A stretch of 64,000 bases of DNA from Chitinophagaceae bacterium (GTDB lineage: Bacteria > Bacteroidota > Bacteroidia > Chitinophagales > Chitinophagaceae), in NCBI GenBank assembly GCA_947457465.1, contig CANGWB010000003.1, forward strand, positions 1 through 64,000, in the 5' to 3' direction. Positions within the stretch are counted from its first letter, which is position 1. Each line of letters starts with the position of its first letter. A program made the position numbers and the translations under genes. Of the stretch, positions 1 to 64,000 are shown piece after piece. Under the pieces are notes generated by a model, which saw only the letters and a program-made list of their open reading frames with translations, ran no database searches and was not told the DNA's origin.

Positions 1-770
1 ATCGGGTAGCGGCTTTACAGCATGTTGGCGTGGATGTTATCGCACTCGATAGTGCGCATGGCCATAGTAAGGGCGTGATCGATGCCTTGAAAAACATCAA
101 GAAAAATTTCAAGAAGATAGGAGTCATCGCCGGCAATGTGGGCACCGCAGCCGGAGCGAAGGCTTTGGCGGATGCGGGCGCAGATGCGGTCAAGGTGGGA
201 ATCGGTCCGGGCTCTATCTGCACCACGCGGATCGTGGCCGGTGCCGGTATGCCGCAAATGACAGCCGTCATGGAAGCAGCCGCAGCCTTGAAAAAATCTC
301 GCACCACCTTGATCGCAGATGGTGGTATCCGCTATACGGGTGATATGGTAAAAGCCATAGCCGCCGGTGCCAATGCCGTAATGATGGGCAGCATTTTTGC
401 GGGCACGGAGGAAAGTCCGGGTGAAACCATCATCTACGAAGGAAGAAAATTCAAGGAGTACAGAGGCATGGGCTCTCTGGGCGCCATGGCCACTGGAAGC
501 AGCGACCGCTATTTTCAGGATGGCGAATCGGACGCAAAAAAATATGTACCTGAGGGGATAGAGGGCCGTGTTGCTTATAAAGGCATGTTACGGGAAGTGG
601 TATATCAGTTTGTGGGCGGATTACGTGCCGGCATGGGTTACTGCGGAGCAAAAAACATAGTTGCCTTGCAGCAAGCCAAGTTTGTGAAGATCACCAATGC
701 CGGGATGCGCGAGAGTCATGCACATGACATCGATATCACGAAAGAAGCCCCCAATTACAGCCGCCGTTAA
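1..770 (+). CDS. guaB: IMP dehydrogenase, C-terminal part (cut by window edge)
   Basis: IMP dehydrogenase oxidises IMP to XMP with NAD, the committed step of GMP synthesis in the cytoplasm. The frame is open from base 3, so the true start lies outside the window and about 256 codons of the TIM barrel are present. Visible hallmarks are the AHGHS strand near the left edge, the catalytic-cysteine loop GPGSICTTR (Cys codon at 219-221), the [11 protein letters not shown] phosphate-binding strand, the [13 protein letters not shown] loop and the SSDRYFQ flap. The end of the CBS-containing N-terminal half is not visible. guaA, the next pathway step, is 54 kb away in the same window and not linked. 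The stop codon overlaps that of the convergent SIMPL gene in a shared TTAA. Confidence 0.96.
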
Positions 771-1498
771 TCGACTGCATAGTCGACCCGGATCGTGATC
801 GAGGCCGTTTTATTCTTGGAACTGGTATTGAATGCCCCTCCGTAGGAGAAATCTTCATTGCTGTTCTGTCCGGTGATCTGAAACACCCCCATCGTAGCCT
901 TCTTAATTTTCCCCAGATCGCTACCGGAATTCTTTGCGATGGTCTCTGCACGTTCCTTCGCATCGGCGCTGGCTTTGGCCAAGAGATCGATCTTCAATTC
1001 GGATAACTTGGAATAATAATAAGACGGACTGGACGAGTTGAATTCGATTCCAGACTCAATCAGTTCGGTTGCTTCACGGGAAATCTTATCTACCTTTTCA
1101 ATTTCGCGGGAATCGACCGTGACGTTTTGGGTCAATTTATACCCGGTGAAATCCGTTCCCAATTGACGCCCTTCCCCATCGTATCGGGTATTAAATTCTT
1201 TCTCGATACCAACGGCGGAAAATACAAGCTCATTCTCTTTCACCCCTTTCCCAAGCAGATAGTTCCGAATGGCTTGCTCATCAGATTTCAATTGTGCATA
1301 TGCCGCTTTCAGATCCATCATCTTGCGACTGTAGTTTCCACTCCACACAATTTGATCACTGATAAAATCCCGCTCGGCCAAACCGGTGACCGAGATCGTT
1401 TCCTGCGCCTGGAACTTGTACTTATAGGCCCCTGCTAAGATCAAGATACCGATCAAGGCAGTCAAACAGATCACCGCGGTTTTGACATATGGTTTCAT
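767..1498 (-). CDS. SIMPL domain (DUF541) membrane-anchored protein
   Basis: Family PF04402 (SIMPL/DUF541), envelope proteins of poorly defined role, linked in some bacteria to oxidative-stress tolerance. About 243 residues from the ATG at 1498; an in-frame upstream ATG at 1534 would add 12 residues, but the downstream start puts a Lys and the hydrophobic anchor (residues about 7-24) directly at the N terminus as expected. After the anchor comes the typical [13 protein letters not shown] strand, and the C terminus ends in [13 protein letters not shown], characteristic of the fold. No lipobox is seen. It is convergent with guaB, sharing the TTAA that forms both stops, and divergent from lnt. 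Family assignment is firm; function is not known from the sequence. Confidence 0.85.
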
Positions 1499-1587
1499 GT
1501 AACTATATTTTAAGATAAAGCTAAGCGCCTCCATGCTTATGGAATGTTAATTTCGCCAATATTACCCTCGCTTCCAACACAACTGAT

Positions 1588-3198
1588 TTGAATCGCATTC
1601 TACCATTCCTGTTTGCCCTGCTGGGCGGTACGTTATTGTCCGTCGCCTGGCCACCACTTCCCTACACGCCGCTATTATTCATCGCGTGGATTCCCTTGCT
1701 TTGGGTGGAGAGAACCGTTCGCTCCAACGGACTATTTTTTTCGCTTCTGCTTTTACATATGCTTGTCTGGAACGGATTGACCACCTGGTGGATCTGGTAT
1801 GCCAGTGTACCCGGGGCTGTTTCAGCTATCATTGCCAATAGCCTACTGATGTGTTTGCCCTGGCTCGGGTATCGGTTCATCAAAAAGAAAAAGGGATTGG
1901 GGATCGGCTCATTGGCATTAGTGACAGGCTGGATGGCATTTGAATATATTCACCTACAAGACTGGGGGCTCAGTTGGCCCTGGCTCACCTTAGGAAACGG
2001 ACTGGCTTCCCAAACCGGCTGGATCCAATGGTATGAATATACTGGCACCAGTGGGGGAACCCTATGGATCTTAGCCGTGAACATCCTTCTATTTCTGCAA
2101 TGGCATCAACACAAAAATCCGGAAACACAAAAAATCTTTCCATACCGGTGGATCGCCCTGGCCGCTTTGGCAATACCCATTGGGATCTCACAGTGGATTG
2201 GTAACAACCTTACTGATCAATCCGATACAGAGCTGGAAGTGGCTGTCTTGCAACCCAACATAGACCCCTACGAAAAGGTCAGTAGTTACACATCCTTCGA
2301 CATACAACTACAAAACCTGATCCGTAAGAGCGAAGAGAACATAACCGAAAACACATCGCTGTTGATCTGGCCGGAAACGGCTCTCTACCGAAGCGGTGGG
2401 ATCGGTGAAAAAGATTTGAAAGAACGAGAACAACTCTACGACTCACTATGGACATTTTTGCGTCGTTATCCAAAACTTACACTGTTCACGGGCGTAGAGA
2501 GTTACGGGATCACATCGGAAAAATCACCGAACAGCATCCCGGCACCTGATTGGCTGCGGATGCCGGGTGAGGTGAAACCGCTCTTCGTTGAGTCCTATAA
2601 TGGAGCGGCTGTGCTAGACAGCAACGGAGCTGGCGCGTTCTATCACAAATCAAAATTGGTCCCTGGAGTGGAGACGCTTCCAGGCTTTCTGCAGTTCCTT
2701 TCTGCTTGGTTCGAGGAATTCGGCGGAACAGCGGGCGGATATACACCCCAGGCCGAACGCACCGTCTTGTCTACAACTAACGGATTCCGCCTGGCACCGG
2801 CGATCTGTTATGAGAGTATTTACGGAGAGCACCTCAGCCGCTACTTCAAGGATGGCGCGAACCTGCTGACCATCGTCACCAACGATGGCTGGTGGCAAAA
2901 TACCCCCGGGCACAAACAACATGCTTTGTATGCGGCACTGAGGGCCATAGAAAACAGGCGCTGGGTAGCCCGCAGCGCGAATACCGGCATCAGCGGATTC
3001 ATCAGTCCGCAGGGAAAATGGATCGACCCTCAACCCTATAAAACCGCTGCCTGCATTCGACGATCGATTCCGGTTCAGACAACAAGCAGCACTTTCTATG
3101 CCCGATTTGGCGACATACTTTCCAAGCTGGCACTGGCGTTTTATGTTGGACTATGGGCCTGGAGTCTAGTCAGCCGTGGTAGAAACCAAAATGCATAA
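1588..3198 (+). CDS. lnt: Apolipoprotein N-acyltransferase
   Basis: Transfers the third acyl chain onto the N-terminal cysteine of lipoproteins at the inner membrane. The N-terminal 200 residues hold several hydrophobic segments, followed by a nitrilase-fold periplasmic domain. The catalytic triad can be placed: Glu263 in IWPETALYR, Lys354 in FYHKSKLVP and Cys407 in APAICYES, spaced as in the E. coli enzyme. A last membrane segment sits near residue 510. The start is TTG at 1588; no ATG in frame lies upstream of the first membrane segment. At 536 residues it is of normal family length. The lipoproteins encoded elsewhere in the window (BamD, DUF4296, DUF5689) would be substrates. Confidence 0.95.
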   Translation: MNRILPFLFALLGGTLLSVAWPPLPYTPLLFIAWIPLLWVERTVRSNGLFFSLLLLHMLVWNGLTTWWIWYASVPGAVSAIIANSLLMCLPWLGYRFIKKKKGLGIGSLALVTGWMAFEYIHLQDWGLSWPWLTLGNGLASQTGWIQWYEYTGTSGGTLWILAVNILLFLQWHQHKNPETQKIFPYRWIALAALAIPIGISQWIGNNLTDQSDTELEVAVLQPNIDPYEKVSSYTSFDIQLQNLIRKSEENITENTSLLIWPETALYRSGGIGEKDLKEREQLYDSLWTFLRRYPKLTLFTGVESYGITSEKSPNSIPAPDWLRMPGEVKPLFVESYNGAAVLDSNGAGAFYHKSKLVPGVETLPGFLQFLSAWFEEFGGTAGGYTPQAERTVLSTTNGFRLAPAICYESIYGEHLSRYFKDGANLLTIVTNDGWWQNTPGHKQHALYAALRAIENRRWVARSANTGISGFISPQGKWIDPQPYKTAACIRRSIPVQTTSSTFYARFGDILSKLALAFYVGLWAWSLVSRGRNQNA

Positions 3199-3240
3199 TT
3201 TTACAGACGCTTATCCAACCAAACCGTTGGTCCGGCATCC

Positions 3241-5862
3241 ATGAAAAAACTACTCCTCACTTTTTTATTTTCACTTACGTTGATGTTTGCCGAAGCTGCT
3301 CACATCAAGGGAGGTTTTTTTTCCTACCAATATCTTGGACCTGGACAAGGCACCAACCTCCGATACAGAGTTACACTGACCGTCTATATGATTTGTGGCC
3401 CATCCACCGGTCAGCTTTCAAATCCGATAAACTTTAGCATATTCAACGCAGCAAACAATCAATTCATTCAAAATGTAAGTGTCCCCATCACCAGTCAATA
3501 CGACCTGGGGAAAGCAGCAGACGAACCTTGTATTTCAGGAGACCAAAGCGGATGCTATTACACGATCGTTGTCTATGATTTGCCGGTGATCGAATTGGCT
3601 CCTTCCGCTTCTGGTTACATATTCGCCTATCAACGCTGTTGTCGGATCGCAGGAATCAATAACATTCAAAATTCCGGTACTGTTGGAAATTCATTCTCCA
3701 TTCAGATTCCCGGAACCAACGTTTTAGCAGGAGCTGAAACAAACAGCAGTCCACGGTTTTTGGTAAATGACACGGCGATCGTTTGTGCCAACAATTTTTT
3801 TCAATATTCATTCCAGGCCTCGGATGTTAACGGAGACAGTCTTGCCTATGATCTTTGTGATGCCATCCAGGGTGGTGACCAGACAAATAACTCACCTCCC
3901 ACAGCAGCCAATCCGCCATACGCCTCAGTTCCCTATTCATTTGCTTATTCAGGGGCCTTCCCACTCGGACCAGCCGTCTCGATCAACTCACGTACCGGAC
4001 TGATCAGCGGCACTGCTCCGAGTTTAGTCGGTGAATATGTTGTTTCTGTTTGCGTACGAGAATACCGACAGGGGACATTGATCGGCACGACCCGAAAAGA
4101 ACTGCATATACGGGTCGGCGACTGCAATCCACTCAGCGCACAACTTTCCCCCCGCCCAACTACCTGCGATGGTTTTACGGTGACATTCAACAATGAAGCT
4201 ACCAATCCGTCGAATGCCGAATTTGTCTGGTCCTTTGGCCAGCCACAATTAGGAATTGCCGACACCTCTCGCTTGGCAGCACCCACGCACACCTACACAG
4301 ATACGGGCACCTTCATCGCGAAATTGCGCATATCCCTTCCGGGCGGACTCTGTGCCGATACAGCTAATCTTATTGTTCGTGTGTACCCCGGATTCTTCCC
4401 CGGCTTTCTCGTAAATGGCAGTTGTTACACGACGCCCTATCAATTCACGGATACCACACGCACTCGATACGGTGTGGTAGACAGCTGGTCTTGGAATTTC
4501 GGTGATCAATCCACCCTCGCGGATACCTCACGAAATCAAAATCCGCAATGGACCTTCCCCTCTCCTGGCCCGCGTACCGCTACGCTGGTCGTCACCAACT
4601 CAAAAGGATGTAAGGATACTACGCAAGTGAATTTCATTGTACTTGACAAGCCATTATTGAGTCTGCCCTTTCGGGATACTTTGATCTGCGTTCCGGATAC
4701 ATTGCAATTGCAAGCCAACGGAACCGGGATTTTCAATTGGCAACCCAATATCAATATCATCAACCCGAATACTCCCAATCCGCGCGTCTATCCAACCAAT
4801 ACCACCTGGTATTACGTAAACCTGACGGAGAATGGTTGCACCAATCGAGACTCCGTCCGTGTACGTGTTACACAGGGTGTTCAACTCAGCTTGAATCCCG
4901 ATTCAACGATCTGCAGAGGTGATGCGATTCAATTACAAGCAAGCGGTAATTCAACTGCCTACAGTTGGTCGCCGCCAATCGGACTTAATAACACGAACAT
5001 CCCGAATCCCATTGCCACCCCACTGGCACCGCTCACCACTTACCAAGTGATCGGCAGTATCGGAACCTGCAGAGAAATTCAGATCATCCGGATCCGAACA
5101 GTTCCTTACCCCCAAGCGAATGCCGGCAATGACCTGACACTTTGTTTCAATACATCCGGACAACTTCAGGGACAAATAACTGGAAGTTCTTTTCAATGGA
5201 GCCCGACCGCCTACCTGAATGATCCAACTCGTTTGAATCCGCTGGCCACTCCACCTCGGACCACCATGTATAAACTGATCGTATTCGATACACTGGGTTG
5301 TCCCAAGCCAGGCATCGACTCTGCGTTGGTTACTGTACAGCCCCGGATCCGCGCCAATGCCGGACGTGATACCATTGTGATCGTCGGACAACCCTTGCAA
5401 CTGAACGGTAGTGGAGGTGTCAGCTACACCTGGTCGCCAGCCATCGGACTGACCAATACTAACATCGCCAACCCCATCGGTATCTATGGCTCAAACATCG
5501 ACAGCGTACGATATAAATTGGTTGTTCGGGATGCAGCCGGCTGTGCCGACTCAGCCTACATGACCGTTCGCGTATACAGAACACCGGTGAGCATTTTTGT
5601 ACCCACCGCGTTTACACCGAACGGCGATGGACTCAATGACCTGGCTAGACCGATCAGTGTCGGCATCCGAAAGATCCATTATTTCACGATCTATAATCGT
5701 TGGGGCGAGGTCGTCTTCACCACTAACAGAGATCGGAATGGATGGAACGGTATCTACAAAGGACAGCCGCAAGGATCAGCCGTATTCGTTTGGGTAGTCA
5801 GCGCAGAAGACTATGACGGCAGAAGCTATTTTGACAAAGGAACCGTAACCCTGATTCGATAA
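3241..5862 (+). CDS. Large secreted protein, PKD/Ig-like repeats, T9SS type B sorting domain
   Basis: Signal peptide at residues 1-19 (MKKLL then a hydrophobic core ending EAA). The middle holds two PKD-like domains (about 308-380, and about 410-465 with WSWNFGDQS), then four Ig-like repeats of about 75-80 residues (roughly 474-780), each with a Trp-Ser/Gln-Pro core and a Cys near each end. Residues about 782-873 form the gliding-motility-associated C-terminal domain (CHU_C, T9SS type B), with FVPTAFTPNGDGLND, FTIYNRWGEVVF and a GxNGxYKGQ-like stretch. It is therefore expected to cross the outer membrane through SprA and stay at or leave the surface. The ligand is unknown. The SDR gene starts 8 bp after its stop, which may only reflect compact spacing. 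Confidence 0.88.
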   Translation: MKKLLLTFLFSLTLMFAEAAHIKGGFFSYQYLGPGQGTNLRYRVTLTVYMICGPSTGQLSNPINFSIFNAANNQFIQNVSVPITSQYDLGKAADEPCISGDQSGCYYTIVVYDLPVIELAPSASGYIFAYQRCCRIAGINNIQNSGTVGNSFSIQIPGTNVLAGAETNSSPRFLVNDTAIVCANNFFQYSFQASDVNGDSLAYDLCDAIQGGDQTNNSPPTAANPPYASVPYSFAYSGAFPLGPAVSINSRTGLISGTAPSLVGEYVVSVCVREYRQGTLIGTTRKELHIRVGDCNPLSAQLSPRPTTCDGFTVTFNNEATNPSNAEFVWSFGQPQLGIADTSRLAAPTHTYTDTGTFIAKLRISLPGGLCADTANLIVRVYPGFFPGFLVNGSCYTTPYQFTDTTRTRYGVVDSWSWNFGDQSTLADTSRNQNPQWTFPSPGPRTATLVVTNSKGCKDTTQVNFIVLDKPLLSLPFRDTLICVPDTLQLQANGTGIFNWQPNINIINPNTPNPRVYPTNTTWYYVNLTENGCTNRDSVRVRVTQGVQLSLNPDSTICRGDAIQLQASGNSTAYSWSPPIGLNNTNIPNPIATPLAPLTTYQVIGSIGTCREIQIIRIRTVPYPQANAGNDLTLCFNTSGQLQGQITGSSFQWSPTAYLNDPTRLNPLATPPRTTMYKLIVFDTLGCPKPGIDSALVTVQPRIRANAGRDTIVIVGQPLQLNGSGGVSYTWSPAIGLTNTNIANPIGIYGSNIDSVRYKLVVRDAAGCADSAYMTVRVYRTPVSIFVPTAFTPNGDGLNDLARPISVGIRKIHYFTIYNRWGEVVFTTNRDRNGWNGIYKGQPQGSAVFVWVVSAEDYDGRSYFDKGTVTLIR

Positions 5863-5870
5863 GGTAAATC

Positions 5871-6629
5871 ATGAATAGAACCATTTTCATTACCGGCGCC
5901 AGTGCCGGATTTGGCAAAGCCTGTGCTGAACAATTTGCAGCCAACGGCGATCGGCTCATCCTACTCGCAAGAAGAGCTGAACGATTGAAAGCACTGGCCG
6001 ATCAGTTAACGGCTGAATTCGGGACATCCACCCACCTGATCGCTGCGGATGTACGCGATCAACAGGCGATCACCACTGCCATCAACGACCTGCCGGCCGA
6101 GTGGAGCAAGATCGATGTGTTGGTGAACAATGCAGGACTGGCCCTCGGACGAGATTATTTTGAGGAAGCGGACCTAAGCGACTGGAATACCATGATCGAT
6201 ACCAACGTAAAAGGTTTTCTCTACGTCGCCCAAGCGGTTGCGAAAAAAATGTCGGCTAATAAAAAAGGACACATTCTGAATATCGGATCGATCGCGGGAA
6301 AAGAGGTTTATGAAAAAGGAAATGTTTATTGCGCAACCAAATTCGCGGTGGATGCGATCAGCAAGGCCATGCGGATCGATCTGCTCCGACACGGTATCAA
6401 AGTCACATCCATCCACCCAGGTGCTGCTGAAACTGAGTTTTCACTGGTTCGCTTCAAGGGGGATGCAGAGACAGCCAAGAAGGTCTATGATGGCTTCACC
6501 CCACTGAGTGCCCAGGATATCGCTTCGACTATATTTTATTGCGCGGGACTTCCTTCACATGTTTGCATCAACGACCTGACGATCACCTGCACCCAACAAG
6601 GATCCTCGATCCATTTTCGAAAGGACTGA
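5871..6629 (+). CDS. Short-chain dehydrogenase/reductase, YdfG-like
   Basis: Classical SDR of 252 residues with a Rossmann fold. Visible motifs are TGASAGFG (nucleotide-binding, residues 8-15), LLARRAER after beta-2 (the Arg pair suggests NADP preference), VLVNNAGLALG (about 84-92), a Ser in LNIGSIAGKE and the catalytic YCATK with Tyr153 and Lys157. The sequence resembles the NADP-dependent 3-hydroxy acid/serine dehydrogenase group typified by YdfG, whose substrates are L-allo-threonine, serine and 3-hydroxypropionate; the substrate here cannot be read from the sequence. It begins 8 bp after the large surface protein and may be cotranscribed with it, without an obvious functional link. Confidence 0.88.
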   Translation: MNRTIFITGASAGFGKACAEQFAANGDRLILLARRAERLKALADQLTAEFGTSTHLIAADVRDQQAITTAINDLPAEWSKIDVLVNNAGLALGRDYFEEADLSDWNTMIDTNVKGFLYVAQAVAKKMSANKKGHILNIGSIAGKEVYEKGNVYCATKFAVDAISKAMRIDLLRHGIKVTSIHPGAAETEFSLVRFKGDAETAKKVYDGFTPLSAQDIASTIFYCAGLPSHVCINDLTITCTQQGSSIHFRKD

Positions 6630-6747
6630 AATCACGAAACTTCCCTCGTAGTTTTCCGATAAACAGGGCTTTTTGAGGTGATTTTCCGGAGTGGATCGAC
6701 AAAAACATACCGAACGAACCTACTTTTATGTCACATCCACTCCTACC

Positions 6748-7227
6748 ATGAAAAACCTATTGATCGCCTTTGCCCTCTGCGGCACCCTGACTAGACCTGT
6801 TTGGGGACAATCGAACACTACACAACCGATCCGTAAACAAGTTGACAGCCTGAAAACGCTGTATGCCAACGACGGATTCCAACTGGTGAGAGAAACCCCT
6901 TTGCAAATGGAAAGCGAGTACGAAATTCCGATCGTATTACCATTGACCCAAGGCACCTACTATCAGTTTGTTTTTATCGGCGAGCAATCCTCTCGTCTTT
7001 ATGAAGTACGCATGTACGACTGGAAAGAAAAACAAGTCGCATTCCAACAAAAGAAATGGGGTGATGTGGACGGAAACATCATCGCTTTCTCTTACATCCC
7101 TCAATTTTCCGAATATCACATGATGCGCCCCGTACAAGTGAACAAAAAACAAAAACGCGACTTGAACGGATATGTAATGCTATTCAAAAAAAAAACGGAT
7201 GCAACGGCTGCGAATCGGCCCAAATAA
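6748..7227 (+). CDS. Small exported protein of unknown function
   Basis: I do not recognise the family. The ATG at 6748 was chosen because it places a signal peptide directly at the N terminus (MKNLLIAFALCGTL, probable cleavage after VWG before Gln); an upstream in-frame GTG at 6691 would add 19 polar residues. The mature part is about 140 residues, mainly beta-strand-like, with a conserved-looking YYQFVFIGEQSSRLYEVRMYDW stretch (positions about 70-90) resembling small periplasmic sandwich proteins, and a basic C terminus. It is followed immediately by an intrinsic terminator, so it ends its transcript. There is no sorting domain and no lipobox. Confidence 0.6.
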   Translation: MKNLLIAFALCGTLTRPVWGQSNTTQPIRKQVDSLKTLYANDGFQLVRETPLQMESEYEIPIVLPLTQGTYYQFVFIGEQSSRLYEVRMYDWKEKQVAFQQKKWGDVDGNIIAFSYIPQFSEYHMMRPVQVNKKQKRDLNGYVMLFKKKTDATAANRPK

Positions 7228-7246
7228 ATTACGGCATGAACAAGTG

Positions 7247-7272
7247 AACCCCTCCTCGGAGGGGTTTTTTAT
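7247..7272 (+). terminator. Intrinsic terminator after the small exported protein
   Basis: Eight-base-pair stem AACCCCTC / GAGGGGTT (7247-7254 with 7259-7266) around loop CTCG, running into a T tract (7265-7270). The T tract overlaps the stop codon of the convergent sprA gene at 7269. On the minus strand no T tract follows, so it acts on the plus strand only. Confidence 0.85.
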
Positions 7273-10200
7273 TGCGCCAGAGAGATCCGGACCTGTACGC
7301 CACCTCGCGTGTTCGTTATTGGGAATGAACTACTGATCTTGGGAATGTTCCTATTCTGCTCGAAATACAGTTTCAGATTTACCCGATTATTCAACACATA
7401 ATCGATCGATGGTGCCAGGCGGATAACACGCTGACCACCTGTTCCGAAAGAAGTTCCCTGATCAAGCTTACTGTTCGACGTCGCATCATCACGTAAACTG
7501 AAATCCATTCGGATGGTTACATCATTATCCAACTTCATTCCATTCTTGCCGATCTTGAGATTTTGGAAGAAAGGCAAACCTTTCTTGCGCCAGTTGAAAG
7601 CAAACGTATATTCCGTACTCTGATTTTCCGCCAATTGATAATCGATCAGACTGAGACTCAATTGCCGGCTCTTTCTCCACTCGAAACGAGTCGACACCTG
7701 GTTCGTAAAAGTCATATCCAATTCGATCAGGGGCTCAAAGGCCTCCTGTATAGTGATATTGGGCACCAGGAAATAAGGCACGAAGTTTCCGGTCAGCGTA
7801 TCGCGGAATGAAGGATATCCAACCCGAAGCGGATCGGCAAACAGCAACGCGGTATTGAAACTGTTCATGCTAAGCGAGCTTCGATATCCGTGACGGATGG
7901 AGAAATTCGTAAAGATCTTATCCAGCCCAGCGATGCGGGTTAGTCCATTGTACGTCACTTTCCAGTTCGGCAAAGGCAGAATGCTGGAGAATGGATTTGA
8001 CCGTATGCCTGGATTGCTGTTCCGGACCGATTTGATACTCAACGGATCCTTATCCGTATAGGCTGCAATGAATGCCGGGATCACCACATCCTGCGCATAC
8101 CGCCCATACCCCTTGGCATATCCGTCTGCATCCACACCCGATTGGTAGGGATTCGATGTTGCTAATTTACCGGAGATCAAACGGCGGTTCGCCTCAAATT
8201 TTTTAAAGGTCTGTGAAACCTGATTGGGATCGAATGGATCGAACAGTGTTTGAAAAGATATGTAACTCACATTGAAGGAGCCCATCGCATACGGATTCAA
8301 TCTAGCCAGTCCGGAAGAGCCGGTTGTATCCTTGTATAATTCGGAGTACTGCTTGTCAAATGTTTTATCAAGATTCAGATCGATGTTGAAATCACGGAAA
8401 GGCGTCACTTGTGCCGTTAGGTTCAATCGCTGATTATAACGCTGCTGGATCATGGCACTGACCAGTGAATCACGCGACAACAAACCTTTAGCCCCAAATC
8501 GATTGATCCAACTCGTATCGGGCTGATAACCGAATATATATCCAAAACCAGGCTGACCACTTCGGATATTCGAACCCATCAAGATGGTACTATCCATATA
8601 GCCCGGCAATGTGGTACCAAAATCTTCTGTATACTGAATACCGACACGCTTCACAGAGGTTGCCAGCTGCGCAATGAAGCGTGGTAAACCACCGACCTCC
8701 GGTAGCGGTTTCATCGAGTTTGGAATACGAGGCTTCTTGATCTTCCGCTTTTTGATCCGAACGATCTTGCCTTTTTTATTTCGGATCGTGTCATAGCGAT
8801 ACTTGGGACCATCGGTACCCGGTGTCATTTCTGCGTTCGGCTGCGGCTGACCGGTGCCGGACTCGGTACGTTCCTTATTTTTCTTGCCGCCTCCTGAGGA
8901 CTTATCACCCTTACCCCCTCCTCCTAATGAGCCTTCACCGCCAGACTGCCCTTGGCTCGCTCCCCCAGCATAAACTGCCCGGAGGAAACGAGACTTATTA
9001 TATAAATCTTCAAACTTCAATTCCCCATTCAGCGTACGCGTTTGGGTATTGCTTAACGTATTTCCCTGTGGTTTGGCCAAAAGAGATGCAGTCAGCCAGT
9101 TGTACTTGGTGTTGTAACTGGCGCGTACGGAGGTCCAGCTCAACAACGGAATCTTGTTCGTAGGCACGTTGTAGTTGACAGTTACATCCTGCGCATAATT
9201 GGTATTACGCCCACCCTTGAATAAGTTGGAACGCACCGAATCTTTTTTCGCATCCGTATCGATCCGGCCGGCCGGCTCATCGATACGGGCATTGTTGGTT
9301 GCATTAAAATCGATGGAGATCGAACGGGTCAGATTCCACTGCATAATGTAATACCGATCGAACGTGAAATACTTATTATACGTTTCCGGTACCCGATACG
9401 GACCGCCGCCTACATTACGCGGACGAGTCGCACCGAACTGCCGAAATACGTCGGCCCGGAAACTCATTTGCGATGGGGCGTAATTGAAATTGAACTCTTT
9501 CAACAAAGCCAACCAAGGTGAGTTGGATTTGATAAGCTTTCGGAAGGGCTCCACGGGTTGAACCTGAGGCGCATAACTATATCCGAGTGCACCCCGCGTG
9601 CGCCGCATCTCATCTCGTTCGATAAGCGGGTTATGACTCATGGTCTGGATATACGAATAGTTCAGATCGAAATTCGAAAGCGACCAGACCTTAGGCTTTT
9701 TACCGTCCGTCTTGATCTTCTTGACATTCGTGAAATTGAGTGTCTTGATGGTCGTTACATCCTGAGCATCGTTTCTTATTGAATCCCGCTTCTCAGCATC
9801 CGCCAAACGCAATTTTTGCTTCAGCACCAGATCGAGGTCATAAGGATCATATTCTGGCGTACTGCTGCGGTGACTGATCGCGGCATACATCGGCAATTGA
9901 ATACCCAACTTCTTCGGCAATAACTTGCCAAGCTCCAGATTCAATGAAGCGTCTACCGTGTAGACATCTTCCCGACTGCGCTCGTTGACACGTTGTTCCA
10001 AGGTGCCAAATCCTCGAGAACGAGCCGTACCGGAAAGTGAGAGCGTACCCAGATCTGCCAGGCGAATATCGGTACGGGCCAAGGCCGACCACCCACCTCT
10101 TTCATCCAACTGTTGCAATCGAAGCTCATTGAACCAAACCTCCGTGCACATGGCCTCTTGTGTTGTGTTCTCAACGCCCAACAACATTCCCCTCACTTCG

Positions 10201-13200
10201 CCCAGGTTTGGATTTCCTATGATCGCATATCGGCGACCGCTTGGCAAGGTTTCGCTATAGTATTGAGATGGAGATACACCCAGTTTGTTGCGACGGGTTT
10301 TCAAGTCGGTCAATTCGGCTAGATCGAAGTCAAGATTATTGTCAGCTGGCCAAATCCGCAAACTATCCCGCTCACCGAAAGGGGTGATCTTCAACGGGAT
10401 CTTCACTTCATAATAGTTTCCGGAAAAATCATTTCCGATACGAACCACAGCGTTGAGCTCACCGAACTGTATCGGCTGCGCTCCTTGCACATCCTCGGCA
10501 TGTATAAACATCGATAAGCGCGCATACTGTCGCATATCGATGTTCATCGTCTTGAAAATACCGCGCGACTCATACTGAGGCAATCCGCAGACCTGCATAC
10601 TCACCGATTGCTCATTTAGGAACAAGGCCACATTATTATTACTCAACTGTTGCTGCCGCTCAATACCGGGCGGAATGCGATAAACGATCGGCTGGCGTTG
10701 ATCATTCTCCTCCACATTCACCGCAAGTACATTCACGTTCACCGGGTCGGGTAGCGGCACCGGTACAAAGTTTCCGGTGGTATCGATATTGTTCCGGTAT
10801 TTACGCCACTGATTACGGACCAATTCCAATTTTCCGAAACGAAGCACGACTGAATCCTGAAAGCCGGACATGAACATCCGAATGAAACGGATCGACTTAA
10901 AATCCGGGATATTACCCACCTTACGCTGATACTGTTCAACGGGAATACGGAAAAGATACCAACGCTCGGTACGGGACTGACCATTGGCCAATGTTACGGT
11001 TGGGGTACGAACATCGGTGATGAAGTTTGATCCCACACTCATATTGGGAAGGATGTCCACTCGGTACTGGAAGTACTCCTCCACCTCATTCATGGTATTA
11101 TCTCGATTCAACTCTTCTGCATCCGGATATTGCGTAAAGGCATTGACGAATTGAGTGCTGCTGCTCGCCACGGGGGAATTCCCATGGGGATTGTTGATGT
11201 TCTTGTACCGTTGCAAAATTCCAGCTACGGGTGATTGATCGAAACTAACATCTCGATACGCCTTGAAATTATCCCCGGAAGGATCATTAAGCGCCTGCTG
11301 AAAAATTGAGGAACTTGATCCGAATGTGGTCTGCAATGAGTTGATGTACGATTGAAATTTCGTTTTCTCATTGTCATCGGTTAACCCGTCAAAGCCGACA
11401 TCCTGATACTGACGATCATCGGGGATGGTACTAAAGGCATTTGTAACCTGTAAGGGGATGGAAGGCACCTTACCCCAATTCGTGGAACTATCCACGCGCA
11501 CATTATTAGTAGGAGTAGGCAAGCCATTTTCATACTGACGTTTACCGTCCCGCAAAATATCCTCTGAAATATTTCCCAAGTTGAAGTAGAGCTGACCACC
11601 GAACGGATTTCCGGTGTTGGCCAAGTAGGGATCCTGCAACCAGAATTCGATGTACTCAATGTTGCCGGTCTCAAAATCAGTTTGATCGATGTTGCGCATC
11701 AACCCACCCCAGGACTGACGCGGATTCAGCAATCGTCCGTTTGCATCTACCCGCGTATTGCGATTCTCAAAATTATAGGGCCCGCGATCCTTTGGATAAT
11801 ACGCCAGGTCAAATGTGGTGAGCAAGCCCTCACCGAACTGGGTACTCCGACGAGGGAATATCTCTTTTTGCAACACCTGCCGCGTTTCAGGCCTTGACAA
11901 TTCATCCAAATTATTTTGCAGCGGGTTATTCGGATTTCGACGCTCCTGCAAGATGGGCTCAATGTTATACCAGGCAAGCTTAGCACGATTATATCCGGAG
12001 CCGAGGTCATTGTTCAAGGATGCCTCGGGGAACAATCCGTTGTTCTGCGGAATGGAGGCCAAGGTCCAGCTGATCAACGGGAAACGCAGATCGATGCCCG
12101 CACGAGATCCCTCAAAATCATCTAAGTAAACTTGTCCGGACCGATCACGTGATCCATCCGCAGTTGTTCCATCGATCTGACGAGCATGGCCGGGCTGCAA
12201 CACAGCCGCCTCTGCATAGGAGGTGATCGAAGAAGGTGCTTTGGTTGAATAGAAAGGAAGTTTATCCAGCAACTTGGTGAGTCGAGGCACCTCACTGTTG
12301 TAATCCAGATCAAACCCATACATCGTATTTCGGATCGGATCTTCCCCATAGAGTTGCTTGATAAAGAACGGACGCTCACCCAAGCGAACAACAGTACCCC
12401 CCAATGTCAATTTTTTACTCGCCAGATAATCGAGGCGTAACCCTAAGAAGTTACGTTGCTGAAATCCAAAGGCTTGATTGTTTTCGTAATTGATGTTGAC
12501 AGGTACACCTGAACTGATGATCGATTGGTTGATGATCCGCAACGTACCCAGGTCATAGTTGATCTCATAGTCAACATTTTCAACCAGGACTTGTCCGCCA
12601 GCGGTAACAGACACCGACCCTCTCGGGATATTGAAACCCAATTGATATTCGGCCGTACCACCTGCACCACCGGGTGGACCCGCCATACCCCCACCACCGC
12701 CTCCAAAACCGGAGGACTTAGATCTACCCACGATCTTGAATCGATTCAAGTTGGCATAGGTCTGTGCAATGGCCTTGATCGTATCGTATAGTGGATAATA
12801 CAAATATTTATCCCGCACGGTGGCGTTGGGATATACATATTCCAAATCTCTTCCAAAAGGCTCCAACACCGGAAAAATGACTCGGCTTTGCTGCGAGATC
12901 ACGGTATATCCCTCCAGGAAATCAAAGACGCCGTCGGGCTGAGGATCGTTCTGGTTGTTCAAACGATCCAAATTCACCAGCGAAATGATAGGCTGCCCTT
13001 TATACGGGTCAACAACATCTGCTGGAGGTAGGTATCTTTTCTCGCCGAAGCTGGGTTCTTCGTAAAGCAGATCGAGTGTGAAGTCCTGTCGTTCGAGCTG
13101 ACCGAATCCGACTGAATACACATTCTTCATCATCAGTTTCCAAATGGGAAGATTGGTCCGCTGCGAAGTCGCCTTCAACAATTTCAGGAAGAGAATGCGT

Positions 13201-14651
13201 TGTGAGTTGCCGGTCGTATCGGGCGGTACATCCTGCGAAAATTCACCCACTTGAAAAACGCGTCCGTTGTACGTGTATTGGAAGGCAACGCCCAACACCT
13301 CATCGGGTTGGAGCGGTTGATTCAGGGAGAGGAAGCCGATCTGCTTGTTGAAAAAATAGTCGGTGGGTTGAAGTTTACGGGCGAATGTTTTCTCAAAGTC
13401 CTGCACCGGTGAAAGACCCAGATTACTGAGTTCATTTTGGGTCAGAGATGAATTCCGGTAGTTCGGATTGGAGGTGAGAATGCGGTAGAGATTATTTGCA
13501 TCGTTTCTGGGAAGATTATCGCCAACACCGGCCAGCAACGGACTATACGGATTCCGTTCGCCCAGATCCATAAAGGCGGCAACATCCCTTGTATCGGTCG
13601 TGCTTCCATTGCGATTCGTCACCCAGACTTCAACTCGTAGGATCTGTACACGTGAATTCACAATAGGCAGCTGCTTCATGGCTGTATTGTAATTCTGCTG
13701 GAAGTATTCAGCCAGTAAAAAGTGTCTATTCTCATCGTACTCATCGGCCTTCAGCGAAAATCGCTGCGCCGTAGTACCACCTTGCAATCCCATGGTTTGT
13801 CGCTGCGATTGCTGATTCGCCAAAACCGTGGTAACGAAAAGCTTTCCGAACTGCAATTGTGTTTTAACGCCGAATAAAGATTGGGCGCCGGGGATCAATG
13901 TTCCTTTGGATGCGAAAGATGTATTTCCCGCCTGAAACTGTCGGATGATATCATCATCTTTTCCCTTGAAGTCCAGCTTGAGCTGATTCTCGAAATTGAA
14001 ATTGGCGAGTGTGTTGTAGTTGATCGGCAATTTGAGTTTCTCTCCGATCTGTGCATCCATCTGCAACTGGGAGTTCATGTTGAAATCAAATCCCCCGTTA
14101 CGTCTTGCCCGTTCAGGCAAGGTGGGGTTGCCGATGTTCTGCCCTTGATACCCGGCCAGAAAATCAACGTAACCGGAAGGTTTGATATCGATCTTCACTT
14201 TGCCATCCGGACCGGTTCCCATGATGCGATTGAACCAGTCGTTCGAAACCCGAAATTTAGGTTTGTCGATCTTCCGATTCATGCTGAAAAGTAGATCGGC
14301 TCGTTTACGGAAATAATCCGATTCGTCTTTTCGACCCTGCCATTGACGAAACTCTTCTGGGGAGAATGCAGCAGACGGACGGTATAAACGATCACCAACC
14401 GTTTCTCTCAGGATATACTCCCCGCTGCGCGGATCGTACTCGATCCGTTTGCGTAAGAAACCGGTATCTCTGAAATCGAACGCATGTGAGCGACGAGCGC
14501 CGATGAGATCACCGTACCGATCATACAATGGATAACGAAGCGTATCGCGTTTGCGACTGGAATCCGGACGTGCCTGCGCCGATGCCTCAACGACAAAGAG
14601 CAGCGGAATAAGAATTCCCAAAGAAAAAATATGTGCAGTCCGAAACTTCAA
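7269..14651 (-). CDS. sprA: SprA, outer-membrane translocon of the type IX secretion system
   Basis: SprA forms the giant outer-membrane beta-barrel through which T9SS cargo, including gliding adhesins, reaches the surface. The protein is 2460 residues, the size expected for SprA (about 2400). The signal peptide lies at 1-26 (MKFRTAHIFSLGILIPLLF, cleavage after ASA). The long body is rich in alternating aromatic/polar beta-strand sequence and ends in a strand-like VQVRISLAQ. Two low-complexity glycine-rich segments stand out, near residue 645 (FGGGGGGMAGPPGGAGG) and near 1900 (Gly/Lys/Ser-rich), probably surface loops or linkers. The start codon is TTG at 14651; no ATG fits before the signal peptide. 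It follows ruvA by 25 bp on the same strand, an arrangement I recall from other Bacteroidota. PorD and several T9SS cargo proteins are encoded in the same window. Confidence 0.95.
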   Translation of the reverse strand: MKFRTAHIFSLGILIPLLFVVEASAQARPDSSRKRDTLRYPLYDRYGDLIGARRSHAFDFRDTGFLRKRIEYDPRSGEYILRETVGDRLYRPSAAFSPEEFRQWQGRKDESDYFRKRADLLFSMNRKIDKPKFRVSNDWFNRIMGTGPDGKVKIDIKPSGYVDFLAGYQGQNIGNPTLPERARRNGGFDFNMNSQLQMDAQIGEKLKLPINYNTLANFNFENQLKLDFKGKDDDIIRQFQAGNTSFASKGTLIPGAQSLFGVKTQLQFGKLFVTTVLANQQSQRQTMGLQGGTTAQRFSLKADEYDENRHFLLAEYFQQNYNTAMKQLPIVNSRVQILRVEVWVTNRNGSTTDTRDVAAFMDLGERNPYSPLLAGVGDNLPRNDANNLYRILTSNPNYRNSSLTQNELSNLGLSPVQDFEKTFARKLQPTDYFFNKQIGFLSLNQPLQPDEVLGVAFQYTYNGRVFQVGEFSQDVPPDTTGNSQRILFLKLLKATSQRTNLPIWKLMMKNVYSVGFGQLERQDFTLDLLYEEPSFGEKRYLPPADVVDPYKGQPIISLVNLDRLNNQNDPQPDGVFDFLEGYTVISQQSRVIFPVLEPFGRDLEYVYPNATVRDKYLYYPLYDTIKAIAQTYANLNRFKIVGRSKSSGFGGGGGGMAGPPGGAGGTAEYQLGFNIPRGSVSVTAGGQVLVENVDYEINYDLGTLRIINQSIISSGVPVNINYENNQAFGFQQRNFLGLRLDYLASKKLTLGGTVVRLGERPFFIKQLYGEDPIRNTMYGFDLDYNSEVPRLTKLLDKLPFYSTKAPSSITSYAEAAVLQPGHARQIDGTTADGSRDRSGQVYLDDFEGSRAGIDLRFPLISWTLASIPQNNGLFPEASLNNDLGSGYNRAKLAWYNIEPILQERRNPNNPLQNNLDELSRPETRQVLQKEIFPRRSTQFGEGLLTTFDLAYYPKDRGPYNFENRNTRVDANGRLLNPRQSWGGLMRNIDQTDFETGNIEYIEFWLQDPYLANTGNPFGGQLYFNLGNISEDILRDGKRQYENGLPTPTNNVRVDSSTNWGKVPSIPLQVTNAFSTIPDDRQYQDVGFDGLTDDNEKTKFQSYINSLQTTFGSSSSIFQQALNDPSGDNFKAYRDVSFDQSPVAGILQRYKNINNPHGNSPVASSSTQFVNAFTQYPDAEELNRDNTMNEVEEYFQYRVDILPNMSVGSNFITDVRTPTVTLANGQSRTERWYLFRIPVEQYQRKVGNIPDFKSIRFIRMFMSGFQDSVVLRFGKLELVRNQWRKYRNNIDTTGNFVPVPLPDPVNVNVLAVNVEENDQRQPIVYRIPPGIERQQQLSNNNVALFLNEQSVSMQVCGLPQYESRGIFKTMNIDMRQYARLSMFIHAEDVQGAQPIQFGELNAVVRIGNDFSGNYYEVKIPLKITPFGERDSLRIWPADNNLDFDLAELTDLKTRRNKLGVSPSQYYSETLPSGRRYAIIGNPNLGEVRGMLLGVENTTQEAMCTEVWFNELRLQQLDERGGWSALARTDIRLADLGTLSLSGTARSRGFGTLEQRVNERSREDVYTVDASLNLELGKLLPKKLGIQLPMYAAISHRSSTPEYDPYDLDLVLKQKLRLADAEKRDSIRNDAQDVTTIKTLNFTNVKKIKTDGKKPKVWSLSNFDLNYSYIQTMSHNPLIERDEMRRTRGALGYSYAPQVQPVEPFRKLIKSNSPWLALLKEFNFNYAPSQMSFRADVFRQFGATRPRNVGGGPYRVPETYNKYFTFDRYYIMQWNLTRSISIDFNATNNARIDEPAGRIDTDAKKDSVRSNLFKGGRNTNYAQDVTVNYNVPTNKIPLLSWTSVRASYNTKYNWLTASLLAKPQGNTLSNTQTRTLNGELKFEDLYNKSRFLRAVYAGGASQGQSGGEGSLGGGGKGDKSSGGGKKNKERTESGTGQPQPNAEMTPGTDGPKYRYDTIRNKKGKIVRIKKRKIKKPRIPNSMKPLPEVGGLPRFIAQLATSVKRVGIQYTEDFGTTLPGYMDSTILMGSNIRSGQPGFGYIFGYQPDTSWINRFGAKGLLSRDSLVSAMIQQRYNQRLNLTAQVTPFRDFNIDLNLDKTFDKQYSELYKDTTGSSGLARLNPYAMGSFNVSYISFQTLFDPFDPNQVSQTFKKFEANRRLISGKLATSNPYQSGVDADGYAKGYGRYAQDVVIPAFIAAYTDKDPLSIKSVRNSNPGIRSNPFSSILPLPNWKVTYNGLTRIAGLDKIFTNFSIRHGYRSSLSMNSFNTALLFADPLRVGYPSFRDTLTGNFVPYFLVPNITIQEAFEPLIELDMTFTNQVSTRFEWRKSRQLSLSLIDYQLAENQSTEYTFAFNWRKKGLPFFQNLKIGKNGMKLDNDVTIRMDFSLRDDATSNSKLDQGTSFGTGGQRVIRLAPSIDYVLNNRVNLKLYFEQNRNIPKISSSFPITNTRGGVQVRISLAQ

Positions 14652-14676
14652 AACTCAGTCAGTTGGTTGAACCACC

Positions 14677-15258
14677 TTATACCCCGCGGAGGGCTTTTTT
14701 GATCAGCGACTCCACCGTTATATCGGGCTCGGCCTGGCGTACCTTTTCGATCGCTTGCGAAGCAGTACTTCTGGGGATACCCAATGCGGTCAACGCCTCT
14801 AACGCATCCTGATGCAAAGTATTGTGAATCAGGGGCGAAATATTTACTTCCGGGGCCCCTTTTCCGAGCTTATCCTTCAGTTCAAGCACCAGGCGTTCGG
14901 CTGTCTTTTTGCCGATCCCTTTCACCTTTTCCAAACTTCTCACGTCACCCTGTACAATGCAACGTGCCAGATCGGCGGGGGGCATGTAGGAGAGCATCAT
15001 TCGGGCGGTAGCGGCACCGATCCCGGACACCCCGATCAAATTTGTAAACATCTCTTTTTCAGCAGGTTCCGAAAAACCATAGAGAATATGGGCGTCTTCT
15101 CTGACAACCAGATGTGTATGTAAAAGCCCCTCCGACCGCCCCTGTATGGCGCCATAGGTATGGAGGCTTATATGTACCTCATAACCAACGCCGGAGACGT
15201 CGATTATAACCCGAGTGGGACTGATTTCATGAAATTGACCCAGTAAAAATGCGAACAT
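14677..15258 (-). CDS. ruvA: Holliday junction branch migration protein RuvA
   Basis: RuvA tetramers bind Holliday junctions and load the RuvB motor. From the ATG at 15258 the protein has 193 residues and begins MFAFLLGQFHEISPTRVIID, matching the usual N-terminal OB domain; an upstream GTG-type start at 15279 would add seven residues not seen in the family. Two helix-hairpin-helix motifs are visible, LIGVSGIGAATARMML (about 72-87) and VKGIGKKTAERLVLEL (about 107-122), followed by an acidic/flexible linker and the C-terminal RuvB-contact domain (about 145-193, EALTALGIPRSTASQAIE). ruvB and ruvC are not in the window. It is the gene immediately upstream of sprA. Confidence 0.95.
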   Translation of the reverse strand: MFAFLLGQFHEISPTRVIIDVSGVGYEVHISLHTYGAIQGRSEGLLHTHLVVREDAHILYGFSEPAEKEMFTNLIGVSGIGAATARMMLSYMPPADLARCIVQGDVRSLEKVKGIGKKTAERLVLELKDKLGKGAPEVNISPLIHNTLHQDALEALTALGIPRSTASQAIEKVRQAEPDITVESLIKKALRGV

Positions 15259-15361
15259 ACCCGCAATATACCCCGCCACCCCGATTCAGCAATGATTGAA
15301 CGTCAGTTAGTTGAATGAAGGAATGCAGGAGATCCAAAAGCCGACTCCCCTCCCATTTCCC

Positions 15362-15369
15362 TATTTTTG
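15362..15369 (+). promoter_or_regulatory. Bacteroidota -7 element upstream of fabH
   Basis: TATTTTTG fits the TAnnTTTG consensus of the Bacteroidota primary sigma factor and ends 18 nt before the fabH ATG. No matching TTG/TTTG -33 element is seen at the usual 17-23 nt spacing, so support comes from the -7 box and its position only. Confidence 0.5.
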
Positions 15370-15387
15370 TCCGGTTCAAAAAATCCT

Positions 15388-16386
15388 ATGTCGCAACGCA
15401 TCAACGCCGCCATCACTGCCATCGGAGCTTACGTTCCGGAAGACAAACTTACCAATGCCGATCTGGAAAAAATAGTTGACACTAATGATGAATGGATCCG
15501 TTCGCGGACTGGTATTGAAGAGCGTCGAATACTTAAAGGTGAAGGGAAAGGCATATCTGAGATGGCTGCACCAGCCGTAAAACAGCTTTGCGAAAAAAGA
15601 GGGATTGACCCCAAAGAGATCGACTGCCTGATCGTGGCTACCGTAACGCCCGACATGGTATTCCCGGCAACTGCCAATATTGTTTGCGACAAGATCGGTG
15701 CCACCAATGCCTACGGATTCGATTTATCAGCAGCCTGCTCCGGTTTTCTGTTCGCCCTGAGTCAAGGAGCCGCCCTCATTGAAACAGGTCGATATAAAAA
15801 AGTCGTCGTCTGCGGAGCAGATAAAATGAGTGCGATCGTTGACTACACCGACCGCACCACCTGCATTCTCTTCGGCGATGCGGCTGCGGCGGTCTTGCTT
15901 GAACCCAATACAGACGGATATGGTTTACAAGACAGCATCTTACGGGCCGATGGCAGCGGAGCTAATTTCCTTCGCATGAAAGCGGGAGGATCTAAGTACC
16001 CGGCCAGTATCGAGACAGTGATGGCAAAAGAACATTTTGCTTACCAAGAAGGGCAGACCGTTTTCAAGTTTGCCGTCAAGGGCATGGCTGACGTGAGCGC
16101 CGAGTTAATGGAAAAAAATAATTTATCCGCCGATGACATCGCTTGGCTTGTACCTCATCAGGCGAACCTTCGCATCATTGACGCAACAGCTAATCGCATG
16201 GGACTCTCCCGCGATAAGGTCATGATCAACATCCAGAAATACGGAAATACAACGGCTGCTACCATTCCGCTCTGCTTGTGGGAATGGGAAAAACAATTGC
16301 ACAAAGGCGACAACATCATACTCGCTGCATTCGGAGGCGGTTTTACCTGGGGAGCCACCTGGGTGAAATGGGCCTATAACTCCTAA
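15388..16386 (+). CDS. fabH: Beta-ketoacyl-ACP synthase III
   Basis: Condenses acyl-CoA with malonyl-ACP to start fatty acid synthesis. 332 residues from the ATG at 15388; an in-frame TTG at 15367 lies inside the -7 element and was rejected. The Cys-His-Asn triad is complete: Cys117 in SAACSGFLF, His257 in VPHQANLRI and Asn287 in [10 protein letters not shown]. The N-terminal [18 protein letters not shown] signature is typical. It heads a compact + strand group with a trans-sulfuration enzyme (11 bp gap) and a GNAT. fabD, which makes its malonyl-ACP substrate, lies 1.7 kb away on the opposite strand. Confidence 0.96.
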
Positions 16387-16397
16387 ACAATTGCCAT

Positions 16398-17609
16398 ATG
16401 GGAACCAAGCTTCCACTTACCGGTTGGAGTTCCGTCGCAATTCACGGCGGACATTCAGCTGAACCACGTCACGCGCACCTCACCCCCATCTACGCCAGCA
16501 GTACCTACGTCTTCGACTCAGCCGAACAAGGCATGGATCGATTCACTGGCAAAGAGCCCAGTTATATCTACGGACGATTCGGCAACCCGACGATAACAGA
16601 AGCAGAGGAAAAGATTGCCGCCCTGGAAACATTCGGACTGAACATTCCCGCGAAAGCGATCTTACATGCCTCCGGCATGGGTGCATTGGCAACTTTGTTT
16701 CTAGCCAACCTCAAAGCCGGTGAAAAGATCCTGACACATTTTTCATTGTATGGCGGAACAGAGGAGCTGATCCACCGGGTATTGAAAGACCTGAACATCG
16801 AAGCCGTGATCACGGATCTGCATGACCTCGCGCAAGCAGAGACGCATTTGAAAAACGATCCCGCAATTCGAATGGTGTACCTCGAAACACCGGCCAATCC
16901 CACACTACAGTGCGTCGATCTGGAAGCACTCATTTCACTCGCCAAGCAATACGGAAAGAAAGTCGCATGCGACAATACATTCGCTACCCCTTACTTACAG
17001 CAACCTTTCGCCTATGGCGCAGATTTCATCATGCATTCAACCACTAAGTTCCTGAACGGACACGGTACCGCGATCGGTGGTGTGCTCATCGGAACCGACA
17101 TCGAATTCATGAAAACCATCGCTACCAAAAAACATCGATTACTCGGAGCCAACTCAAACGGCTTCGATGCATTCATGCTCGTACAAGGCATGAAAACATT
17201 GGAGGTGCGAATGGAACGTCATTGCCACAATGCCATGGAGGTAGCCCATTTTCTAGATACGCATCCGGCGATCGCGAAAGTGAATTATACCGGACTCCCA
17301 CAACATCCTGATCATGCCATCGCCAACAAACAGATGCGCCACCCGGGAGCCATGATGAGCTTTGAGCTGAAGAAAGGATTAGAAGGTGGTATGGCCTTCA
17401 TGAACCGCTTGCAAATGTGTGTCCGCGCCGTTTCGCTCGGCACGTGCGACACCTTGTTAAGCCATCCCGCCTCCACCACACATTTCGGCGTAAGCAAAGA
17501 AGAAAGAGAAAAATACGGGATCACAGACGGACTCATCCGGATGAGCGTGGGCATGGAAAGCATACAGGATATTCTACACGATCTCGATCAAGCGCTCTCC
17601 ACTCAATAA
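16398..17609 (+). CDS. PLP-dependent trans-sulfuration enzyme (Cys/Met metabolism family)
   Basis: Fold-type I PLP enzyme of the cystathionine gamma-synthase/gamma-lyase/methionine gamma-lyase family, 403 residues. Seen directly: SSVAIHGGH near the N terminus, YGRFGNPT (the YSRxxNPT phosphate-binding segment with Gly in place of Ser), the SGMGA loop, DNTFATPYLQQP, and the PLP-binding Lys217 in HSTTKFLNGHG. Substrate cannot be fixed from sequence: gamma-lyase, O-acyl-homoserine sulfhydrylase and methionine gamma-lyase are all possible. The methionine-gamma-lyase active-site cysteine context is not evident. It follows fabH by 11 bp and precedes the GNAT gene by 6 bp, so the three are probably one transcript. 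Confidence 0.88.
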   Translation: MGTKLPLTGWSSVAIHGGHSAEPRHAHLTPIYASSTYVFDSAEQGMDRFTGKEPSYIYGRFGNPTITEAEEKIAALETFGLNIPAKAILHASGMGALATLFLANLKAGEKILTHFSLYGGTEELIHRVLKDLNIEAVITDLHDLAQAETHLKNDPAIRMVYLETPANPTLQCVDLEALISLAKQYGKKVACDNTFATPYLQQPFAYGADFIMHSTTKFLNGHGTAIGGVLIGTDIEFMKTIATKKHRLLGANSNGFDAFMLVQGMKTLEVRMERHCHNAMEVAHFLDTHPAIAKVNYTGLPQHPDHAIANKQMRHPGAMMSFELKKGLEGGMAFMNRLQMCVRAVSLGTCDTLLSHPASTTHFGVSKEEREKYGITDGLIRMSVGMESIQDILHDLDQALSTQ

Positions 17610-17615
17610 TTATTC

Positions 17616-18059
17616 ATGCAGATACGAAGAGCCCTTGAAACCGACTGTCCGCGTTTGCTTGAACTGATCAACGAATTGGCGATCTATGAACGAGCCCCCC
17701 AAGAAGTGACCGTATCATTGGAACATTTTGCTGAAAGCGGCTTCGGCAACACACCTGTTTGGTGGGCATTCGTTGCAGAAGAAGAGGGATTCATACACGG
17801 ATTCGCACTCTACTACATCCGGTATTCAACCTGGAAAGGTCAATGCATGTACCTCGAAGACATCATCGTAACCGAACAGAGCCGCGGAAGGGGGATCGGG
17901 AAATTACTGTTCGATCAACTCATGGAGGAGGCTAAAGCGAAAGAATACAAACGGATCGTTTGGCAGGTGCTGGAATGGAACGAACCCGCCATCAACTTCT
18001 ACAAGAAGTATCAAGCCAATATGGATCCGGAGTGGTGGAACGGGTCGATCGATCTCTAG
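17616..18059 (+). CDS. GNAT N-acetyltransferase, diamine acetyltransferase-like
   Basis: 147 residues, a single GNAT domain. The acetyl-CoA-binding motif A is visible as EDIIVTEQSRGRGIGKLLF (about residues 82-100), and the C-terminal VLEWNEPAINFYKKY (about 118-132) is typical. The YLEDIIV, WQVLEWN and aromatic N-terminal RAPQEV segments resemble the spermidine/spermine acetyltransferase (SAT1-like) subgroup, so an amine or polyamine substrate is plausible but unproven. It is the last gene of the fabH group, 6 bp after the trans-sulfuration enzyme, and its stop is one base from that of the convergent fabD. Confidence 0.85.
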   Translation: MQIRRALETDCPRLLELINELAIYERAPQEVTVSLEHFAESGFGNTPVWWAFVAEEEGFIHGFALYYIRYSTWKGQCMYLEDIIVTEQSRGRGIGKLLFDQLMEEAKAKEYKRIVWQVLEWNEPAINFYKKYQANMDPEWWNGSIDL

Positions 18060-18060
18060 A

Positions 18061-18939
18061 TCAACTCACGCCTTCCACCTGCATTTCTTTATTGATCTTC
18101 TGCACCAAACCCTGCAATACTTTTCCTGGGCCTACTTCCGTAAATCGGGTGGCACCGTCAGCAATCATAGCTTGTACAGATTGTGTCCATTTTACCGGAC
18201 CAGTCAACTGACGGATCAGGTTTTGCTTGATCTCTGCCGGATCCATCACCGCCTTGGCAACAATATTTTGATATACCGCACAGGTGGGTGAATAAAAAGT
18301 CGCTTTTTCTATCGCACCGATCAACTCCTCTTCAGCCACTTTCATCAAGGGCGAATGAAACGCTCCGCCAACCGGCAACAACAGCGCTCGCTTAGCACCC
18401 GCTTCTTTCATCGCGGCACATGCCTTCTCAACACCAGCCTGAGAACCACTGATCACAAGCTGACCGGGACAATTATAATTCGCCGCCACTACGATATCAT
18501 CAACCGAAGCACATACTTCTTCCACTTTTTCATCCAACAAGCCCAACACAGCTGCCATTGTTCCAGGCTCCTGATCACAAGCACGCTGCATTGCACGGGC
18601 GCGGGCAGATACCAGATTCAACCCTTCTTCAAAGCTGAGTACCCCATTTGCTACCAGTGCGGTGAACTCTCCCAGCGAATGGCCGGCCACCATATCCGGT
18701 TTAGCCCCATCAATGGAGCGAAAGGCAATGATCGAATGCAGAAAAATGGCAGGCTGCGTTACATTGGTCTGCTTCAATTGCTCTTCGGTGCCATCGAACA
18801 TGATATCCGAGATGCGAAAACCAAGTATTTCATTGGCTTGTTCTACGATCTTATTGGCAAATGCACTATTGGTGTAATGATCTTTGGCCATTCCGGGGAA
18901 CTGTGAACCCTGCCCGGGGAAAACAAATGCGTGCTTCAT
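18061..18939 (-). CDS. fabD: Malonyl-CoA:ACP transacylase
   Basis: Moves malonyl from CoA to acyl carrier protein for fatty acid elongation. 292 residues, normal length. Seen: FPGQGSQFPGM near the N terminus (residues 7-17), the nucleophile elbow GHSLGEF with the catalytic Ser at about 88, the QRACDQEPGTMAAV helix, and FHSPLM containing the catalytic His at about 195. The C terminus VGPGKVLQGLVQKI is typical. It is the last gene of a four-gene minus-strand cluster (PTPS-B, PTPS-A, folE, fabD), 21 bp after folE; the functional mix suggests convenience rather than a pathway link. Confidence 0.96.
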   Translation of the reverse strand: MKHAFVFPGQGSQFPGMAKDHYTNSAFANKIVEQANEILGFRISDIMFDGTEEQLKQTNVTQPAIFLHSIIAFRSIDGAKPDMVAGHSLGEFTALVANGVLSFEEGLNLVSARARAMQRACDQEPGTMAAVLGLLDEKVEEVCASVDDIVVAANYNCPGQLVISGSQAGVEKACAAMKEAGAKRALLLPVGGAFHSPLMKVAEEELIGAIEKATFYSPTCAVYQNIVAKAVMDPAEIKQNLIRQLTGPVKWTQSVQAMIADGATRFTEVGPGKVLQGLVQKINKEMQVEGVS

Positions 18940-18960
18940 ATTTTATTCGTCGTGCGTTGA

Positions 18961-19557
18961 TTAACTAAGTTTAGATGAAATAAGTTTAAGAAACTCACTA
19001 CGGGTGGAGTTCTTCTGGAACTCACCATCGAATGCGGAGGTGGTAGTGGTAGAATTTTGCTTTTGAACACCCCGCATCATCATGCACAGATGTTTTGCTT
19101 CTACCACAACGGCAACCCCCAGGGGATTCAAGGTATCTCTGATCGCATCACGGATCTGCATAGTCAGGCGCTCCTGAACCTGCATCCGTCTAGAATACAC
19201 ATCCACCACGCGAGCGATCTTGCTTAAGCCGGTGATCCATCCATTGGGGATATAGGCAACGTGAGCCTTGCCGAAAAAGGGCAACATGTGATGTTCGCAC
19301 ATGCTGTACACTTCAATGTCTTTAACGACGATCATCTCGCTTACATCTTCATGAAATTTGGCGGAGTTCAGGATATCGTGCGCACTCAATTGATACCCTT
19401 GGGTCATGTACTGCATGGCTTTTGCAACACGTTCCGGGGTTTTTATCAGCCCCTCGCGCTCCGGATCCTCCCCTAGCTGTGCAATAGCGTCCTTGTAACT
19501 TTTGATCAGCGAACTAGTGCACTGCTCATCGTATTGTTCAATTTTTTTATAAGCCAT
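18961..19557 (-). CDS. folE: GTP cyclohydrolase I
   Basis: Converts GTP to 7,8-dihydroneopterin triphosphate, the entry to folate, biopterin and queuosine precursors. 198 residues. The zinc ligands are present: Cys and His in [12 protein letters not shown] and the second Cys in [10 protein letters not shown]; the [23 protein letters not shown] helix (about 117-139) is diagnostic of type I. It lies 11 bp after the first of two pterin synthase paralogues, giving a chain from GTP through dihydroneopterin triphosphate to a 6-substituted tetrahydropterin in one operon. The start ATG at 19557 gives [12 protein letters not shown], compatible with family N termini. Confidence 0.96.
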
Positions 19558-19568
19558 GGTCAGATGTT

Positions 19569-19982
19569 TTAAGCGGGGTATTCAACAAAGTTTCGAGGCG
19601 TTTCATATAGGCGTATCTGCAGGTCCATTTGGGTCGATACATGCGGACGAAGCAGATCATGAATAACGACTGCAATGTTTTCAGCGGTCGGATTCAACGC
19701 GGCAAATTCCTTGACATCCAGGTTGAGGTTACGATGATCGAACCGCTCAATGATCTCGCGCTGGATCAGATCGCTCAACACTTTCATATCGATGACGTAG
19801 CCGGTTGACGGATCGATCTCCCCGGTAACCTTTACGATCAATTCATAATTGTGACCATGATAGTTTGGCAGTGCACATTTCCCGAATACACGCGTATTGG
19901 CGGCTTCATCCCAATCTGGCCGGTACAGCCGATGAGCAGCATTGAAATGCTCTTTACGATATACAGCAACGCGTGTCGACAT
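19569..19982 (-). CDS. 6-pyruvoyl/6-carboxy-tetrahydropterin synthase paralogue A
   Basis: PTPS/QueD family, 137 residues from the ATG at 19982; a longer start at 20045 would add 21 residues with no family counterpart and overlap the upstream gene. Zinc ligands are His17 (FNAAHRL), His42 and His44 (HGHNYEL). The catalytic Cys36 sits in a C-x5-HGH spacing ([10 protein letters not shown]), the pattern of eukaryotic 6-pyruvoyl-tetrahydropterin synthase, not the C-x3-HGH of E. coli QueD. The FDHRNLNLD dyad and the C-terminal ETPRNFVEY with its pterin-anchoring Glu are present. Thus either biopterin-type or queuosine precursor chemistry is possible. The start is 8 bp downstream of paralogue B; folE follows after 11 bp. 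Confidence 0.88.
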
Positions 19983-19990
19983 TCGATTTA

Positions 19991-20401
19991 TTATTCTCCG
20001 TAATACTCTACGTATATACGGGGTGTTTCCGTTAGTTTCAAACAATGCAGCTGCACATTGGAGGGCAGTGCAGGTTCCAGTTCTTTCCAGATCGCCATTA
20101 CGAAATTTTCAATCGAACACAATTTACCTCGCATGAATTCAACATCCATGTTAAGGTTTCGGTGATCTACTTTATCAACGATCCGCTCCCGAATGATCGC
20201 TCCGAGTTTTTTGGCGTCAAATATGAATCCTGTTTGCGGATCCGGAGTTCCTTTGATCGTGACAAATAACTCAAAATTGTGTCCATGCCAGTTGGCATTT
20301 GCACATTTTCCAAAAACGGCCTCGTTCTGCTCCTCCGTCCAGTCGGGATTGAATAAGCGGTGGGCAGCATTGAAATGCTCTAATCGGGTTAAGTAAACCA
20401 T
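19991..20401 (-). CDS. 6-pyruvoyl/6-carboxy-tetrahydropterin synthase paralogue B
   Basis: Second PTPS/QueD family protein, 136 residues, clearly paralogous to the neighbouring copy over its whole length. Zinc ligands are His14, His39 and His41, the catalytic Cys33 again in C-x5-HGH spacing (KCANANWHGH). VDHRNLNMDV and KLTETPRIYVEYY are intact, so both copies look catalytically competent. It is the first gene of the operon PTPS-B, PTPS-A, folE, fabD. No queC, queE or queF gene is nearby, so context does not support a queuosine role over a biopterin-like one. Which copy does what cannot be told from sequence. Confidence 0.88.
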   Translation of the reverse strand: MVYLTRLEHFNAAHRLFNPDWTEEQNEAVFGKCANANWHGHNFELFVTIKGTPDPQTGFIFDAKKLGAIIRERIVDKVDHRNLNMDVEFMRGKLCSIENFVMAIWKELEPALPSNVQLHCLKLTETPRIYVEYYGE

Positions 20402-20450
20402 GCTTTACTTTTATGTCCAGTCTCAGCATCGGGCGCGACCGGAGGGAGCG

Positions 20451-20458
20451 CAAAGGTA
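20451..20458 (-). promoter_or_regulatory. -7 element for the pterin/folE/fabD operon
   Basis: Minus-strand TACCTTTG matches TAnnTTTG and lies 49 nt upstream of the PTPS-B start codon. A -33 element is not evident at normal spacing (the nearest TTTG is about 30 nt upstream). Confidence 0.45.
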
Positions 20459-20514
20459 AGCATTCTGCCCCCACTTCCCGTCGTCTTTCAAATGATTAAC
20501 TTGCAATAGTTTAT

Positions 20515-21183
20515 ATGAAGAAACGTCGAGAAAAACGAGTATTGGTTGCCGCCGCTACTACCCTGGAGGTCGCCCCCTTTCTAGACCAATGGAAAAGAGG
20601 CGAGATCAAAAATAAGCGCGTCGAGATCGACATTTTGATCACCGGCATCGGTCTTACCGCAACCACTTATTCACTCCTCAAACAGATACAGCTACAAAAA
20701 CCAGATCTGATCCTGCAAGCAGGCGTTGGCGGATGCTTCGATAACAACATACCACTGGGCGAGGTCGTGATCGTTAAACAGGATTCCATCGCCGATCAAA
20801 GTGTGATCGAACTGGACAAGTTGAAAACCCTTTTCGATCTGCAGCTGGTACCACAAGATCAATTTCCTTATCAGAAAGGCTGGCTCATAAACCGTTCTGC
20901 CCTGTTGAAAACACTTCGAATCAAAAAAGTACGAGGTGTTTCGGTGAACGAGATCACGACCGATCTGAAAAAACGAAAATTCTACGAAGAGCGATTCAGT
21001 CCAACCGTAGAATCCATGGAAGGCGCTGCTCTTCACTATGTAGCCCTTCGGGAAAACATAGAGTTTCTTCAACTGAGAAGTTTCAGTAATTATATCGCCG
21101 AGCGCAATAAGAAAAACTGGAACATGCGGACTTCCATCGAAAACCTGAACCATACGCTCATCCGCATTCTTGAAAAAATATGA
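20515..21183 (+). CDS. mqnB: Futalosine hydrolase
   Basis: Nucleosidase of the phosphorylase/MTA-SAH nucleosidase fold that releases hypoxanthine from futalosine to give dehypoxanthinyl futalosine in the alternative menaquinone pathway. 222 residues. Seen: VLVAAATTLEVAPF at the N terminus, ITGIGLTATTYSL, LILQAGVGGCFD and the purine-site VESMEGAALHYVAL (about 163-176) with the family's Met-Glu pair, then RSFSNYIAERNK. The specific assignment rests on the immediate neighbour: the stop overlaps the mqnD start in ATGA (21180-21183), implying translational coupling. mqnA, mqnC and mqnE are not in the window. Confidence 0.9.
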   Translation: MKKRREKRVLVAAATTLEVAPFLDQWKRGEIKNKRVEIDILITGIGLTATTYSLLKQIQLQKPDLILQAGVGGCFDNNIPLGEVVIVKQDSIADQSVIELDKLKTLFDLQLVPQDQFPYQKGWLINRSALLKTLRIKKVRGVSVNEITTDLKKRKFYEERFSPTVESMEGAALHYVALRENIEFLQLRSFSNYIAERNKKNWNMRTSIENLNHTLIRILEKI

Positions 21184-22010
21184 GCCTATCGATCGGATAC
21201 TCCCCCTGCCCCAACGACACCTTTCTATTCGATGCTTGGGTGAACCGAAAAGTCGAATCGAAACTCCTGGTCAGCTCGCAATTGGCCGATGTCGAAACCC
21301 TCAACGAGTGGGCAGCTACTTCCAAATTGGATATCACTAAGCTCAGCTTCCCCGCCTTATTTCGAAACCTCAATCAATACCGATTACTTGCGGCCGGGGC
21401 TGCACTCGGAAATGGTGTGGGACCGTTACTGATCTCCCGAGTACCAATCGATGCAAGCGACCCTGAATTGACTAATAAAAAAGTGATTCTCCCCGGAAGA
21501 TCGACCACAGCCAACCTCTTATTCTCATTCGCCTTTCCCAAATGCATGAACAAATCCCATCGGGTTTTCAGTGAAATTGAACATGCAGTGCTGAACGGAG
21601 AAGCTGACTTGGGCGTGATCATACACGAAAGCCGTTTTACATATGCACAAAAAGGACTGCATCTGGTGAAAGACTTAGGTACGCACTGGGAAGAGAAAAC
21701 CGGCTGTGCCGTACCACTGGGCTGTATCGCCATGAAAAGATCACTTGGAGCACTCGCGGCTGAGCAAGCAACCTCCAGTATGCAGAAAAGTTTGCAATAT
21801 GCCTGGAGCAAGCTCCCGGCCATCGATAACTACGTGAAAGAACATGCGCAGGAAATGGACGAATCGGTCATGCGGAAACACATCGAACTCTATGTGAATG
21901 AACATACCCGTGAGTTGTCTGAAAAGGACATCGAAGCCATACAGACCCTGTTCAGTGTTTACTGTCGCATCGAAGGGATCGAATCACCTGAGACCGTATC
22001 ACTTTTTTAA
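21180..22010 (+). CDS. mqnD: 1,4-dihydroxy-6-naphthoate synthase
   Basis: Converts cyclic dehypoxanthinyl futalosine to 1,4-dihydroxy-6-naphthoate in the futalosine route to menaquinone. 276 residues, periplasmic-binding-protein-like fold but with no signal peptide, as normal for this cytoplasmic enzyme. The family N terminus IGYSPCPNDTFLFDAWV is clear; later VILPGRSTTANLL, DLGVIIHESRFTY (with the conserved His) and GCAVPLGCIAM match MqnD. The start overlaps mqnB by 4 bp. The 3' end overlaps the convergent photolyase gene by 12 bp (21999-22010). Confidence 0.95.
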   Translation: MSLSIGYSPCPNDTFLFDAWVNRKVESKLLVSSQLADVETLNEWAATSKLDITKLSFPALFRNLNQYRLLAAGAALGNGVGPLLISRVPIDASDPELTNKKVILPGRSTTANLLFSFAFPKCMNKSHRVFSEIEHAVLNGEADLGVIIHESRFTYAQKGLHLVKDLGTHWEEKTGCAVPLGCIAMKRSLGALAAEQATSSMQKSLQYAWSKLPAIDNYVKEHAQEMDESVMRKHIELYVNEHTRELSEKDIEAIQTLFSVYCRIEGIESPETVSLF

Positions 22011-23303
22011 TACAGCCGCGTACGTCGCCAAACAACGCTTTCTGGCCTCTTCGTGCACCACGATGGGCTTGGGATAATCAAATGATTCCCATTCGGGCAC
22101 CCATTTCCGAATATATTTCAACTCCGGATCGAATTTCTGCGTCTGCAAATAGGGATTGAAGACCCTAAAGTAAGGAGCCGCATCACAACCACTTCCTGCC
22201 GCCCATTGCCATCCTCCATTGTTTGCCGCCAGATCAAAATCCAGCAATTTTTTTGCAAAATAGGCTTCGCCCCAACGCCAATCGATCAACAAGTGCTTCG
22301 TCAAAAAACTCGCCACGATCATACGAACGCGGTTGTGCATATAACCGGTTGCATTAAGTTCACGCATACCGGCATCTACGATCGGATAGCCGGTCTGACC
22401 TGTACACCAAGCATCAAATTCCCGCTCATCATTGCGCCAGGCAATTCGATCGTAATCGAGCTTGAACGATTGTTGCACGATCTGCGGAAAATGCCAAAGA
22501 ATCATGTGATAAAAATCGCGCCAGATCAACTCGTTCAGGAAAGACTCACTGAGGCCAGCCGTTTCTTTCGCCAACTGCCGCACTGAGATCGTACCAAAAC
22601 GCAAGTGAACACCCAACCGACTGGTGCCCTCTACCCCGGGCAGATCTCGTTGTTTCGCATATTGCTCAATAATCTGCCTGCTCCAATCCGATCGGGGAAA
22701 AATATAATCATCAGACTGAAAACCCATTGACAAAAGTGAAGGGATCTGCAAGGGAGATTGATGATAAAACTCATTCAGCTTTTTTTCAGCTGGGAATGAA
22801 GCGATCGGATGCTGTTGGAGAGCTGCTTTCCACTTTCTGGAATAAGGGGTAAAAACGGTGTAAGGTTTTCCGTCGTCCTTCACTACTTCCTGCTTAGCGA
22901 AAATGACCTGATCCTTATAGAGATAAAAATCTTTGCCTTTTTTTTGCAGCCATTGCCTAACCTCCTCATCACGCGCGCGTGCGTATGGCTCGTAATCTTC
23001 GTTCGTATAAACAGCACGAACATCATACTCAGCACATAGTTCCTGAATGATCAACAAGGGCTTGCCGTAACGTACATCCAGTGTGGCTCCGCTTTCAGTC
23101 AACACTTCTTGTAAGCGTGTCAAGGAGGCGTGAATGAATTGAACACGCTTATCATTTTTATCCTCCAGTTCATCGAGAATCTCAGTGTCGAAAATAAAAA
23201 TCGGCTGTACGGGAAGACCGGATTGAAGCGCTGCATATAAGCCGGCGTTATCGTGCAATCGCAGGTCGCGACGAAACCAGAAAAGAACAACAGGAGTACT
23301 CAT
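21999..23303 (-). CDS. Deoxyribodipyrimidine photo-lyase (class I cryptochrome/photolyase)
   Basis: Repairs UV pyrimidine dimers with light. 434 residues in two domains: an N-terminal alpha/beta antenna domain (residues about 3-130, FWFRRDLRLHDN and YTNEDYEPYARARDEEV) and a C-terminal FAD-binding domain (about 200-430). FAD-binding features include RLGVHLRFGTISVR, NELIWRDFYHMIL, TGYPIVDAGMREL, MHNRVRMIVASFLTKHLLIDW and the closing WAAGSGCDAAPYFRVFNP. Retention of the ELIWR and GMREL segments and the Trp-rich core fits an active CPD photolyase rather than a DASH cryptochrome, but subclass is inferred. It is convergent with mqnD and followed 15 bp upstream by the aminotransferase gene. Confidence 0.93.
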   Translation of the reverse strand: MSTPVVLFWFRRDLRLHDNAGLYAALQSGLPVQPIFIFDTEILDELEDKNDKRVQFIHASLTRLQEVLTESGATLDVRYGKPLLIIQELCAEYDVRAVYTNEDYEPYARARDEEVRQWLQKKGKDFYLYKDQVIFAKQEVVKDDGKPYTVFTPYSRKWKAALQQHPIASFPAEKKLNEFYHQSPLQIPSLLSMGFQSDDYIFPRSDWSRQIIEQYAKQRDLPGVEGTSRLGVHLRFGTISVRQLAKETAGLSESFLNELIWRDFYHMILWHFPQIVQQSFKLDYDRIAWRNDEREFDAWCTGQTGYPIVDAGMRELNATGYMHNRVRMIVASFLTKHLLIDWRWGEAYFAKKLLDFDLAANNGGWQWAAGSGCDAAPYFRVFNPYLQTQKFDPELKYIRKWVPEWESFDYPKPIVVHEEARKRCLATYAAVLKK

Positions 23304-23318
23304 GAGTTGAAAACAAGG

Positions 23319-24152
23319 CTAGCGAAAAATGGTTCGTAGGTGCTCTTGGAAAAGCCGATGGGAAACAGTGTGTCCATACTCCCTTTCTCCGATGCGGCCC
23401 ACCCAGCGAATACCGAAGAGCGCATTGGTCAAAAAGACCTCATCCGCTTCCTGTAGGATATCCGGAGAAATGACGCCCCTTCTTACTGGCATATCAGAGG
23501 CCAGACGATCGATCCACCACGACTGCATCACGCCTTCCACAGCTCCCTGTACAGCGTCAGTAGTATAGAGTTCGTCACCCTTTAATACAAACACGTTAGC
23601 GATACAGCTATCAGCGATGTTTCCACTCGTGTTGAGAACCAGCGCATCATTCCATTTCTGACTTTTTGCATATTGAGCGGCCTGGGTGTATAGTAATGCA
23701 CTGGTCGATTTACAGCAAGCCAAGCGATCAGCTGCTTTTCGGGCTTGATCAAACAGGCCCAACACCCAACCATTTGTATTGAACTCTTTTCGGGCAGGAT
23801 CCAGTGGCCAGGCTTCGATCAAAATGTTTAGCTTTCGATCACCGTCGAAATAACCGCCTGTACCATGCGTGAATGTGATGCGCACGCGGACTGATCCGAG
23901 GATCTTATTTTTTCGGATCGTGCGAATGGTCTCTTCCAACAGTTTTTCTGTGCTGAAATGCGCGGACAGCTGCCATTGTAAAAAAGCCAGCGTATCCAAC
24001 AAACGAGACATATGTCGATCCCATAATGGAGCAGCATCTTTTTCGAAGCGAATGGTTTCAAAGATTCCGGCACCATACCGAAACCCTCTGTCGTCGACTG
24101 CGACGGAAGGGGCTGTTCCCTCGATCCATTTGCCATTTAACAGTGCCTGCAT
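23319..24152 (-). CDS. Class IV aminotransferase (4-amino-4-deoxychorismate lyase or branched-chain type)
   Basis: Fold-type IV PLP enzyme, 277 residues from the ATG at 24152; a longer start at 24170 would fall in the preceding terminator. Seen: DDRGFRYGAGIFETIRF (about 18-34), RVRITFTHGTGG, the PLP-Lys in CKSTSALLYTQAA, GNIADSCIANVFV in the position of the PLP-nitrogen-binding acid, GAVEGVMQ and EVFLTNALFGIRWV. The GIFET segment and overall length fit PabC-like lyases (p-aminobenzoate for folate) and also branched-chain aminotransferases; folE elsewhere in the window is compatible with PabC but not linked. It precedes the photolyase gene by 15 bp on the same strand. Confidence 0.8.
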   Translation of the reverse strand: MQALLNGKWIEGTAPSVAVDDRGFRYGAGIFETIRFEKDAAPLWDRHMSRLLDTLAFLQWQLSAHFSTEKLLEETIRTIRKNKILGSVRVRITFTHGTGGYFDGDRKLNILIEAWPLDPARKEFNTNGWVLGLFDQARKAADRLACCKSTSALLYTQAAQYAKSQKWNDALVLNTSGNIADSCIANVFVLKGDELYTTDAVQGAVEGVMQSWWIDRLASDMPVRRGVISPDILQEADEVFLTNALFGIRWVGRIGEREYGHTVSHRLFQEHLRTIFR

Positions 24153-24154
24153 AA

Positions 24155-24190
24155 AGTATAAAAAAGCCACTTCCTTTCGGAAATGGCTTT
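24155..24190 (-). terminator. Intrinsic terminator after response regulator 1
   Basis: On the minus strand a 12-bp stem AAAGCCATTTCC / GGAAGTGGCTTT (24190-24179 with 24174-24163, one G-T pair) around loop GAAA is followed by a run of T. It ends the regulator transcript just before the aminotransferase start codon. Confidence 0.85.
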
Positions 24191-24209
24191 ACGCTCGTTA
24201 TAAATGAGA

Positions 24210-24878
24210 TCAATTAGGTTGCCCGACGATGCCGGCTTTTACAGCATACATGATCAAACCGGCCATTGACTTGGCGCCGGTCTTGGTCTTGAGTTTATCG
24301 CGAATGGCTTCTACAGTACGGGGGCTCAGATCCACCATATCAGCGATCTCTTTTGTGCTCTTTTCTTCGCACATAAGTTTGAGAATGGTGACCTCCTTCT
24401 CTGTCAGTTGTACATCCGGCGGAGCGACTGCTTCCGCGGTGCGCTTATTTTTCAATCCGCTCAACAATGCCTTGTTGGTGATGTCGTTGAAATGGAATTC
24501 ATTTTCATATACGCCCCGAATCGCTTCGTAGATGAGATCGGCGCCAGACTCTTTTGTGATGTAAGAATTAGCTCCCAGTTCGATCATCTTGGAGATCACG
24601 GAGTGATCATTCAAGAAGGAAAGCATGATCACCTTCACACCGGGGTACATTCTTTTGATCTCCGGGAGAGCGGTGAGTCCATCCATGACAGGCATCTGGA
24701 TGTCAAGCAAGACCACATCCGGCTGGATGTACTTCAACAGATTCAATAATTGCATACCGTTCTCTGCCTCAGCCACCATTTGGATGTCCTTGCGGACTTG
24801 GAGGGCTGTCTTGATTCCGGTACGGAACAATGCGTGGTCGTCGGCAATTGCGACTTTGATGGGTCCTTCGTTCTTCAT
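24210..24878 (-). CDS. NarL/LuxR-type response regulator 1 (orphan)
   Basis: 222 residues: receiver domain (about 7-125) and LuxR-type helix-turn-helix (about 155-218). Receiver residues are in place: Asp13-Asp14, phospho-acceptor Asp59 in VVLLDIQMP, the Ser of MLSFLN, and Lys in ITKES. The HTH reads LTEKEVTILKLMCEEKSTKEIADMV then SPRTVEAIRDKL, with a C-terminal AGLIMYAVKAGI tail that is shared with the three other regulators in this region. No kinase gene is adjacent on the same strand, so its partner may be one of the kinases 3-6 kb away. It is monocistronic: its own promoter region lies upstream and a strong terminator follows. Confidence 0.93.
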   Translation of the reverse strand: MKNEGPIKVAIADDHALFRTGIKTALQVRKDIQMVAEAENGMQLLNLLKYIQPDVVLLDIQMPVMDGLTALPEIKRMYPGVKVIMLSFLNDHSVISKMIELGANSYITKESGADLIYEAIRGVYENEFHFNDITNKALLSGLKNKRTAEAVAPPDVQLTEKEVTILKLMCEEKSTKEIADMVDLSPRTVEAIRDKLKTKTGAKSMAGLIMYAVKAGIVGQPN

Positions 24879-24914
24879 GATCGTTGGATAGATGATGACT
24901 GGGTCTTGTCAGAC

Positions 24915-24947
24915 ATCGTAAAACTACGATAAAAATGAGGAAACCAA
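24915..24947 (-). promoter_or_regulatory. Promoter with overlapping inverted repeat upstream of response regulator 1
   Basis: Minus strand: TTG (24947-24945), 18 nt, then TAGTTTTA (24926-24919), one mismatch from TAnnTTTG. The -7 box is embedded in an inverted repeat ATCGTA-AAAC-TACGAT (24915-24930). A regulator bound there would cover the -7 region, so autoregulation is plausible. Start codon is 36 nt downstream. Confidence 0.4.
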
Positions 24948-25000
24948 GGTATCTAAAGGGAAGAAGAAGAAATATATTAAGTATTAAATCTTACCGGTAT

Positions 25001-25753
25001 CTAGATTTTTTGACTAAGTATATAAACTCTAGAGTCGCCTTCAGAAAAAAGTTTTTTGCCAGGCACACTTTCCGCTTTGATCAGCTGAAGTCCGGCTGCT
25101 GCCAGATAATGCCGGAGTTCTTCTATCGTATACAGATAATCAATCGCGATCTTTTTTTCTTCGTTACCAAGTTCGTCTGTGATGATGCTTTGAATTTCGA
25201 TGCGTAAGGGATCATTTTTCAGTTCAAAATGATTGATGTGCCGGTATGGTCCGATCTCGGAAGAGTGCGATTCTTTGTTCTGTGTGCGGGGGAGTGCGAT
25301 CTCTGCGATCGACCAGCTGTTGATCCAGAAATAACCGCCCGGAACAAGGCTGTCAGCTACTTTACGAAGCAATACAGGGAGTTCAACCGGGGAGAAGAAA
25401 TTCAGGCTATTACCCATGCAAAGGGCCCAATCATGTCCGGTGACGGGGTTCCACTCCAAAAGATTTTGGCAGAAAGTGGAAATAGGAAGCGAATGGCTGG
25501 TGGCGACTTGTTCGATTTGCTGAATGTAACTACTCAGATTATCTACAGCCGTTACGGGAATTCCTTTTGCGGCAAGGGCAAGGGTATGACGTCCGTGACC
25601 GCACATCAGATCAAGAACCTTGGTGGATGTATTCAGTCCGTATTGATCGCAGAGGTGACCGATTTCTTTATCGGTCAGTTGTTCGGGAATGACTTGTTTC
25701 CAAATTTCTTGGTAATTGCCTTCGAAGTAGCTGTGATTGGGGTTGATACTCAT
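25001..25753 (-). CDS. Class I SAM-dependent methyltransferase
   Basis: 250 residues with a Rossmann-like methyltransferase core. Motif I is VLDLMCGHGRHTLALAAKG (about 47-65), followed by the acidic end of beta-2 in VTAVDNLSSYI, motif II-like WALCMGNSLNFFSP and LRKVADSLVPGGYFWIN. It looks like the Methyltransf_25/11 group, whose substrates range from small molecules to proteins; none can be assigned. The striking feature is context: its start codon overlaps the stop of response regulator 2 in ATGA (25750-25753), so the two are translationally coupled. About 120 bp separate it from regulator 1 downstream. Confidence 0.85.
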   Translation of the reverse strand: MSINPNHSYFEGNYQEIWKQVIPEQLTDKEIGHLCDQYGLNTSTKVLDLMCGHGRHTLALAAKGIPVTAVDNLSSYIQQIEQVATSHSLPISTFCQNLLEWNPVTGHDWALCMGNSLNFFSPVELPVLLRKVADSLVPGGYFWINSWSIAEIALPRTQNKESHSSEIGPYRHINHFELKNDPLRIEIQSIITDELGNEEKKIAIDYLYTIEELRHYLAAAGLQLIKAESVPGKKLFSEGDSRVYILSQKI

Positions 25754-26406
25754 TCGAGGATCTTATGTCGGGTCGCGTACATAACGAGACCGGCGATCGT
25801 TTTGACGCCGGCTTTGATTTTCATTTGCTGACGGATCGTTTCGATGGTGCGGGGACTAAGGAAAACTGCCTCTGCGATCTCTTCTGTGGTCTTATCATCT
25901 GCGATCAGTTGTAAAATGCGCAACTCCTTATCAGTAAAACGCACTGCATTCACAGAAAGTCGGGGCGTTTTTCGCTTGCGCTGTAATTTCAAAAGGACTG
26001 CTTGGTTGACCAGGTCGTTGAAATAAAAATCGTCCTCTACGCAGGTGAGGATAGCTTGGATGATTTCATCAGGGTCGGCCATTTTAGTTAAAAAGGCATT
26101 GGCTCCCATTTCCATCATTCGGTGTACTAATTGTGGATCATCGTCCATGGTCAGTATAATAATGCGGATATCAGGATACTCCTTCCGAATCCGGGCTATG
26201 GCATAAATGCCATCAGCATTGGGAATTCGTGCATCCATCAATAACACATCTGGCATCTTGACCAACAACTTATGCATGAGATCATTCCCATCCTCAACCT
26301 CCCAGGCTACCTGTAGAAAATCCTTTTCCTTCAGGGCAGCCCGTAGTCCGTCCCGAAAGATCTTATGATCATCTGCCATACCCAAAAGGATCTTTCTATG
26401 TTCCAT
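25750..26406 (-). CDS. NarL/LuxR-type response regulator 2, coupled to a methyltransferase
   Basis: 218 residues from the ATG at 26406 (MEHRKILLGMADDHK); a GTG three codons upstream at 26415 is possible. Receiver: Asp12-Asp13, phospho-acceptor Asp58 in LLMDARIPNADG, Thr in ILTMDDD, Lys in FLTKMADP. The HTH covers about 148-213 with FTDKELRILQLIADDKTTEEIAEAVF and SPRTIETIRQQM, ending in AGLVMYATRHKIL, close to regulator 1. The stop overlaps the methyltransferase start by 4 bp. It is divergent from membrane protein A, so the 185-bp gap may carry promoters for both the minus and plus signalling genes. Confidence 0.92.
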   Translation of the reverse strand: MEHRKILLGMADDHKIFRDGLRAALKEKDFLQVAWEVEDGNDLMHKLLVKMPDVLLMDARIPNADGIYAIARIRKEYPDIRIIILTMDDDPQLVHRMMEMGANAFLTKMADPDEIIQAILTCVEDDFYFNDLVNQAVLLKLQRKRKTPRLSVNAVRFTDKELRILQLIADDKTTEEIAEAVFLSPRTIETIRQQMKIKAGVKTIAGLVMYATRHKILE

Positions 26407-26427
26407 AGTACTCACGTAAAAGTACTC
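26407..26427 (-). repeat. Direct repeat next to the response regulator 2 start
   Basis: GAGTACT occurs twice on the minus strand, 14 nt apart (26413-26407 and 26427-26421), immediately upstream of the ATG at 26406. Could be a regulator site or part of the leader; function is unknown. Confidence 0.3.
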
Positions 26428-26591
26428 GATTTTTTATTACAACCCGTTCATAATCAATCAGCATCGAAATCTATTTAGTCAAGGCAAAAATGGGGCGGGG
26501 AAAAAACGGTGGAAATGGGGGTTTTTCCAGATTTAAAACAAATCAATATTAAAATTAAAGTCTAAAATTCGTGTGCGCTTCAGTTTAATCC

Positions 26592-27317
26592 ATGCATTTG
26601 AAGATGAATATTCTGCAAGAAATACTCAATCAATTTAGCCAATACTACTTTACCAAGCTGACGCTCATTATCGTTGAAACAACTACAATCACATACGGAA
26701 TCCTGCACTACAAAAAGTTAAAAGAGCTTAGAATTTTTTTCTGGTATCTGTGCTTAGATCTTGCACTTTTCATAACATCACTTTTTCTAGACACCTTAAA
26801 ATTGTTTGAGGTTGAAGACATTCACTTGTTGAACGGCCTTATAAACACTAGTGTTTCGATAATGGAAATTATTGTCTACTTCACATATTTCAGTGTGAGG
26901 ATAAAAAACCACAAGCAGAATAATTTAAAACATGTAATATTTATTTTTTTAATCATTTTTCTTTCTTTGATACTGATTGAAACAAACACAACAGAAAAGT
27001 CTTTTTTGAGCAAGCTGCATTCACTCTCTACAATCATGTTTCTTTCAATTTTGCCCCTTAGCATTATCAACATAAGAAAAATGTTGTCAGATGCAAGAAT
27101 TGAAAAATTACACTTCGATCCGAATTTTTGGATCACTATCGGCATGCTATATTATTCAGCAGTATCAATACCATTTTACTATTTCAGAGGGCTTTTCTCA
27201 ATTGAACATGAAATTAAAGTAATGCTTGATAGTATTTTATTTTATACTCCATTCACTCTAAACATTATCTGCATTTTAATTGCCTTTATATGCAAAAAGC
27301 GACTGAAGAACTTATAA
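26592..27317 (+). CDS. Multi-pass membrane protein A, putative sensor partner of kinase 1
   Basis: Not a family I can name. 241 residues (ATG at 26592; ATG 26604 is an alternative) with about seven hydrophobic segments, very short loops and a basic C terminus KKRLKNL. Near the C-terminal third it has DPNFWITIGMLYYS (about residues 177-190), which matches NPHFWLMTSMLVY in membrane protein B at the same relative place; the two are distant paralogues. There is no enzymatic motif. The 3' end overlaps kinase 1 by 28 bp, so the two are co-translated, and kinase 1 itself lacks an extracytoplasmic domain. Inference: A supplies sensing for that kinase. The gene is strongly AT-rich: a hand count over 26941-27000 gives 13 G/C in 60, against about half in the regulator genes. 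Confidence 0.75.
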   Translation: MHLKMNILQEILNQFSQYYFTKLTLIIVETTTITYGILHYKKLKELRIFFWYLCLDLALFITSLFLDTLKLFEVEDIHLLNGLINTSVSIMEIIVYFTYFSVRIKNHKQNNLKHVIFIFLIIFLSLILIETNTTEKSFLSKLHSLSTIMFLSILPLSIINIRKMLSDARIEKLHFDPNFWITIGMLYYSAVSIPFYYFRGLFSIEHEIKVMLDSILFYTPFTLNIICILIAFICKKRLKNL

Positions 27318-28093
27318 TATTTTTACTTGTCAACATCATAGTAATAGTCTCGATTGTAAGCCTAGTCCTTGCAATTATTTTCTTCCATAGAAAAAAGCAA
27401 ATCATTTCAAAAATCAAGATTGAAAAATTGAAAAATGTATACGAAAAAGTTGTTTTAAATACAAAACTTGAAATCCAGGAGCAGACTTCTCATGATATTG
27501 CCAGAGAAATTCACGACTCGATTGGCCATGGACTTACGTTAGCAAAACTTCAATTGAATACGCTGCTGGAACTGCCTTCAGCATCAGATACTAAAAAAGT
27601 AAGAATGGCTGTCGATTTACTAGGTCAATCCATACAGCAGCTATCAGACATTTCCAAGAACTTAAATGCAGAGGCTTTACTCCAGCAGGGATTACTCCCT
27701 GCGATCGATGAAGAAATTGGCCGACTACGCACGCTCAACCGCTTTGAAGTTCAATATGAGGTGAACGGATTCACTTCCTACATGGAACCTCAGCGAGAGA
27801 TTGTAATCTACCGAGTAATTCAGGAGGGGTTTCAAAATATCTTAAAACATGCCGATGCCCGATGCGCCCAATTACAATTACACTTCCATCCGGAATATTT
27901 GCACGTTTCATTAATGGATGACGGACTTGGGTTCGACCCCGATACACCTAAAAAAACACGAAGCACTGGCTTATCGAACATGGAAAATCGGATCAGATTT
28001 CTGAGCGGAGAATTTCAAATTCAATCTTCACTGAAAAAAGGCACACGCATACAATTCACCATCCCATATCAAGCTAATGTCAAACTCAACTAA
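27290..28093 (+). CDS. Sensor histidine kinase 1 (HisKA_3/NarX type)
   Basis: 267 residues: one N-terminal membrane helix (about 8-30), a short basic/coiled segment, a HisKA_3 dimerisation domain with phospho-acceptor His75 in AREIHDSIGHGL, and a HATPase domain with N box VIQEGFQNILKHADA, G1 box DDGLGFD and G2 box TGLSNMENRI. No periplasmic sensor region exists, so the signal must enter through the membrane or a partner. It overlaps membrane protein A by 28 bp upstream and response regulator 3 by 17 bp downstream. The first 60 or so codons share the AT-rich composition of membrane protein A, while the catalytic part is normal. Confidence 0.92.
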   Translation: MQKATEELIIFLLVNIIVIVSIVSLVLAIIFFHRKKQIISKIKIEKLKNVYEKVVLNTKLEIQEQTSHDIAREIHDSIGHGLTLAKLQLNTLLELPSASDTKKVRMAVDLLGQSIQQLSDISKNLNAEALLQQGLLPAIDEEIGRLRTLNRFEVQYEVNGFTSYMEPQREIVIYRVIQEGFQNILKHADARCAQLQLHFHPEYLHVSLMDDGLGFDPDTPKKTRSTGLSNMENRIRFLSGEFQIQSSLKKGTRIQFTIPYQANVKLN

Positions 28094-28739
28094 GATTAAG
28101 ATCGGTCTGGCCGATGACCATGTCCTGCTTCGCGATGCACTTGCTACCCTTATCGATGGATTCGGCACTTGTGAGGTGATATTAAAGGCTTCTAATGGGG
28201 AGCAGCTGATTGAAAAGATCCGGGGCGGACAAGTACCGGATGTTCTGATCCTTGACCTAAATATGCCCAAACTCAGTGGTTGGGAGGTGGCAAACTGGAT
28301 TCATGAAAACCATCAAGAAATGAGCGTTTTGATGCTTACCATGTATGATTCAGAGCTCTCCATGATACGGTTGCTTCAAGCCGGAGTAAAAGGATTCCTC
28401 AAGAAAGATATACATCCAGATGAACTGAAACAGGCCATTCAAACCGTTCGAGACACTGGATATTACTATTCAAATTACACCAGCAGCCGAATTGCTCAAC
28501 TCTTTCGAGTCAACGATGAGGGCAAAATGGTGCTTCAGAAGAATCTCCTGAGTGAACAGGAACTTTCTTTCCTTAAGCTTGCCTGCTCCGAAATGACCTA
28601 TAAGGAAGTCGCTCAGGAAATGAAACTGAATCCCCGTGCAGTAGATGGCCTTCGAGACCAACTTTTTGTGAAACTGGACATAAAGAGCCGGGTTGGACTT
28701 GCGATTTTTGCGATTAGACACGGCATCGTGAGCATTTGA
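28077..28739 (+). CDS. NarL/LuxR-type response regulator 3, partner of kinase 1
   Basis: 220 residues. Receiver: Asp13-Asp14, phospho-acceptor Asp60 in VLILDLNMPKLSG, Thr in MLTMYDSE, Lys in FLKKDIHP. C-terminal HTH about 150-216: LLSEQELSFLKLACSEMTYKEVAQEM then NPRAVDGLRDQL, with VGLAIFAIRHGIV at the end. It is the most diverged of the four regulators in its recognition helix (NPRAVDGLRDQ in place of SPRTVEAIRDK). It overlaps kinase 1 by 17 bp, so it is almost certainly the cognate partner. No clear terminator follows directly; a 620-bp gap comes next. Confidence 0.92.
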   Translation: MSNSTKIKIGLADDHVLLRDALATLIDGFGTCEVILKASNGEQLIEKIRGGQVPDVLILDLNMPKLSGWEVANWIHENHQEMSVLMLTMYDSELSMIRLLQAGVKGFLKKDIHPDELKQAIQTVRDTGYYYSNYTSSRIAQLFRVNDEGKMVLQKNLLSEQELSFLKLACSEMTYKEVAQEMKLNPRAVDGLRDQLFVKLDIKSRVGLAIFAIRHGIVSI

Positions 28740-29351
28740 GGGAAAAAACATCCTCAAAATCGTAGATTTTCATTCTGCAATTGATGTCAGCCGCCCCTTT
28801 TATCAACTGATTATCAATTACAAATATTGAACCTACACAAGGAAGGGACTTTTCGATAAAAGAACCAGGCAGGCCGTGACTTACACATTTTTTGCCCGAA
28901 AAACAAGAGTAAACTCTTATCTATCTAATTATCAGCACATTAGCTGCGAACTAGAGATTGGTATGCCCTCAAAATATACTAAGCCGGACCCCAAAATGTG
29001 GATAACTAGCCCCTAAAAGCTTGTTTTAAGGGATTTTACGATAGTATTTTTACGCATTTTATATCGTATATATTCGTATTTTTACCAAGTATTTTTCGGA
29101 ATATCAATCGTTAAAACCCCATGGATATGTGGGATTTATACGATTTTAAGGGTAACCCGATAGAGATTGACCGGTTGATTGCGGAGACCGACTAAGTGAA
29201 TTTCACCCTCCCGCTAAACATTCGGTAAACCCTTAAAATGAATTAGTTATGAAAACAACAAATAGAATTTTCCAAAACACCCAGACCACAGAACTCATCT
29301 GGGAATAATCTCTGTTTAGATCCGAAACCCTAGATCGTAGAAGAGGTTTTC
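28740..29351. other. Long intergenic region between the two sensor modules
   Basis: About 610 bp with no recognisable protein family. Seen in it: a perfect hairpin AAGAGT-AA-ACTCTT (28905-28918); a terminator-like stem CCCCTAAAA / TTTTAAGGG (29010-29018 with 29024-29032, one mismatch); and three copies of GTATTTTTAC or a one- to two-base variant (29044-29053, 29076-29085, 29089-29098) that resemble -7 elements. Two very short reading frames occur: 29121-29195, 24 codons (MDMWDLYDFKGNP then 11 more), and 29249-29308, 19 codons (MKTTNRIFQNTQTTELIWE). Neither has further support. The region is AT-rich and could hold a small RNA or leader peptides. Confidence 0.4.
29121..29195 (+). CDS. Possible 24-residue peptide
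   Basis: Reading frame ATG to TAA of 24 codons, acidic and hydrophilic, beginning MDMWDLYDFKGNPIEI. It lies just after three promoter-like GTATTTTT repeats and before membrane protein B. No ribosome binding site, no signal peptide and no family; listed only because its position makes a leader peptide possible. Confidence 0.15.
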   Translation: MDMWDLYDFKGNPIEIDRLIAETD

Positions 29352-29359
29352 TATTTTTG
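29352..29359 (+). promoter_or_regulatory. -7 element upstream of membrane protein B
   Basis: TATTTTTG is an exact TAnnTTTG match. If used, transcription starts near 29365, which excludes the TTG at 29357 as start codon of the next gene. A -33 element is not clear. Confidence 0.45.
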
Positions 29360-29377
29360 ATTCTCAAGGTCAATAAA

Positions 29378-30055
29378 TTGGAAAACCTCTTTCTTTTTGC
29401 CCTAAAGGCATCTTTTTTTCTGCCGCTACTAATTGTAGTTAGAATCTTTTGGCAACAAAAGACCCTCAACTCAATTGCTTTAGCTGTCTCAGCATACTCT
29501 TTGCTATTTGGCCTTATAAACATTTTCCACTCATCTCTTCTGTCAGAGTTTGGAAGCCATGCCTATTGGATAATTTACACAGCTTTAGAATTTTATAGTT
29601 TTAGTGTCATAATTTTTCTTTCTCAAAAGAAACAAATAAAGCTTGCAACTACTTGCACAATTCTATTCACAATAAACACAATAATCCAATTACTAAACAC
29701 AAACAGCTCTAAAGCTGATTCTTTAAACATTGGAATAGAATCAATCCTTATAAGCCTAAATGTCATCTACTTCTTCTACCTCCGATTCAAACAAGTGGAT
29801 GAGCAGTATTTATATCAAAATCCCCATTTCTGGCTGATGACTAGTATGTTGGTTTATCTGGGGTTCACGTATTTCTTCAATATTTTGGTAAACCACGTAG
29901 ACAATGAAGTCATAAAGAACTACTATCACTATTCATATATAGGCGACATCATAAAGAATGTCCTATTCGCAGTGGCGCTACTTCAGATACCTCGTCGAAC
30001 CACGGCCGAGGGCCATACCCGATCTTTCAATGCCCCTAACCTCGACCTGATCTAA
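29378..30055 (+). CDS. Multi-pass membrane protein B, putative sensor partner of kinase 2
   Basis: 225 residues from the TTG at 29378; a TTG at 29357 in the same frame overlaps the -7 box and was set aside, so the start is uncertain. About seven hydrophobic segments, then a polar C-terminal tail of about 20 residues (RRTTAEGHTRSF). The motif NPHFWLMTSMLVYLGFTYF, near residue 150, corresponds to DPNFWITIGMLYYS of membrane protein A, and overall size and segment order agree, so the two are paralogues. No enzyme motif is present. Composition is low in GC up to about 29960 (29641-29700 has 19 G/C in 60) and switches abruptly in the last 30 codons. Kinase 2 begins 14 bp after its stop. Confidence 0.72.
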   Translation: MENLFLFALKASFFLPLLIVVRIFWQQKTLNSIALAVSAYSLLFGLINIFHSSLLSEFGSHAYWIIYTALEFYSFSVIIFLSQKKQIKLATTCTILFTINTIIQLLNTNSSKADSLNIGIESILISLNVIYFFYLRFKQVDEQYLYQNPHFWLMTSMLVYLGFTYFFNILVNHVDNEVIKNYYHYSYIGDIIKNVLFAVALLQIPRRTTAEGHTRSFNAPNLDLI

Positions 30056-30069
30056 CCCTACCCAATCCT

Positions 30070-30894
30070 ATGAACATTCTTCTTCAATCCAGCGCCGGAT
30101 TATCCATTGTGCTCCTCTTGGGCACACTGGGTATGATGTTGCTAACGGTCGGACTGATCGTTTTCATCGTATTGCATCAGCGGCGTGTCAAAATATTCAA
30201 TGAGCGCATCCAAGCCATGGAGCAGGAACAACAGCGCTTGCTTTTGAATGCGTCTATCAAACTTCAAGAAGAAGAGCGGCAACGGCTAGCAGCCGATCTG
30301 CACGATGATGCCGGCCCCCTGCTCGCAACCGCCCGCTTATACCTGAACGAGAACCTCGTCAACCAGGACAAAGCCTCACAACTGCAATCGATCTTTCAAG
30401 CAAGACAGATCATCGACGATACCATTCAACTAGTCCGGAACATCAGCCACAGCCTGATGCCCCCTACTTTGAAGAATTTCGGATTGGAGTCAGCCATCAA
30501 TGACCTCTTTCAAAAGATCAATGGATCCGGCGCCATCAACGCGAGTAGCCGCTTTCACGACTACAATCACCGAATGAAAGTGGAAAAGGAACTGATTGTA
30601 TTCCGGGTAGTACAGGAACTGGTGAACAACATTCTCAAACACAGCAACTCAGGATTCATTCACCTCACTCAAAATACACACGAGGGAAAATTCTTTCTTC
30701 GGATCCACCACGACGGACGTGGTCTGGAACAAGCCGACTTCGAGGCCCTCAACAAGCATCCAGAAGGGCTGGGACTTAAGAATATTTCCAGCCGTCTCCG
30801 AGTGGTCGACGGACAGATCCTATTCGAAAGAGACGCCAGCATGACCTATTACAAGGTCACTATCCAACTCCCGCATACGGAATCACTCATCTGA
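30070..30894 (+). CDS. Sensor histidine kinase 2 (HisKA_3/NarX type)
   Basis: 274 residues: a single N-terminal membrane helix (about 10-36), a Gln/Glu-rich coiled coil (about 45-70), HisKA_3 with phospho-acceptor His78 in LAADLHDDAGPLLATAR, and HATPase with N box VVQELVNNILKHSNS, G1 HHDGRGLE and G2 EGLGLKNISSRL. Like kinase 1 it has no extracytoplasmic domain. It shares the architecture of kinase 1, though the sequences are well diverged. It lies 14 bp after membrane protein B and 36 bp before response regulator 4, completing a second membrane-protein/kinase/regulator set in the same order. Confidence 0.93.
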   Translation: MNILLQSSAGLSIVLLLGTLGMMLLTVGLIVFIVLHQRRVKIFNERIQAMEQEQQRLLLNASIKLQEEERQRLAADLHDDAGPLLATARLYLNENLVNQDKASQLQSIFQARQIIDDTIQLVRNISHSLMPPTLKNFGLESAINDLFQKINGSGAINASSRFHDYNHRMKVEKELIVFRVVQELVNNILKHSNSGFIHLTQNTHEGKFFLRIHHDGRGLEQADFEALNKHPEGLGLKNISSRLRVVDGQILFERDASMTYYKVTIQLPHTESLI

Positions 30895-30930
30895 TCCCCG
30901 TCTCGCATCCCAACGTATCTTTAAGCATCA

Positions 30931-31581
30931 ATGGATACGATCCGGATCGCTATAGCAGACGACCACAAACTCTTTCGAAAAGGAGTGATCCTATCCCTAC
31001 GCCCCTACACACAACTTGAATTCGTACTTGAAGCCGAAAACGGACAAGAACTGCTCGAACGCCTGGGTGATAGTCGAGCTCAGGTCGTTTTGATGGACCT
31101 CCGAATGCCCGGCATGGATGGTATCGAAACCACCAAAGCCATCTCCCAACGCTTCCCAGAGATCAAGGTGCTCATCTTGACCATGTATGAAGATGAACGC
31201 TTTGTTTATCACCTGATGGAAAACGGAGCGAATGGATACCTGCTCAAAAACGCAGAGCCACAAGAGATCCGAAAAGCCATTCATGAAGTAATGAGCCGTG
31301 GCTATTACCTGAATCAATTCGTGAATCGGATCCTATTGAAGAAATCACATGCAAGAGCTAATGTGACACCGGATCTGAAAAGTGAGATCGTATTGACCGA
31401 TCGGGAGCGAGATGTATTGAGGAATATCTGCATGGAATATACAGCAGCCGAAATCGCTGATAAAATGGGGATCAGTCCGCGTACGGTAGAAGCCATCAAA
31501 GACCGATTGATGGAACGGTTCGGCACCAAAAACACCGCCGGACTGGTATTTTTTGCTGTAAAAAACGATCTGATCGACTGA
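30931..31581 (+). CDS. NarL/LuxR-type response regulator 4, partner of kinase 2
   Basis: 216 residues. Receiver: Asp10-Asp11, phospho-acceptor Asp56 in VVLMDLRMPGMDG, Thr in ILTMYEDE, Lys in LLKNAEP. HTH about 150-212 with LTDRERDVLRNICMEYTAAEIADKM and SPRTVEAIKDRL, C-terminal AGLVFFAVKNDLI. It resembles regulators 1 and 2 more than regulator 3 in the recognition helix. Position directly after kinase 2 makes it the likely partner. Its stop abuts that of the convergent CoA-transferase subunit B gene with no space between, and no terminator hairpin is seen there. Confidence 0.93.
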   Translation: MDTIRIAIADDHKLFRKGVILSLRPYTQLEFVLEAENGQELLERLGDSRAQVVLMDLRMPGMDGIETTKAISQRFPEIKVLILTMYEDERFVYHLMENGANGYLLKNAEPQEIRKAIHEVMSRGYYLNQFVNRILLKKSHARANVTPDLKSEIVLTDRERDVLRNICMEYTAAEIADKMGISPRTVEAIKDRLMERFGTKNTAGLVFFAVKNDLID

Positions 31582-32238
31582 TCAAAAAACAATCTCCGGG
31601 ATCTCCCCTTGTACGACCAACACTCCGGCCGTCCGCTCTTTAATGTAATCTACAGATACGCCCGGCGCACGCTCCAGTAAATGAAAGACTCCATCGTACA
31701 CATCCAGCACGGCCAGATCACTTACGATTCGTTTCACGCAACGTATTCCGGTCAACGGCAACTGACAGGCAGGCAATAATTTTGATTCCCCCTTCGGATT
31801 CGTATGCATCATGGCGACAATGATATTGCGAGCACTAGCCACGAGATCCATCGCCCCACCCATGCCTTTGACCATTTTCCCGGGTATTTTCCAATTCGCA
31901 ATATCGCCATCCTGACTCACCTCCATAGCACCCAGAACAGTCAGATCGACCTTGCCGGCCCGAATCATCCCAAAACTCATCGCCGAGTCAAAGAAAACCG
32001 ATCCGGGTACCGTTGTAATGGTTTGCTTGCCTGCATTGATCAGATCAGCATCTTCCTCTCCTTCAAAAGGGAATGGCCCCATACCCAATAAACCGTTCTC
32101 ACTCTGTAGTACTACGCTCATACCACTGGGAATGTAATTGGCTACCAGTGTTGGTATACCGATACCCAGGTTCACATAGTAGCCATCCCTCAGTTCACGC
32201 GCAATGCGTTGTGCGATCTGTTCTTTCGTCATTCCCAT
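31582..32238 (-). CDS. scoB: 3-oxoacid CoA-transferase, subunit B
   Basis: Beta chain of a family I CoA-transferase (succinyl-CoA:3-oxoacid or acetate:acetoacetate type), used in acetoacetate, ketone-body or fatty acid breakdown. From the ATG at 32238 it has 218 residues; a longer start at 32352 would run back into subunit A. The catalytic Glu is in VVLQSENGLLGMG (about residues 45-57). YYVNLGIGIPTLVANYIP and the C-terminal GVSVDYIKERTAG are typical. The gene starts 10 bp after the subunit A stop. CoA donor specificity cannot be read from the sequence. Confidence 0.93.
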   Translation of the reverse strand: MGMTKEQIAQRIARELRDGYYVNLGIGIPTLVANYIPSGMSVVLQSENGLLGMGPFPFEGEEDADLINAGKQTITTVPGSVFFDSAMSFGMIRAGKVDLTVLGAMEVSQDGDIANWKIPGKMVKGMGGAMDLVASARNIIVAMMHTNPKGESKLLPACQLPLTGIRCVKRIVSDLAVLDVYDGVFHLLERAPGVSVDYIKERTAGVLVVQGEIPEIVF

Positions 32239-32248
32239 GATGTATGCT

Positions 32249-32944
32249 TTATCTGATGCGGGTGGTTCGTTGCTCGATCCGTTTTTCGTAATTGGATCCT
32301 TGGAAGATCCGGTGGACATAAATACCGGGCGTATGAATCTGATCAGGATCAAGTTCCCCGGCCGGAACTAATTCCTCCACCTCAGCAATAGTCAGTTTGC
32401 CCGCCATGGCCATCAAGGGATTAAAATTGCGCGACGTGGCTCGAAAGATCAGATTTCCCTGCGTATCGCCTTTCCACGCTTTCACAATGGCGAAGTCGGC
32501 ATTAAATGCCATCTCCATCAAAAATTCTTTGCCGTTGAATGTGCGAACCTCTTTACCTGCAGCTACCTCTGTTCCAACCCCGGCGGGTGTATAAATAGCC
32601 GGCATGCCGTATCCGGCAGCCAAACATCGAGTCGCCAACGTGCCTTGCGGGATCAACTCTACTTCAAGCTCGCCGGATAAAAGTTGTCGCTCGAATTCAG
32701 CGTTTTCACCAACATACGAGGAGATCATTTTTTTGACCTGCCGTTGCTGCAACATCAAGCCGATCCCAAAATCATCCACCCCGGCATTATTAGAAATACA
32801 GGTCAGATTCTTAACCTTTTTCCGCACCAAGGCGGCAATACAATTTTCAGGGATTCCACAGAGTCCAAACCCGCCCAACAAAATCACGGCACCATCCTCA
32901 ATATCGGAGATGGCCTGGTCAGCTCCCGAAATCACTTTATTCAT
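32249..32944 (-). CDS. scoA: 3-oxoacid CoA-transferase, subunit A
   Basis: Alpha chain of the same CoA-transferase, 231 residues. Seen: the CoA-binding glycine-rich strand [16 protein letters not shown] (about 20-35), [31 protein letters not shown], and [25 protein letters not shown]. These segments match ScoA/AtoD subunits. It is directly upstream of subunit B on the minus strand, forming a two-gene operon. The DUF4296 gene begins further upstream with a 42-bp gap, so may or may not share a transcript. Confidence 0.94.
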
Positions 32945-32986
32945 ATCCGTACAGTTGTTCGCGTGAAATTAATCAAGAAACACGAA

Positions 32987-33478
32987 CTAATAGGCCATCG
33001 GTTTCGGAGCGAAGGAGGGACGAGATTTGCCCGTTTTGTGCATTGGGGTAGATGTGGGTGTAGGCAAGCTAGCAACGGTATCCGATGTTGACTTCACAAC
33101 GGATGTGGGATTCGTCGAGTCCGTGACAGCTGTGGCTACAGGAGTTGGTGCCAGAGCGGGCTGCTGACCGATCGAATCCAGTATGGGATTTAACAACTTG
33201 GGGTGCTTTTTATAGTATTCCAGGCTCACCTGAAAAGAGGAATCCGTCAATCCATATTTTTTGAGAATAGCATCATAGAGCTGTGGACCTTTGGCTAGTC
33301 CCGCCGTTGTCGTATCCCGTGACACCACATAGTTTGAGACAAACTGTTCTGCTCTCAGCAGATCCCATAAAACTAATTCCATTTTTTCCTGTGGGAGGAC
33401 ATCGGAAGGAACAGATGGACCGGAACCACAAGACAAATAGCAGGCAGATACTGCCACCAAGAGAATAAAACTTCTCAT
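32987..33478 (-). CDS. DUF4296 lipoprotein
   Basis: 163 residues. A lipoprotein signal is visible (MRSFILLVAVSACYLSC, modified Cys about 17 followed by Gly), so it should be lipid-anchored. Residues about 28-100 match the small alpha-helical DUF4296 domain (MELVLWDLLRAEQFV, YDAILKKYGLT, SLEYYKKHPKLLNPILDSI). The C-terminal 60 residues are Pro/Thr/Ser-rich and look disordered. Function unknown. The ATG at 33478 overlaps the porD stop by 4 bp, so they are translationally coupled; the pairing points to an envelope role, perhaps linked to type IX secretion (inference). Confidence 0.8.
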   Translation of the reverse strand: MRSFILLVAVSACYLSCGSGPSVPSDVLPQEKMELVLWDLLRAEQFVSNYVVSRDTTTAGLAKGPQLYDAILKKYGLTDSSFQVSLEYYKKHPKLLNPILDSIGQQPALAPTPVATAVTDSTNPTSVVKSTSDTVASLPTPTSTPMHKTGKSRPSFAPKPMAY

Positions 33479-34407
33479 CTCAGATCCTTGTAAAGATTTG
33501 CATTTGTGATATCGAGCTTGGATAGTAGTTCGCGCGCACGGGATCGTTGTTCACCACTTGCCTTTGAAAAGATCTTAACTAACTCATTGCCCTTCCCCTG
33601 AAAGAAAAAAGGGATGACCATAGCACTTGGATTTTCGCTTTGAATGGTTTGCAGGAAGCTGAGTGCGTTTACGATGCCCGTGCGACCAGCTTCTTCATTT
33701 TCGTAAAACACATCGAGTCCGGTGCGATAGTAGGCATACAACGCGTCGTGCACGAGCGCCATTCGATTGTTATTGAGATTCTCTGCCAGCCAGTAACGGT
33801 TCCGAAGTCCGTCAAAGGATTTCCATCCTGATATATCACGGCTATCGGGAGCATTGTTTACAATATTCCAAAGACGTAGAAAGAAGGGCTCACCGCCACG
33901 AAGCGAAAAAGAATCATAGTCGAGACCTAATATCAGGTTCACGTAATAAGCCAGTATGGCGGTCAGGTTAGCGACCATCGGGTCATTTCCCTGCACACGG
34001 TTTTCATTGAATTCGATTGGCTGAAATTCAATGTACTTGAATACTACATTTTCATCCTGAAAATTCAGTAAAGGGGAATCGTAAGAAGTAGTATGAGCGG
34101 GACGGGCAGCTTGAATGGTCAAACGACCTTTGAAGATATTGTTTCCAAGGTCCTGTTCGATATTGAGTACAAAACTGCACTGTATCCTCTCAGCCGGCTG
34201 AAACACGTCGTTGGTCCACTTGCGGGTATTCAGAAAGTTGGTGATGCCATTTTGCAGCGTTTGAAAGATCTTCTTATCCACCTGGGTACTGACCTTACTG
34301 GAGTTCACCGAGAAACGAGCAAAAATCTCCTGTGCGTCAGTTATTAACGGACGCATAAGAGATCCAAGGACCAGCGCAGAAAGGAGTGTGATACGAAACA
34401 GATTCAT
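33475..34407 (-). CDS. porD: DUF4835 protein, PorD-like T9SS component
   Basis: 310 residues from the ATG at 34407, chosen because the signal peptide (MNLFRITLLSALVLGSL, cleavage near DAQ) starts there; an upstream start at 34461 adds 18 residues and lies in the terminator of the next operon. Family DUF4835, annotated as PorD and associated with type IX secretion. Typical segments: FARFSVNSSKV, FQTLQNGITNFLNTRKWT, ANLTAILAYYVNLILGLDYDSFS, RNRYWLAENLNN. It is a periplasmic or outer-membrane-associated protein of poorly defined role. It overlaps the DUF4296 gene and lies between a terminator and that gene, so a promoter should sit in 34408-34445, though I could not pick it out. Confidence 0.85.
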   Translation of the reverse strand: MNLFRITLLSALVLGSLMRPLITDAQEIFARFSVNSSKVSTQVDKKIFQTLQNGITNFLNTRKWTNDVFQPAERIQCSFVLNIEQDLGNNIFKGRLTIQAARPAHTTSYDSPLLNFQDENVVFKYIEFQPIEFNENRVQGNDPMVANLTAILAYYVNLILGLDYDSFSLRGGEPFFLRLWNIVNNAPDSRDISGWKSFDGLRNRYWLAENLNNNRMALVHDALYAYYRTGLDVFYENEEAGRTGIVNALSFLQTIQSENPSAMVIPFFFQGKGNELVKIFSKASGEQRSRARELLSKLDITNANLYKDLR

Positions 34408-34439
34408 TCTTTCAAATTTACCAGCTTTGAGAGATTCAG

Positions 34440-34472
34440 GAAAACAAAAAACCGATGGCAAGCCATCGGTTT
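34440..34472 (-). terminator. Terminator of the bamD-omega operon
   Basis: Stem AAACCGATGGC / GCCATCGGTTT (34472-34462 with 34459-34449) with a tiny AA/TT loop, followed on the minus strand by TTTTTGTTTT. It lies 20 bp after the omega stop codon. Confidence 0.85.
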
Positions 34473-34491
34473 CACAAATATTTAGTTCAGA

Positions 34492-34833
34492 TCAGCTGAA
34501 TAATTCGTCGTCATTCTGGCGGAAGTAAACTTTATCCTCCAGAAACTCGTGAGTCGCCTGCAGCGCCGGATTGGGCATACGCTCATACGCGCGGGAGATC
34601 TCGATCTGCTCTTTATTCTCGTGGATCTCTTCCATACTCTCTGTATGGCTGGCAAACTCTTCCAGTTTGTTGTGAAGCTCTTCTTTGATGGCAATGTTGA
34701 TCTGGTTGGCACGTTTGCCAACGATCGCGATAGAGGCGTAGAGATTGCCAGTCTTGGCTTTCATTTCCTCCAGATTACGGGTCTCAACATTGTTGGTGAT
34801 GCCGGCACTAAGCTGGCGACGCAGTTTACTCAT
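34492..34833 (-). CDS. RNA polymerase omega subunit, Rpb6-type of Bacteroidota
   Basis: 113 residues. The core matches the omega/Rpb6 fold of Bacteroidota: NLEEMKAKTGNLYASIAIVGKRANQIN (about 20-46), the segment by which omega grips the beta-prime subunit, then a helix-rich Glu-rich tail. It is longer than proteobacterial omega (about 90) as is usual in this phylum. The start overlaps bamD by 8 bp (34826-34833). A strong terminator follows. In other Bacteroidota I recall coaBC lying between omega and porD; here that gene is absent from the position. Confidence 0.85.
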   Translation of the reverse strand: MSKLRRQLSAGITNNVETRNLEEMKAKTGNLYASIAIVGKRANQINIAIKEELHNKLEEFASHTESMEEIHENKEQIEISRAYERMPNPALQATHEFLEDKVYFRQNDDELFS

Positions 34834-35641
34834 TGGTCAGGTTTTTAATATTGTTCTTCGAGTTATTTAAAAATTCATCAACCTCTTTACGAAGCTTACT
34901 ATCGGGGAAACGATCAACAAATTCATAGCACTCCGTTATCACTTGCTCGAATCGTTCAACTTTTTTCTCTTCTACACTCATCTCCGCATATCGATAATAG
35001 GATCGAATGATCATCAACTTATAGAGATCCCCCCGGTCAGAATCCGGGTAGTTATTCAGCAGCGTGGTAAAGGCCACACCGGCTGCCCGGAACTGTCCGA
35101 CATCAAAATACAGCTGGGCACTTTTTTGATCCTTAACCTCCAGTTTTGCGCGGCAGATATCAATGATCTCAGTCGCTTGTTTATTCCTTGCGGAACCGGG
35201 ATGCGTATTGATAAAAGTCTGCATCATGCCCATCGCACGGAGCGTGTTAGTCTGGTCTAGTTCAGCCTTGGGAGACTGCTTGTAAAAAGAATACGCACGC
35301 ATGTAGTCGACTTCTTCAGCCTTGGAACTGTTTGGAAAGATCTCCAAGTAGCTTTTGAACAGATTTTCAGCATTCATGAAATCGCGCAGGTTGTAGGCGC
35401 AGTAAGCGTACTTATAATAAATGTCCTCAAACTCCTTACTAGCCTTGTAGTAGGGCATGACATCCTCATACACCTGCTGGGCTTTGATGTATTGCTCTTT
35501 GGCAAAGAACTGTTCCGCCATGCGAAGCTTGTAGGCAGGGTCAGGATTTTTGAGCAGCTTGGTCATGCTGTTGCTACAGCTGGCCAAGGTGCCCAGCGTC
35601 CAAATGATCAGGATCCAGATGCCTGCAATGCGTATCGACAT
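34826..35641 (-). CDS. bamD: Outer-membrane protein assembly lipoprotein BamD
   Basis: TPR lipoprotein of the BAM complex that inserts beta-barrels such as SprA and the TonB receptor into the outer membrane. 271 residues: signal with lipobox LASCSNS (Cys about 22), then about five tetratricopeptide repeats, e.g. AEQFFAKEQYIKAQQVYEDVMPYYK, YAYCAYNLRDFMNAENLFKSYLEIFP and YFDVGQFRAAGVAFTTLLNNYPDS. Normal length for the family in this phylum. It begins directly after a TAnnTTTG promoter element, so the transcript has almost no leader, and overlaps omega by 8 bp. Confidence 0.93.
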   Translation of the reverse strand: MSIRIAGIWILIIWTLGTLASCSNSMTKLLKNPDPAYKLRMAEQFFAKEQYIKAQQVYEDVMPYYKASKEFEDIYYKYAYCAYNLRDFMNAENLFKSYLEIFPNSSKAEEVDYMRAYSFYKQSPKAELDQTNTLRAMGMMQTFINTHPGSARNKQATEIIDICRAKLEVKDQKSAQLYFDVGQFRAAGVAFTTLLNNYPDSDRGDLYKLMIIRSYYRYAEMSVEEKKVERFEQVITECYEFVDRFPDSKLRKEVDEFLNNSKNNIKNLTNE

Positions 35642-35649
35642 AGGGGTGA

Positions 35650-35657
35650 CAAAGTTA
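35650..35657 (-). promoter_or_regulatory. -7 element for bamD-omega
   Basis: Minus-strand TAACTTTG fits TAnnTTTG and ends 8 nt before the bamD ATG, implying a leaderless or nearly leaderless mRNA. No -33 element at canonical spacing. Confidence 0.45.
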
Positions 35658-35726
35658 ATGGTTCAGCCGCAAATCTGAGGGAAAATAAGCGCCTGTAGAT
35701 GGGGATCCCGTTAAGGTTATGGTAAA

Positions 35727-35759
35727 GCAAAAAAAGAAGTCCCGCCTAGGCGGGACTTC
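35727..35759 (-). terminator. Terminator of the OmpA-like gene
   Basis: Perfect stem GAAGTCCCGCC / GGCGGGACTTC (35759-35749 with 35746-35736) with minimal loop, followed on the minus strand by seven T. The stem core AAGTCCCGC recurs in the terminator at 41647. Confidence 0.9.
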
Positions 35760-35778
35760 CATATGCTTAATCAGCTTA

Positions 35779-37503
35779 TTAATTCTTGCGAAGGTTGGGG
35801 TGAGGTGGCTCCACGCGGTTCGGACCAGCCTCTCCTTCTGCGGCACCACGGAGATCAACTGTGTTACAGTCGCCACCTTGCTGACCATAGTTGAAGATGA
35901 AGCGATCGATGCTGATGCCTTCCTTATCAACCATGTAGTTAATCACGGCATTTACATGATCCCAGCTCAACTGCTGCTCTTTCTTGTTCGTAGAGCAATA
36001 TCCGATAACGGCCACTTTACAACCTGGATTGTTGCGGATCGCAACGGCAGCGGTAGCCAGAGCTGCCTTGGCATCATCGCTAAGCTTGTTCACACCAGCC
36101 TTGAAAGCGATGCTGGGAAGTGCTCCGATACGCTCTGCACAACTAGAAGGTGGCGGAGGTGTAACGGGTTTGCAATCTTCGGGGCAGAGACATTTTCCTA
36201 CACCGTCAGCGTCAACATTCTGCTGGCAGTAAGTGGGGGTGATCAGCTCCTTGTCTTTGCAGTCAGGAACACCATCTCCGTCTGTATCCAAGCTAACACC
36301 ATGGCTGTCTACTGGACATCCGGCAGGTGTTTTCTCGCGATCGAATTGGTCAGTTACGCCATCGCCATCGGTATCAGGCAATACAGGCTTGGGAAACTTC
36401 ATCAAACGAGGGTTGCGGATCTCGCTGTAAGCGTAATCAAGCGGGTTGACCCACCAAAGGGGCTCAACAGATTTCGCACCCAAGTTGATATTCAAACCTA
36501 CACTCATGTAGTTGTAAGAATCGTAGTCACGAGTCAGAGATGCATCACCCCAGGCATTTTCCTGCCAACGCTGTCCATCCAATAAGTCGTCTTTGACAAT
36601 GGTCCAACGATCTTCGATCGCGAGATTCAAACGGTTATTGAGCTTGAAGGCAACGCCAAAACCGAAAGTGGCAGAGGGTTTGAATGTCTGACCGAACAAC
36701 TTAGGACGACGATCTCCTTGGTTTTCAGCAATGGTCTCAAAATCATCATCCAGAACATTGTTACGCATATTCTTCAGAAAAGCCTGACGATCTCTATATG
36801 AAGAAGAAGAGAGCGCCATGAAGTTGTACTTCTGGTTGCCGTTCAGGGCATTCACGCGGGTTTCGTAAATAGTACCACCGATACCACCGAAACCATACAG
36901 GTTCATGCCGGTCTTGGACTTATGGAATCGTACGTTGTTCAACGTGAAGACACCCTGAAGACTCAGGTCCTGAACTCTCGTTTTGTAGTTGTAAAAAACG
37001 TGCTCTAATGGAGTTGATGCCAGCCCTGTCTTGGACGATACGATTCCAGTTACCCCGCCAGGAGCAACGACTGTCATTCGGGGGGCAGAATAACGCTGAT
37101 TGGGGTCTGCAATGTTGCCTCCCCATGCAGCATTCTTAGCATAGTTTTCACTGGCAACAAAATTATACCCCTTTCCAACTGCGTTCATATACTCCATACG
37201 AAGCGAGAAGATATAACCAAATGCCTTGCGCACATGAGCACCGAAACCGGGGGAAATGAACTGTGCCGGCAAGTCTCCACTTACCTGAAACAGGCCGCCT
37301 TTAATTCCGATCTCCCACTGATTGCGGGGTTTAGAGGGGAAGTTGTAAGTCCCGTTCAAGAACTCGGTGTGCTGTGGCATACGTTTGCCGGGGATCAGCG
37401 AAGAATCTTTCAAATCGAAACCACCGCTAACATTTTGTGCGAACGCCGTGGAAATCAGGGCGATGCAAGCAATGAGCAGGATCCGGAATGAGTTGGTTTG
37501 CAT
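35779..37503 (-). CDS. OmpA-family outer-membrane protein with thrombospondin type 3 repeats
   Basis: 574 residues from the ATG at 37503; a TTG two codons upstream is an alternative. Signal peptide 1-24 (QTNSFRILLIACIALISTAFA). An N-terminal part of about 300 residues looks like an eight-stranded barrel (WEIGIKGGLFQVSGDLP and similar). Next come two calcium-binding TSP3-type repeats, DTDGDGVTDQFD (about 380-391) and DTDGDGVPDCKD (about 412-423), then a C-terminal OmpA-like peptidoglycan-binding domain (about 455-550, AVAIRNNPGCKVAVIGYCSTNKK). The usual Asp/Arg peptidoglycan contact pair is not as clear as in canonical OmpA. Own promoter and terminator; monocistronic and probably abundant. Links outer membrane to cell wall. 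Confidence 0.88.
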   Translation of the reverse strand: MQTNSFRILLIACIALISTAFAQNVSGGFDLKDSSLIPGKRMPQHTEFLNGTYNFPSKPRNQWEIGIKGGLFQVSGDLPAQFISPGFGAHVRKAFGYIFSLRMEYMNAVGKGYNFVASENYAKNAAWGGNIADPNQRYSAPRMTVVAPGGVTGIVSSKTGLASTPLEHVFYNYKTRVQDLSLQGVFTLNNVRFHKSKTGMNLYGFGGIGGTIYETRVNALNGNQKYNFMALSSSSYRDRQAFLKNMRNNVLDDDFETIAENQGDRRPKLFGQTFKPSATFGFGVAFKLNNRLNLAIEDRWTIVKDDLLDGQRWQENAWGDASLTRDYDSYNYMSVGLNINLGAKSVEPLWWVNPLDYAYSEIRNPRLMKFPKPVLPDTDGDGVTDQFDREKTPAGCPVDSHGVSLDTDGDGVPDCKDKELITPTYCQQNVDADGVGKCLCPEDCKPVTPPPPSSCAERIGALPSIAFKAGVNKLSDDAKAALATAAVAIRNNPGCKVAVIGYCSTNKKEQQLSWDHVNAVINYMVDKEGISIDRFIFNYGQQGGDCNTVDLRGAAEGEAGPNRVEPPHPNLRKN

Positions 37504-37545
37504 AAACAAATATTAAAGTTTTTTACGGATTAATCCGAATGTGCA

Positions 37546-37576
37546 CAAAATTAGTGAAAGAAGGGGATTTTCCAAA
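37546..37576 (-). promoter_or_regulatory. Complete promoter of the OmpA-like gene
   Basis: Minus strand: -33 TTTG (37576-37573), 19 nt spacer, -7 TAATTTTG (37553-37546). Both elements and spacing match the Bacteroidota consensus. Predicted leader is about 37 nt. A 12-bp palindrome CGGATTAATCCG (37526-37537) sits in that leader. Confidence 0.7.
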
Positions 37577-37699
37577 TTTTCCTTCGTTTATTTGCATAGA
37601 TATCGTATTAACTTTCAATGACTTATTGATCATTTTGAAGATGGCTGTCCTGCCGTGCTTACACAATGACCCCGATCAGGACAATCACTGAAACCTCGC

Positions 37700-38662
37700 A
37701 TGAAGCTCCCCAATCACCTCATCGAAGCTGAACTGAAACAGTTCGATCAACGGTTTCAGCAAGCCGTTCGCAGCGATGCCCCCCTTCTGGACCGTATCAT
37801 GCGCTACATGGTGAAAAGGAAAGGCAAACAGATACGCCCGATGTTCGTCCTGCTTTGCGCCAAACTCTCCGGCCAGATCAATGAAAAAACATACCGAGCG
37901 GCCTCCCTGGTTGAAATCCTCCATACCGCCACCTTGGTTCATGATGATGTAGTGGACGATTCCCTGGAGCGTCGGGGATTCTTCTCCACCTATGCGCTCT
38001 GGAAAGCCAAAGCGAACGTCCTGATCGGCGATTACCTACTCGCCAAGGGCCTGTTGATGTCTCTCGACCATGCCGATTACCGGATCCTTCATATCCTCTC
38101 CGATGCGGTTCGAAAAATGAGTGAAGGTGAACTCCTCCAATTGGAAAAAGCCAGAAGCCTCAACCTGAAAGAAGAGGTATACTTTGAGATCATTCGAAAT
38201 AAAACAGCTTCCCTCCTCGCCTCGGCATGTGCCGCCGGCGCCTGGTCTTCCACCGAAAACGAAGACGAAACAGAAAAACTCCGCCATTTCGGTGAATCCA
38301 CGGGCATGGCCTTTCAGATCAAAGATGATCTGTTCGACTACACATCCGATAACATCGGCAAACCGACGGGTAACGACATAAAAGAAAAAAAACTGAGCCT
38401 GCCACTAATCTACGCCCTCCAGCAAGCCGAAAAGTCAGTGCGGCGTAAAATGATCTACACCCTAAGAAATGAAAACACACAACCCGAACGTGTGAAATGG
38501 GTGATCGATACCGTAAAGGAGTATGGAGGGATCTCGTATGCTACGGACAAAATGAATACTTTCAAATCTCAGGCCATCGAACAGTTACACCAGTTCCCGG
38601 AATCGCCCGTGCGCCAAGGACTGGAAGACATGGTTCGATTCGTCACGGAAAGAAAGTTCTGA
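37700..38662 (+). CDS. Trans-polyprenyl diphosphate synthase
   Basis: Builds the isoprenoid chain for menaquinone or related lipids. 320 residues. First aspartate-rich motif HDDVVDD (about 81-87), second QIKDDLFDY (about 207-215), plus KGKQIRPMFVLL and GDYLLAKGL. The bulky residues before the first motif are not small-chain-type aromatic pairs (it reads TATLVHDD), suggesting a long product such as octaprenyl diphosphate, fitting the menaquinone pathway genes mqnB-mqnD. Exact chain length is not determinable here. It starts 196 bp from the divergent OmpA-like gene and is followed 10 bp later by recJ. Confidence 0.92.
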   Translation: MKLPNHLIEAELKQFDQRFQQAVRSDAPLLDRIMRYMVKRKGKQIRPMFVLLCAKLSGQINEKTYRAASLVEILHTATLVHDDVVDDSLERRGFFSTYALWKAKANVLIGDYLLAKGLLMSLDHADYRILHILSDAVRKMSEGELLQLEKARSLNLKEEVYFEIIRNKTASLLASACAAGAWSSTENEDETEKLRHFGESTGMAFQIKDDLFDYTSDNIGKPTGNDIKEKKLSLPLIYALQQAEKSVRRKMIYTLRNENTQPERVKWVIDTVKEYGGISYATDKMNTFKSQAIEQLHQFPESPVRQGLEDMVRFVTERKF

Positions 38663-38672
38663 CGCTTACCTC

Positions 38673-40379
38673 ATGCAAAAACGCTGGATCTACAACCCAC
38701 CCGACCAATCTGAGGTTTCAAGATTGCGCGAAGAACTCAATCTTCAACCCGCATTATTGGAAATACTTTTGAAAAGAGGAATTCACGACCTGGAATCCGC
38801 CCGATCCTTTTTTCGCCCAAACCCTCTTTCTATCCATTCCCCCTGGTTGATGAAGGATATGAAAAAGGCAGTGGCTCGCATCGAGAAAGCCCTTTCAACG
38901 AATGAAAAAATTTTGATCTACGGCGACTACGATGTAGATGGCACCACCTCGGTTGCAAGCGTCTTCTCCTTCCTTCATAAACACCACCATCAAATTGACT
39001 TTTATATCCCTCACCGATACCGGGAAGGATACGGATTAAGTCAGGCCGGTATCGATCACGCCATCAAAGAGGGTTTCAACCTGATCATCACGTTGGACTG
39101 TGGCATCAAATCACATGAACTGATCCAACAGGCAAAAGATCATGGGATCGATGTGATTGTTTGCGATCACCATCTGCCCGACCCCACCTTACCACCTGCA
39201 TACGCGATACTGAATGCCAAGCAAAGCGACTGCCCCTACCCCTTCAAAGAACTATGCGGTTGCGGAGTGGGTTATAAATTGATGACCGCTCTTTGTGAAC
39301 ACCTGGGCTGGCCTCAAGAAGAAGCAGACGAATACCTCGACCTACTCGCCACTGCCATTGCGGCTGATATTGTTTCCATGAGCGGTGAGAACCGGGTACT
39401 CACGTATCTCGGACTCCAAAAAGCAAATACCAATCCGAACAAAGGCATTCAGGCATTGGCCCGAATCAGTGGATTGAACCAGACCTTACGCCTTCAGAAT
39501 CTGGTATTCATGATCGCTCCAAGAGTGAACGCAGCCGGACGAATGGACGATGCCCGAAAAGCAGTTGAACTCTTTATATCTACTGATGAATCATCTGCCA
39601 TCGAGCTAGCCAAGGCACTGCATGCCGACAATGATGAAAGAAGACAAGCAGACCGATCCATCACCCAACACGCTCTTCGCTTGATCGAAGCCAACAGCGA
39701 TTGGAATGAACGCGTATCCACTGTTGTTTTTCATCCCGAATGGCACAAAGGAGTCGTTGGTATCGTAGCCTCCAGATTGATCGAGCAATATCACCGACCG
39801 ACCATCGTACTCACTCAATCCGGCGATGAAGCCTCCGGCAGTGCCAGAAGTATACCAGGATTCAATCTGTATGAAGCCATTTACGAATGCAAGGATCTGC
39901 TCACCCGTTACGGCGGACATATGGCAGCCGCCGGTATGAGCCTTCCGATTGAAAACGTGGAAGCATTCAGAGATAAGTTCGAAGAAGCTGTACAACGCAC
40001 ACTCGATCGGAACTTACTCATTCCGAGTATCAACGTAGACGCCACCATCCGACTTCAGGATATCCACCAAAAACTTTTCGATATTCTCCGGCAAATGGAG
40101 CCATTCGGTCCGGATAATGATCCGCCTGTATTCCTGCTCCGGCATGTCACCGATACCGGATACTCCAAGGTGGTGAAAGAAGATCACTTGCGTTTTGTCA
40201 TCAAACAAGACGATCACCGGATCTCCGGAATCGGGTTTGGACTGGCTAAGAAAAGTGATTGGCTACTCAACGGGCAACCCATCGATCTGGTCTGTCATAT
40301 CGAAGAGAATGAATACCAAGGAAAGGTATCCCTTCAGATCCGCGTACTCGATATCCGTCCAGCTGAGCCACAAGCTTAA
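38673..40379 (+). CDS. recJ: Single-strand-specific 5'-3' exonuclease RecJ
   Basis: Degrades single-stranded DNA in recombination and mismatch repair. 568 residues, typical for the phylum. DHH domain: DYDVDGTTS (85-93), LDCGIKSHEL and CDHHLPDP (about 165-172) carry the metal ligands; APRVNAAGRMDDA follows. DHHA1 domain: RYGGHMAAAGMSL (about 412-424). The C-terminal OB-like domain (about 460-560) ends in VSLQIRVLDIRP. It is preceded by the polyprenyl synthase with 10 bp between them, probably one transcript. The next gene, an exported nuclease, appears to have its own promoter. Confidence 0.96.
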   Translation: MQKRWIYNPPDQSEVSRLREELNLQPALLEILLKRGIHDLESARSFFRPNPLSIHSPWLMKDMKKAVARIEKALSTNEKILIYGDYDVDGTTSVASVFSFLHKHHHQIDFYIPHRYREGYGLSQAGIDHAIKEGFNLIITLDCGIKSHELIQQAKDHGIDVIVCDHHLPDPTLPPAYAILNAKQSDCPYPFKELCGCGVGYKLMTALCEHLGWPQEEADEYLDLLATAIAADIVSMSGENRVLTYLGLQKANTNPNKGIQALARISGLNQTLRLQNLVFMIAPRVNAAGRMDDARKAVELFISTDESSAIELAKALHADNDERRQADRSITQHALRLIEANSDWNERVSTVVFHPEWHKGVVGIVASRLIEQYHRPTIVLTQSGDEASGSARSIPGFNLYEAIYECKDLLTRYGGHMAAAGMSLPIENVEAFRDKFEEAVQRTLDRNLLIPSINVDATIRLQDIHQKLFDILRQMEPFGPDNDPPVFLLRHVTDTGYSKVVKEDHLRFVIKQDDHRISGIGFGLAKKSDWLLNGQPIDLVCHIEENEYQGKVSLQIRVLDIRPAEPQA

Positions 40380-40386
40380 ATTCTCC

Positions 40387-40394
40387 TACATTTG
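40387..40394 (+). promoter_or_regulatory. -7 element of the T9SS-exported EEP gene
   Basis: TACATTTG matches TAnnTTTG and ends 6 nt before the ATG at 40401, so the transcript would be leaderless or nearly so. Confidence 0.5.
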
Positions 40395-40400
40395 TTGGTG

Positions 40401-41645
40401 ATGAAACTCAACCGATCCGCCTATCTGTTCGCCCTCGCGTTACTGACCTTGCTTTTCGCCTCTAACAAACAGATGCAGGCACAAAGCTCCGCCAACACAC
40501 TTGATGTTGTCAGTTGGAATATCGAATATTTTGGCGCTCCGTACAATAGCGGTCCGCCCAATAAAGACGTTCAAGAGATGAATGCCAAACGCATCATGCG
40601 CATGTTGAACGCTGATATTTATGGCGTACTCGAAGTGGTGGATACACTCCGTTTTCGAAGACTGGTTGACTCACTTGGACAAGGTGAATATGCATTTGTG
40701 ATCGCTCCCTACTGCTCCAGCAATACAACCGGTACGGGTAACAGCTGGACCAGCGGACAAAAACAAGCATACATCTACCGTAAATCCATCTTTTCCAATG
40801 TGCGCACCCGGGGACTCATGCGCAGCAGCAGCAGCGCCTATACCAACTGGGGCTCGGGAAGATTACCCTACATGTTGAGTGCTACGGCCACCATAAACGG
40901 TATCAGCCGCGATCTGAACTTCATCTTACTCCACGGAAAAGCCGGCGCCACTCAAGCCGACTACGACAAACGCTTCGCAGGGGCCCAAGAACTCAAAGAC
41001 ACCCTCGATGCTTTTTTCAGCAATACGCGCAACCTGATCATCGGAGACTTCAACGACGCCCTGAACACTTCCATCTTTCCCGGTGCTACCACGAGCAGCT
41101 ATGTTTCCATCGTAGCTGATAGCACCGATGGGGATAGTTATAAGTCCATCACCCTCCCACTTGGAGTTGCCGGACAAACCACGATGATCAATTTTCCGAA
41201 TGTCATCGACAACCATGTGATCTCGAATGAGGTAACGCCTTTCTATGTTTCGAACTCCGCGAAAGTTCGTACCGATGTTACCACTGTGGTGCCTGACTAT
41301 GTCACGGCCGCCAACACATCCGACCACTACCCTGTTTTTTCTCAATATGATCTTTCCGGAGCAGTCAGTGCAGTTCCATCCAGCCCTGCTGCCGCATTCG
41401 GTATTTCACTTTTTCCCAACCCCGGCAAATCGCAACACTTCTTAAAGTCAACTAAAAGTATCCCTTCCTCGAATGCCCGTTTATTCAATGCCACCGGACA
41501 ATTAATATGGAACGGAACAATCCCCAGAATGAACGCAGGAGGTACCTACTCACTTCCACTCCCTGCCTTGTCTGCTGGCAGCTACCGTCTGGAGCTGATG
41601 CACGACACTGAAAGAACGCAGATACAACTCTTACAATTGAAATAA
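40401..41645 (+). CDS. Exported endonuclease/exonuclease/phosphatase with T9SS type A sorting domain
   Basis: 414 residues from the ATG at 40401 (TTG and GTG codons just upstream overlap the -7 box). Signal peptide 1-28. The EEP/DNase I-like catalytic fold (about 31-315) shows the metal- and phosphate-site residues: Asn in VVSWNIEYFG, Glu in GVLEVVD, His in FILLHGKAG, Asp and Asn in IIGDFNDAL and the Asp-His pair in TSDHYPVFS. The last 80 residues are a T9SS type A domain, with ISLFPNPGKS and a terminal SYRLELMHDTERTQIQLLQ strand set. So a nuclease or phosphodiesterase is sent through SprA to the cell surface or medium; nucleic acid versus other phosphoester cannot be told from sequence. It is convergent with the TonB/DUF5689 operon. 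Confidence 0.88.
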   Translation: MKLNRSAYLFALALLTLLFASNKQMQAQSSANTLDVVSWNIEYFGAPYNSGPPNKDVQEMNAKRIMRMLNADIYGVLEVVDTLRFRRLVDSLGQGEYAFVIAPYCSSNTTGTGNSWTSGQKQAYIYRKSIFSNVRTRGLMRSSSSAYTNWGSGRLPYMLSATATINGISRDLNFILLHGKAGATQADYDKRFAGAQELKDTLDAFFSNTRNLIIGDFNDALNTSIFPGATTSSYVSIVADSTDGDSYKSITLPLGVAGQTTMINFPNVIDNHVISNEVTPFYVSNSAKVRTDVTTVVPDYVTAANTSDHYPVFSQYDLSGAVSAVPSSPAAAFGISLFPNPGKSQHFLKSTKSIPSSNARLFNATGQLIWNGTIPRMNAGGTYSLPLPALSAGSYRLELMHDTERTQIQLLQLK

Positions 41646-41675
41646 AAAAAGTCCCGCTGATGCGGGACTTTTCAT
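41646..41675. terminator. Bidirectional terminator between the EEP gene and the surface-protein operon
   Basis: Stem AAAAGTCCCGC / GCGGGACTTTT (41647-41657 with 41662-41672), loop TGAT. T runs follow on both strands (plus ends ACTTTTCATTT, minus ACTTTTTTTATT), so it can end both convergent transcripts. Confidence 0.9.
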
Positions 41676-41694
41676 TTAGCTACTTTCCGAGTCA

Positions 41695-44600
41695 TCAATG
41701 AATGATGATCCGTTGCCGTCCGAGTTCCTTTTCAAAATTCACTAAGCGCACTTCATAAATTCCCAATGGCATATGTCCAGGGATCGGTACACTTCTGTCG
41801 ATGAAATTGGCCTGCACATTCATGTGATGTACGTAAACCATTCTACCCATGGCATCGAAGAACTGCAATCCATAATACCCGGGGAACAGATCGGTGAGCT
41901 GTACGGTGAGTTTGACTGACTCGCCTGGACGAGCCGGAGAAGGGAAAATTCGATATCCGGCACCAATCGCACTCAATGTGAATGACTGTTGTTGCCCATA
42001 AGCTGTGCCACCACTGGTGGTTACGTAAGCTTTGTAATAATAGGTAGCGCCTTGCAAGAGACCACTCACTGAGCTGGTGAATGCTGCGCCAGACAAGTTT
42101 GTGGAAGGCATTTTGGTGCCAGTTCCATTTGCAAATCCACTGATGGAACTATACTCAATTCCATAGGCAGTTACACTTGAACACCCAGCACCTGTTATTG
42201 TACCGGCTAATACGGCAGAGCTAGTGGTCAGATTAGAAGAACCGCCCGTTGTAACCGTTGCAGGCGTATTCACGCCGGCACCCGAGGCCGCCACAAATAC
42301 AGTCGACGCACCACCACCTGAAACAGGAACTGAACCATTATATGACTGCGCGGCAGTGGGATTAAACCTTACAAAAATCGTTTTAGACAAAGAACCGCCA
42401 GCCTGGATGATACCGATCGTATTGTTGTAAGAACCAGTTTGCGTTTCAGAGAAGCTGTAGCCAGCGAGTGGTCCAACCGTGATCAATGCACTCGTCAGGT
42501 TACTTCCAGTGATCGTAAATGTATTCGGACCAACCAATCCGTTCACACACACATTACCAAAGGCAGTCAATGTAGAAACTGTCAATTGAGGAGGTGGAGG
42601 GGCCGTGGTGGTGAAAGACTGTTGCGTACCATAAGTAGTACCTCCGCTATTAGTTGCATAGGCCTTATAGTAATAAGTAGTGGCAGGTGTTAGTCCACTA
42701 AGCGTAGACGTATACGAGCCTGCATTCAGGTTCGTGGAGGCAGCTTGCGTACCAGATCCGTTAGCAAAGCCATTGATGGTACTGTACTCAACTCCATATG
42801 CCGTTACCGCGGTACAGCCGTTGGCAGTGATGGAGCCTGCCAACGTAGCGCCTGTAGTGGTGATCGAAGAAGCAGCACCTGTAGTTACTGAAGGAGCCGT
42901 GTTGATACCCGCACCCGTTACGGCAACGTTGATGGAGGCCGCAGCGCCACCACCGCTTACAAGAATGTTTCCATTGTAAGATAGAACCGCGGTGGGTGTA
43001 AGCCGCACGAAAATAGCTTGACTGAATGCTCCACCCGGCTGTGGAATCGTTAACGTGCCTGAATATGTACCGGCAGCAGCAGTGGAGAAAGTGTATCCGG
43101 ACAACGGACCAACAACAACACTTGCAGCTGTCAGATTCGTACCGGTTACGGTGAAACTATTTGCAGTTGATGTGGTATTGATACAAACACTACCGAATCC
43201 AGTGAGTGTATTAGCCGAAAGAACCGGATTGGGATTTGTAGTTGTGAAAGACTGCTCACTACTGTATGCTGTACCACCTGCGTTAGTTGCATAAGCATGA
43301 TAATAATAAGTAGTAGCCGGTGAAAGTCCGCTCAAGGCAGAACTGAAAGTACCAGCAGCCAAGTTGGAGGAAGCTACCGCTGTTCCAGTTCCGTTAGCAA
43401 ACCCGGCCGTGGTACTATACTCAATTCCGTAGGCAGTCACCGCAGAGCAACCGATCGAAGAAATAGTACCACCCACAGTGGCACTAGTTTGCGTGATGGA
43501 ACTCGCGGCTCCACCAGTAACCGTTGCCAATGTATTCACACCCGATCCAGCAGCCGCAACAGTGATTGAGGATGCCCCACCACCACTAACAGGAATATTT
43601 CCGTTGTAGGATTGAACTGCTGTTGGATTGAATTGTACAAATACGGCTTGAGAATAGGCGCCACCCGGTTGAGTGAGTGTCAAGGTAGACTGGAACGGAC
43701 CGGATGCACTAGTTCCAAATGCGTAACCTGCAAGCGGACCTACTACAACATTGGCACTCGACAAATTTGACCCGGTGAGTGTAAATGAGTTTGGAGATGC
43801 AGAAGTATTCACACAAACATTTCCATAAGCGGCTAATGTTGTCGCACTCAACGTAGGTGCTGCGTTAGTGACTACAGTGATCTCATTTGAATTAACAGAG
43901 GTTGAAACACCATTGGTGGCACGCACAACGTAATAATAAGTTGTATTGGCAGTAAGCCCGGTTACGGCATAGCTGGTCATGTTTCCAACATTGGTATTCT
44001 GTTGTACATAGTTATTGATGAAACCATTCACTTGACCTTTGATGTAAATAGCCGAGATGCGGCTTGTACCGCCGGCTGCAACAGGTGAAGCATTGATCGC
44101 AGTGTTGGAGGTCATGATCCAACGAAGGGATACAGATGGCTGATTATCGGCTGCAGCAGGTAAAGCAACATTGTTGAGGGCGCCCCAGGTAGTCAAATCA
44201 CCAGCCAGTACGGCTGTTGTCAGAGCAACTGTTCCTCCTGCGACATCGGTCCATGCACCACCGGCACCGATCTTATATTGAAGTTTAAAATCTTTTGGAC
44301 CTGTATTGGATGAACCTTGCAGGGAGGAAACAGTGATATTCGTAGCTCCCGTTGTGTTCACATCAACTTGCCAATATTTTGCATCCTGTCCGTTATCCCA
44401 TCCGTTTGCAGAGACTGAAAATGGATTAGGTACTCCGGTTGCACCGGAGGGACCGGATTGATAAGAAATTGTTCCGGTAGAACCCTGAAGAGATATTGTT
44501 TGAACACCGCTGTTATTGGTATTACCTACATCAGCAGTTTGGCTCGCTAGGGTATTGGTAGCGCAGTTCCAGCCGGCAATGGTTTCTGTCACCAAGCCGG

Positions 44601-45810
44601 GTGTTTTGGTGTATACATCCAGAAGATAACCAGTAGCTCCGCTGACGGCGTTCCAGTTCGCCGTAAATCCTGTTCCACCCACAGTTGTGGCTGAAGTAGC
44701 AACAGGTGCCGCAATAACAACACCCGTACCGGAAACAGACAGGGATGCTGTTGCGCCGCCACCGGCAAGTGTTACGTTACCGGACTTAGGTCCGTTAGTT
44801 TGGGGCGTAAAGCGAACATAAAAAGAAGTGGCAGTCAAAGTAGCAGCAGTGAACGGTATCGTAGCAGTTGCTCCGAATGTGGTGTTGTCACTGGATACTT
44901 GAAAGTTAGTATTGGGGGAAGTGATCGTAATGTTTCCGGGCGCACCTGTGAGGCTTGTACCGGATAACGAAACGGTTTGAGAAGTTGAATTGGAACCGGT
45001 TGTTACCGAGCCGAAGGTGTTGATCGTACCAACTGACAAGGCAGGTGCTACCGTTGTGCCAGCTGGTGTGATCGATGCCCAAGTAGTACCCACGCGAATC
45101 TCATCCATCTCCGTGAAGGGCACTAATGTTACTTGACGGATCAAAAATCGCTCTACGCTGGTCATATCCGAACCCGGAGAAGTGGCGGAAGCAGAAGTTG
45201 CATCAGCAGTAGGCTCGGCACCTCCTAAACTGGTTGGGTTGATCCAAATTTTAGACACATCATCAAGAGCCGCTGGTCCAAAAATATAAGCTGTTACAAT
45301 AAGGTAAGATGTGTTGATGTCAAGATCATTTGGTAGCCAGGAAACTGCACTGTTGCTACTTCTTGTAGAAAGACCAATATTATATTTACCAGAGGTGGTA
45401 CTGGCACGCACCCAAACAACCGCTCCAAAAGCAGAAGTGGAGCCCGATTGTATAAAACTAGCAAAATAGGCCCCCGTTGTGTTAAGTGTACCTAAACCAG
45501 TCACGTTAAGTATAAAAGACGAATAAACAGTCCCGGTAGTCTGACTCGTAAAAACACGATAATAATCGGCTCCAGCATCATCGAATGTGATTTTGTTTCC
45601 GCTACTGGTGGCCAATCCGGTGTAATTCAAATTACCTGCACTTACTAGAACAGAGTCGCCCGTGTTTACTCTAACCCATGTGCTGTTACTTTGGGTTCCT
45701 AAACCCAGCGTGGCATCTGGTGTATAATTGAAGGGCTCATGAAATAAAAGCTGGGCATTAGCACTCACCACAACAAACAGAGCCAAAAAAATAGACAGTA
45801 ACTTCTTCAT
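41695..45810 (-). CDS. Giant T9SS surface protein with three tandem repeats
   Basis: 1371 residues. Signal peptide 1-19. The N-terminal 230 residues have a jelly-roll look (LFHEPFNYTPDATLG). Fibronectin-like and ASPM-SPD-2-Hydin-like Ig segments follow (e.g. SVGTINTFGSVTTGS, FTANWNAVSGATGYLLDVYT). Three long repeats start at residues about 654, 864 and 1076 (period 210-212), each holding a (Y/F)GxVC(V/I)N segment, a PGG(A/S)xS segment, TAYG(I/V)EYS and TTYYYxAY. The last 85 or so residues are a T9SS type A sorting domain (YRIFPSPARPGES, then IYEVRLVNFEKELGRQRIIIH). It is the last gene of the TonB-receptor operon. No catalytic motif is visible; binding or adhesion is the likely role. Confidence 0.85.
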   Translation of the reverse strand: MKKLLSIFLALFVVVSANAQLLFHEPFNYTPDATLGLGTQSNSTWVRVNTGDSVLVSAGNLNYTGLATSSGNKITFDDAGADYYRVFTSQTTGTVYSSFILNVTGLGTLNTTGAYFASFIQSGSTSAFGAVVWVRASTTSGKYNIGLSTRSSNSAVSWLPNDLDINTSYLIVTAYIFGPAALDDVSKIWINPTSLGGAEPTADATSASATSPGSDMTSVERFLIRQVTLVPFTEMDEIRVGTTWASITPAGTTVAPALSVGTINTFGSVTTGSNSTSQTVSLSGTSLTGAPGNITITSPNTNFQVSSDNTTFGATATIPFTAATLTATSFYVRFTPQTNGPKSGNVTLAGGGATASLSVSGTGVVIAAPVATSATTVGGTGFTANWNAVSGATGYLLDVYTKTPGLVTETIAGWNCATNTLASQTADVGNTNNSGVQTISLQGSTGTISYQSGPSGATGVPNPFSVSANGWDNGQDAKYWQVDVNTTGATNITVSSLQGSSNTGPKDFKLQYKIGAGGAWTDVAGGTVALTTAVLAGDLTTWGALNNVALPAAADNQPSVSLRWIMTSNTAINASPVAAGGTSRISAIYIKGQVNGFINNYVQQNTNVGNMTSYAVTGLTANTTYYYVVRATNGVSTSVNSNEITVVTNAAPTLSATTLAAYGNVCVNTSASPNSFTLTGSNLSSANVVVGPLAGYAFGTSASGPFQSTLTLTQPGGAYSQAVFVQFNPTAVQSYNGNIPVSGGGASSITVAAAGSGVNTLATVTGGAASSITQTSATVGGTISSIGCSAVTAYGIEYSTTAGFANGTGTAVASSNLAAGTFSSALSGLSPATTYYYHAYATNAGGTAYSSEQSFTTTNPNPVLSANTLTGFGSVCINTTSTANSFTVTGTNLTAASVVVGPLSGYTFSTAAAGTYSGTLTIPQPGGAFSQAIFVRLTPTAVLSYNGNILVSGGGAAASINVAVTGAGINTAPSVTTGAASSITTTGATLAGSITANGCTAVTAYGVEYSTINGFANGSGTQAASTNLNAGSYTSTLSGLTPATTYYYKAYATNSGGTTYGTQQSFTTTAPPPPQLTVSTLTAFGNVCVNGLVGPNTFTITGSNLTSALITVGPLAGYSFSETQTGSYNNTIGIIQAGGSLSKTIFVRFNPTAAQSYNGSVPVSGGGASTVFVAASGAGVNTPATVTTGGSSNLTTSSAVLAGTITGAGCSSVTAYGIEYSSISGFANGTGTKMPSTNLSGAAFTSSVSGLLQGATYYYKAYVTTSGGTAYGQQQSFTLSAIGAGYRIFPSPARPGESVKLTVQLTDLFPGYYGLQFFDAMGRMVYVHHMNVQANFIDRSVPIPGHMPLGIYEVRLVNFEKELGRQRIIIH
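41970..43851 (-). repeat. Three in-frame coding repeats of about 630 bp
   Basis: Repeat starts lie at 43851, 43221 and 42585 on the minus strand (spacings 630 and 636 bp). Each repeat encodes an Ig-like SPD-2/Hydin-type unit followed by a fibronectin-III-like unit. Third-position differences between copies show the duplications are not fresh. Confidence 0.8.
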
Positions 45811-45832
45811 GATCTTTTTTTGAAAATTTGCA

Positions 45833-47947
45833 TTAATTCCAACTCAATTGAAAATCATCGATAGCCGAAGAGGGACGATTTCCCCCACCCGATGTCGCAG
45901 ACAAACTCACGATCCGGATCCAAACTTTTTGATTCTGATTATTCACAGCGGCCGGTAGATTCAGTGTCACATTAGTGCCTCCGAAAGTAGGACTGGTGCT
46001 AATTGAAGCGGGAGTTGTATTGATCGGAGTAAAAACTGTGGGCGCATCTCCTACCCCATAGTCTACAATCCAAGGTGTGGTTCGTCCACTGCTGGCATCC
46101 AGTGACTGTAATTGAAAACTCATTTGAAAATTGGACTTCCCGGTCGTGTTATTAAGTAATACAACAAAGGCAGCACCCGGATCCCCAACAGAGCCAGTCT
46201 GTCTGATTCCAAAAGCACGGTTGATTGAAGCGGACTGAGCCGTCGAAACAGCTGTGGACGTCAATCCGGTCGCAGAAGCGAAATTTTTCGCACCTCCTCC
46301 AAAATCTGCCCAAGCCGTAGGTGCCCATCCATTGATGACCCCCATATCTCCGGTCGCCAATAAAGAAGCAGTTGCTCCCACTTTCACAGAAAACCCTTGC
46401 GGTAACCCGGCAGAAATTCCATCAAAATTTTGCGTGTACGGTGAAGTTGTCAAAGGCAACCCTGAGCCAGAAGGCGGGGGTGGTCCTGTACCGGCAACCA
46501 CATCATTTGTCGGATTGCGAATACCGATCTGGAAGGTTGCCGCGAAAGGCGTCAGGTACCCGATGAGCGATTGTGCAGTAGTCGGATAAGCAGCATTGGC
46601 AAAGGTGGCCGAAGCAGTTGTAAAGGCGACAATAGAACCAGTTGCATCTGTGAGATTCACACTGCCACTCCATCTTCCGGATGATCCACCGGTCAGGGAA
46701 TTGATATTTAGAATGCGTACAAGCGTCGATTCCCAACTTTCAAAGTTGGTGATGATATCTCCGATCGTAGCTACCCGGGGGGTAATGTATTTACCGGTAG
46801 CCCTCACAGAGGCATATGAAAGTGGCACATTGTTCACCTGCAGCAATCCATTGAATTCAGAGAGTTCCATGCCGGTCACATTGACATCGATCGAGTCACC
46901 CAGATTGAACGAATGGTTTGCATCGAAACGAACGACGATACCGGATAATCCGTCGCCCTGCTGCAGATAAATATTTCGGGCATTCAGGTTGTTAGTAGAA
47001 CGATCACTGATAACTACACCGGTGATGCGCTTACCGTTCGGGCCATATGTGATGGATCCCGTATACATGGCCCGTAGGTCTGATGTGTTCATTATGGTAG
47101 TCGGACCGGAACCGCAACGAGCCCCATTGAACTGCACATCATTCTCATCACGGATCGTAAGCTGCTTGGTGCTTCCGAAATATGAATAAATACCAACGAT
47201 ATCACCATTGCCATTCGGAATATTCAGCGTCGCGAATTTGGAATAATTACTGGTTCGCAGCGTGATCCGATTACCCGTTGGGTTGGCACAACCTTGCACA
47301 ATACGGTTGCCGGATTGATCAGCATCGGCATATGCTTTGGCTGTATCGGCCGCACTGAACTCATATCCTACTAATTTGATGAGCGTGCTGATGTATCGAT
47401 CCTGTAACGTAGTGGTCAGCTGAGAAGCATTCACCACAACAGGCTCAATAGGTTGGTTCAAGGCGCCACGATAAATATGCTGTGATTGAAGATTTTGTGC
47501 CAACAGCGTGACCCCACCGGTGCTGAGGTAGTTTGAGTCCAGTCCGCCACCCAATTGAATCGTACCTGCATACTGCCCGATGTAAAGGCCTTTGCACTTG
47601 ACGAATAGTTTACGACCTACCGGGTAGCTGGTATAATGATTGCTACCGGCGATACGCAACAAGATGCCACCGGTGCCATCCTGAACCGCGATCTGCTGAT
47701 AATAGTTGCCACTTCTGTCATCACAAGAAACAACACCTTCAATGACCACCTCATCAGAGACCTGCACCGCTTGACCTCCATTATATCGGGCCTTTAGGCT
47801 CTGGATCGTGGTATTGGCCACGATTCCCGGGTCGCCTGTAACGGGTGGTTCAGCGATCTCTTTCTTACAGCTGAACTGAGTTAGCAACATGACCGCACCC
47901 AGCATCAGGCCAGTGCGAACGGAAAGCATAGTATGTTTCATATTCAT
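45833..47947 (-). CDS. DUF5689 lipoprotein with internal duplicate domain
   Basis: 704 residues. Lipoprotein signal with LTQFSC (Cys about 27). N-terminal DUF5689/OB-like domain about 45-275 (VVIEGVVSCDDRSGNYYQQI, IAVQDGTGGILLRI). A second OB-like domain about 282-480 is very similar to the whole 238-residue neighbour (shared LLQVNNVPLSYA and NFESWESTLV versus NYESWESTLV). C-terminal about 510-704 resembles a choice-of-anchor/jelly-roll domain (YTQNFDGISAGLPQGF, ending SSAIDDFQLSWN). OB-like DUF5689 domains occur beside exported nucleases in Bacteroidota, so nucleic acid or phosphoester binding is a reasonable guess, not proof. It is the third gene of the operon, 22 bp from each neighbour. 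Confidence 0.8.
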   Translation of the reverse strand: MNMKHTMLSVRTGLMLGAVMLLTQFSCKKEIAEPPVTGDPGIVANTTIQSLKARYNGGQAVQVSDEVVIEGVVSCDDRSGNYYQQIAVQDGTGGILLRIAGSNHYTSYPVGRKLFVKCKGLYIGQYAGTIQLGGGLDSNYLSTGGVTLLAQNLQSQHIYRGALNQPIEPVVVNASQLTTTLQDRYISTLIKLVGYEFSAADTAKAYADADQSGNRIVQGCANPTGNRITLRTSNYSKFATLNIPNGNGDIVGIYSYFGSTKQLTIRDENDVQFNGARCGSGPTTIMNTSDLRAMYTGSITYGPNGKRITGVVISDRSTNNLNARNIYLQQGDGLSGIVVRFDANHSFNLGDSIDVNVTGMELSEFNGLLQVNNVPLSYASVRATGKYITPRVATIGDIITNFESWESTLVRILNINSLTGGSSGRWSGSVNLTDATGSIVAFTTASATFANAAYPTTAQSLIGYLTPFAATFQIGIRNPTNDVVAGTGPPPPSGSGLPLTTSPYTQNFDGISAGLPQGFSVKVGATASLLATGDMGVINGWAPTAWADFGGGAKNFASATGLTSTAVSTAQSASINRAFGIRQTGSVGDPGAAFVVLLNNTTGKSNFQMSFQLQSLDASSGRTTPWIVDYGVGDAPTVFTPINTTPASISTSPTFGGTNVTLNLPAAVNNQNQKVWIRIVSLSATSGGGNRPSSAIDDFQLSWN

Positions 47948-47969
47948 TTGAATATTGACGTTTCAAAAA

Positions 47970-48686
47970 TCAATTGGCATCGGCTGCGGAGCGCAATGCG
48001 AGTTGCTTCGTGGTATTGAATGGAGTTAGGATCCCTGTTATCCGTTGAGGACTGCTCGGATAGAGTGTACTGGCAAACCCAGCAAAAGACGATGTGAAAA
48101 TAACCAGGCTGTTGCCGGCATTACTTATCGTCACACTGCCCGACCAAGTGCCGCTCGTTCCACCTGTGATGGAAGTAATACCGGTGACTTGCACCAACGT
48201 CGACTCCCAACTCTCATAATTAGTATTGATGTCAGCGATACTGGCCACCCTTGGACTGATGGATTTTCCAGAGGCCACCAGGTTGGCATAGCTAAGGGGG
48301 ACATTGTTCACCTGCAAGAGTCCTCGGTACTCAGATATCTCCTGCCCGGATACCTCTACATCTATAGAATCACCCAAGTTGAATCCATGCGCGGCTGTAA
48401 AGCGCACACAAATACCCGCTTTATCATTCCCTTGCTGTAGGTAGATATTCTGTCCGTTCAGATTACCCGTGGTGCGGTCACTGATAACAATACCGGTGAT
48501 TTTTCGTCCGCCCGGAGCAGATGTCGTTGAACCGGTGAACAAGGTGCGCAATTCCGCCGTATTCATCAGCGTGGCAGGATCCGGACCATTCGGACCGATC
48601 GGCTGTTTATTGCAAGCGGTGGAGAATCCGCTCAGCAACACGCCCAGTGCCAATACCAGCAATTGATTCGATCGTTGAGTATTCAT
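47970..48686 (-). CDS. Short DUF5689-related lipoprotein
   Basis: 238 residues. Lipoprotein signal ending in GFSTAC (Cys about 25). The rest is one OB-like domain: MNTAELRTLFTG, ITGIVISDRTTGNLNGQNIYLQQG, GLLQVNNVPLSYANL, NYESWESTLVQVTGITSITGG. It matches residues about 282-480 of the 704-residue neighbour almost segment for segment, including TPF(N/A)xTxQ(L/I)(A/G)(L/I)R at the end, so one arose from the other by duplication. The signal sequence makes it a separate surface or periplasmic lipoprotein. Second gene of the operon, 19 bp after the TonB-dependent receptor. Confidence 0.8.
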   Translation of the reverse strand: MNTQRSNQLLVLALGVLLSGFSTACNKQPIGPNGPDPATLMNTAELRTLFTGSTTSAPGGRKITGIVISDRTTGNLNGQNIYLQQGNDKAGICVRFTAAHGFNLGDSIDVEVSGQEISEYRGLLQVNNVPLSYANLVASGKSISPRVASIADINTNYESWESTLVQVTGITSITGGTSGTWSGSVTISNAGNSLVIFTSSFAGFASTLYPSSPQRITGILTPFNTTKQLALRSAADAN

Positions 48687-48705
48687 ATACAGTTAGATTC
48701 TGAGT

Positions 48706-51297
48706 TTAGAAACGAAGCGTTACGCTCGAGAAAAAGTTGATCCCATAGGCATAGAACAAACGCGGTGGGAATTTTCCGACCTGCAGCGGATCCGTGGCAG
48801 CCAACTGCGGATCGTAACGAAGCTGTTCAAATCCGCCGGTTACGATACCCTGGTTGTTCAGTAAATTGTTCAAGCCCACATTGAACACAAGAAACGTAGA
48901 ACGCCCCTGTACCTCGTAGGTCTTAGGCAACTTCCAAGAATAACCGCCGAAGAAGTCAACCGTTTGTTGTGCCGCGAATTTGGTTTGACCGAACACGGAA
49001 TTATAATCTGCAGATCCGGCCGGCAAATATTTAACTGCATCCCAGGTGCGACGAACGGGATTGAAATTCAAATAGGATTGATCGAAATGATTAGCCGTCA
49101 GACTAACGAACCAGAACTTGGGGGAACGATAACTTAGTCCCAAGCTATACGCCTCCATCGGTGTTGAAGGTACCCGAAAATTCTCTGCATAAATAACCTG
49201 CTGCCCCAAAAGCAAGGCGCTGTTATCTACTGTGATCGTAGCCTTTTGCTTGCTGTCGAAGTAATAACGGCCCACCGCTGCAGCTGCGTTCAAGGTGAGT
49301 GTAGAGGAGAGTTTCGCTTCAATACCGAGCTCACCACCGAAATGAACTTTATCGATACCGGAGATAGCGTAGTTCACGAAATTCTGATACGTGTCGTGAT
49401 AGAAGGTCATTACATCCATCGCCCCCAGGAACTGGGTATAGTAACCACCGATGTGTACTTTCAGGCGAGGTGCATTCAATACGTAGCTTCCTTCGATGGT
49501 ACGTATCGTTTCAGATGTAACCGCATCCTGCTGTGCGTGACGGGTGCGGGGAGAAACGTAAACGTTCTCGAAATAAGGCGGACGTGTTTGTTGAGAGGCA
49601 TTTACATAGAGATAGTTACGGCCATCGATCTTATAGGTAACTCCGGCCTTTACTCCATAGTTGAAGAATGAATTTTTAGTTCCTTTCCCAAAGGAGTTGT
49701 CTGGGAAAAGTCCGTGACGAGTATTTCCCTGACGATAGAAAGCGGTCTGCGAGGCAGTACCCGACAAGAAAAGATCGATCTTGTTGAACTTGAATACGCC
49801 TTGCGCCCAAGCGGATGAACGACTGATGTTGATGTTGTAATCGTACCCATAGTTGTCTCCCTTCTTCAAGATGCGGTTGGGATTATTCAGGTCGAACTGA
49901 TTGGAACTGTTGTCAGCAGGAAAATCACGCTCTGCAAATTGATTGATGTTCACATAAAAATCACCACCGAGCAGATCCTCTACCCGAAGGAAATAATGGT
50001 TATTCTGGGTTTGGTGAGAAACGCCTGCCGTGAAATCAATGAATCCGGCGAATTGCGTATTCAATACGGAGTTGAAATTATAGCGCTGGGTATTGATCAC
50101 GCGATCCTGCAACACGTATAAGGAACGGCGTCCGCTCACATTATTTCCCGGGATGCCATTTGCGTTAGCGATGGTGGCGTAATTGGCCCGGTTCACATCA
50201 TAGAGTCTCTGCCAGTTGATCTGACGCAAGTTGATGTCAGCCTTCATTCGGTCGTAAAGCAATTGTCCTTGTATGGGATCGGTAGTATTGGCCCAGGTAG
50301 ATGTATAGCTGGGCAAGTAACGGTAGTAATCGGGGCGAGGATCAGGTGCGTTGTACCAGTCCAATGCCGTAACACTCCGTTCGCCGAACGAAACACCTGC
50401 CGCCGTGGTGATCGTTGTTTTGTTATTCAGCCGATAATCATGCGTGAGCAGGATGACAGGCTGATGGGTGCGACCGATGCTGGCATTGCGCTTTACACCG
50501 TTTTGGTATCCCCAGTTGGGGTTGTAGTAGTTGGTGCCGGCAAGATTTAGCATTTCATCTACGGAAGATCCCTGTCTGCCATTTTCAGTTGGAGCACCGA
50601 AAGCAGTCAACGAAAGCAAATGCTTCTGTCCGATGCGCTTATCAACTGCTGCGAAATAACCCCATCCGTCAAAGTAGGTTCCGGGCACATATCCTTCACC
50701 GGCCCAACGACGGCTTCCGCTGAAGGAGAAAGCCCATCCTTTTTTACTGAGTCCGGTTGAATGCGTGATCATCAAACGGTTGTTGTAATTACGATTGGAG
50801 GAAGCGTATCCGATGCTGGTTTGCGCACGCTGCTTGCTGGCGCGGGCATCGATCTGCATGTTTCCGCCAATGTCTCCGAAGGCAAAGGTTGTGTTGCGGA
50901 GTCCCCAGGTTTGTTCGCGGTTTCGCATCACATCATTAAGTCCGCCCCAAAGTCCGAACGGCGTGAAGCCATTGTCCAGGTTATCCATGGGAATACCATT
51001 CATGAACGTACTGAAATGGTCGTTGTCATATCCCCGAATGCGGAAACGGACTGCACTGAAGTTGAACGTGGCAGCGGAGTAGAATGGGTCACGTCCTGCA
51101 CTCAGCAAAGAAGAGGTGCTGGTACTTCCACCGTCACCCAGGTCGTTGTCGTCGGCCGACACCACCGGGATGTTATCCAAGACACCATCTTTCAGCTCTT
51201 CGACGATAGTGGTATCCTTATTGAGAGTGGAATCTTTTTGAGCCTGAACGGATAGCAGGCTGAAACAGAACAGCGTTAGCAACAATGTTCGACGCAT
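48706..51297 (-). CDS. TonB-dependent outer-membrane receptor
   Basis: 863 residues from the ATG at 51297, which starts the signal peptide MRRTLLLTLFCFSLLSVQAQ; an upstream frame adds 29 unlikely residues. No N-terminal carboxypeptidase-like extension is present, unlike many SusC-type receptors. A plug domain follows (about 60-190, AVRFRIRGYDNDHFSTFMNGIPMDN, TTFAFGDIGGNMQI), then a 22-strand-type barrel (about 200-863) that ends in the aromatic YGINFFSSVTLRF. No SusD-like partner is encoded; in its place two DUF5689 lipoproteins follow. It heads a four-gene minus-strand operon. Substrate is unknown; the flanking nucleases suggest a nucleotide-, DNA- or phosphate-derived ligand (inference). 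Confidence 0.9.
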   Translation of the reverse strand: MRRTLLLTLFCFSLLSVQAQKDSTLNKDTTIVEELKDGVLDNIPVVSADDNDLGDGGSTSTSSLLSAGRDPFYSAATFNFSAVRFRIRGYDNDHFSTFMNGIPMDNLDNGFTPFGLWGGLNDVMRNREQTWGLRNTTFAFGDIGGNMQIDARASKQRAQTSIGYASSNRNYNNRLMITHSTGLSKKGWAFSFSGSRRWAGEGYVPGTYFDGWGYFAAVDKRIGQKHLLSLTAFGAPTENGRQGSSVDEMLNLAGTNYYNPNWGYQNGVKRNASIGRTHQPVILLTHDYRLNNKTTITTAAGVSFGERSVTALDWYNAPDPRPDYYRYLPSYTSTWANTTDPIQGQLLYDRMKADINLRQINWQRLYDVNRANYATIANANGIPGNNVSGRRSLYVLQDRVINTQRYNFNSVLNTQFAGFIDFTAGVSHQTQNNHYFLRVEDLLGGDFYVNINQFAERDFPADNSSNQFDLNNPNRILKKGDNYGYDYNINISRSSAWAQGVFKFNKIDLFLSGTASQTAFYRQGNTRHGLFPDNSFGKGTKNSFFNYGVKAGVTYKIDGRNYLYVNASQQTRPPYFENVYVSPRTRHAQQDAVTSETIRTIEGSYVLNAPRLKVHIGGYYTQFLGAMDVMTFYHDTYQNFVNYAISGIDKVHFGGELGIEAKLSSTLTLNAAAAVGRYYFDSKQKATITVDNSALLLGQQVIYAENFRVPSTPMEAYSLGLSYRSPKFWFVSLTANHFDQSYLNFNPVRRTWDAVKYLPAGSADYNSVFGQTKFAAQQTVDFFGGYSWKLPKTYEVQGRSTFLVFNVGLNNLLNNQGIVTGGFEQLRYDPQLAATDPLQVGKFPPRLFYAYGINFFSSVTLRF

Positions 51298-51320
51298 GAT
51301 AAGCAGGTTTTGGCAGGGTG

Positions 51321-51349
51321 CAAAGTAGTGGGATTCCTGCTTTTTGCAA
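51321..51349 (-). promoter_or_regulatory. Probable promoter of the TonB-receptor operon
   Basis: Minus strand: TTG (51349-51347), 19 nt, then TACTTTG (51327-51321), which is the -7 consensus with one base fewer between TA and TTTG. Leader about 20 nt. Confidence 0.4.
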
Positions 51350-51429
51350 CAAAAAACTTCGCACATCACAATCAGATAACACACCTCGCCTTTTGGGATG
51401 AAAACAGATAGTTTACCTAACTTGCCGCG

Positions 51430-52491
51430 ATGCGCATTATCATTTTATTGATTGCCGCTATCAGTTGCGGCCCACTAACCCTTTCTGCCCAGAAACAAGC
51501 CTATAAAGTGGCGGTCGTCGGATTTTACAACCTGGAAAATCTCTTCGATACGATCAATGACCCACTGGTAGACGATGAAGAGTTCTCACCTGACGGTCCA
51601 CGCCGGTACAGCGGAGAAATCTATCGAGACAAACTCACCAAACTGGCTACCGTTCTGTCTCAAATGGGAACCGAGATCAGTCCCGACGGACCGGGCATTT
51701 TGGGCGTTGCTGAGGTGGAAAATGCAGGCGTACTGGAAGATCTGGTCAAACATCCGCTGATCGAAAAAAGAGGATACAAAGTGATCCACTACAACTCAAA
51801 AGATGCCCGCGGGATCGATGTGGGCATGCTGTATAATCCAAAATATTTCACCCCGGAAAAAAGCGACAAATTGTTTGTGCTACTCCCCTCGGGCAGCAAA
51901 GATGCCTACTATACCCGCGATGTGCTCTGGGTCAAGGGGAAGCTGGATGGAGAGGACGTACATATATACGTGAATCACTGGCCCAGCAGAAGTGGTGGAG
52001 AGAAGAGAAGTGAACCCGGACGCGTGGCCGCTGCTCAGGTCTGCCGAAACCACATGGACTCGATCGCGCGGATCGAAAAGAACCCGAAAGTGTTTTTGAT
52101 GGGCGACCTCAACGACGACCCCATTAATAAAAGTATCACGCAGGTGATCGGAGCAAAACCGGACAAAGAGGATGTGATGAAAGGAGGCATGTACAACCCC
52201 TGGACCGACCTCTACAAGAAAGGATATGGCACACTGGCCTACCAGGATGCTTGGGGCCTGTTCGATCAGATCCTGGTCTCGCATCCCTTGCTGGATGAAA
52301 ATCAAAAAGGCTTTTTCTTGAAAACTGCCCGGATCTTCAACAAGGAGTATATGGTTGAGAATAAGGGTAGATATAAAGGATATCCAATGCGTACCTGGGA
52401 CGGACTGACCTACCGGGGCGGGTATAGCGACCACTTCCCTACCTACCTCATCTTGCTGAAAGAGACCAGCCCGCTCAAAAAAGGATTTTAA
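51430..52491 (+). CDS. Exported endonuclease/exonuclease/phosphatase family enzyme
   Basis: 353 residues. Signal peptide 1-20 (MRIIILLIAAISCGPLTLSA). The EEP fold is complete: Asn in VGFYNLENLFD (about 30-40), Glu in GVAEVEN (about 95-101), YNSKDARGIDVGMLY, His in VNHWPSRSGG, GDLNDDPIN, then DQILVSHPLL and the closing Asp-His in GYSDHFP. WPSRSGG and LEN(L/I)FD are typical of the nuclease-like branch often seen in Bacteroidota. There is no T9SS domain, so it is probably periplasmic, unlike its relative at 40.4 kb. It is divergent from the TonB-receptor operon with a 132-bp shared intergenic region. Confidence 0.88.
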   Translation: MRIIILLIAAISCGPLTLSAQKQAYKVAVVGFYNLENLFDTINDPLVDDEEFSPDGPRRYSGEIYRDKLTKLATVLSQMGTEISPDGPGILGVAEVENAGVLEDLVKHPLIEKRGYKVIHYNSKDARGIDVGMLYNPKYFTPEKSDKLFVLLPSGSKDAYYTRDVLWVKGKLDGEDVHIYVNHWPSRSGGEKRSEPGRVAAAQVCRNHMDSIARIEKNPKVFLMGDLNDDPINKSITQVIGAKPDKEDVMKGGMYNPWTDLYKKGYGTLAYQDAWGLFDQILVSHPLLDENQKGFFLKTARIFNKEYMVENKGRYKGYPMRTWDGLTYRGGYSDHFPTYLILLKETSPLKKGF

Positions 52492-52640
52492 AGAGCTTAT
52501 TGGCAGTTGCTTGATTACATCCCCTATTTGCCATCTTCCATGCAAATAGCTGAATGTCAGGTAATTGTGAAATATTTTAAGTTGGATACCGACTCGCGCT
52601 AAACTTTCTAAACTCCCCAAACTTTCCAACTTTTTCCCCT

Positions 52641-52648
52641 TATCTTTG
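52641..52648 (+). promoter_or_regulatory. -7 element of the rpsF operon
   Basis: TATCTTTG, an exact TAnnTTTG match, 82 nt before the rpsF ATG. The -33 region is not canonical. Confidence 0.55.
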
Positions 52649-52675
52649 CGCTCCCCAAATCTGTTTTCGCAGATT

Positions 52676-52720
52676 CTTTCCCGGGGATTCCGGGATTGTC
52701 CATTGGGAAAACCGAAAAAC
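52676..52720 (+). ncRNA. Candidate S6:S18 autoregulatory leader
   Basis: In the rpsF leader, hairpin CCCGG-GGATT-CCGGG (52680-52694) competes with or lies inside a longer pairing TTTCCC (52677-52682) with GGGAAA (52705-52710), and the latter is followed by AACCGAAAA. Conserved CCG-containing structures upstream of rpsF are known as the S6:S18 leader, to which the S6-S18 complex binds to repress its own translation. Assigned on position and CCG content; covariation was not tested. Confidence 0.4.
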
Positions 52721-52730
52721 CTAAACAGGT

Positions 52731-53087
52731 ATGAACAACTACGAACTGATGGTGATCTTCACCCCGGTTCTGAGCGAGGAAGACTTCAAAGCAGCGCAGA
52801 AGAAATTCGCGAAGCTGGTCTCCGAAAACGGCGGTTCCGTCGTGGCTGAGAACGCATGGGGACTCAAAGCTTTGGCTTATCCCATCCAGAAAAAAACGAC
52901 CGGACTCTATTGGGTAATGGAATTCACTTCCCCGGCCGAATCCATTGAAAAGCTGAAAATTCAGCTGTTGCGTGACGAGAGTGTACTCCGTCACCTCTGC
53001 ACCAAACTCGATAAATACGCCGTCGAGTACAATGCACGCAAGAAAAGTGGTGTAAAAACTGGTTCAGAAAAAGCAATGGAGGCTTAA
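52731..53087 (+). CDS. rpsF: 30S ribosomal protein S6
   Basis: 118 residues. Binds S18 and 16S rRNA in the platform of the small subunit. MNNYELMVIFTPVLSEE is the usual N terminus; KALAYPIQKKTTGLYWVMEFTSP and LRDESVLRHLCTKLDKYA are typical core segments. First gene of the rpsF-rpsR-rplI operon; 3 bp before rpsR. Confidence 0.97.
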   Translation: MNNYELMVIFTPVLSEEDFKAAQKKFAKLVSENGGSVVAENAWGLKALAYPIQKKTTGLYWVMEFTSPAESIEKLKIQLLRDESVLRHLCTKLDKYAVEYNARKKSGVKTGSEKAMEA

Positions 53088-53090
53088 GAC

Positions 53091-53354
53091 ATGGCAAAGA
53101 ACGAGATCAAATATCTAACCGCGATCAAGACCGACAAACGGGTCAAGAAATTCTGTCGTTTCAAAAAATACGGCATGCGGTATGTCGACTACAAAGACAT
53201 CGAATTCCTGAAAAAATTCCTGAACGAACAAGGTAAGTTGTTGCCCCGTCGACTGAGCGGCAACAGCCTCAAATACCAGCGGAAAGTTTCTGATGCGGTT
53301 AAAAAAGCCCGCCAGATGGCCCTGCTGCCTTACGTAACGGATCTATTGAAATAA
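53091..53354 (+). CDS. rpsR: 30S ribosomal protein S18
   Basis: 87 residues, small-subunit protein that pairs with S6. Basic, with [36 protein letters not shown] and the closing [14 protein letters not shown]. The family's RRxx(C) context appears as FCRFKKYG. A 67-nt spacer with two hairpins separates it from rplI. Confidence 0.97.
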
Positions 53355-53421
53355 CCGCATCCTAATTCTTCCGAAGGGAAGAAGACAGTGGTCCATTCAC
53401 TGGGTGCACAAAAAGAAGAAC

Positions 53422-53868
53422 ATGGATATCATTCTCATTAAAGATGTAGACAACCTGGGCGGCGTCAACGAAGTCGTAAAGGTGAAAAACGGATACGCAC
53501 GCAATTTCCTCATCCCACGCAAACTGGCTGTTGAATGCAGTCCCAGCAACATGAAGCAGCTCGAAGAGCGCCTCAAGCAAGTGCGTAAGAAAGAGGAACT
53601 GATGCTCGCAGAGATCAACAGCGTGATCGCGAAACTGAACGAAGGTCCTGTTAAGATCAGTGCCAAAACCGGTACGAGCGGAAAGATCTTCGGTAGCATC
53701 ACAGCCCTTCAGATCAGCCGTGCGATCCGCGAACAACGCGGTTACGAAATCGACCGACGCAAGATCACTATGCCTGAAGAAGTAAAAGAACTGGGCACTT
53801 ATAAAGCATCCATTGATTTCGGAAACGGTAAACACGCCGATGTTGAATTCGAACTGGTAGCAGAATAA
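53422..53868 (+). CDS. rplI: 50S ribosomal protein L9
   Basis: 148 residues from the ATG at 53422, preceded by AAGAAGAA; a GTG at 53404 would add six residues and is not typical. MDIILIKDVDNLGGVNEVVKVKNGYARNFLIP is the N-terminal 23S rRNA-binding domain with the RNP-like segment, followed by a long connecting helix (SPSNMKQLEERLKQVRKKEEL) and a C-terminal domain (LQISRAIREQRGYEIDRRKI). Last gene of the operon, closed by a terminator. Confidence 0.96.
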   Translation: MDIILIKDVDNLGGVNEVVKVKNGYARNFLIPRKLAVECSPSNMKQLEERLKQVRKKEELMLAEINSVIAKLNEGPVKISAKTGTSGKIFGSITALQISRAIREQRGYEIDRRKITMPEEVKELGTYKASIDFGNGKHADVEFELVAE

Positions 53869-53887
53869 GAGTTGAACGACAAAACTG

Positions 53888-53935
53888 GAAGGGTGAAAGG
53901 TGAATTTATTTCATCTTTCACCCTTCTTCTTTATA
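53888..53935 (+). terminator. Terminator of the rpsF-rpsR-rplI operon
   Basis: Twelve-base-pair stem GAAGGGTGAAAG / CTTTCACCCTTC (53888-53899 with 53915-53926) and a T-rich tail (TTCTTTATAC). Starts 19 bp after the rplI stop. Confidence 0.85.
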
Positions 53936-54009
53936 CAATATGCTGATTATCAAATATTTGCAAAATTATAGATACCAAAAAAAATTATGCACATCGAATA
54001 AAAACGCCG

Positions 54010-54017
54010 TACTTTTG
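54010..54017 (+). promoter_or_regulatory. -7 element of the RRM-protein gene
   Basis: TACTTTTG matches TAnnTTTG and is 102 nt before the ATG at 54120. The long leader fits cold-inducible RNA-binding proteins. Confidence 0.5.
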
Positions 54018-54119
54018 TTCTTTCGGTGTTCGTTCAGTTTCACAGACCGGAGTCATTCGCTTATTCGGCATGTTCACGGGGTTGTTTACTGTTGACACTA
54101 TCATTTAAAACATCTCAAG

Positions 54120-54515
54120 ATGAACATTTATGTTGGAAACCTCAGCTGGAACCTGAAAGATCAGGACCTGGCTAATCTCTTCGCCGAGTATGGTGAAGTA
54201 ACTGTTGCTAAAATCATCAACGACAAATTCACTGGCCGTAGTAAAGGCTTCGGATTTGTTGAAATGGCTAACGACGACCAAGCTCAGGCTGCTATTGCTG
54301 CTCTGAATGGTAGTGCGGTTGATGGCCGTAACATCGTGGTAAACGAAAGCCGTCCCAAGCCTGAAGGTGAGTACAAGAAGCGCCCCTTCAATGGTGGCGG
54401 TGGTGGTGGTGGCTTCCGTCGCGGTGGTGGCGGTGGCGGATTCAACCGCGGTGGCGGTGGCGGATACAACCGCAACGACAGCTACGGTGGTGGTGGATTC
54501 GAAGGCGGTTACTAA
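54120..54515 (+). CDS. Glycine-rich RNA-binding protein (single RRM)
   Basis: 131 residues. RRM at 1-80 with RNP2 IYVGNL (3-8) and RNP1 KGFGFVEM (about 42-49). The remainder is a Gly/Arg/Tyr-rich tail with three or four hexaglycine-type runs broken by FRR, FNR and YNR. Such proteins bind single-stranded RNA and are often cold-induced chaperones; Bacteroidota commonly have several. Its own promoter with a long leader and its own terminator point to independent regulation. The Gly repeats look like CRISPR-scale periodicity at the DNA level but are coding. Confidence 0.92.
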   Translation: MNIYVGNLSWNLKDQDLANLFAEYGEVTVAKIINDKFTGRSKGFGFVEMANDDQAQAAIAALNGSAVDGRNIVVNESRPKPEGEYKKRPFNGGGGGGGFRRGGGGGGFNRGGGGGYNRNDSYGGGGFEGGY

Positions 54516-54540
54516 TCCCCCTCAACAAACACAAACATTC

Positions 54541-54576
54541 GAATGTCCGGCCCTTGGGTCGGACATTCTTTTTTTA
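54541..54576 (+). terminator. Terminator of the RRM-protein gene
   Basis: Stem GAATGTCCG / CGGACATTC (54541-54549 with 54560-54568) with further possible pairing toward a CTTG loop, followed by seven or more T. Confidence 0.9.
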
Positions 54577-54614
54577 ACGAAGTCCGACTGACACATTCAG
54601 TAACTTAGCCCCGC

Positions 54615-56153
54615 ATGACGGAAAAAATTCTGATCCTCGATTTTGGATCCCAATACACCCAACTCATCGCCCGCGCTGTTCGTGAGGCCAATATTTATTG
54701 CGAGATCATCCCCTATCACCAATCTTTCGAGTGGACTGATGATCTTCGCGGCATCATCCTCTCCGGTTCGCCTTGTTCGGTGAATGATGCCGATGCACCA
54801 ACGGTTCCAGTACAAGCATTCGCTCAAAATCGACCTGTACTCGGAATTTGCTATGGCGCACAACTCACCGCAAAACAACTCGGCGGACACGTAGCCAAAA
54901 GCAATAAACGCGAATACGGCCGTGCCCAACTGAACAGTCGCAACAACGACCCGATACTAGCCAATATTCCGGCCTCCTCGCAGGTGTGGATGAGTCACAG
55001 CGACAGTATTCAAGCCCTTCCCGCCGACTTCCAACTATTGGCCGATACAGAGAGCATACCCGTCGCAGCCTTTCGCTCTTCCCCGAACGCTACCCATCAT
55101 CCGATCTACGGCGTGCAGTTCCACCCGGAAGTTTACCATTCCACCGATGGCAAACAACTACTCCGAAACTTTTTAATGGATGTCTGTGGCTGTCATGGCG
55201 ATTGGACACCCTCTCATTTCATCTCCGATACAGTTGACCAGCTTCGTAAACAGATCGGCAACCGAAAAGTGATCATGGCCCTGAGTGGCGGTGTCGACTC
55301 CACGGTGGCCGCCACGTTAATTCATCGTGCAGTCGGCGACCAACTTCACGGCATATTCGTCGATAATGGCGTGCTGCGATATCAGGAATTTGAACAGGTG
55401 ATGGAGACATACCACTCCCTCGGACTCAATATCACCGGCATCGACGCAAAACAACGTTTCTACAATGAACTGGCCGAACAAACCGATCCGGAGACCAAAC
55501 GAAAGATCATCGGCCGACTCTTTATTGATGTGTTTCAGGAAGAAGCGAAAAAGATCGATGGTGTAGGATTACTCGGTCAAGGAACCATTTACCCCGACGT
55601 GATCGAAAGTGTTTCAGTACACGGCCCCTCTGTCACCATCAAATCACATCACAACGTTGGCGGACTACCTGCACACTTACATCTCGAACTCGTAGAACCA
55701 CTCCGCTTCCTTTTCAAAGATGAAGTACGAAAAGTGGGACGAGAACTGGGAATCCCTTCCCACCTGATCGACCGCCATCCGTTCCCCGGACCCGGCCTGG
55801 CGATTCGCATACTCGGAGAAGTAAACGAAGAAAAAGTATCGCTCCTTCAACGAGCCGATCACATTTATACGAATGCACTCCGTGAGTCAGGTTTGTATGC
55901 AGAAGTATGGCAAGCCGGAACGATCCTGCTACCGGTAAAAAGTGTTGGAGTGATGGGCGATGAACGAACATATGAATACACAGTAGCCCTTCGAGCTGTC
56001 ACCAGCGTAGACGGAATGACCGCCGACTGGGCACATCTACCCTATTCCTTTCTAGCAGATGTATCCAATGCCATTATCAACCAGGTAAGAGGCATCAATC
56101 GAGTCGTCTACGACATCAGCAGTAAACCACCAGCTACTATCGAATGGGAATAA
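54615..56153 (+). CDS. guaA: GMP synthase (glutamine-hydrolysing)
   Basis: Aminates XMP to GMP. 512 residues. N-terminal glutamine amidotransferase class I (1-190): [17 protein letters not shown], catalytic Cys in GICYGAQL (about 79-86), and [12 protein letters not shown]-pyrophosphatase domain: SGGVDST (about 223-229). C-terminal dimer domain: [19 protein letters not shown] and [15 protein letters not shown]. Start [11 protein letters not shown]. Upstream TAACTTAG at 54601-54608 is one base off the TAnnTTTG -7 box and sits 6 nt before the ATG, as in other genes here. It overlaps the next gene by 10 bp. Confidence 0.97.
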
Positions 56154-57334
56154 AATCAACAATACATTGGATTCTTGCCTGCTGTATGGGAATTCTCTCC
56201 CTCCAGACAAATGCTCAATCAACCCTTAACCCATCCGGATCGACAGTTGTATTATTCTTGCCCCTTCACCTCGACAGTATTTACGATGCGCAGGGACAAT
56301 ACCGTTTGAAACGATACGAATTCCCTCGATTCGTGAGCGCACCACTAGAATTCTATCAAGGATTCAAAGAAGCACTTGATTCGCTCAGAAAGAGTCCGGG
56401 TGATTTCACGTTAAGAGTGATCGATACCCGCTCTGAAAGTTCACCAATGAGGTCACTTTTTCAGAATGATTCCATCACAAAAGCCAACTTATGGCTTTTC
56501 TTCGGGAACGCCGCTGAAAGCCGCGTGATCGCCGAGGCATCCAAAAATCATAAAGTTCCTGTCATCAACATCAATTTACCCAACCATGCAGGTATAGAGA
56601 ATAACCCTTTTTATTTTCTCTGGAACAACACACTAGAGACCCAGTGTGAAGGAATTTACCGCCATTGGCAACAATACTATCCTTTGGAGGACATTATCCT
56701 AGTACGCAAGAAAGGAAGTATCGAAGACCGTATCCTGAATCACATCAAAGAGGTAGATAAAAATACTAGAAGCGTGCCGATCCGGTACCGGATCCTTGAA
56801 ACAGCAGACAGCATAACCACCAATGCTTTGGCTGCCCTGATGGATTCAACCAAACAAACAGTCTTATTCGGCGCCAGCCTCGATGAACGGTTTGCCAGAA
56901 ATCTGGCAACGGCAACTACATCCCTTGTAAAAACCGGCTATAAAGTAGAGCTGATGGGTATGTCTACTTGGGAAAATATCCAAGAGTTAAATACAACCCG
57001 TTTTCGAAACACCAAAATCACCATTCCTACCCCATTCTTTTATCGAAGAGCAGATGACTTGAGCAAGCGATTGCAGTCAAAATTCTTAGAGATCAATTAC
57101 AGTAAACCCAGCGACACCTACTTGCGCGGATATGAAATAGCTTGGATGCTTCATGCGCTGCTACAAAAAAATAAGGATCTCGCCGAAGTACTTCCCGGAC
57201 CAAAAAAATTACTCTTTGGAGAAATCAACTGGCAACCGGCTATTGATACAGCTACTTTGCACCTCAATTACTTTGAGAATAAGAAAATCTATTTCGTGAA
57301 ACGAATGGAAGGCTCCGTCCTTTCCGTCCGCTGA
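56144..57334 (+). CDS. Periplasmic-binding-protein-like protein next to guaA
   Basis: 396 residues. Signal peptide 1-24 ([16 protein letters not shown]). The mature part resembles type 1 periplasmic binding fold proteins: [14 protein letters not shown] opening strand, [35 protein letters not shown], and a second lobe with [15 protein letters not shown] and [11 protein letters not shown]. In other Bacteroidota I recall relatives beside guaA that also carry an N-terminal LysM domain; none is visible here. Ligand is not known. It overlaps guaA by 10 bp and precedes the PdeM-like gene by 4 bp, so the three are probably one operon. Confidence 0.65.
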
Positions 57335-57338
57335 CGCT

Positions 57339-57989
57339 ATGCTCCAACCGGTTCAACTCCCAATACGTCTACAAACCTGCTGGTTATCCCCCCAGCGTTG
57401 TCTCTATTGGGAGAAAAAAGAAACACTTGTCATCGGCGGATTTCAGCTGGGTAATTTTCCCGAATCCCTTGAGCAACCCCAACGCCGCTCAAGCCTGGAA
57501 CGCATGCAGGAACAATTACTACTGTTCAAAGCACAGCGTATTCTCTTCATAGGAGGTTTTCCGTTGCCGGAAAACAATCAATACCTCGAAGATTTTATTC
57601 AATGGCGAAAACGCTTCCAATCCCTTCGGATCGATTTCGTTCTATCGTACAGCAGTCCCGTTGCCGAATCATTGTTATTCGCTCAGGGAGTACACATCCA
57701 TCCCGGAATCCTGAAGGAAGATCCATTTGTTTGGATCGGTAGCCGGATTGCCGAAGAGAAATGGAAGACCGGTACAGAAACCAATTACCTCATCAGTGGG
57801 TATGAAGACCCCGGCTATAAAAAGTTCGGAACTCCCAGGCAACAACCCGGCGTACCAGCTTTCTATTTCACGCCCACACACGGAATGCTACCGGCCTTCA
57901 GTCGACCAAAAGGTGAAGATCTTGTGAAACCGGGAAAAGACGAGCTGCTGTGGCTAACGCACCAGGATCACCTGATCAAGAAACCTTAA
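57339..57989 (+). CDS. PdeM-like metallophosphoesterase homologue lacking all metal ligands
   Basis: 216 residues. Order, spacing and flanking sequence fit the ligase-associated PdeM/metallophosphoesterase family: RCLYWEKKETLVIGGFQLG (about 20-38), QRILFIGGFPLP (66-77), RIDFVLSYSSP (97-107), NYLISGYEDPG (149-159) and AFYFTPTHGMLPAF (174-187). In the canonical family these places read xxDxHLG, xxGDxxH, xGNHD and SGHxHPG; here the ligand Asp/His/Asn residues are GGFQ, GGFP, SYSS and GYED. Every metal-binding position I can align is changed, while structural residues (LG, SG, PG, LPAF) stay. Inference: a folded, non-catalytic relative. The reading frame is intact. It is the third gene after guaA and its stop shares TTAA with the convergent DUF5916 gene. 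Confidence 0.72.
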   Translation: MLQPVQLPIRLQTCWLSPQRCLYWEKKETLVIGGFQLGNFPESLEQPQRRSSLERMQEQLLLFKAQRILFIGGFPLPENNQYLEDFIQWRKRFQSLRIDFVLSYSSPVAESLLFAQGVHIHPGILKEDPFVWIGSRIAEEKWKTGTETNYLISGYEDPGYKKFGTPRQQPGVPAFYFTPTHGMLPAFSRPKGEDLVKPGKDELLWLTHQDHLIKKP

Positions 57990-60442
57990 CCTTTTTTACG
58001 AAATCGATCAGCATCCAGAAAATAGATGAACCGAACACTCACCTCATGTCCGTGTCGCAGGTTGAAACTTCCGGATAGATTATCAAAATAAGGACGCTTT
58101 GCAGTGGAGATCGGCAAACGGTCCAACTCTGTCAGCCAATTTTTATAGCCAACGATCAGGCGACTCCCCAATCGATAATCCCAGGTTAGAAAAGCATCTA
58201 CATTGAAGAGATTGACATTGTCGTCACGACCGGGTAAAAACGCAAGTGGCAAAATATCACCTTTCGCATCGACGGAGTAGAAGGAAGAATAAGTCACTTG
58301 ATTCCAATAGTGTCTGGCCCGCAGCGAAAGATTCAGTCGATAGGCGAAATGATAGATGCCGGTGAGCAAGTTGGTAATCTCCTGATTACGTCGAAATCCC
58401 ACGATCGGACCGCCAGATGCATCTCTCACAAAAGCATAGCCGAGTTGATTCTCTTCCAATTTTGAATCGGTCTGCAGCTCCAGAATAAAACGATCATTGA
58501 ATCGATACCGAAGTCCGGTACCGATCATCGAGTACGTATTGTCAAACCGTTTTGCGTTCGCCCAGACGATATTATAGCGCCAATACAATTTCTTTCGGCT
58601 ATCGCTGCTTCCTTCCAGTTCAATGAAATAATTAGGTGGTAGACGCAAAGACCGGCCCGGCGTTCGAAGTTCAAAAAAGTCATTGGTCCAACCCGGCACC
58701 GCCCCCACCGTTACACTCGCATCCCAAAAATTCTTGAACCACCAAAAGGCTGTTGCAGAGGCATCTGCAGATACAAATCGGCGCGGATTATACAAATACA
58801 TCAACCGAGGGTTGATCGAATAACTGAACGTATTGAATCGCTTGGTCGGACGTTGTTCGCGATAGGCCAGCGTGGCAAAAAAGTTCATTTCATTGGGCGC
58901 CAGAAGAAAGCCCAGATCATTGGGGTCATAATTTTTAGATTCAATATTGGCCGTCCAATCGTATTGCCACAAACCGCTGATCTTGGAAAATTTCAGGTTG
59001 CCCGTCCACCCCCGCTTGTCGGTTGCATCCCAAACCTGACTATATCGGAATCTGGAACGAAGCACATGTACATTTTTCTTATCGAATAGCGCCAAATCAA
59101 CACCCGTCACATTCGCATCCCGCGCAGATCCATTACGGATCACATTGGTATTAGTGAAGGTGATTGAAGAACGATTTTTTAAGGCCTGATCCAATACCAC
59201 GATATTGTAATTTGCCAACGGCTCCGTTAGTATACTAGTATCTCTCCCATCCACGCGATTACGCAACCGCGCTTCCATAGGAGCCGCTATGGCATTGAAA
59301 ACACCCACGCCCAATTTATTTTGGTCGCGCCCAGAAAATTTAAATGCATTGTAGAGCTGGGTCCGTGATGGATTATGGCGTATCTCCCATTCCGGATTGG
59401 ATTGCGCAAATGCATTCACTCGGTAAAAACCTCTTGGGGTGGCCCCAACCCGGCGTGAATAGAACAATCTTGCTTTATTGAATAGCTCTGTTCCCTCTGT
59501 GAAAAAGGGACGGTTCTCCTGAAACTGAACTTCAAATGGCGTGAGATTGTTGACGACATTATCGGAGATCACTTGTCCGAAATCAGGCACCAGCGTCATG
59601 TCGAGCGTGAAACTTTCATTCACGCCTACTTTAAGATCCATGCCACCGTTTTGAAAATCATCGTTCTCAAATCCACCAGGCACAGGAGAGCGGGCAAATC
59701 CGGCCGATACATACGGAGATAAACTCAAACGCAACGGTGGTTCGATAGATTGCAATCCGCTTAACAAACCGAACTGATTCGCAAATCCGTCCTGTTGGGG
59801 ATTGATGGGATTCCAAAAGCTGCGCTCATTATTTCGGCGCGTGAAACGCAAGGCCTGTAATCCCCAATCCTGTACCTCACTCTTGGCAAAGCGCAAGGCA
59901 CTGTAAGGAATCATCATTTCGACCGTCCACCCCTTATCATGTATCCGCACTCGACTATCCCAAACAGCATCCCAGGACTTATCGCCATAAGCGCCGAAGC
60001 CTCCGTTGAAGGCGGGTGTGATCCGCGCATCGGTTTGTACGTTCACCGGCGTGACACCGAATTGGAATCCGTTCTGTTTATCGTTATAAGTATCGAAAAA
60101 GATCGAGAAGAAATCTACGTCCGCCTGCCCTTCCGCATCACGCGGCGTGAATTGCTTACGGATCAAGCGCGGGTCATCCGAGAGTTCAGCTCCCACATAG
60201 ATGGCCAGATTGTCGTAAAGAATACGAACCGTTGCAGATTGTGGCGCAGGGGCGCCCAGTACCGGAAAAACCTGAACAAAATTCGTGAGGGGTGATGCCT
60301 GCATCCACACCGAATCATTCAGCATCCCATCCAACTTCGGCGATCTAAGCGTTCGGGTAGCCACAGCGGTCTTGGGTGAAGTTTGTGCGATCGTCCACTG
60401 AGTAACACCCAACACAAACAGGAAGGAGAGAAAAATGCGCAT
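57986..60442 (-). CDS. CBM9-like/DUF5916 outer-membrane protein
   Basis: 818 residues. Signal peptide 1-19. Residues about 25-215 are a carbohydrate-binding-family-9-like sandwich (LRSPKLDGMLNDSVWMQASPL, VRILYDNLAIYVGAEL, DVDFFSIFFDTYNDKQNGFQF). About 230-818 are the DUF5916 barrel region (SLSPYVSAGFARSP, FTLDMTLVPDFGQV, FQENRPFFTEGTELF), rich in alternating aromatic strands, ending SVRFIYFLDADRFRKKG. Such proteins are common in this phylum; ligand and transport role are unproven. Its -7 box is 7 nt before the ATG, and a terminator from the upstream XRE gene overlaps that promoter region. The stop shares TTAA with the plus-strand PdeM-like gene. Confidence 0.85.
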   Translation of the reverse strand: MRIFLSFLFVLGVTQWTIAQTSPKTAVATRTLRSPKLDGMLNDSVWMQASPLTNFVQVFPVLGAPAPQSATVRILYDNLAIYVGAELSDDPRLIRKQFTPRDAEGQADVDFFSIFFDTYNDKQNGFQFGVTPVNVQTDARITPAFNGGFGAYGDKSWDAVWDSRVRIHDKGWTVEMMIPYSALRFAKSEVQDWGLQALRFTRRNNERSFWNPINPQQDGFANQFGLLSGLQSIEPPLRLSLSPYVSAGFARSPVPGGFENDDFQNGGMDLKVGVNESFTLDMTLVPDFGQVISDNVVNNLTPFEVQFQENRPFFTEGTELFNKARLFYSRRVGATPRGFYRVNAFAQSNPEWEIRHNPSRTQLYNAFKFSGRDQNKLGVGVFNAIAAPMEARLRNRVDGRDTSILTEPLANYNIVVLDQALKNRSSITFTNTNVIRNGSARDANVTGVDLALFDKKNVHVLRSRFRYSQVWDATDKRGWTGNLKFSKISGLWQYDWTANIESKNYDPNDLGFLLAPNEMNFFATLAYREQRPTKRFNTFSYSINPRLMYLYNPRRFVSADASATAFWWFKNFWDASVTVGAVPGWTNDFFELRTPGRSLRLPPNYFIELEGSSDSRKKLYWRYNIVWANAKRFDNTYSMIGTGLRYRFNDRFILELQTDSKLEENQLGYAFVRDASGGPIVGFRRNQEITNLLTGIYHFAYRLNLSLRARHYWNQVTYSSFYSVDAKGDILPLAFLPGRDDNVNLFNVDAFLTWDYRLGSRLIVGYKNWLTELDRLPISTAKRPYFDNLSGSFNLRHGHEVSVRFIYFLDADRFRKKG

Positions 60443-60449
60443 GAAGGGG

Positions 60450-60457
60450 CAAAAGTA
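60450..60457 (-). promoter_or_regulatory. -7 element of the CBM9/DUF5916 gene
   Basis: Minus-strand TACTTTTG matches TAnnTTTG, 7 nt before the ATG. It overlaps the end of the terminator tail of the upstream repressor gene. Confidence 0.45.
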
Positions 60458-60491
60458 AAAAAAGAAAGCGAGCAGGTAGTACCCGCTCGCT
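60456..60491 (-). terminator. Terminator of the XRE-S24 repressor gene
   Basis: Minus strand AGCGAGC-G-GGT-ACT-ACC-T-GCTCGCT (60491-60467), with one G-T pair, followed by TTCTTTTTTTAC. It ends 26 bp after the repressor stop. Confidence 0.8.
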
Positions 60492-60516
60492 ACTGAATTA
60501 GATCAACCTTAATCCG

Positions 60517-61266
60517 TCAGTTAAATCGTTTCTTCAAGGAGCTGACCTGCTGCTGCAGACCATTCACCACATTGGCCAGCTGAGACATGTCCCAACGAGG
60601 CTGTGTCGGCGGACGGGAAATGACCATCTGGGCTTGCCACATCTCGATCACCTCTTCCGTGCTCACGGTATATGGGTGAAACGTGGGATTGTCACTCACC
60701 AACGTCAGCTTATTTTTTTGCCGGCCATTCTTCTGAATACGCTTGTACACAATCCCTTCGTTTCGAGATATCACGATACAAGGAGTATCATTCTTGACTT
60801 CCTCGAGATCGTTCACCTTCTCGCCCACGATCACGGATCCACTGGGTGTCGGCAACATAGAATCACCCACTATTTCGAACGCCCGGTACTGCCCGCCGGT
60901 GAGCATCGGCAAGGTGAATGTATTCAGTTCATCGATGAACTCCGGATCGGCATACCCGGCCAAATAGCCGGCAGCCGCCTTCACCGGAACAAATGGTATC
61001 TCTGTTCGGGTGCCGGCCATCTTTAAGGCCCGACGCTTGGAGAGATAGGTACCTTTCTGCTCGCTGATGTCTTTTCTCAGCAGATCGTCAAGCGTGAGTT
61101 TGAACATATCCCCAACCTGTTCCAGCACATCGATGCGCGGCTCGGCACGCTCTTCTTCATAGGCGCCCAGCAAGGAACGTTTGATGTTGAGTTTGTTGGC
61201 GAATTCCTCCTGCGTCCAACCGCGGAGCTTTCGCAAATACCGAAGGTTTTGATTCGCGTAGGCCAT
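60517..61266 (-). CDS. XRE-family transcriptional regulator with S24 peptidase-like domain
   Basis: 249 residues. N-terminal helix-turn-helix (about 5-60: LRYLRKLRGWTQEEFANKLNIKRSLLGAYEEERAEP). C-terminal LexA/phage-repressor-type S24 domain (about 100-215) with the catalytic Ser in VGDSMLP and Lys in GIVYKRIQK, and an Ala-Ala-Gly in VKAAAGYLAGY that could be the autocleavage site. A short coiled tail (LANVVNGLQQQVSSLKKRF) may help dimerisation. So it may be inactivated by self-cleavage on stress, but no phage genes are nearby. An inverted repeat lies 13-33 bp upstream of its start. Targets beyond itself are unknown. Confidence 0.88.
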   Translation of the reverse strand: MAYANQNLRYLRKLRGWTQEEFANKLNIKRSLLGAYEEERAEPRIDVLEQVGDMFKLTLDDLLRKDISEQKGTYLSKRRALKMAGTRTEIPFVPVKAAAGYLAGYADPEFIDELNTFTLPMLTGGQYRAFEIVGDSMLPTPSGSVIVGEKVNDLEEVKNDTPCIVISRNEGIVYKRIQKNGRQKNKLTLVSDNPTFHPYTVSTEEVIEMWQAQMVISRPPTQPRWDMSQLANVVNGLQQQVSSLKKRFN

Positions 61267-61278
61267 AAAACCTAATTT

Positions 61279-61299
61279 ATTTAGTGCAACATGCTAAAT
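61279..61299. promoter_or_regulatory. Candidate operator between the repressor and surE
   Basis: Inverted repeat ATTTAG-N9-CTAAAT (61279-61284 with 61294-61299), beginning 13 bp upstream of the repressor ATG. Position suits autorepression by the XRE-S24 protein; the site is in the shared region with surE. Confidence 0.4.
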
Positions 61300-61356
61300 A
61301 TTTTAGAATTCACCAAAAGATTTTTTGGAAGCGCCCCTCAAACGGCAGGGGAATGA

Positions 61357-61364
61357 TAAATTTG
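61357..61364 (+). promoter_or_regulatory. -7 element of surE
   Basis: TAAATTTG matches TAnnTTTG and ends 6 nt before the surE ATG at 61371, implying a leaderless or nearly leaderless transcript. Confidence 0.5.
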
Positions 61365-61370
61365 AACTCC

Positions 61371-62171
61371 ATGAAAAAAGCAGCAACCCCCAAACGTTCT
61401 AAATCCAAGAAACCGGTCATTCTCATTACCAACGATGATGGCATCACGGCCCCCGGTATTCGGAATCTGGTAGAATCGGTAAAAGATCTGGGGCGTATCG
61501 TGGTGGTGGCACCCGACAAACCACAGTCCGGAATGGGACACGCCATTACCGTAGGCCACCTGCTTCGACTCCACAAGTCAAATCAATTCGGCGACATCGA
61601 AGCCTATGCCTGCACCGGTACACCTGTGGATTGCGTGAAACTCGCTGTCGATAAAGTGTTGCATGCCAAACCGGATATTTGTTTGTCCGGCATCAACCAT
61701 GGAGGCAACCACAGCATCAACGTCATTTACTCAGGCACCATGTCGGCTGCCGTGGAAGCTGCGATCGAAAGTATTCCTGCGGCCGGTTTCTCCCTGCTCG
61801 ACTTCAGCATCGAGGCCGATTTCACAGCAGCAAGACATTACGCAAGAGAAATGGTACAACACATGCTGGATACCAAACTCGATCCGCACACCGTATTTAA
61901 TGTGAATATTCCGGCCAAGCCCCTGGAAACACTGAAGGGACTTCGTCTCTGCCGACAAGCCTATGCGAAATACGACGAAGATTTCATTGAGCGTAAGGAT
62001 CCTTATGGCAAACCATATTACTGGTTAACAGGTGAATTCAAGAACCACGACAAAGGAAAAGATACCGACGTCTGGGCCCTAGATAACAATTATGCTAGTG
62101 TAGTACCTGTTCAATATGATCTGACGCGCTATGAACAACTGACCCGGCTGAAAAAATCATGGAAACTATGA
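61371..62171 (+). CDS. surE: 5'/3'-nucleotidase SurE
   Basis: 266 residues from the ATG at 61371; an upstream in-frame ATG at 61284 would give 29 residues foreign to the family and cross the -7 box. Nucleoside monophosphate phosphatase. Metal-binding ITNDDGITAPGI (about 20-31), Ser of PDKPQSGMGHAITV (about 50-63), the CTGTPVDCVKLAV loop and the LSGINHGGNHSINVIYSGT stretch (about 107-125, with the conserved Asn) are all intact. A basic N-terminal extension (MKKAATPKRSKSKK) precedes the fold. It overlaps the small membrane protein by 13 bp; lpxB follows. Confidence 0.94.
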   Translation: MKKAATPKRSKSKKPVILITNDDGITAPGIRNLVESVKDLGRIVVVAPDKPQSGMGHAITVGHLLRLHKSNQFGDIEAYACTGTPVDCVKLAVDKVLHAKPDICLSGINHGGNHSINVIYSGTMSAAVEAAIESIPAAGFSLLDFSIEADFTAARHYAREMVQHMLDTKLDPHTVFNVNIPAKPLETLKGLRLCRQAYAKYDEDFIERKDPYGKPYYWLTGEFKNHDKGKDTDVWALDNNYASVVPVQYDLTRYEQLTRLKKSWKL

Positions 62172-62464
62172 TCCTGAAAAAAGATAATCTGCGATTGGGA
62201 CTGGCATTGGGCGTAATCGGACCCTACCTCGGACTCCTTCTTATCTGGCAACTGAAGTTGAGTGAGGTATCCTTCATGGAATTTCTGGAACAATTCTTGT
62301 CGAACAATCGACTCATCACCTCCATCGGTTCACTCAGTCTGCTCGCCAACGCTTTACTCTTCACGATCTATATCAACACCGAACGCGACGAGACGGCTAA
62401 AGGGATCTTTATATCCACCATCATCTACGGCATCGGTATCCTGATCCTGAAAATCTTCAACTAA
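62159..62464 (+). CDS. Small membrane protein between surE and lpxB
   Basis: 101 residues (ATG at 62159; ATG 62168 is also possible) with three probable membrane segments: LALGVIGPYLGLLLIWQL (about 14-31), ITSIGSLSLLANALLFTIYI (about 53-72) and GIFISTIIYGIGILILKIF (about 82-100). No family recognised. It overlaps surE by 13 bp and ends 5 bp before lpxB, so it is co-transcribed; a lipid or envelope role is possible on context alone. Confidence 0.65.
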   Translation: METMILKKDNLRLGLALGVIGPYLGLLLIWQLKLSEVSFMEFLEQFLSNNRLITSIGSLSLLANALLFTIYINTERDETAKGIFISTIIYGIGILILKIFN

Positions 62465-62469
62465 ATCGA

Positions 62470-63576
62470 TTGAAGTATTACCTCATTGCCGGTGAAGCCT
62501 CTGGCGACCTTCAAGGTCGTTACTTGGTCCGAGCCCTTCGCCAACAAGACCCGATGGCCAACATCCGCTGCTGGGGTGGGGATGGCATGCAACAAGAGGG
62601 CGCCGTGCTGGTGAAACATTTTCGCGACTTGGCCTTCATGGGATTTTTCGAAGTGCTCCGCAACCTCCCCAACATCTTACGGAACCTTCGCTTCTGCAAA
62701 GAAGATATTCAAGGCTTTCAACCGGATGTGTTGGTACTGATCGATTATCCCGGATTCAATCTGCGCATCGCCCAGTGGGCAAAAAAACAAGGGATCAAAG
62801 TTTTTTATTACATCTCCCCCCAAGTCTGGGCTTGGAAAGCCGATCGGGTAAAGATCATGAAGCAATGCATCGATCGATTACTCGTGATACTTCCCTTCGA
62901 AGACGAATACTATCGTAAACACTGGGACTGGGAAGTGGATTATGTAGGCCACCCACTGGCACAGATCACCGCCGAAAAATTATCTACCCATCCGCGAAGC
63001 GATCTTCCCACAAAAAAAGTTGCTCTTCTCCCCGGCAGTCGAAAACAAGAGATCCAGAAAAAATTACCGGTAATGTTGTCGGTTAGCAAACATTTCCCGG
63101 ATCACACCTTCATCGTGGCGGCGGCACCCGGACTCGATCTTTCCTTCTACGAACCCTTCCTCCGTTCTTATCCAAATGTTCAGATGCGCCAAGGGCACAC
63201 CTATGATATTTTATTGGATTCGGATGCGGCCCTGGTAACCAGCGGTACCGCCACACTCGAAACAGCTTTACTGGGTATACCCGAAGCGGTTTGCTATAAA
63301 GGGAATCCGATCAGTTATCAGATCGCTAAACGACTCATCAAGATTCCTTATATCTCACTGGTGAATCTGATCCTGAATAAACTCGTCGTGCGCGAATTCA
63401 TACAGGATGATATGAATGAGGAAAATCTGAAAAAAGAATTGCAGGAATTATTGACAGATGCGGATCGTAGAAGCCAGATGCAAGATGCTTTTCAACAATT
63501 GCGAACCTTACTCGAAGCCGGCGGCTCGGCATCCGAGAATGCCGCACGTATCATTGTGCGTGAATTAGCGAAGTAA
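62470..63576 (+). CDS. lpxB: Lipid-A-disaccharide synthase
   Basis: Joins UDP-diacylglucosamine and lipid X, a key step in lipid A synthesis at the inner membrane. 368 residues, GT19 family. Start is TTG at 62470 (reads M KYYLIAGEASGDLQG). Seen: DVLVLIDYPGFNLRIA (about 93-108), KVFYYISPQVWAWK (about 115-128), VDYVGHPLAQI, LLPGSRKQEI, and TSGTATLETALLGIPE. These are the conserved nucleotide- and acceptor-site segments. The 3' end overlaps a convergent small gene by 12 bp. Confidence 0.95.
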   Translation: MKYYLIAGEASGDLQGRYLVRALRQQDPMANIRCWGGDGMQQEGAVLVKHFRDLAFMGFFEVLRNLPNILRNLRFCKEDIQGFQPDVLVLIDYPGFNLRIAQWAKKQGIKVFYYISPQVWAWKADRVKIMKQCIDRLLVILPFEDEYYRKHWDWEVDYVGHPLAQITAEKLSTHPRSDLPTKKVALLPGSRKQEIQKKLPVMLSVSKHFPDHTFIVAAAPGLDLSFYEPFLRSYPNVQMRQGHTYDILLDSDAALVTSGTATLETALLGIPEAVCYKGNPISYQIAKRLIKIPYISLVNLILNKLVVREFIQDDMNEENLKKELQELLTDADRRSQMQDAFQQLRTLLEAGGSASENAARIIVRELAK

Positions 63577-63726
63577 TTTGATCGCGAGGATCACCAGGCA
63601 AAGTAAAAAGATCAACAAACTGATTCGATTGATGCCGTGCATGTATCCGATCCATTGACTTTTTGGACGGTTTGGATCTTTTTTTCGCAGGTATAAATAC
63701 TCTGCCAATTGATTTAAGATGCTCAT
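63565..63726 (-). CDS. Small DUF6728-like membrane protein
   Basis: 53 residues, ATG at 63726 to TAA at 63565. It begins MSILNQLAEYLYLRKKDPNRPK, then GYMHGINRISLLIFLLCLVILAIKLLR. The pattern, a short amphipathic start with DPNRP, then MH-IN-IS and one membrane helix, is the shape I recall for the small DUF6728 family of Bacteroidota. The predicted helix spans about residues 36-50. It overlaps the end of lpxB by 12 bp on the opposite strand. Function is unknown; another minus-strand frame here gives 63 residues without any such pattern. Confidence 0.65.
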   Translation of the reverse strand: MSILNQLAEYLYLRKKDPNRPKSQWIGYMHGINRISLLIFLLCLVILAIKLLR

Positions 63727-63765
63727 GATGAAAAAATAACAACCCAGGATCCGGATGGTTTACCC

Positions 63766-63773
63766 TACCTTTG
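63766..63773 (+). promoter_or_regulatory. -7 element of the DEAD-box helicase gene
   Basis: TACCTTTG matches TAnnTTTG. The start codon is 124 nt downstream, leaving a long structured leader. Confidence 0.5.
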
Positions 63774-63780
63774 TGTTTCT

Positions 63781-63897
63781 TCTCTTAACGCAGATTGCGT
63801 AGCCGCAGGAGCTCCTGCCAGTCGTAGTAGCATAAAGGAAGGCGGATAATGGATCACTCAGATCGCCTTATCACATTTTTTACTTAATCTTTTTAAC
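63781..63897 (+). promoter_or_regulatory. Structured leader of the helicase mRNA
   Basis: Three inverted repeats in tandem: ACGCA-GAT-TGCGT (63788-63800), the perfect palindrome GCAGGAGCTCCTGC (63805-63818), and AAGGCGGAT pairing with ATCGCCTT around a loop (about 63837-63870, one bulge). After them comes a T-rich stretch before the GTG. Long structured leaders are typical of cold-shock helicase mRNAs; here that is inferred. Confidence 0.4.
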
Positions 63898-64000
63898 GTG
63901 AGTTTTCAACCCCTTGGGCTGATCGAACCGATCTTACAAGCCCTTCAACAACAAGGATACACCCATCCTACCCCCATTCAGGAAAAAGCCATTCCGGCCA
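63898..64000 (+). CDS. DEAD/DEAH-box RNA helicase, N-terminal fragment (cut by window edge)
   Basis: The first 34 codons are present, beginning with GTG at 63898: VSFQPLGLIEPILQALQQQGY then THPTPIQEKAIPA. This is the Q-motif region (F, 17 residues upstream, and TPIQ) of RhlE-type DEAD-box helicases, which unwind RNA duplexes in ribosome assembly or mRNA decay. Motifs I to VI are outside the window, so membership in DEAD rather than DEAH is inferred from the Q motif. Confidence 0.85.
   Translation, partial: MSFQPLGLIEPILQALQQQGYTHPTPIQEKAIPA

Follow-up and report, generated by a model that had tools for sequence, protein, structure and literature searches.

A PdeM-type phosphoesterase homologue without its metal site, probably retained as a non-catalytic protein in a small-genome lineage of Chitinophagaceae

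We analyzed a stretch of 64,000 nucleotides from a Chitinophagaceae bacterium (positions 1 to 64,000 of contig CANGWB010000003.1, assembly GCA_947457465.1; hereafter the window), which carries a homologue of the PdeM (MPE) phosphoesterases, pseudo-PdeM, in which all metal-site motifs have been replaced (Table 1). This gene is probably an orphaned, non-catalytic PdeM whose product has been retained for binding or as a scaffold, in the manner of Vps29. The loss of the site and the constraint on the gene are well supported, and the binding role is what we infer by analogy. With its catalytic residues lost and its codons under purifying selection, the protein fits, as judged from sequence, the general description of a pseudoenzyme.

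The reading frame runs from an ATG at 57339 to a TAA at 57989, and its 216 codons contain no stop, as stated in a first-pass annotation made from the letters alone. By profile search, residues 11-213 of the window protein matched NCBIfam TIGR04123 (PdeM) at E 6.3e-11, with 42.1 bits against a curated cut-off of 150. This was the sole match in two family libraries (NCBIfam, Pfam), and a Pfam search at E up to 10 returned no family. An intact relative (G018) scored 201.5 bits against TIGR04123, matched Pfam Metallophos above cut-off and found the structure 6nvp at E 3.8e-33. In a PDB search, the window protein itself matched the Pseudomonas putida nuclease MPE (6nvp/6nvo) at E 3.2e-6. An AlphaFold model built from five input sequences had a mean pLDDT of 64.4 and a pTM of 0.67, with a weak C-terminal third. 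Using this model, Foldseek ranked 6nvp (E 1.2e-5) ahead of 6nvo (1.4e-4), with no others below 0.001; the TM-scores to both were low (0.42-0.47, rmsd near 9-10), the model being of middling quality. VIA-align superposed the model on 6nvp with a Z of 11.0 and an rmsd of 2.9 over 132 residues within model residues 5-157, against reference levels of at most 6.2 for unrelated folds and about 6 for other phosphoesterases; the weak C-terminal part was left unaligned. The protein as modelled thus has the MPE fold, and the PdeM ancestry and fold proposed at first pass were borne out. Chance resemblance to PdeM was ruled out by the TIGR04123, PDB, Foldseek and VIA-align matches. An antisense or overlapping gene was likewise ruled out as a source of constraint: among open reading frames of at least 80 residues, none overlapped 57339-57989 besides the convergent DUF5916 gene, which does so by 4 bases only, and in the related genome G007 the PdeM and DUF5916 matches do not touch.

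We then aligned the window protein, column by column, with 21 intact PdeMs (19 from the genus, two from the wider family). Eight columns that read D, H, D, N, H, H, H and H in 21/21 intact proteins are occupied here by G34, Q36, G73, Y104, S105, G134, Y155 and D157; the metal-ligand role of the replaced residues is one that we take from the calcineurin-like phosphoesterase family. The motifs nevertheless sit in the order and at the spacing of the PdeM family, where they had been placed at first pass, namely L22-Y23-W24, G33-G-F-Q36, L37-G38, G72-G73, S103-Y-S-S106, S153-G-Y-E-D-P-G159 and L184-P-A-F187. The earlier claim that all visible metal ligands are replaced therefore survived the alignment, which added two changes not listed before, i.e., G134 and a deletion of six residues after residue 42, in an HFRK-type loop.

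Table 1. Features of the pseudo-PdeM locus, in window coordinates.
Feature	Position	Strand	Basis
guaA, upstream neighbour, also in mapped relatives	54615..56153	+	synteny
SBP: periplasmic-binding-like, signal-peptide-like N terminus, directly upstream	56144..57334	+	weak Peripla_BP_6 match below cut-off
4-base gap between SBP and pseudo-PdeM, place of the Lhr-type helicase gene in relatives	57335..57338	.	synteny
Pseudo-PdeM, 216-aa PdeM/MPE homologue, all metal-site motifs replaced	57339..57989	+	profile, PDB and column alignment
Former D-x-H motif, now G34-F35-Q36	57438..57446	+	column alignment to 21 intact PdeMs
Former Asp of GD motif, now G73	57555..57557	+	column alignment to 21 intact PdeMs
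Former GNHD motif, now S103-Y-S-S106	57645..57656	+	column alignment to 21 intact PdeMs
Former conserved His (21/21 intact PdeMs), now G134	57738..57740	+	column alignment
Former GHxH motif, now G154-Y-E-D157	57798..57809	+	column alignment to 21 intact PdeMs
DUF5916 gene, convergent, 4-base overlap with pseudo-PdeM end, ancestral downstream neighbour	57986..60442	-	
HTH / S24-like regulator, ancestral flank	60517..61266	-	synteny
surE homologue (presumed, named from its sequence), ancestral flank	61284..62171	+	synteny

Among 42 genomes of the genus, including the window's own (G000), a PdeM match was found in 29, which by alignment comprised 22 intact, five fully stripped and two half-eroded proteins. 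The fully stripped proteins form a pseudo-clade (G000, G040, G007, G023 and G036; genomes of 1.8-2.06 Mb), its other four members being 54-99% identical to the window protein. The first-pass annotation had suggested looking for orthologues with the same substitutions, and these four have lost the same motifs. Four orthologues could be traced to named records, the MAGs CANGZN010000081.1, DFST01000152.1 (Chitinophagaceae), VGFT01000003.1 (Bacteroidetes) and SXXL01000077.1 (Bacteroidota). Some isolate names suggest lakes; the Lac Pavin locus (L118) encodes an intact PdeM. In the half-eroded G017 protein, DxH, GD and GHxH are kept, whereas GNHD is without its N and H and the separate His is also lost. 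The G038 protein has kept DxH and the separate His, has lost the N, H and D of GNHD, and reads GE for GD and GHxR for GHxH. All seven degraded proteins of the genus thus have an altered GNHD, and both half-eroded ones retain DxH. The window genome has a single TIGR04123 match, and the gradation between intact, half-eroded and stripped proteins offers material for studying how a pseudoenzyme originates when the genome has no other PdeM copy. No PdeM match was found in the remaining 13 genomes (12 of 1.5-2.1 Mb and G031 of 2.6 Mb), several of which are incomplete.

Of 70 columns conserved in at least 20/21 intact PdeMs, the pseudo-clade kept 24, substituted 41 in at least one member and deleted five, the loop deletion being common to the whole clade. 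Kept columns include W15, R20, W24-E25, N80, F86, W89-R90, G154, P158 and LPAFS. Several of the new residues are polar and shared by all clade members (Q36, E42, S52, S106, Y155 and D157), as they might be if the protein were a new enzyme rather than a pseudoenzyme, with its ligands moved or a metal-free chemistry evolved. We regard this as very improbable, however, since the four diverged orthologues differ among themselves at 5/8 positions that once held a ligand or catalytic residue, and all five proteins lack His at each of the five positions where it used to be.

Conservation showed no enrichment around the former active site, with p values of 0.11 to 0.77 across five window widths; within three residues of it, 16/32 positions were invariant compared with 75/183 elsewhere (p 0.44). 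Nor was there a consistent trend in charge, the pI being 5.98 in G023, 6.53 in G036 and 8.5-9.05 in the other three members. With no focus of conservation at the former site and an inconsistent charge, no binding surface is indicated. These data also bear on the idea that the protein still binds nucleic acids in repair but does not cleave them, e.g., marking or protecting single-stranded DNA, and would now do so independently of Lhr. Such a role would suit an ancestor described as a single-strand DNA endonuclease (Ejaz 2019) and the retention of the fold in the model, as matched by Foldseek and VIA-align, but it sits poorly with the lack of a consistent positive charge, with the change of K39, invariant in intact PdeMs, to Asn (G000/G040) or Arg (the other three members), and with the deletion of most of the HFRK-type loop, and we consider it rather unlikely.

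Selection was estimated with our own GY94/F3x4 codon-model script. The cleanest evidence of purifying selection comes from the closest pair, G000/G040, in which 19 synonymous and three nonsynonymous codon differences were counted among 216 codons (omega 0.078; 2dlnL against omega = 1 of 29.2). For the clade-wide estimates, guaA, DUF5916 and HTH served to fix the neutral branch lengths. Across the pseudo-clade, omega was 0.178 (0.160-0.200), roughly threefold the value for intact PdeM, for which two groups gave 0.058 (0.049-0.069) and 0.072 (0.065-0.081). By branch class, omega was 0.064 on intact branches, 0.351 on the stem, 0.165 in the crown and 0.230 on the G023 tip, the deeper branches being saturated, and a second branch split gave 0.035 for the G000/G040 tips. 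The half-eroded branches yielded 0.170 (G017) and 0.197 (G038), with their branch lengths at the bound of 5 and with 3/5 and 5/6 taxa kept, respectively, the others being without a control gene. Omega = 1 was rejected for each branch class tested; in the free-branch fits, some branches stood at bounds. Purifying selection, for which the first-pass annotation had proposed a dN/dS test, was found in the closest pair and in the clade as a whole.

The full frame is kept in G000, G040 and G007, and G036 is open on both contig pieces. In G023, a 10-contig genome, the frame (L004 1501-2145) is interrupted by a TAG in place of the W132 codon of the other four members, and stays open and similar past it; this is either a recent disabling change, i.e., the gene is dispensable somewhere, or an error in the record. 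Under slow decay, the gene would be a functionless remnant on its way out that looks intact since losses of small effect take time. This reading would accommodate the TAG, the missing PdeM match in twelve genus genomes of 1.5-2.1 Mb and the threefold higher omega. Against this, omega is far below 1 on all pseudo-clade branch classes tested and lowest on the most recent, i.e., the G000/G040 tips, and the frame is open in all five members bar the one TAG, such that we consider slow decay unlikely. The first-pass statement that the gene is not in simple decay holds for a retained pseudoenzyme with omega far below 1, and is tempered by the G023 stop codon, which hints at dispensability. The twelve small genomes without a PdeM match indicate, moreover, that the role is not indispensable.

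To relate the state of the site to the partner gene, we searched for the Lhr-type helicase. A specific TIGR04121 match was present in 21/22 genus genomes with an intact PdeM (18 above cut-off and three partial at E 1e-170 or better); in the one without, G014, PdeM lies 34 bases from the contig start. In the seven genomes with a degraded PdeM site, the helicase was found in 0/7, the best matches having E values of 1e-14 to 1e-21. For G000, TIGR04121 gave no match at E 1e-40 and only weaker ones, the best at 1.7e-20. Completeness was 72% for G040 and 100% for G000, G023, G017 and G038. Among the 13 genus genomes without PdeM, one (G031) has a helicase match, to about half the gene. Since ligase and exonuclease (Lig/Exo) scored above cut-off in only 3/42 genomes, it is the helicase, rather than Lig/Exo, that accompanies an intact site. 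Within the genus, in other words, the PdeM site was kept with the helicase even without ligase and exonuclease, and was lost where the helicase was gone. A FastTree phylogeny of guaA, HTH, surE and DUF5916 recovered the pseudo-clade with a support of 1.000, placed G017 with G020/G032 (0.968) and G038 with G001/G021/G005 (0.991), and grouped the pseudo-clade with the PdeM-less small genomes with a support of only 0.58. On that tree, therefore, degraded sites arose in three lineages. That the site tracks the helicase suggests that the nuclease is tied to the helicase and that the PdeM fold has a separate role.

The association extended to a family sample of 394 genomes, with PdeM matches taken at E 1e-20 or better (weakest 2.5e-20) and helicase matches at E 1e-40 or better. 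Here, 277/283 genomes with a PdeM match also had the helicase, and nine sampled genomes, G031 among them, had a helicase without a PdeM match. Among the six exceptions, the helicase end lies at a contig edge in G113. In G344 (99% complete; L127 9952-10095), intact ligands occur beside a 48-residue stretch resembling the helicase C terminus, and the remaining 1.1 kb of the contig holds no open reading frame of at least 120 residues; in G172, G192 and G430 (60-69% complete), the ligands are intact and no helicase was found. These last four genomes count against a strict rule, although they can be accounted for by a recent loss or by missing sequence. Other weak PdeM-like matches in the family were, judging from lengths and scores, either short partials, some at contig ends or frameshifted, or lay within longer frames resembling other phosphoesterases. 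In G126, the remaining exception, from another genus and 79% complete, a partly degraded PdeM (L130 2494-3135; GNND, GYMH, LNS) was seen and no Lhr-type helicase was detected; the H-to-Y change in GHxH is common to this protein and the pseudo-clade.

Gene order was mapped by tblastn of the window and G026 proteins against 40 loci and the window. The window PdeM occupies the orthologous position, with guaA-SBP upstream and DUF5916-HTH-surE downstream, and the mapping supports an ancestral arrangement of guaA - SBP - Exo - Lig - helicase - PdeM - <DUF5916 - <HTH - surE. In G026, Exo-Lig-helicase-PdeM stand together behind guaA-SBP, with a different downstream flank on the stretch covered. The same module follows guaA-SBP, with gaps, in G043 from outside the genus, and is present in G045, where guaA and SBP were not seen on the stretch covered. 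In G019 and G037, Exo and Lig are located away from PdeM. Synteny mapping covered 19/22 intact genus members; in the three left out (G010, G030 and G039), profile-match positions place PdeM next to the helicase. In all five pseudo-clade genomes, the locus reads guaA-SBP-pseudoPdeM with no helicase match between. In G017, PdeM follows SBP directly at about 0.1 kb without a helicase, and in G038 the two lie on separate contigs. Ten of the 12 PdeM-less small genomes were mapped; in nine, SBP is followed by HTH and the locus lacks both PdeM and DUF5916, and in the tenth, G022, the stretch ends at SBP. In G031, the locus (L064, G031:C5, 4456-7397) holds about 436/813 helicase residues, no PdeM and a fragment of DUF5916, and is an intermediate stage of module loss. 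Since the intact PdeMs that were mapped share the guaA-SBP locus, the guaA neighbourhood is an inherited position, and we rejected the functional link to guaA raised at first pass.

SBP itself evolved much faster in the pseudo-clade (omega 0.249) than in the intact groups (0.068 and 0.044). The G000 and G040 SBP proteins are 72% identical, compared with 97-100% for neighbouring genes, as if SBP had been replaced locally, and the SBP homologue of G041 (L061 14752-15834) has one in-frame TAA.

Taken together, the low omega values favor a pseudoenzyme retained by purifying selection over plain decay. Repair clusters of the LHR-LIG-EXO-MPE type are widespread, and the activity ascribed to their PdeM/MPE nuclease is that of a Mn-dependent single-strand DNA endonuclease. 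Linking the observed PdeM descent, site loss, helicase absence and selection into one history, we propose that pseudo-PdeM is probably all that is left of a DNA-repair module of the Lhr type, composed of an exonuclease, an ATP-dependent ligase, the Lhr-type helicase and the PdeM nuclease, which was dismantled in a small-genome lineage of the Chitinophagaceae. In the order that we infer, the helicase would have gone first and the PdeM catalytic site would have been lost thereafter, with amino-acid change rising on the stem, and the protein would then have stayed in, or come back to, purifying selection, presumably as a non-catalytic binding or scaffold subunit built on the phosphoesterase fold. 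The most likely origin of such a binding role would be a protein contact of the ancestral PdeM other than that with the helicase. More broadly, and more tentatively, PdeM might possess a second function, neither catalytic nor dependent on the Lhr helicase, that is exposed by natural knock-outs in one genus: once the helicase is lost, the nuclease site would be free to erode, and selection would continue to act on the remainder of the fold, even where genomes are small.

Among the matches listed in the open-licence literature, no paper dealt with an inactive PdeM. Canonical PdeM/MPE (TIGR04123; 6nvp, 6nvo) resembles the window protein in length, in fold core (the 132 residues superposed above), in motif order and in the ancestral locus beside an Lhr-type helicase. 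The window protein differs in its replaced metal-site motifs, its six-residue loop deletion, its score far below the family cut-off and the lack of a detected Lhr-type helicase partner in its genome. MPE is reported to lie near bacterial lhr genes in 276/319 genomes (PMC8301817). The partly degraded proteins of two genus members (G017 and G038) and of G126 from the wider family are comparable in that active-site motifs are lost and no Lhr-type helicase was found in the genome, but they have kept D34/H36 and some other ligands and belong to separate tree branches or, for G126, to another genus. The eukaryotic DNA polymerase B-subunits and PolD DP1, with their calcineurin-like domains, are also phosphoesterase-fold subunits of DNA machinery, and in the eukaryotic B-subunits the phosphoesterase domain is not known to be active. 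Unlike pseudo-PdeM, these are larger, multi-domain polymerase subunits. Vps29, a retromer subunit, differs in being eukaryotic, in belonging to another branch of the superfamily and in having known partners. It is described as using the phosphoesterase fold as a rigid scaffold and not as an active metallo-phosphatase (PMC3101248), and by this analogy it would be the closest working counterpart of pseudo-PdeM.
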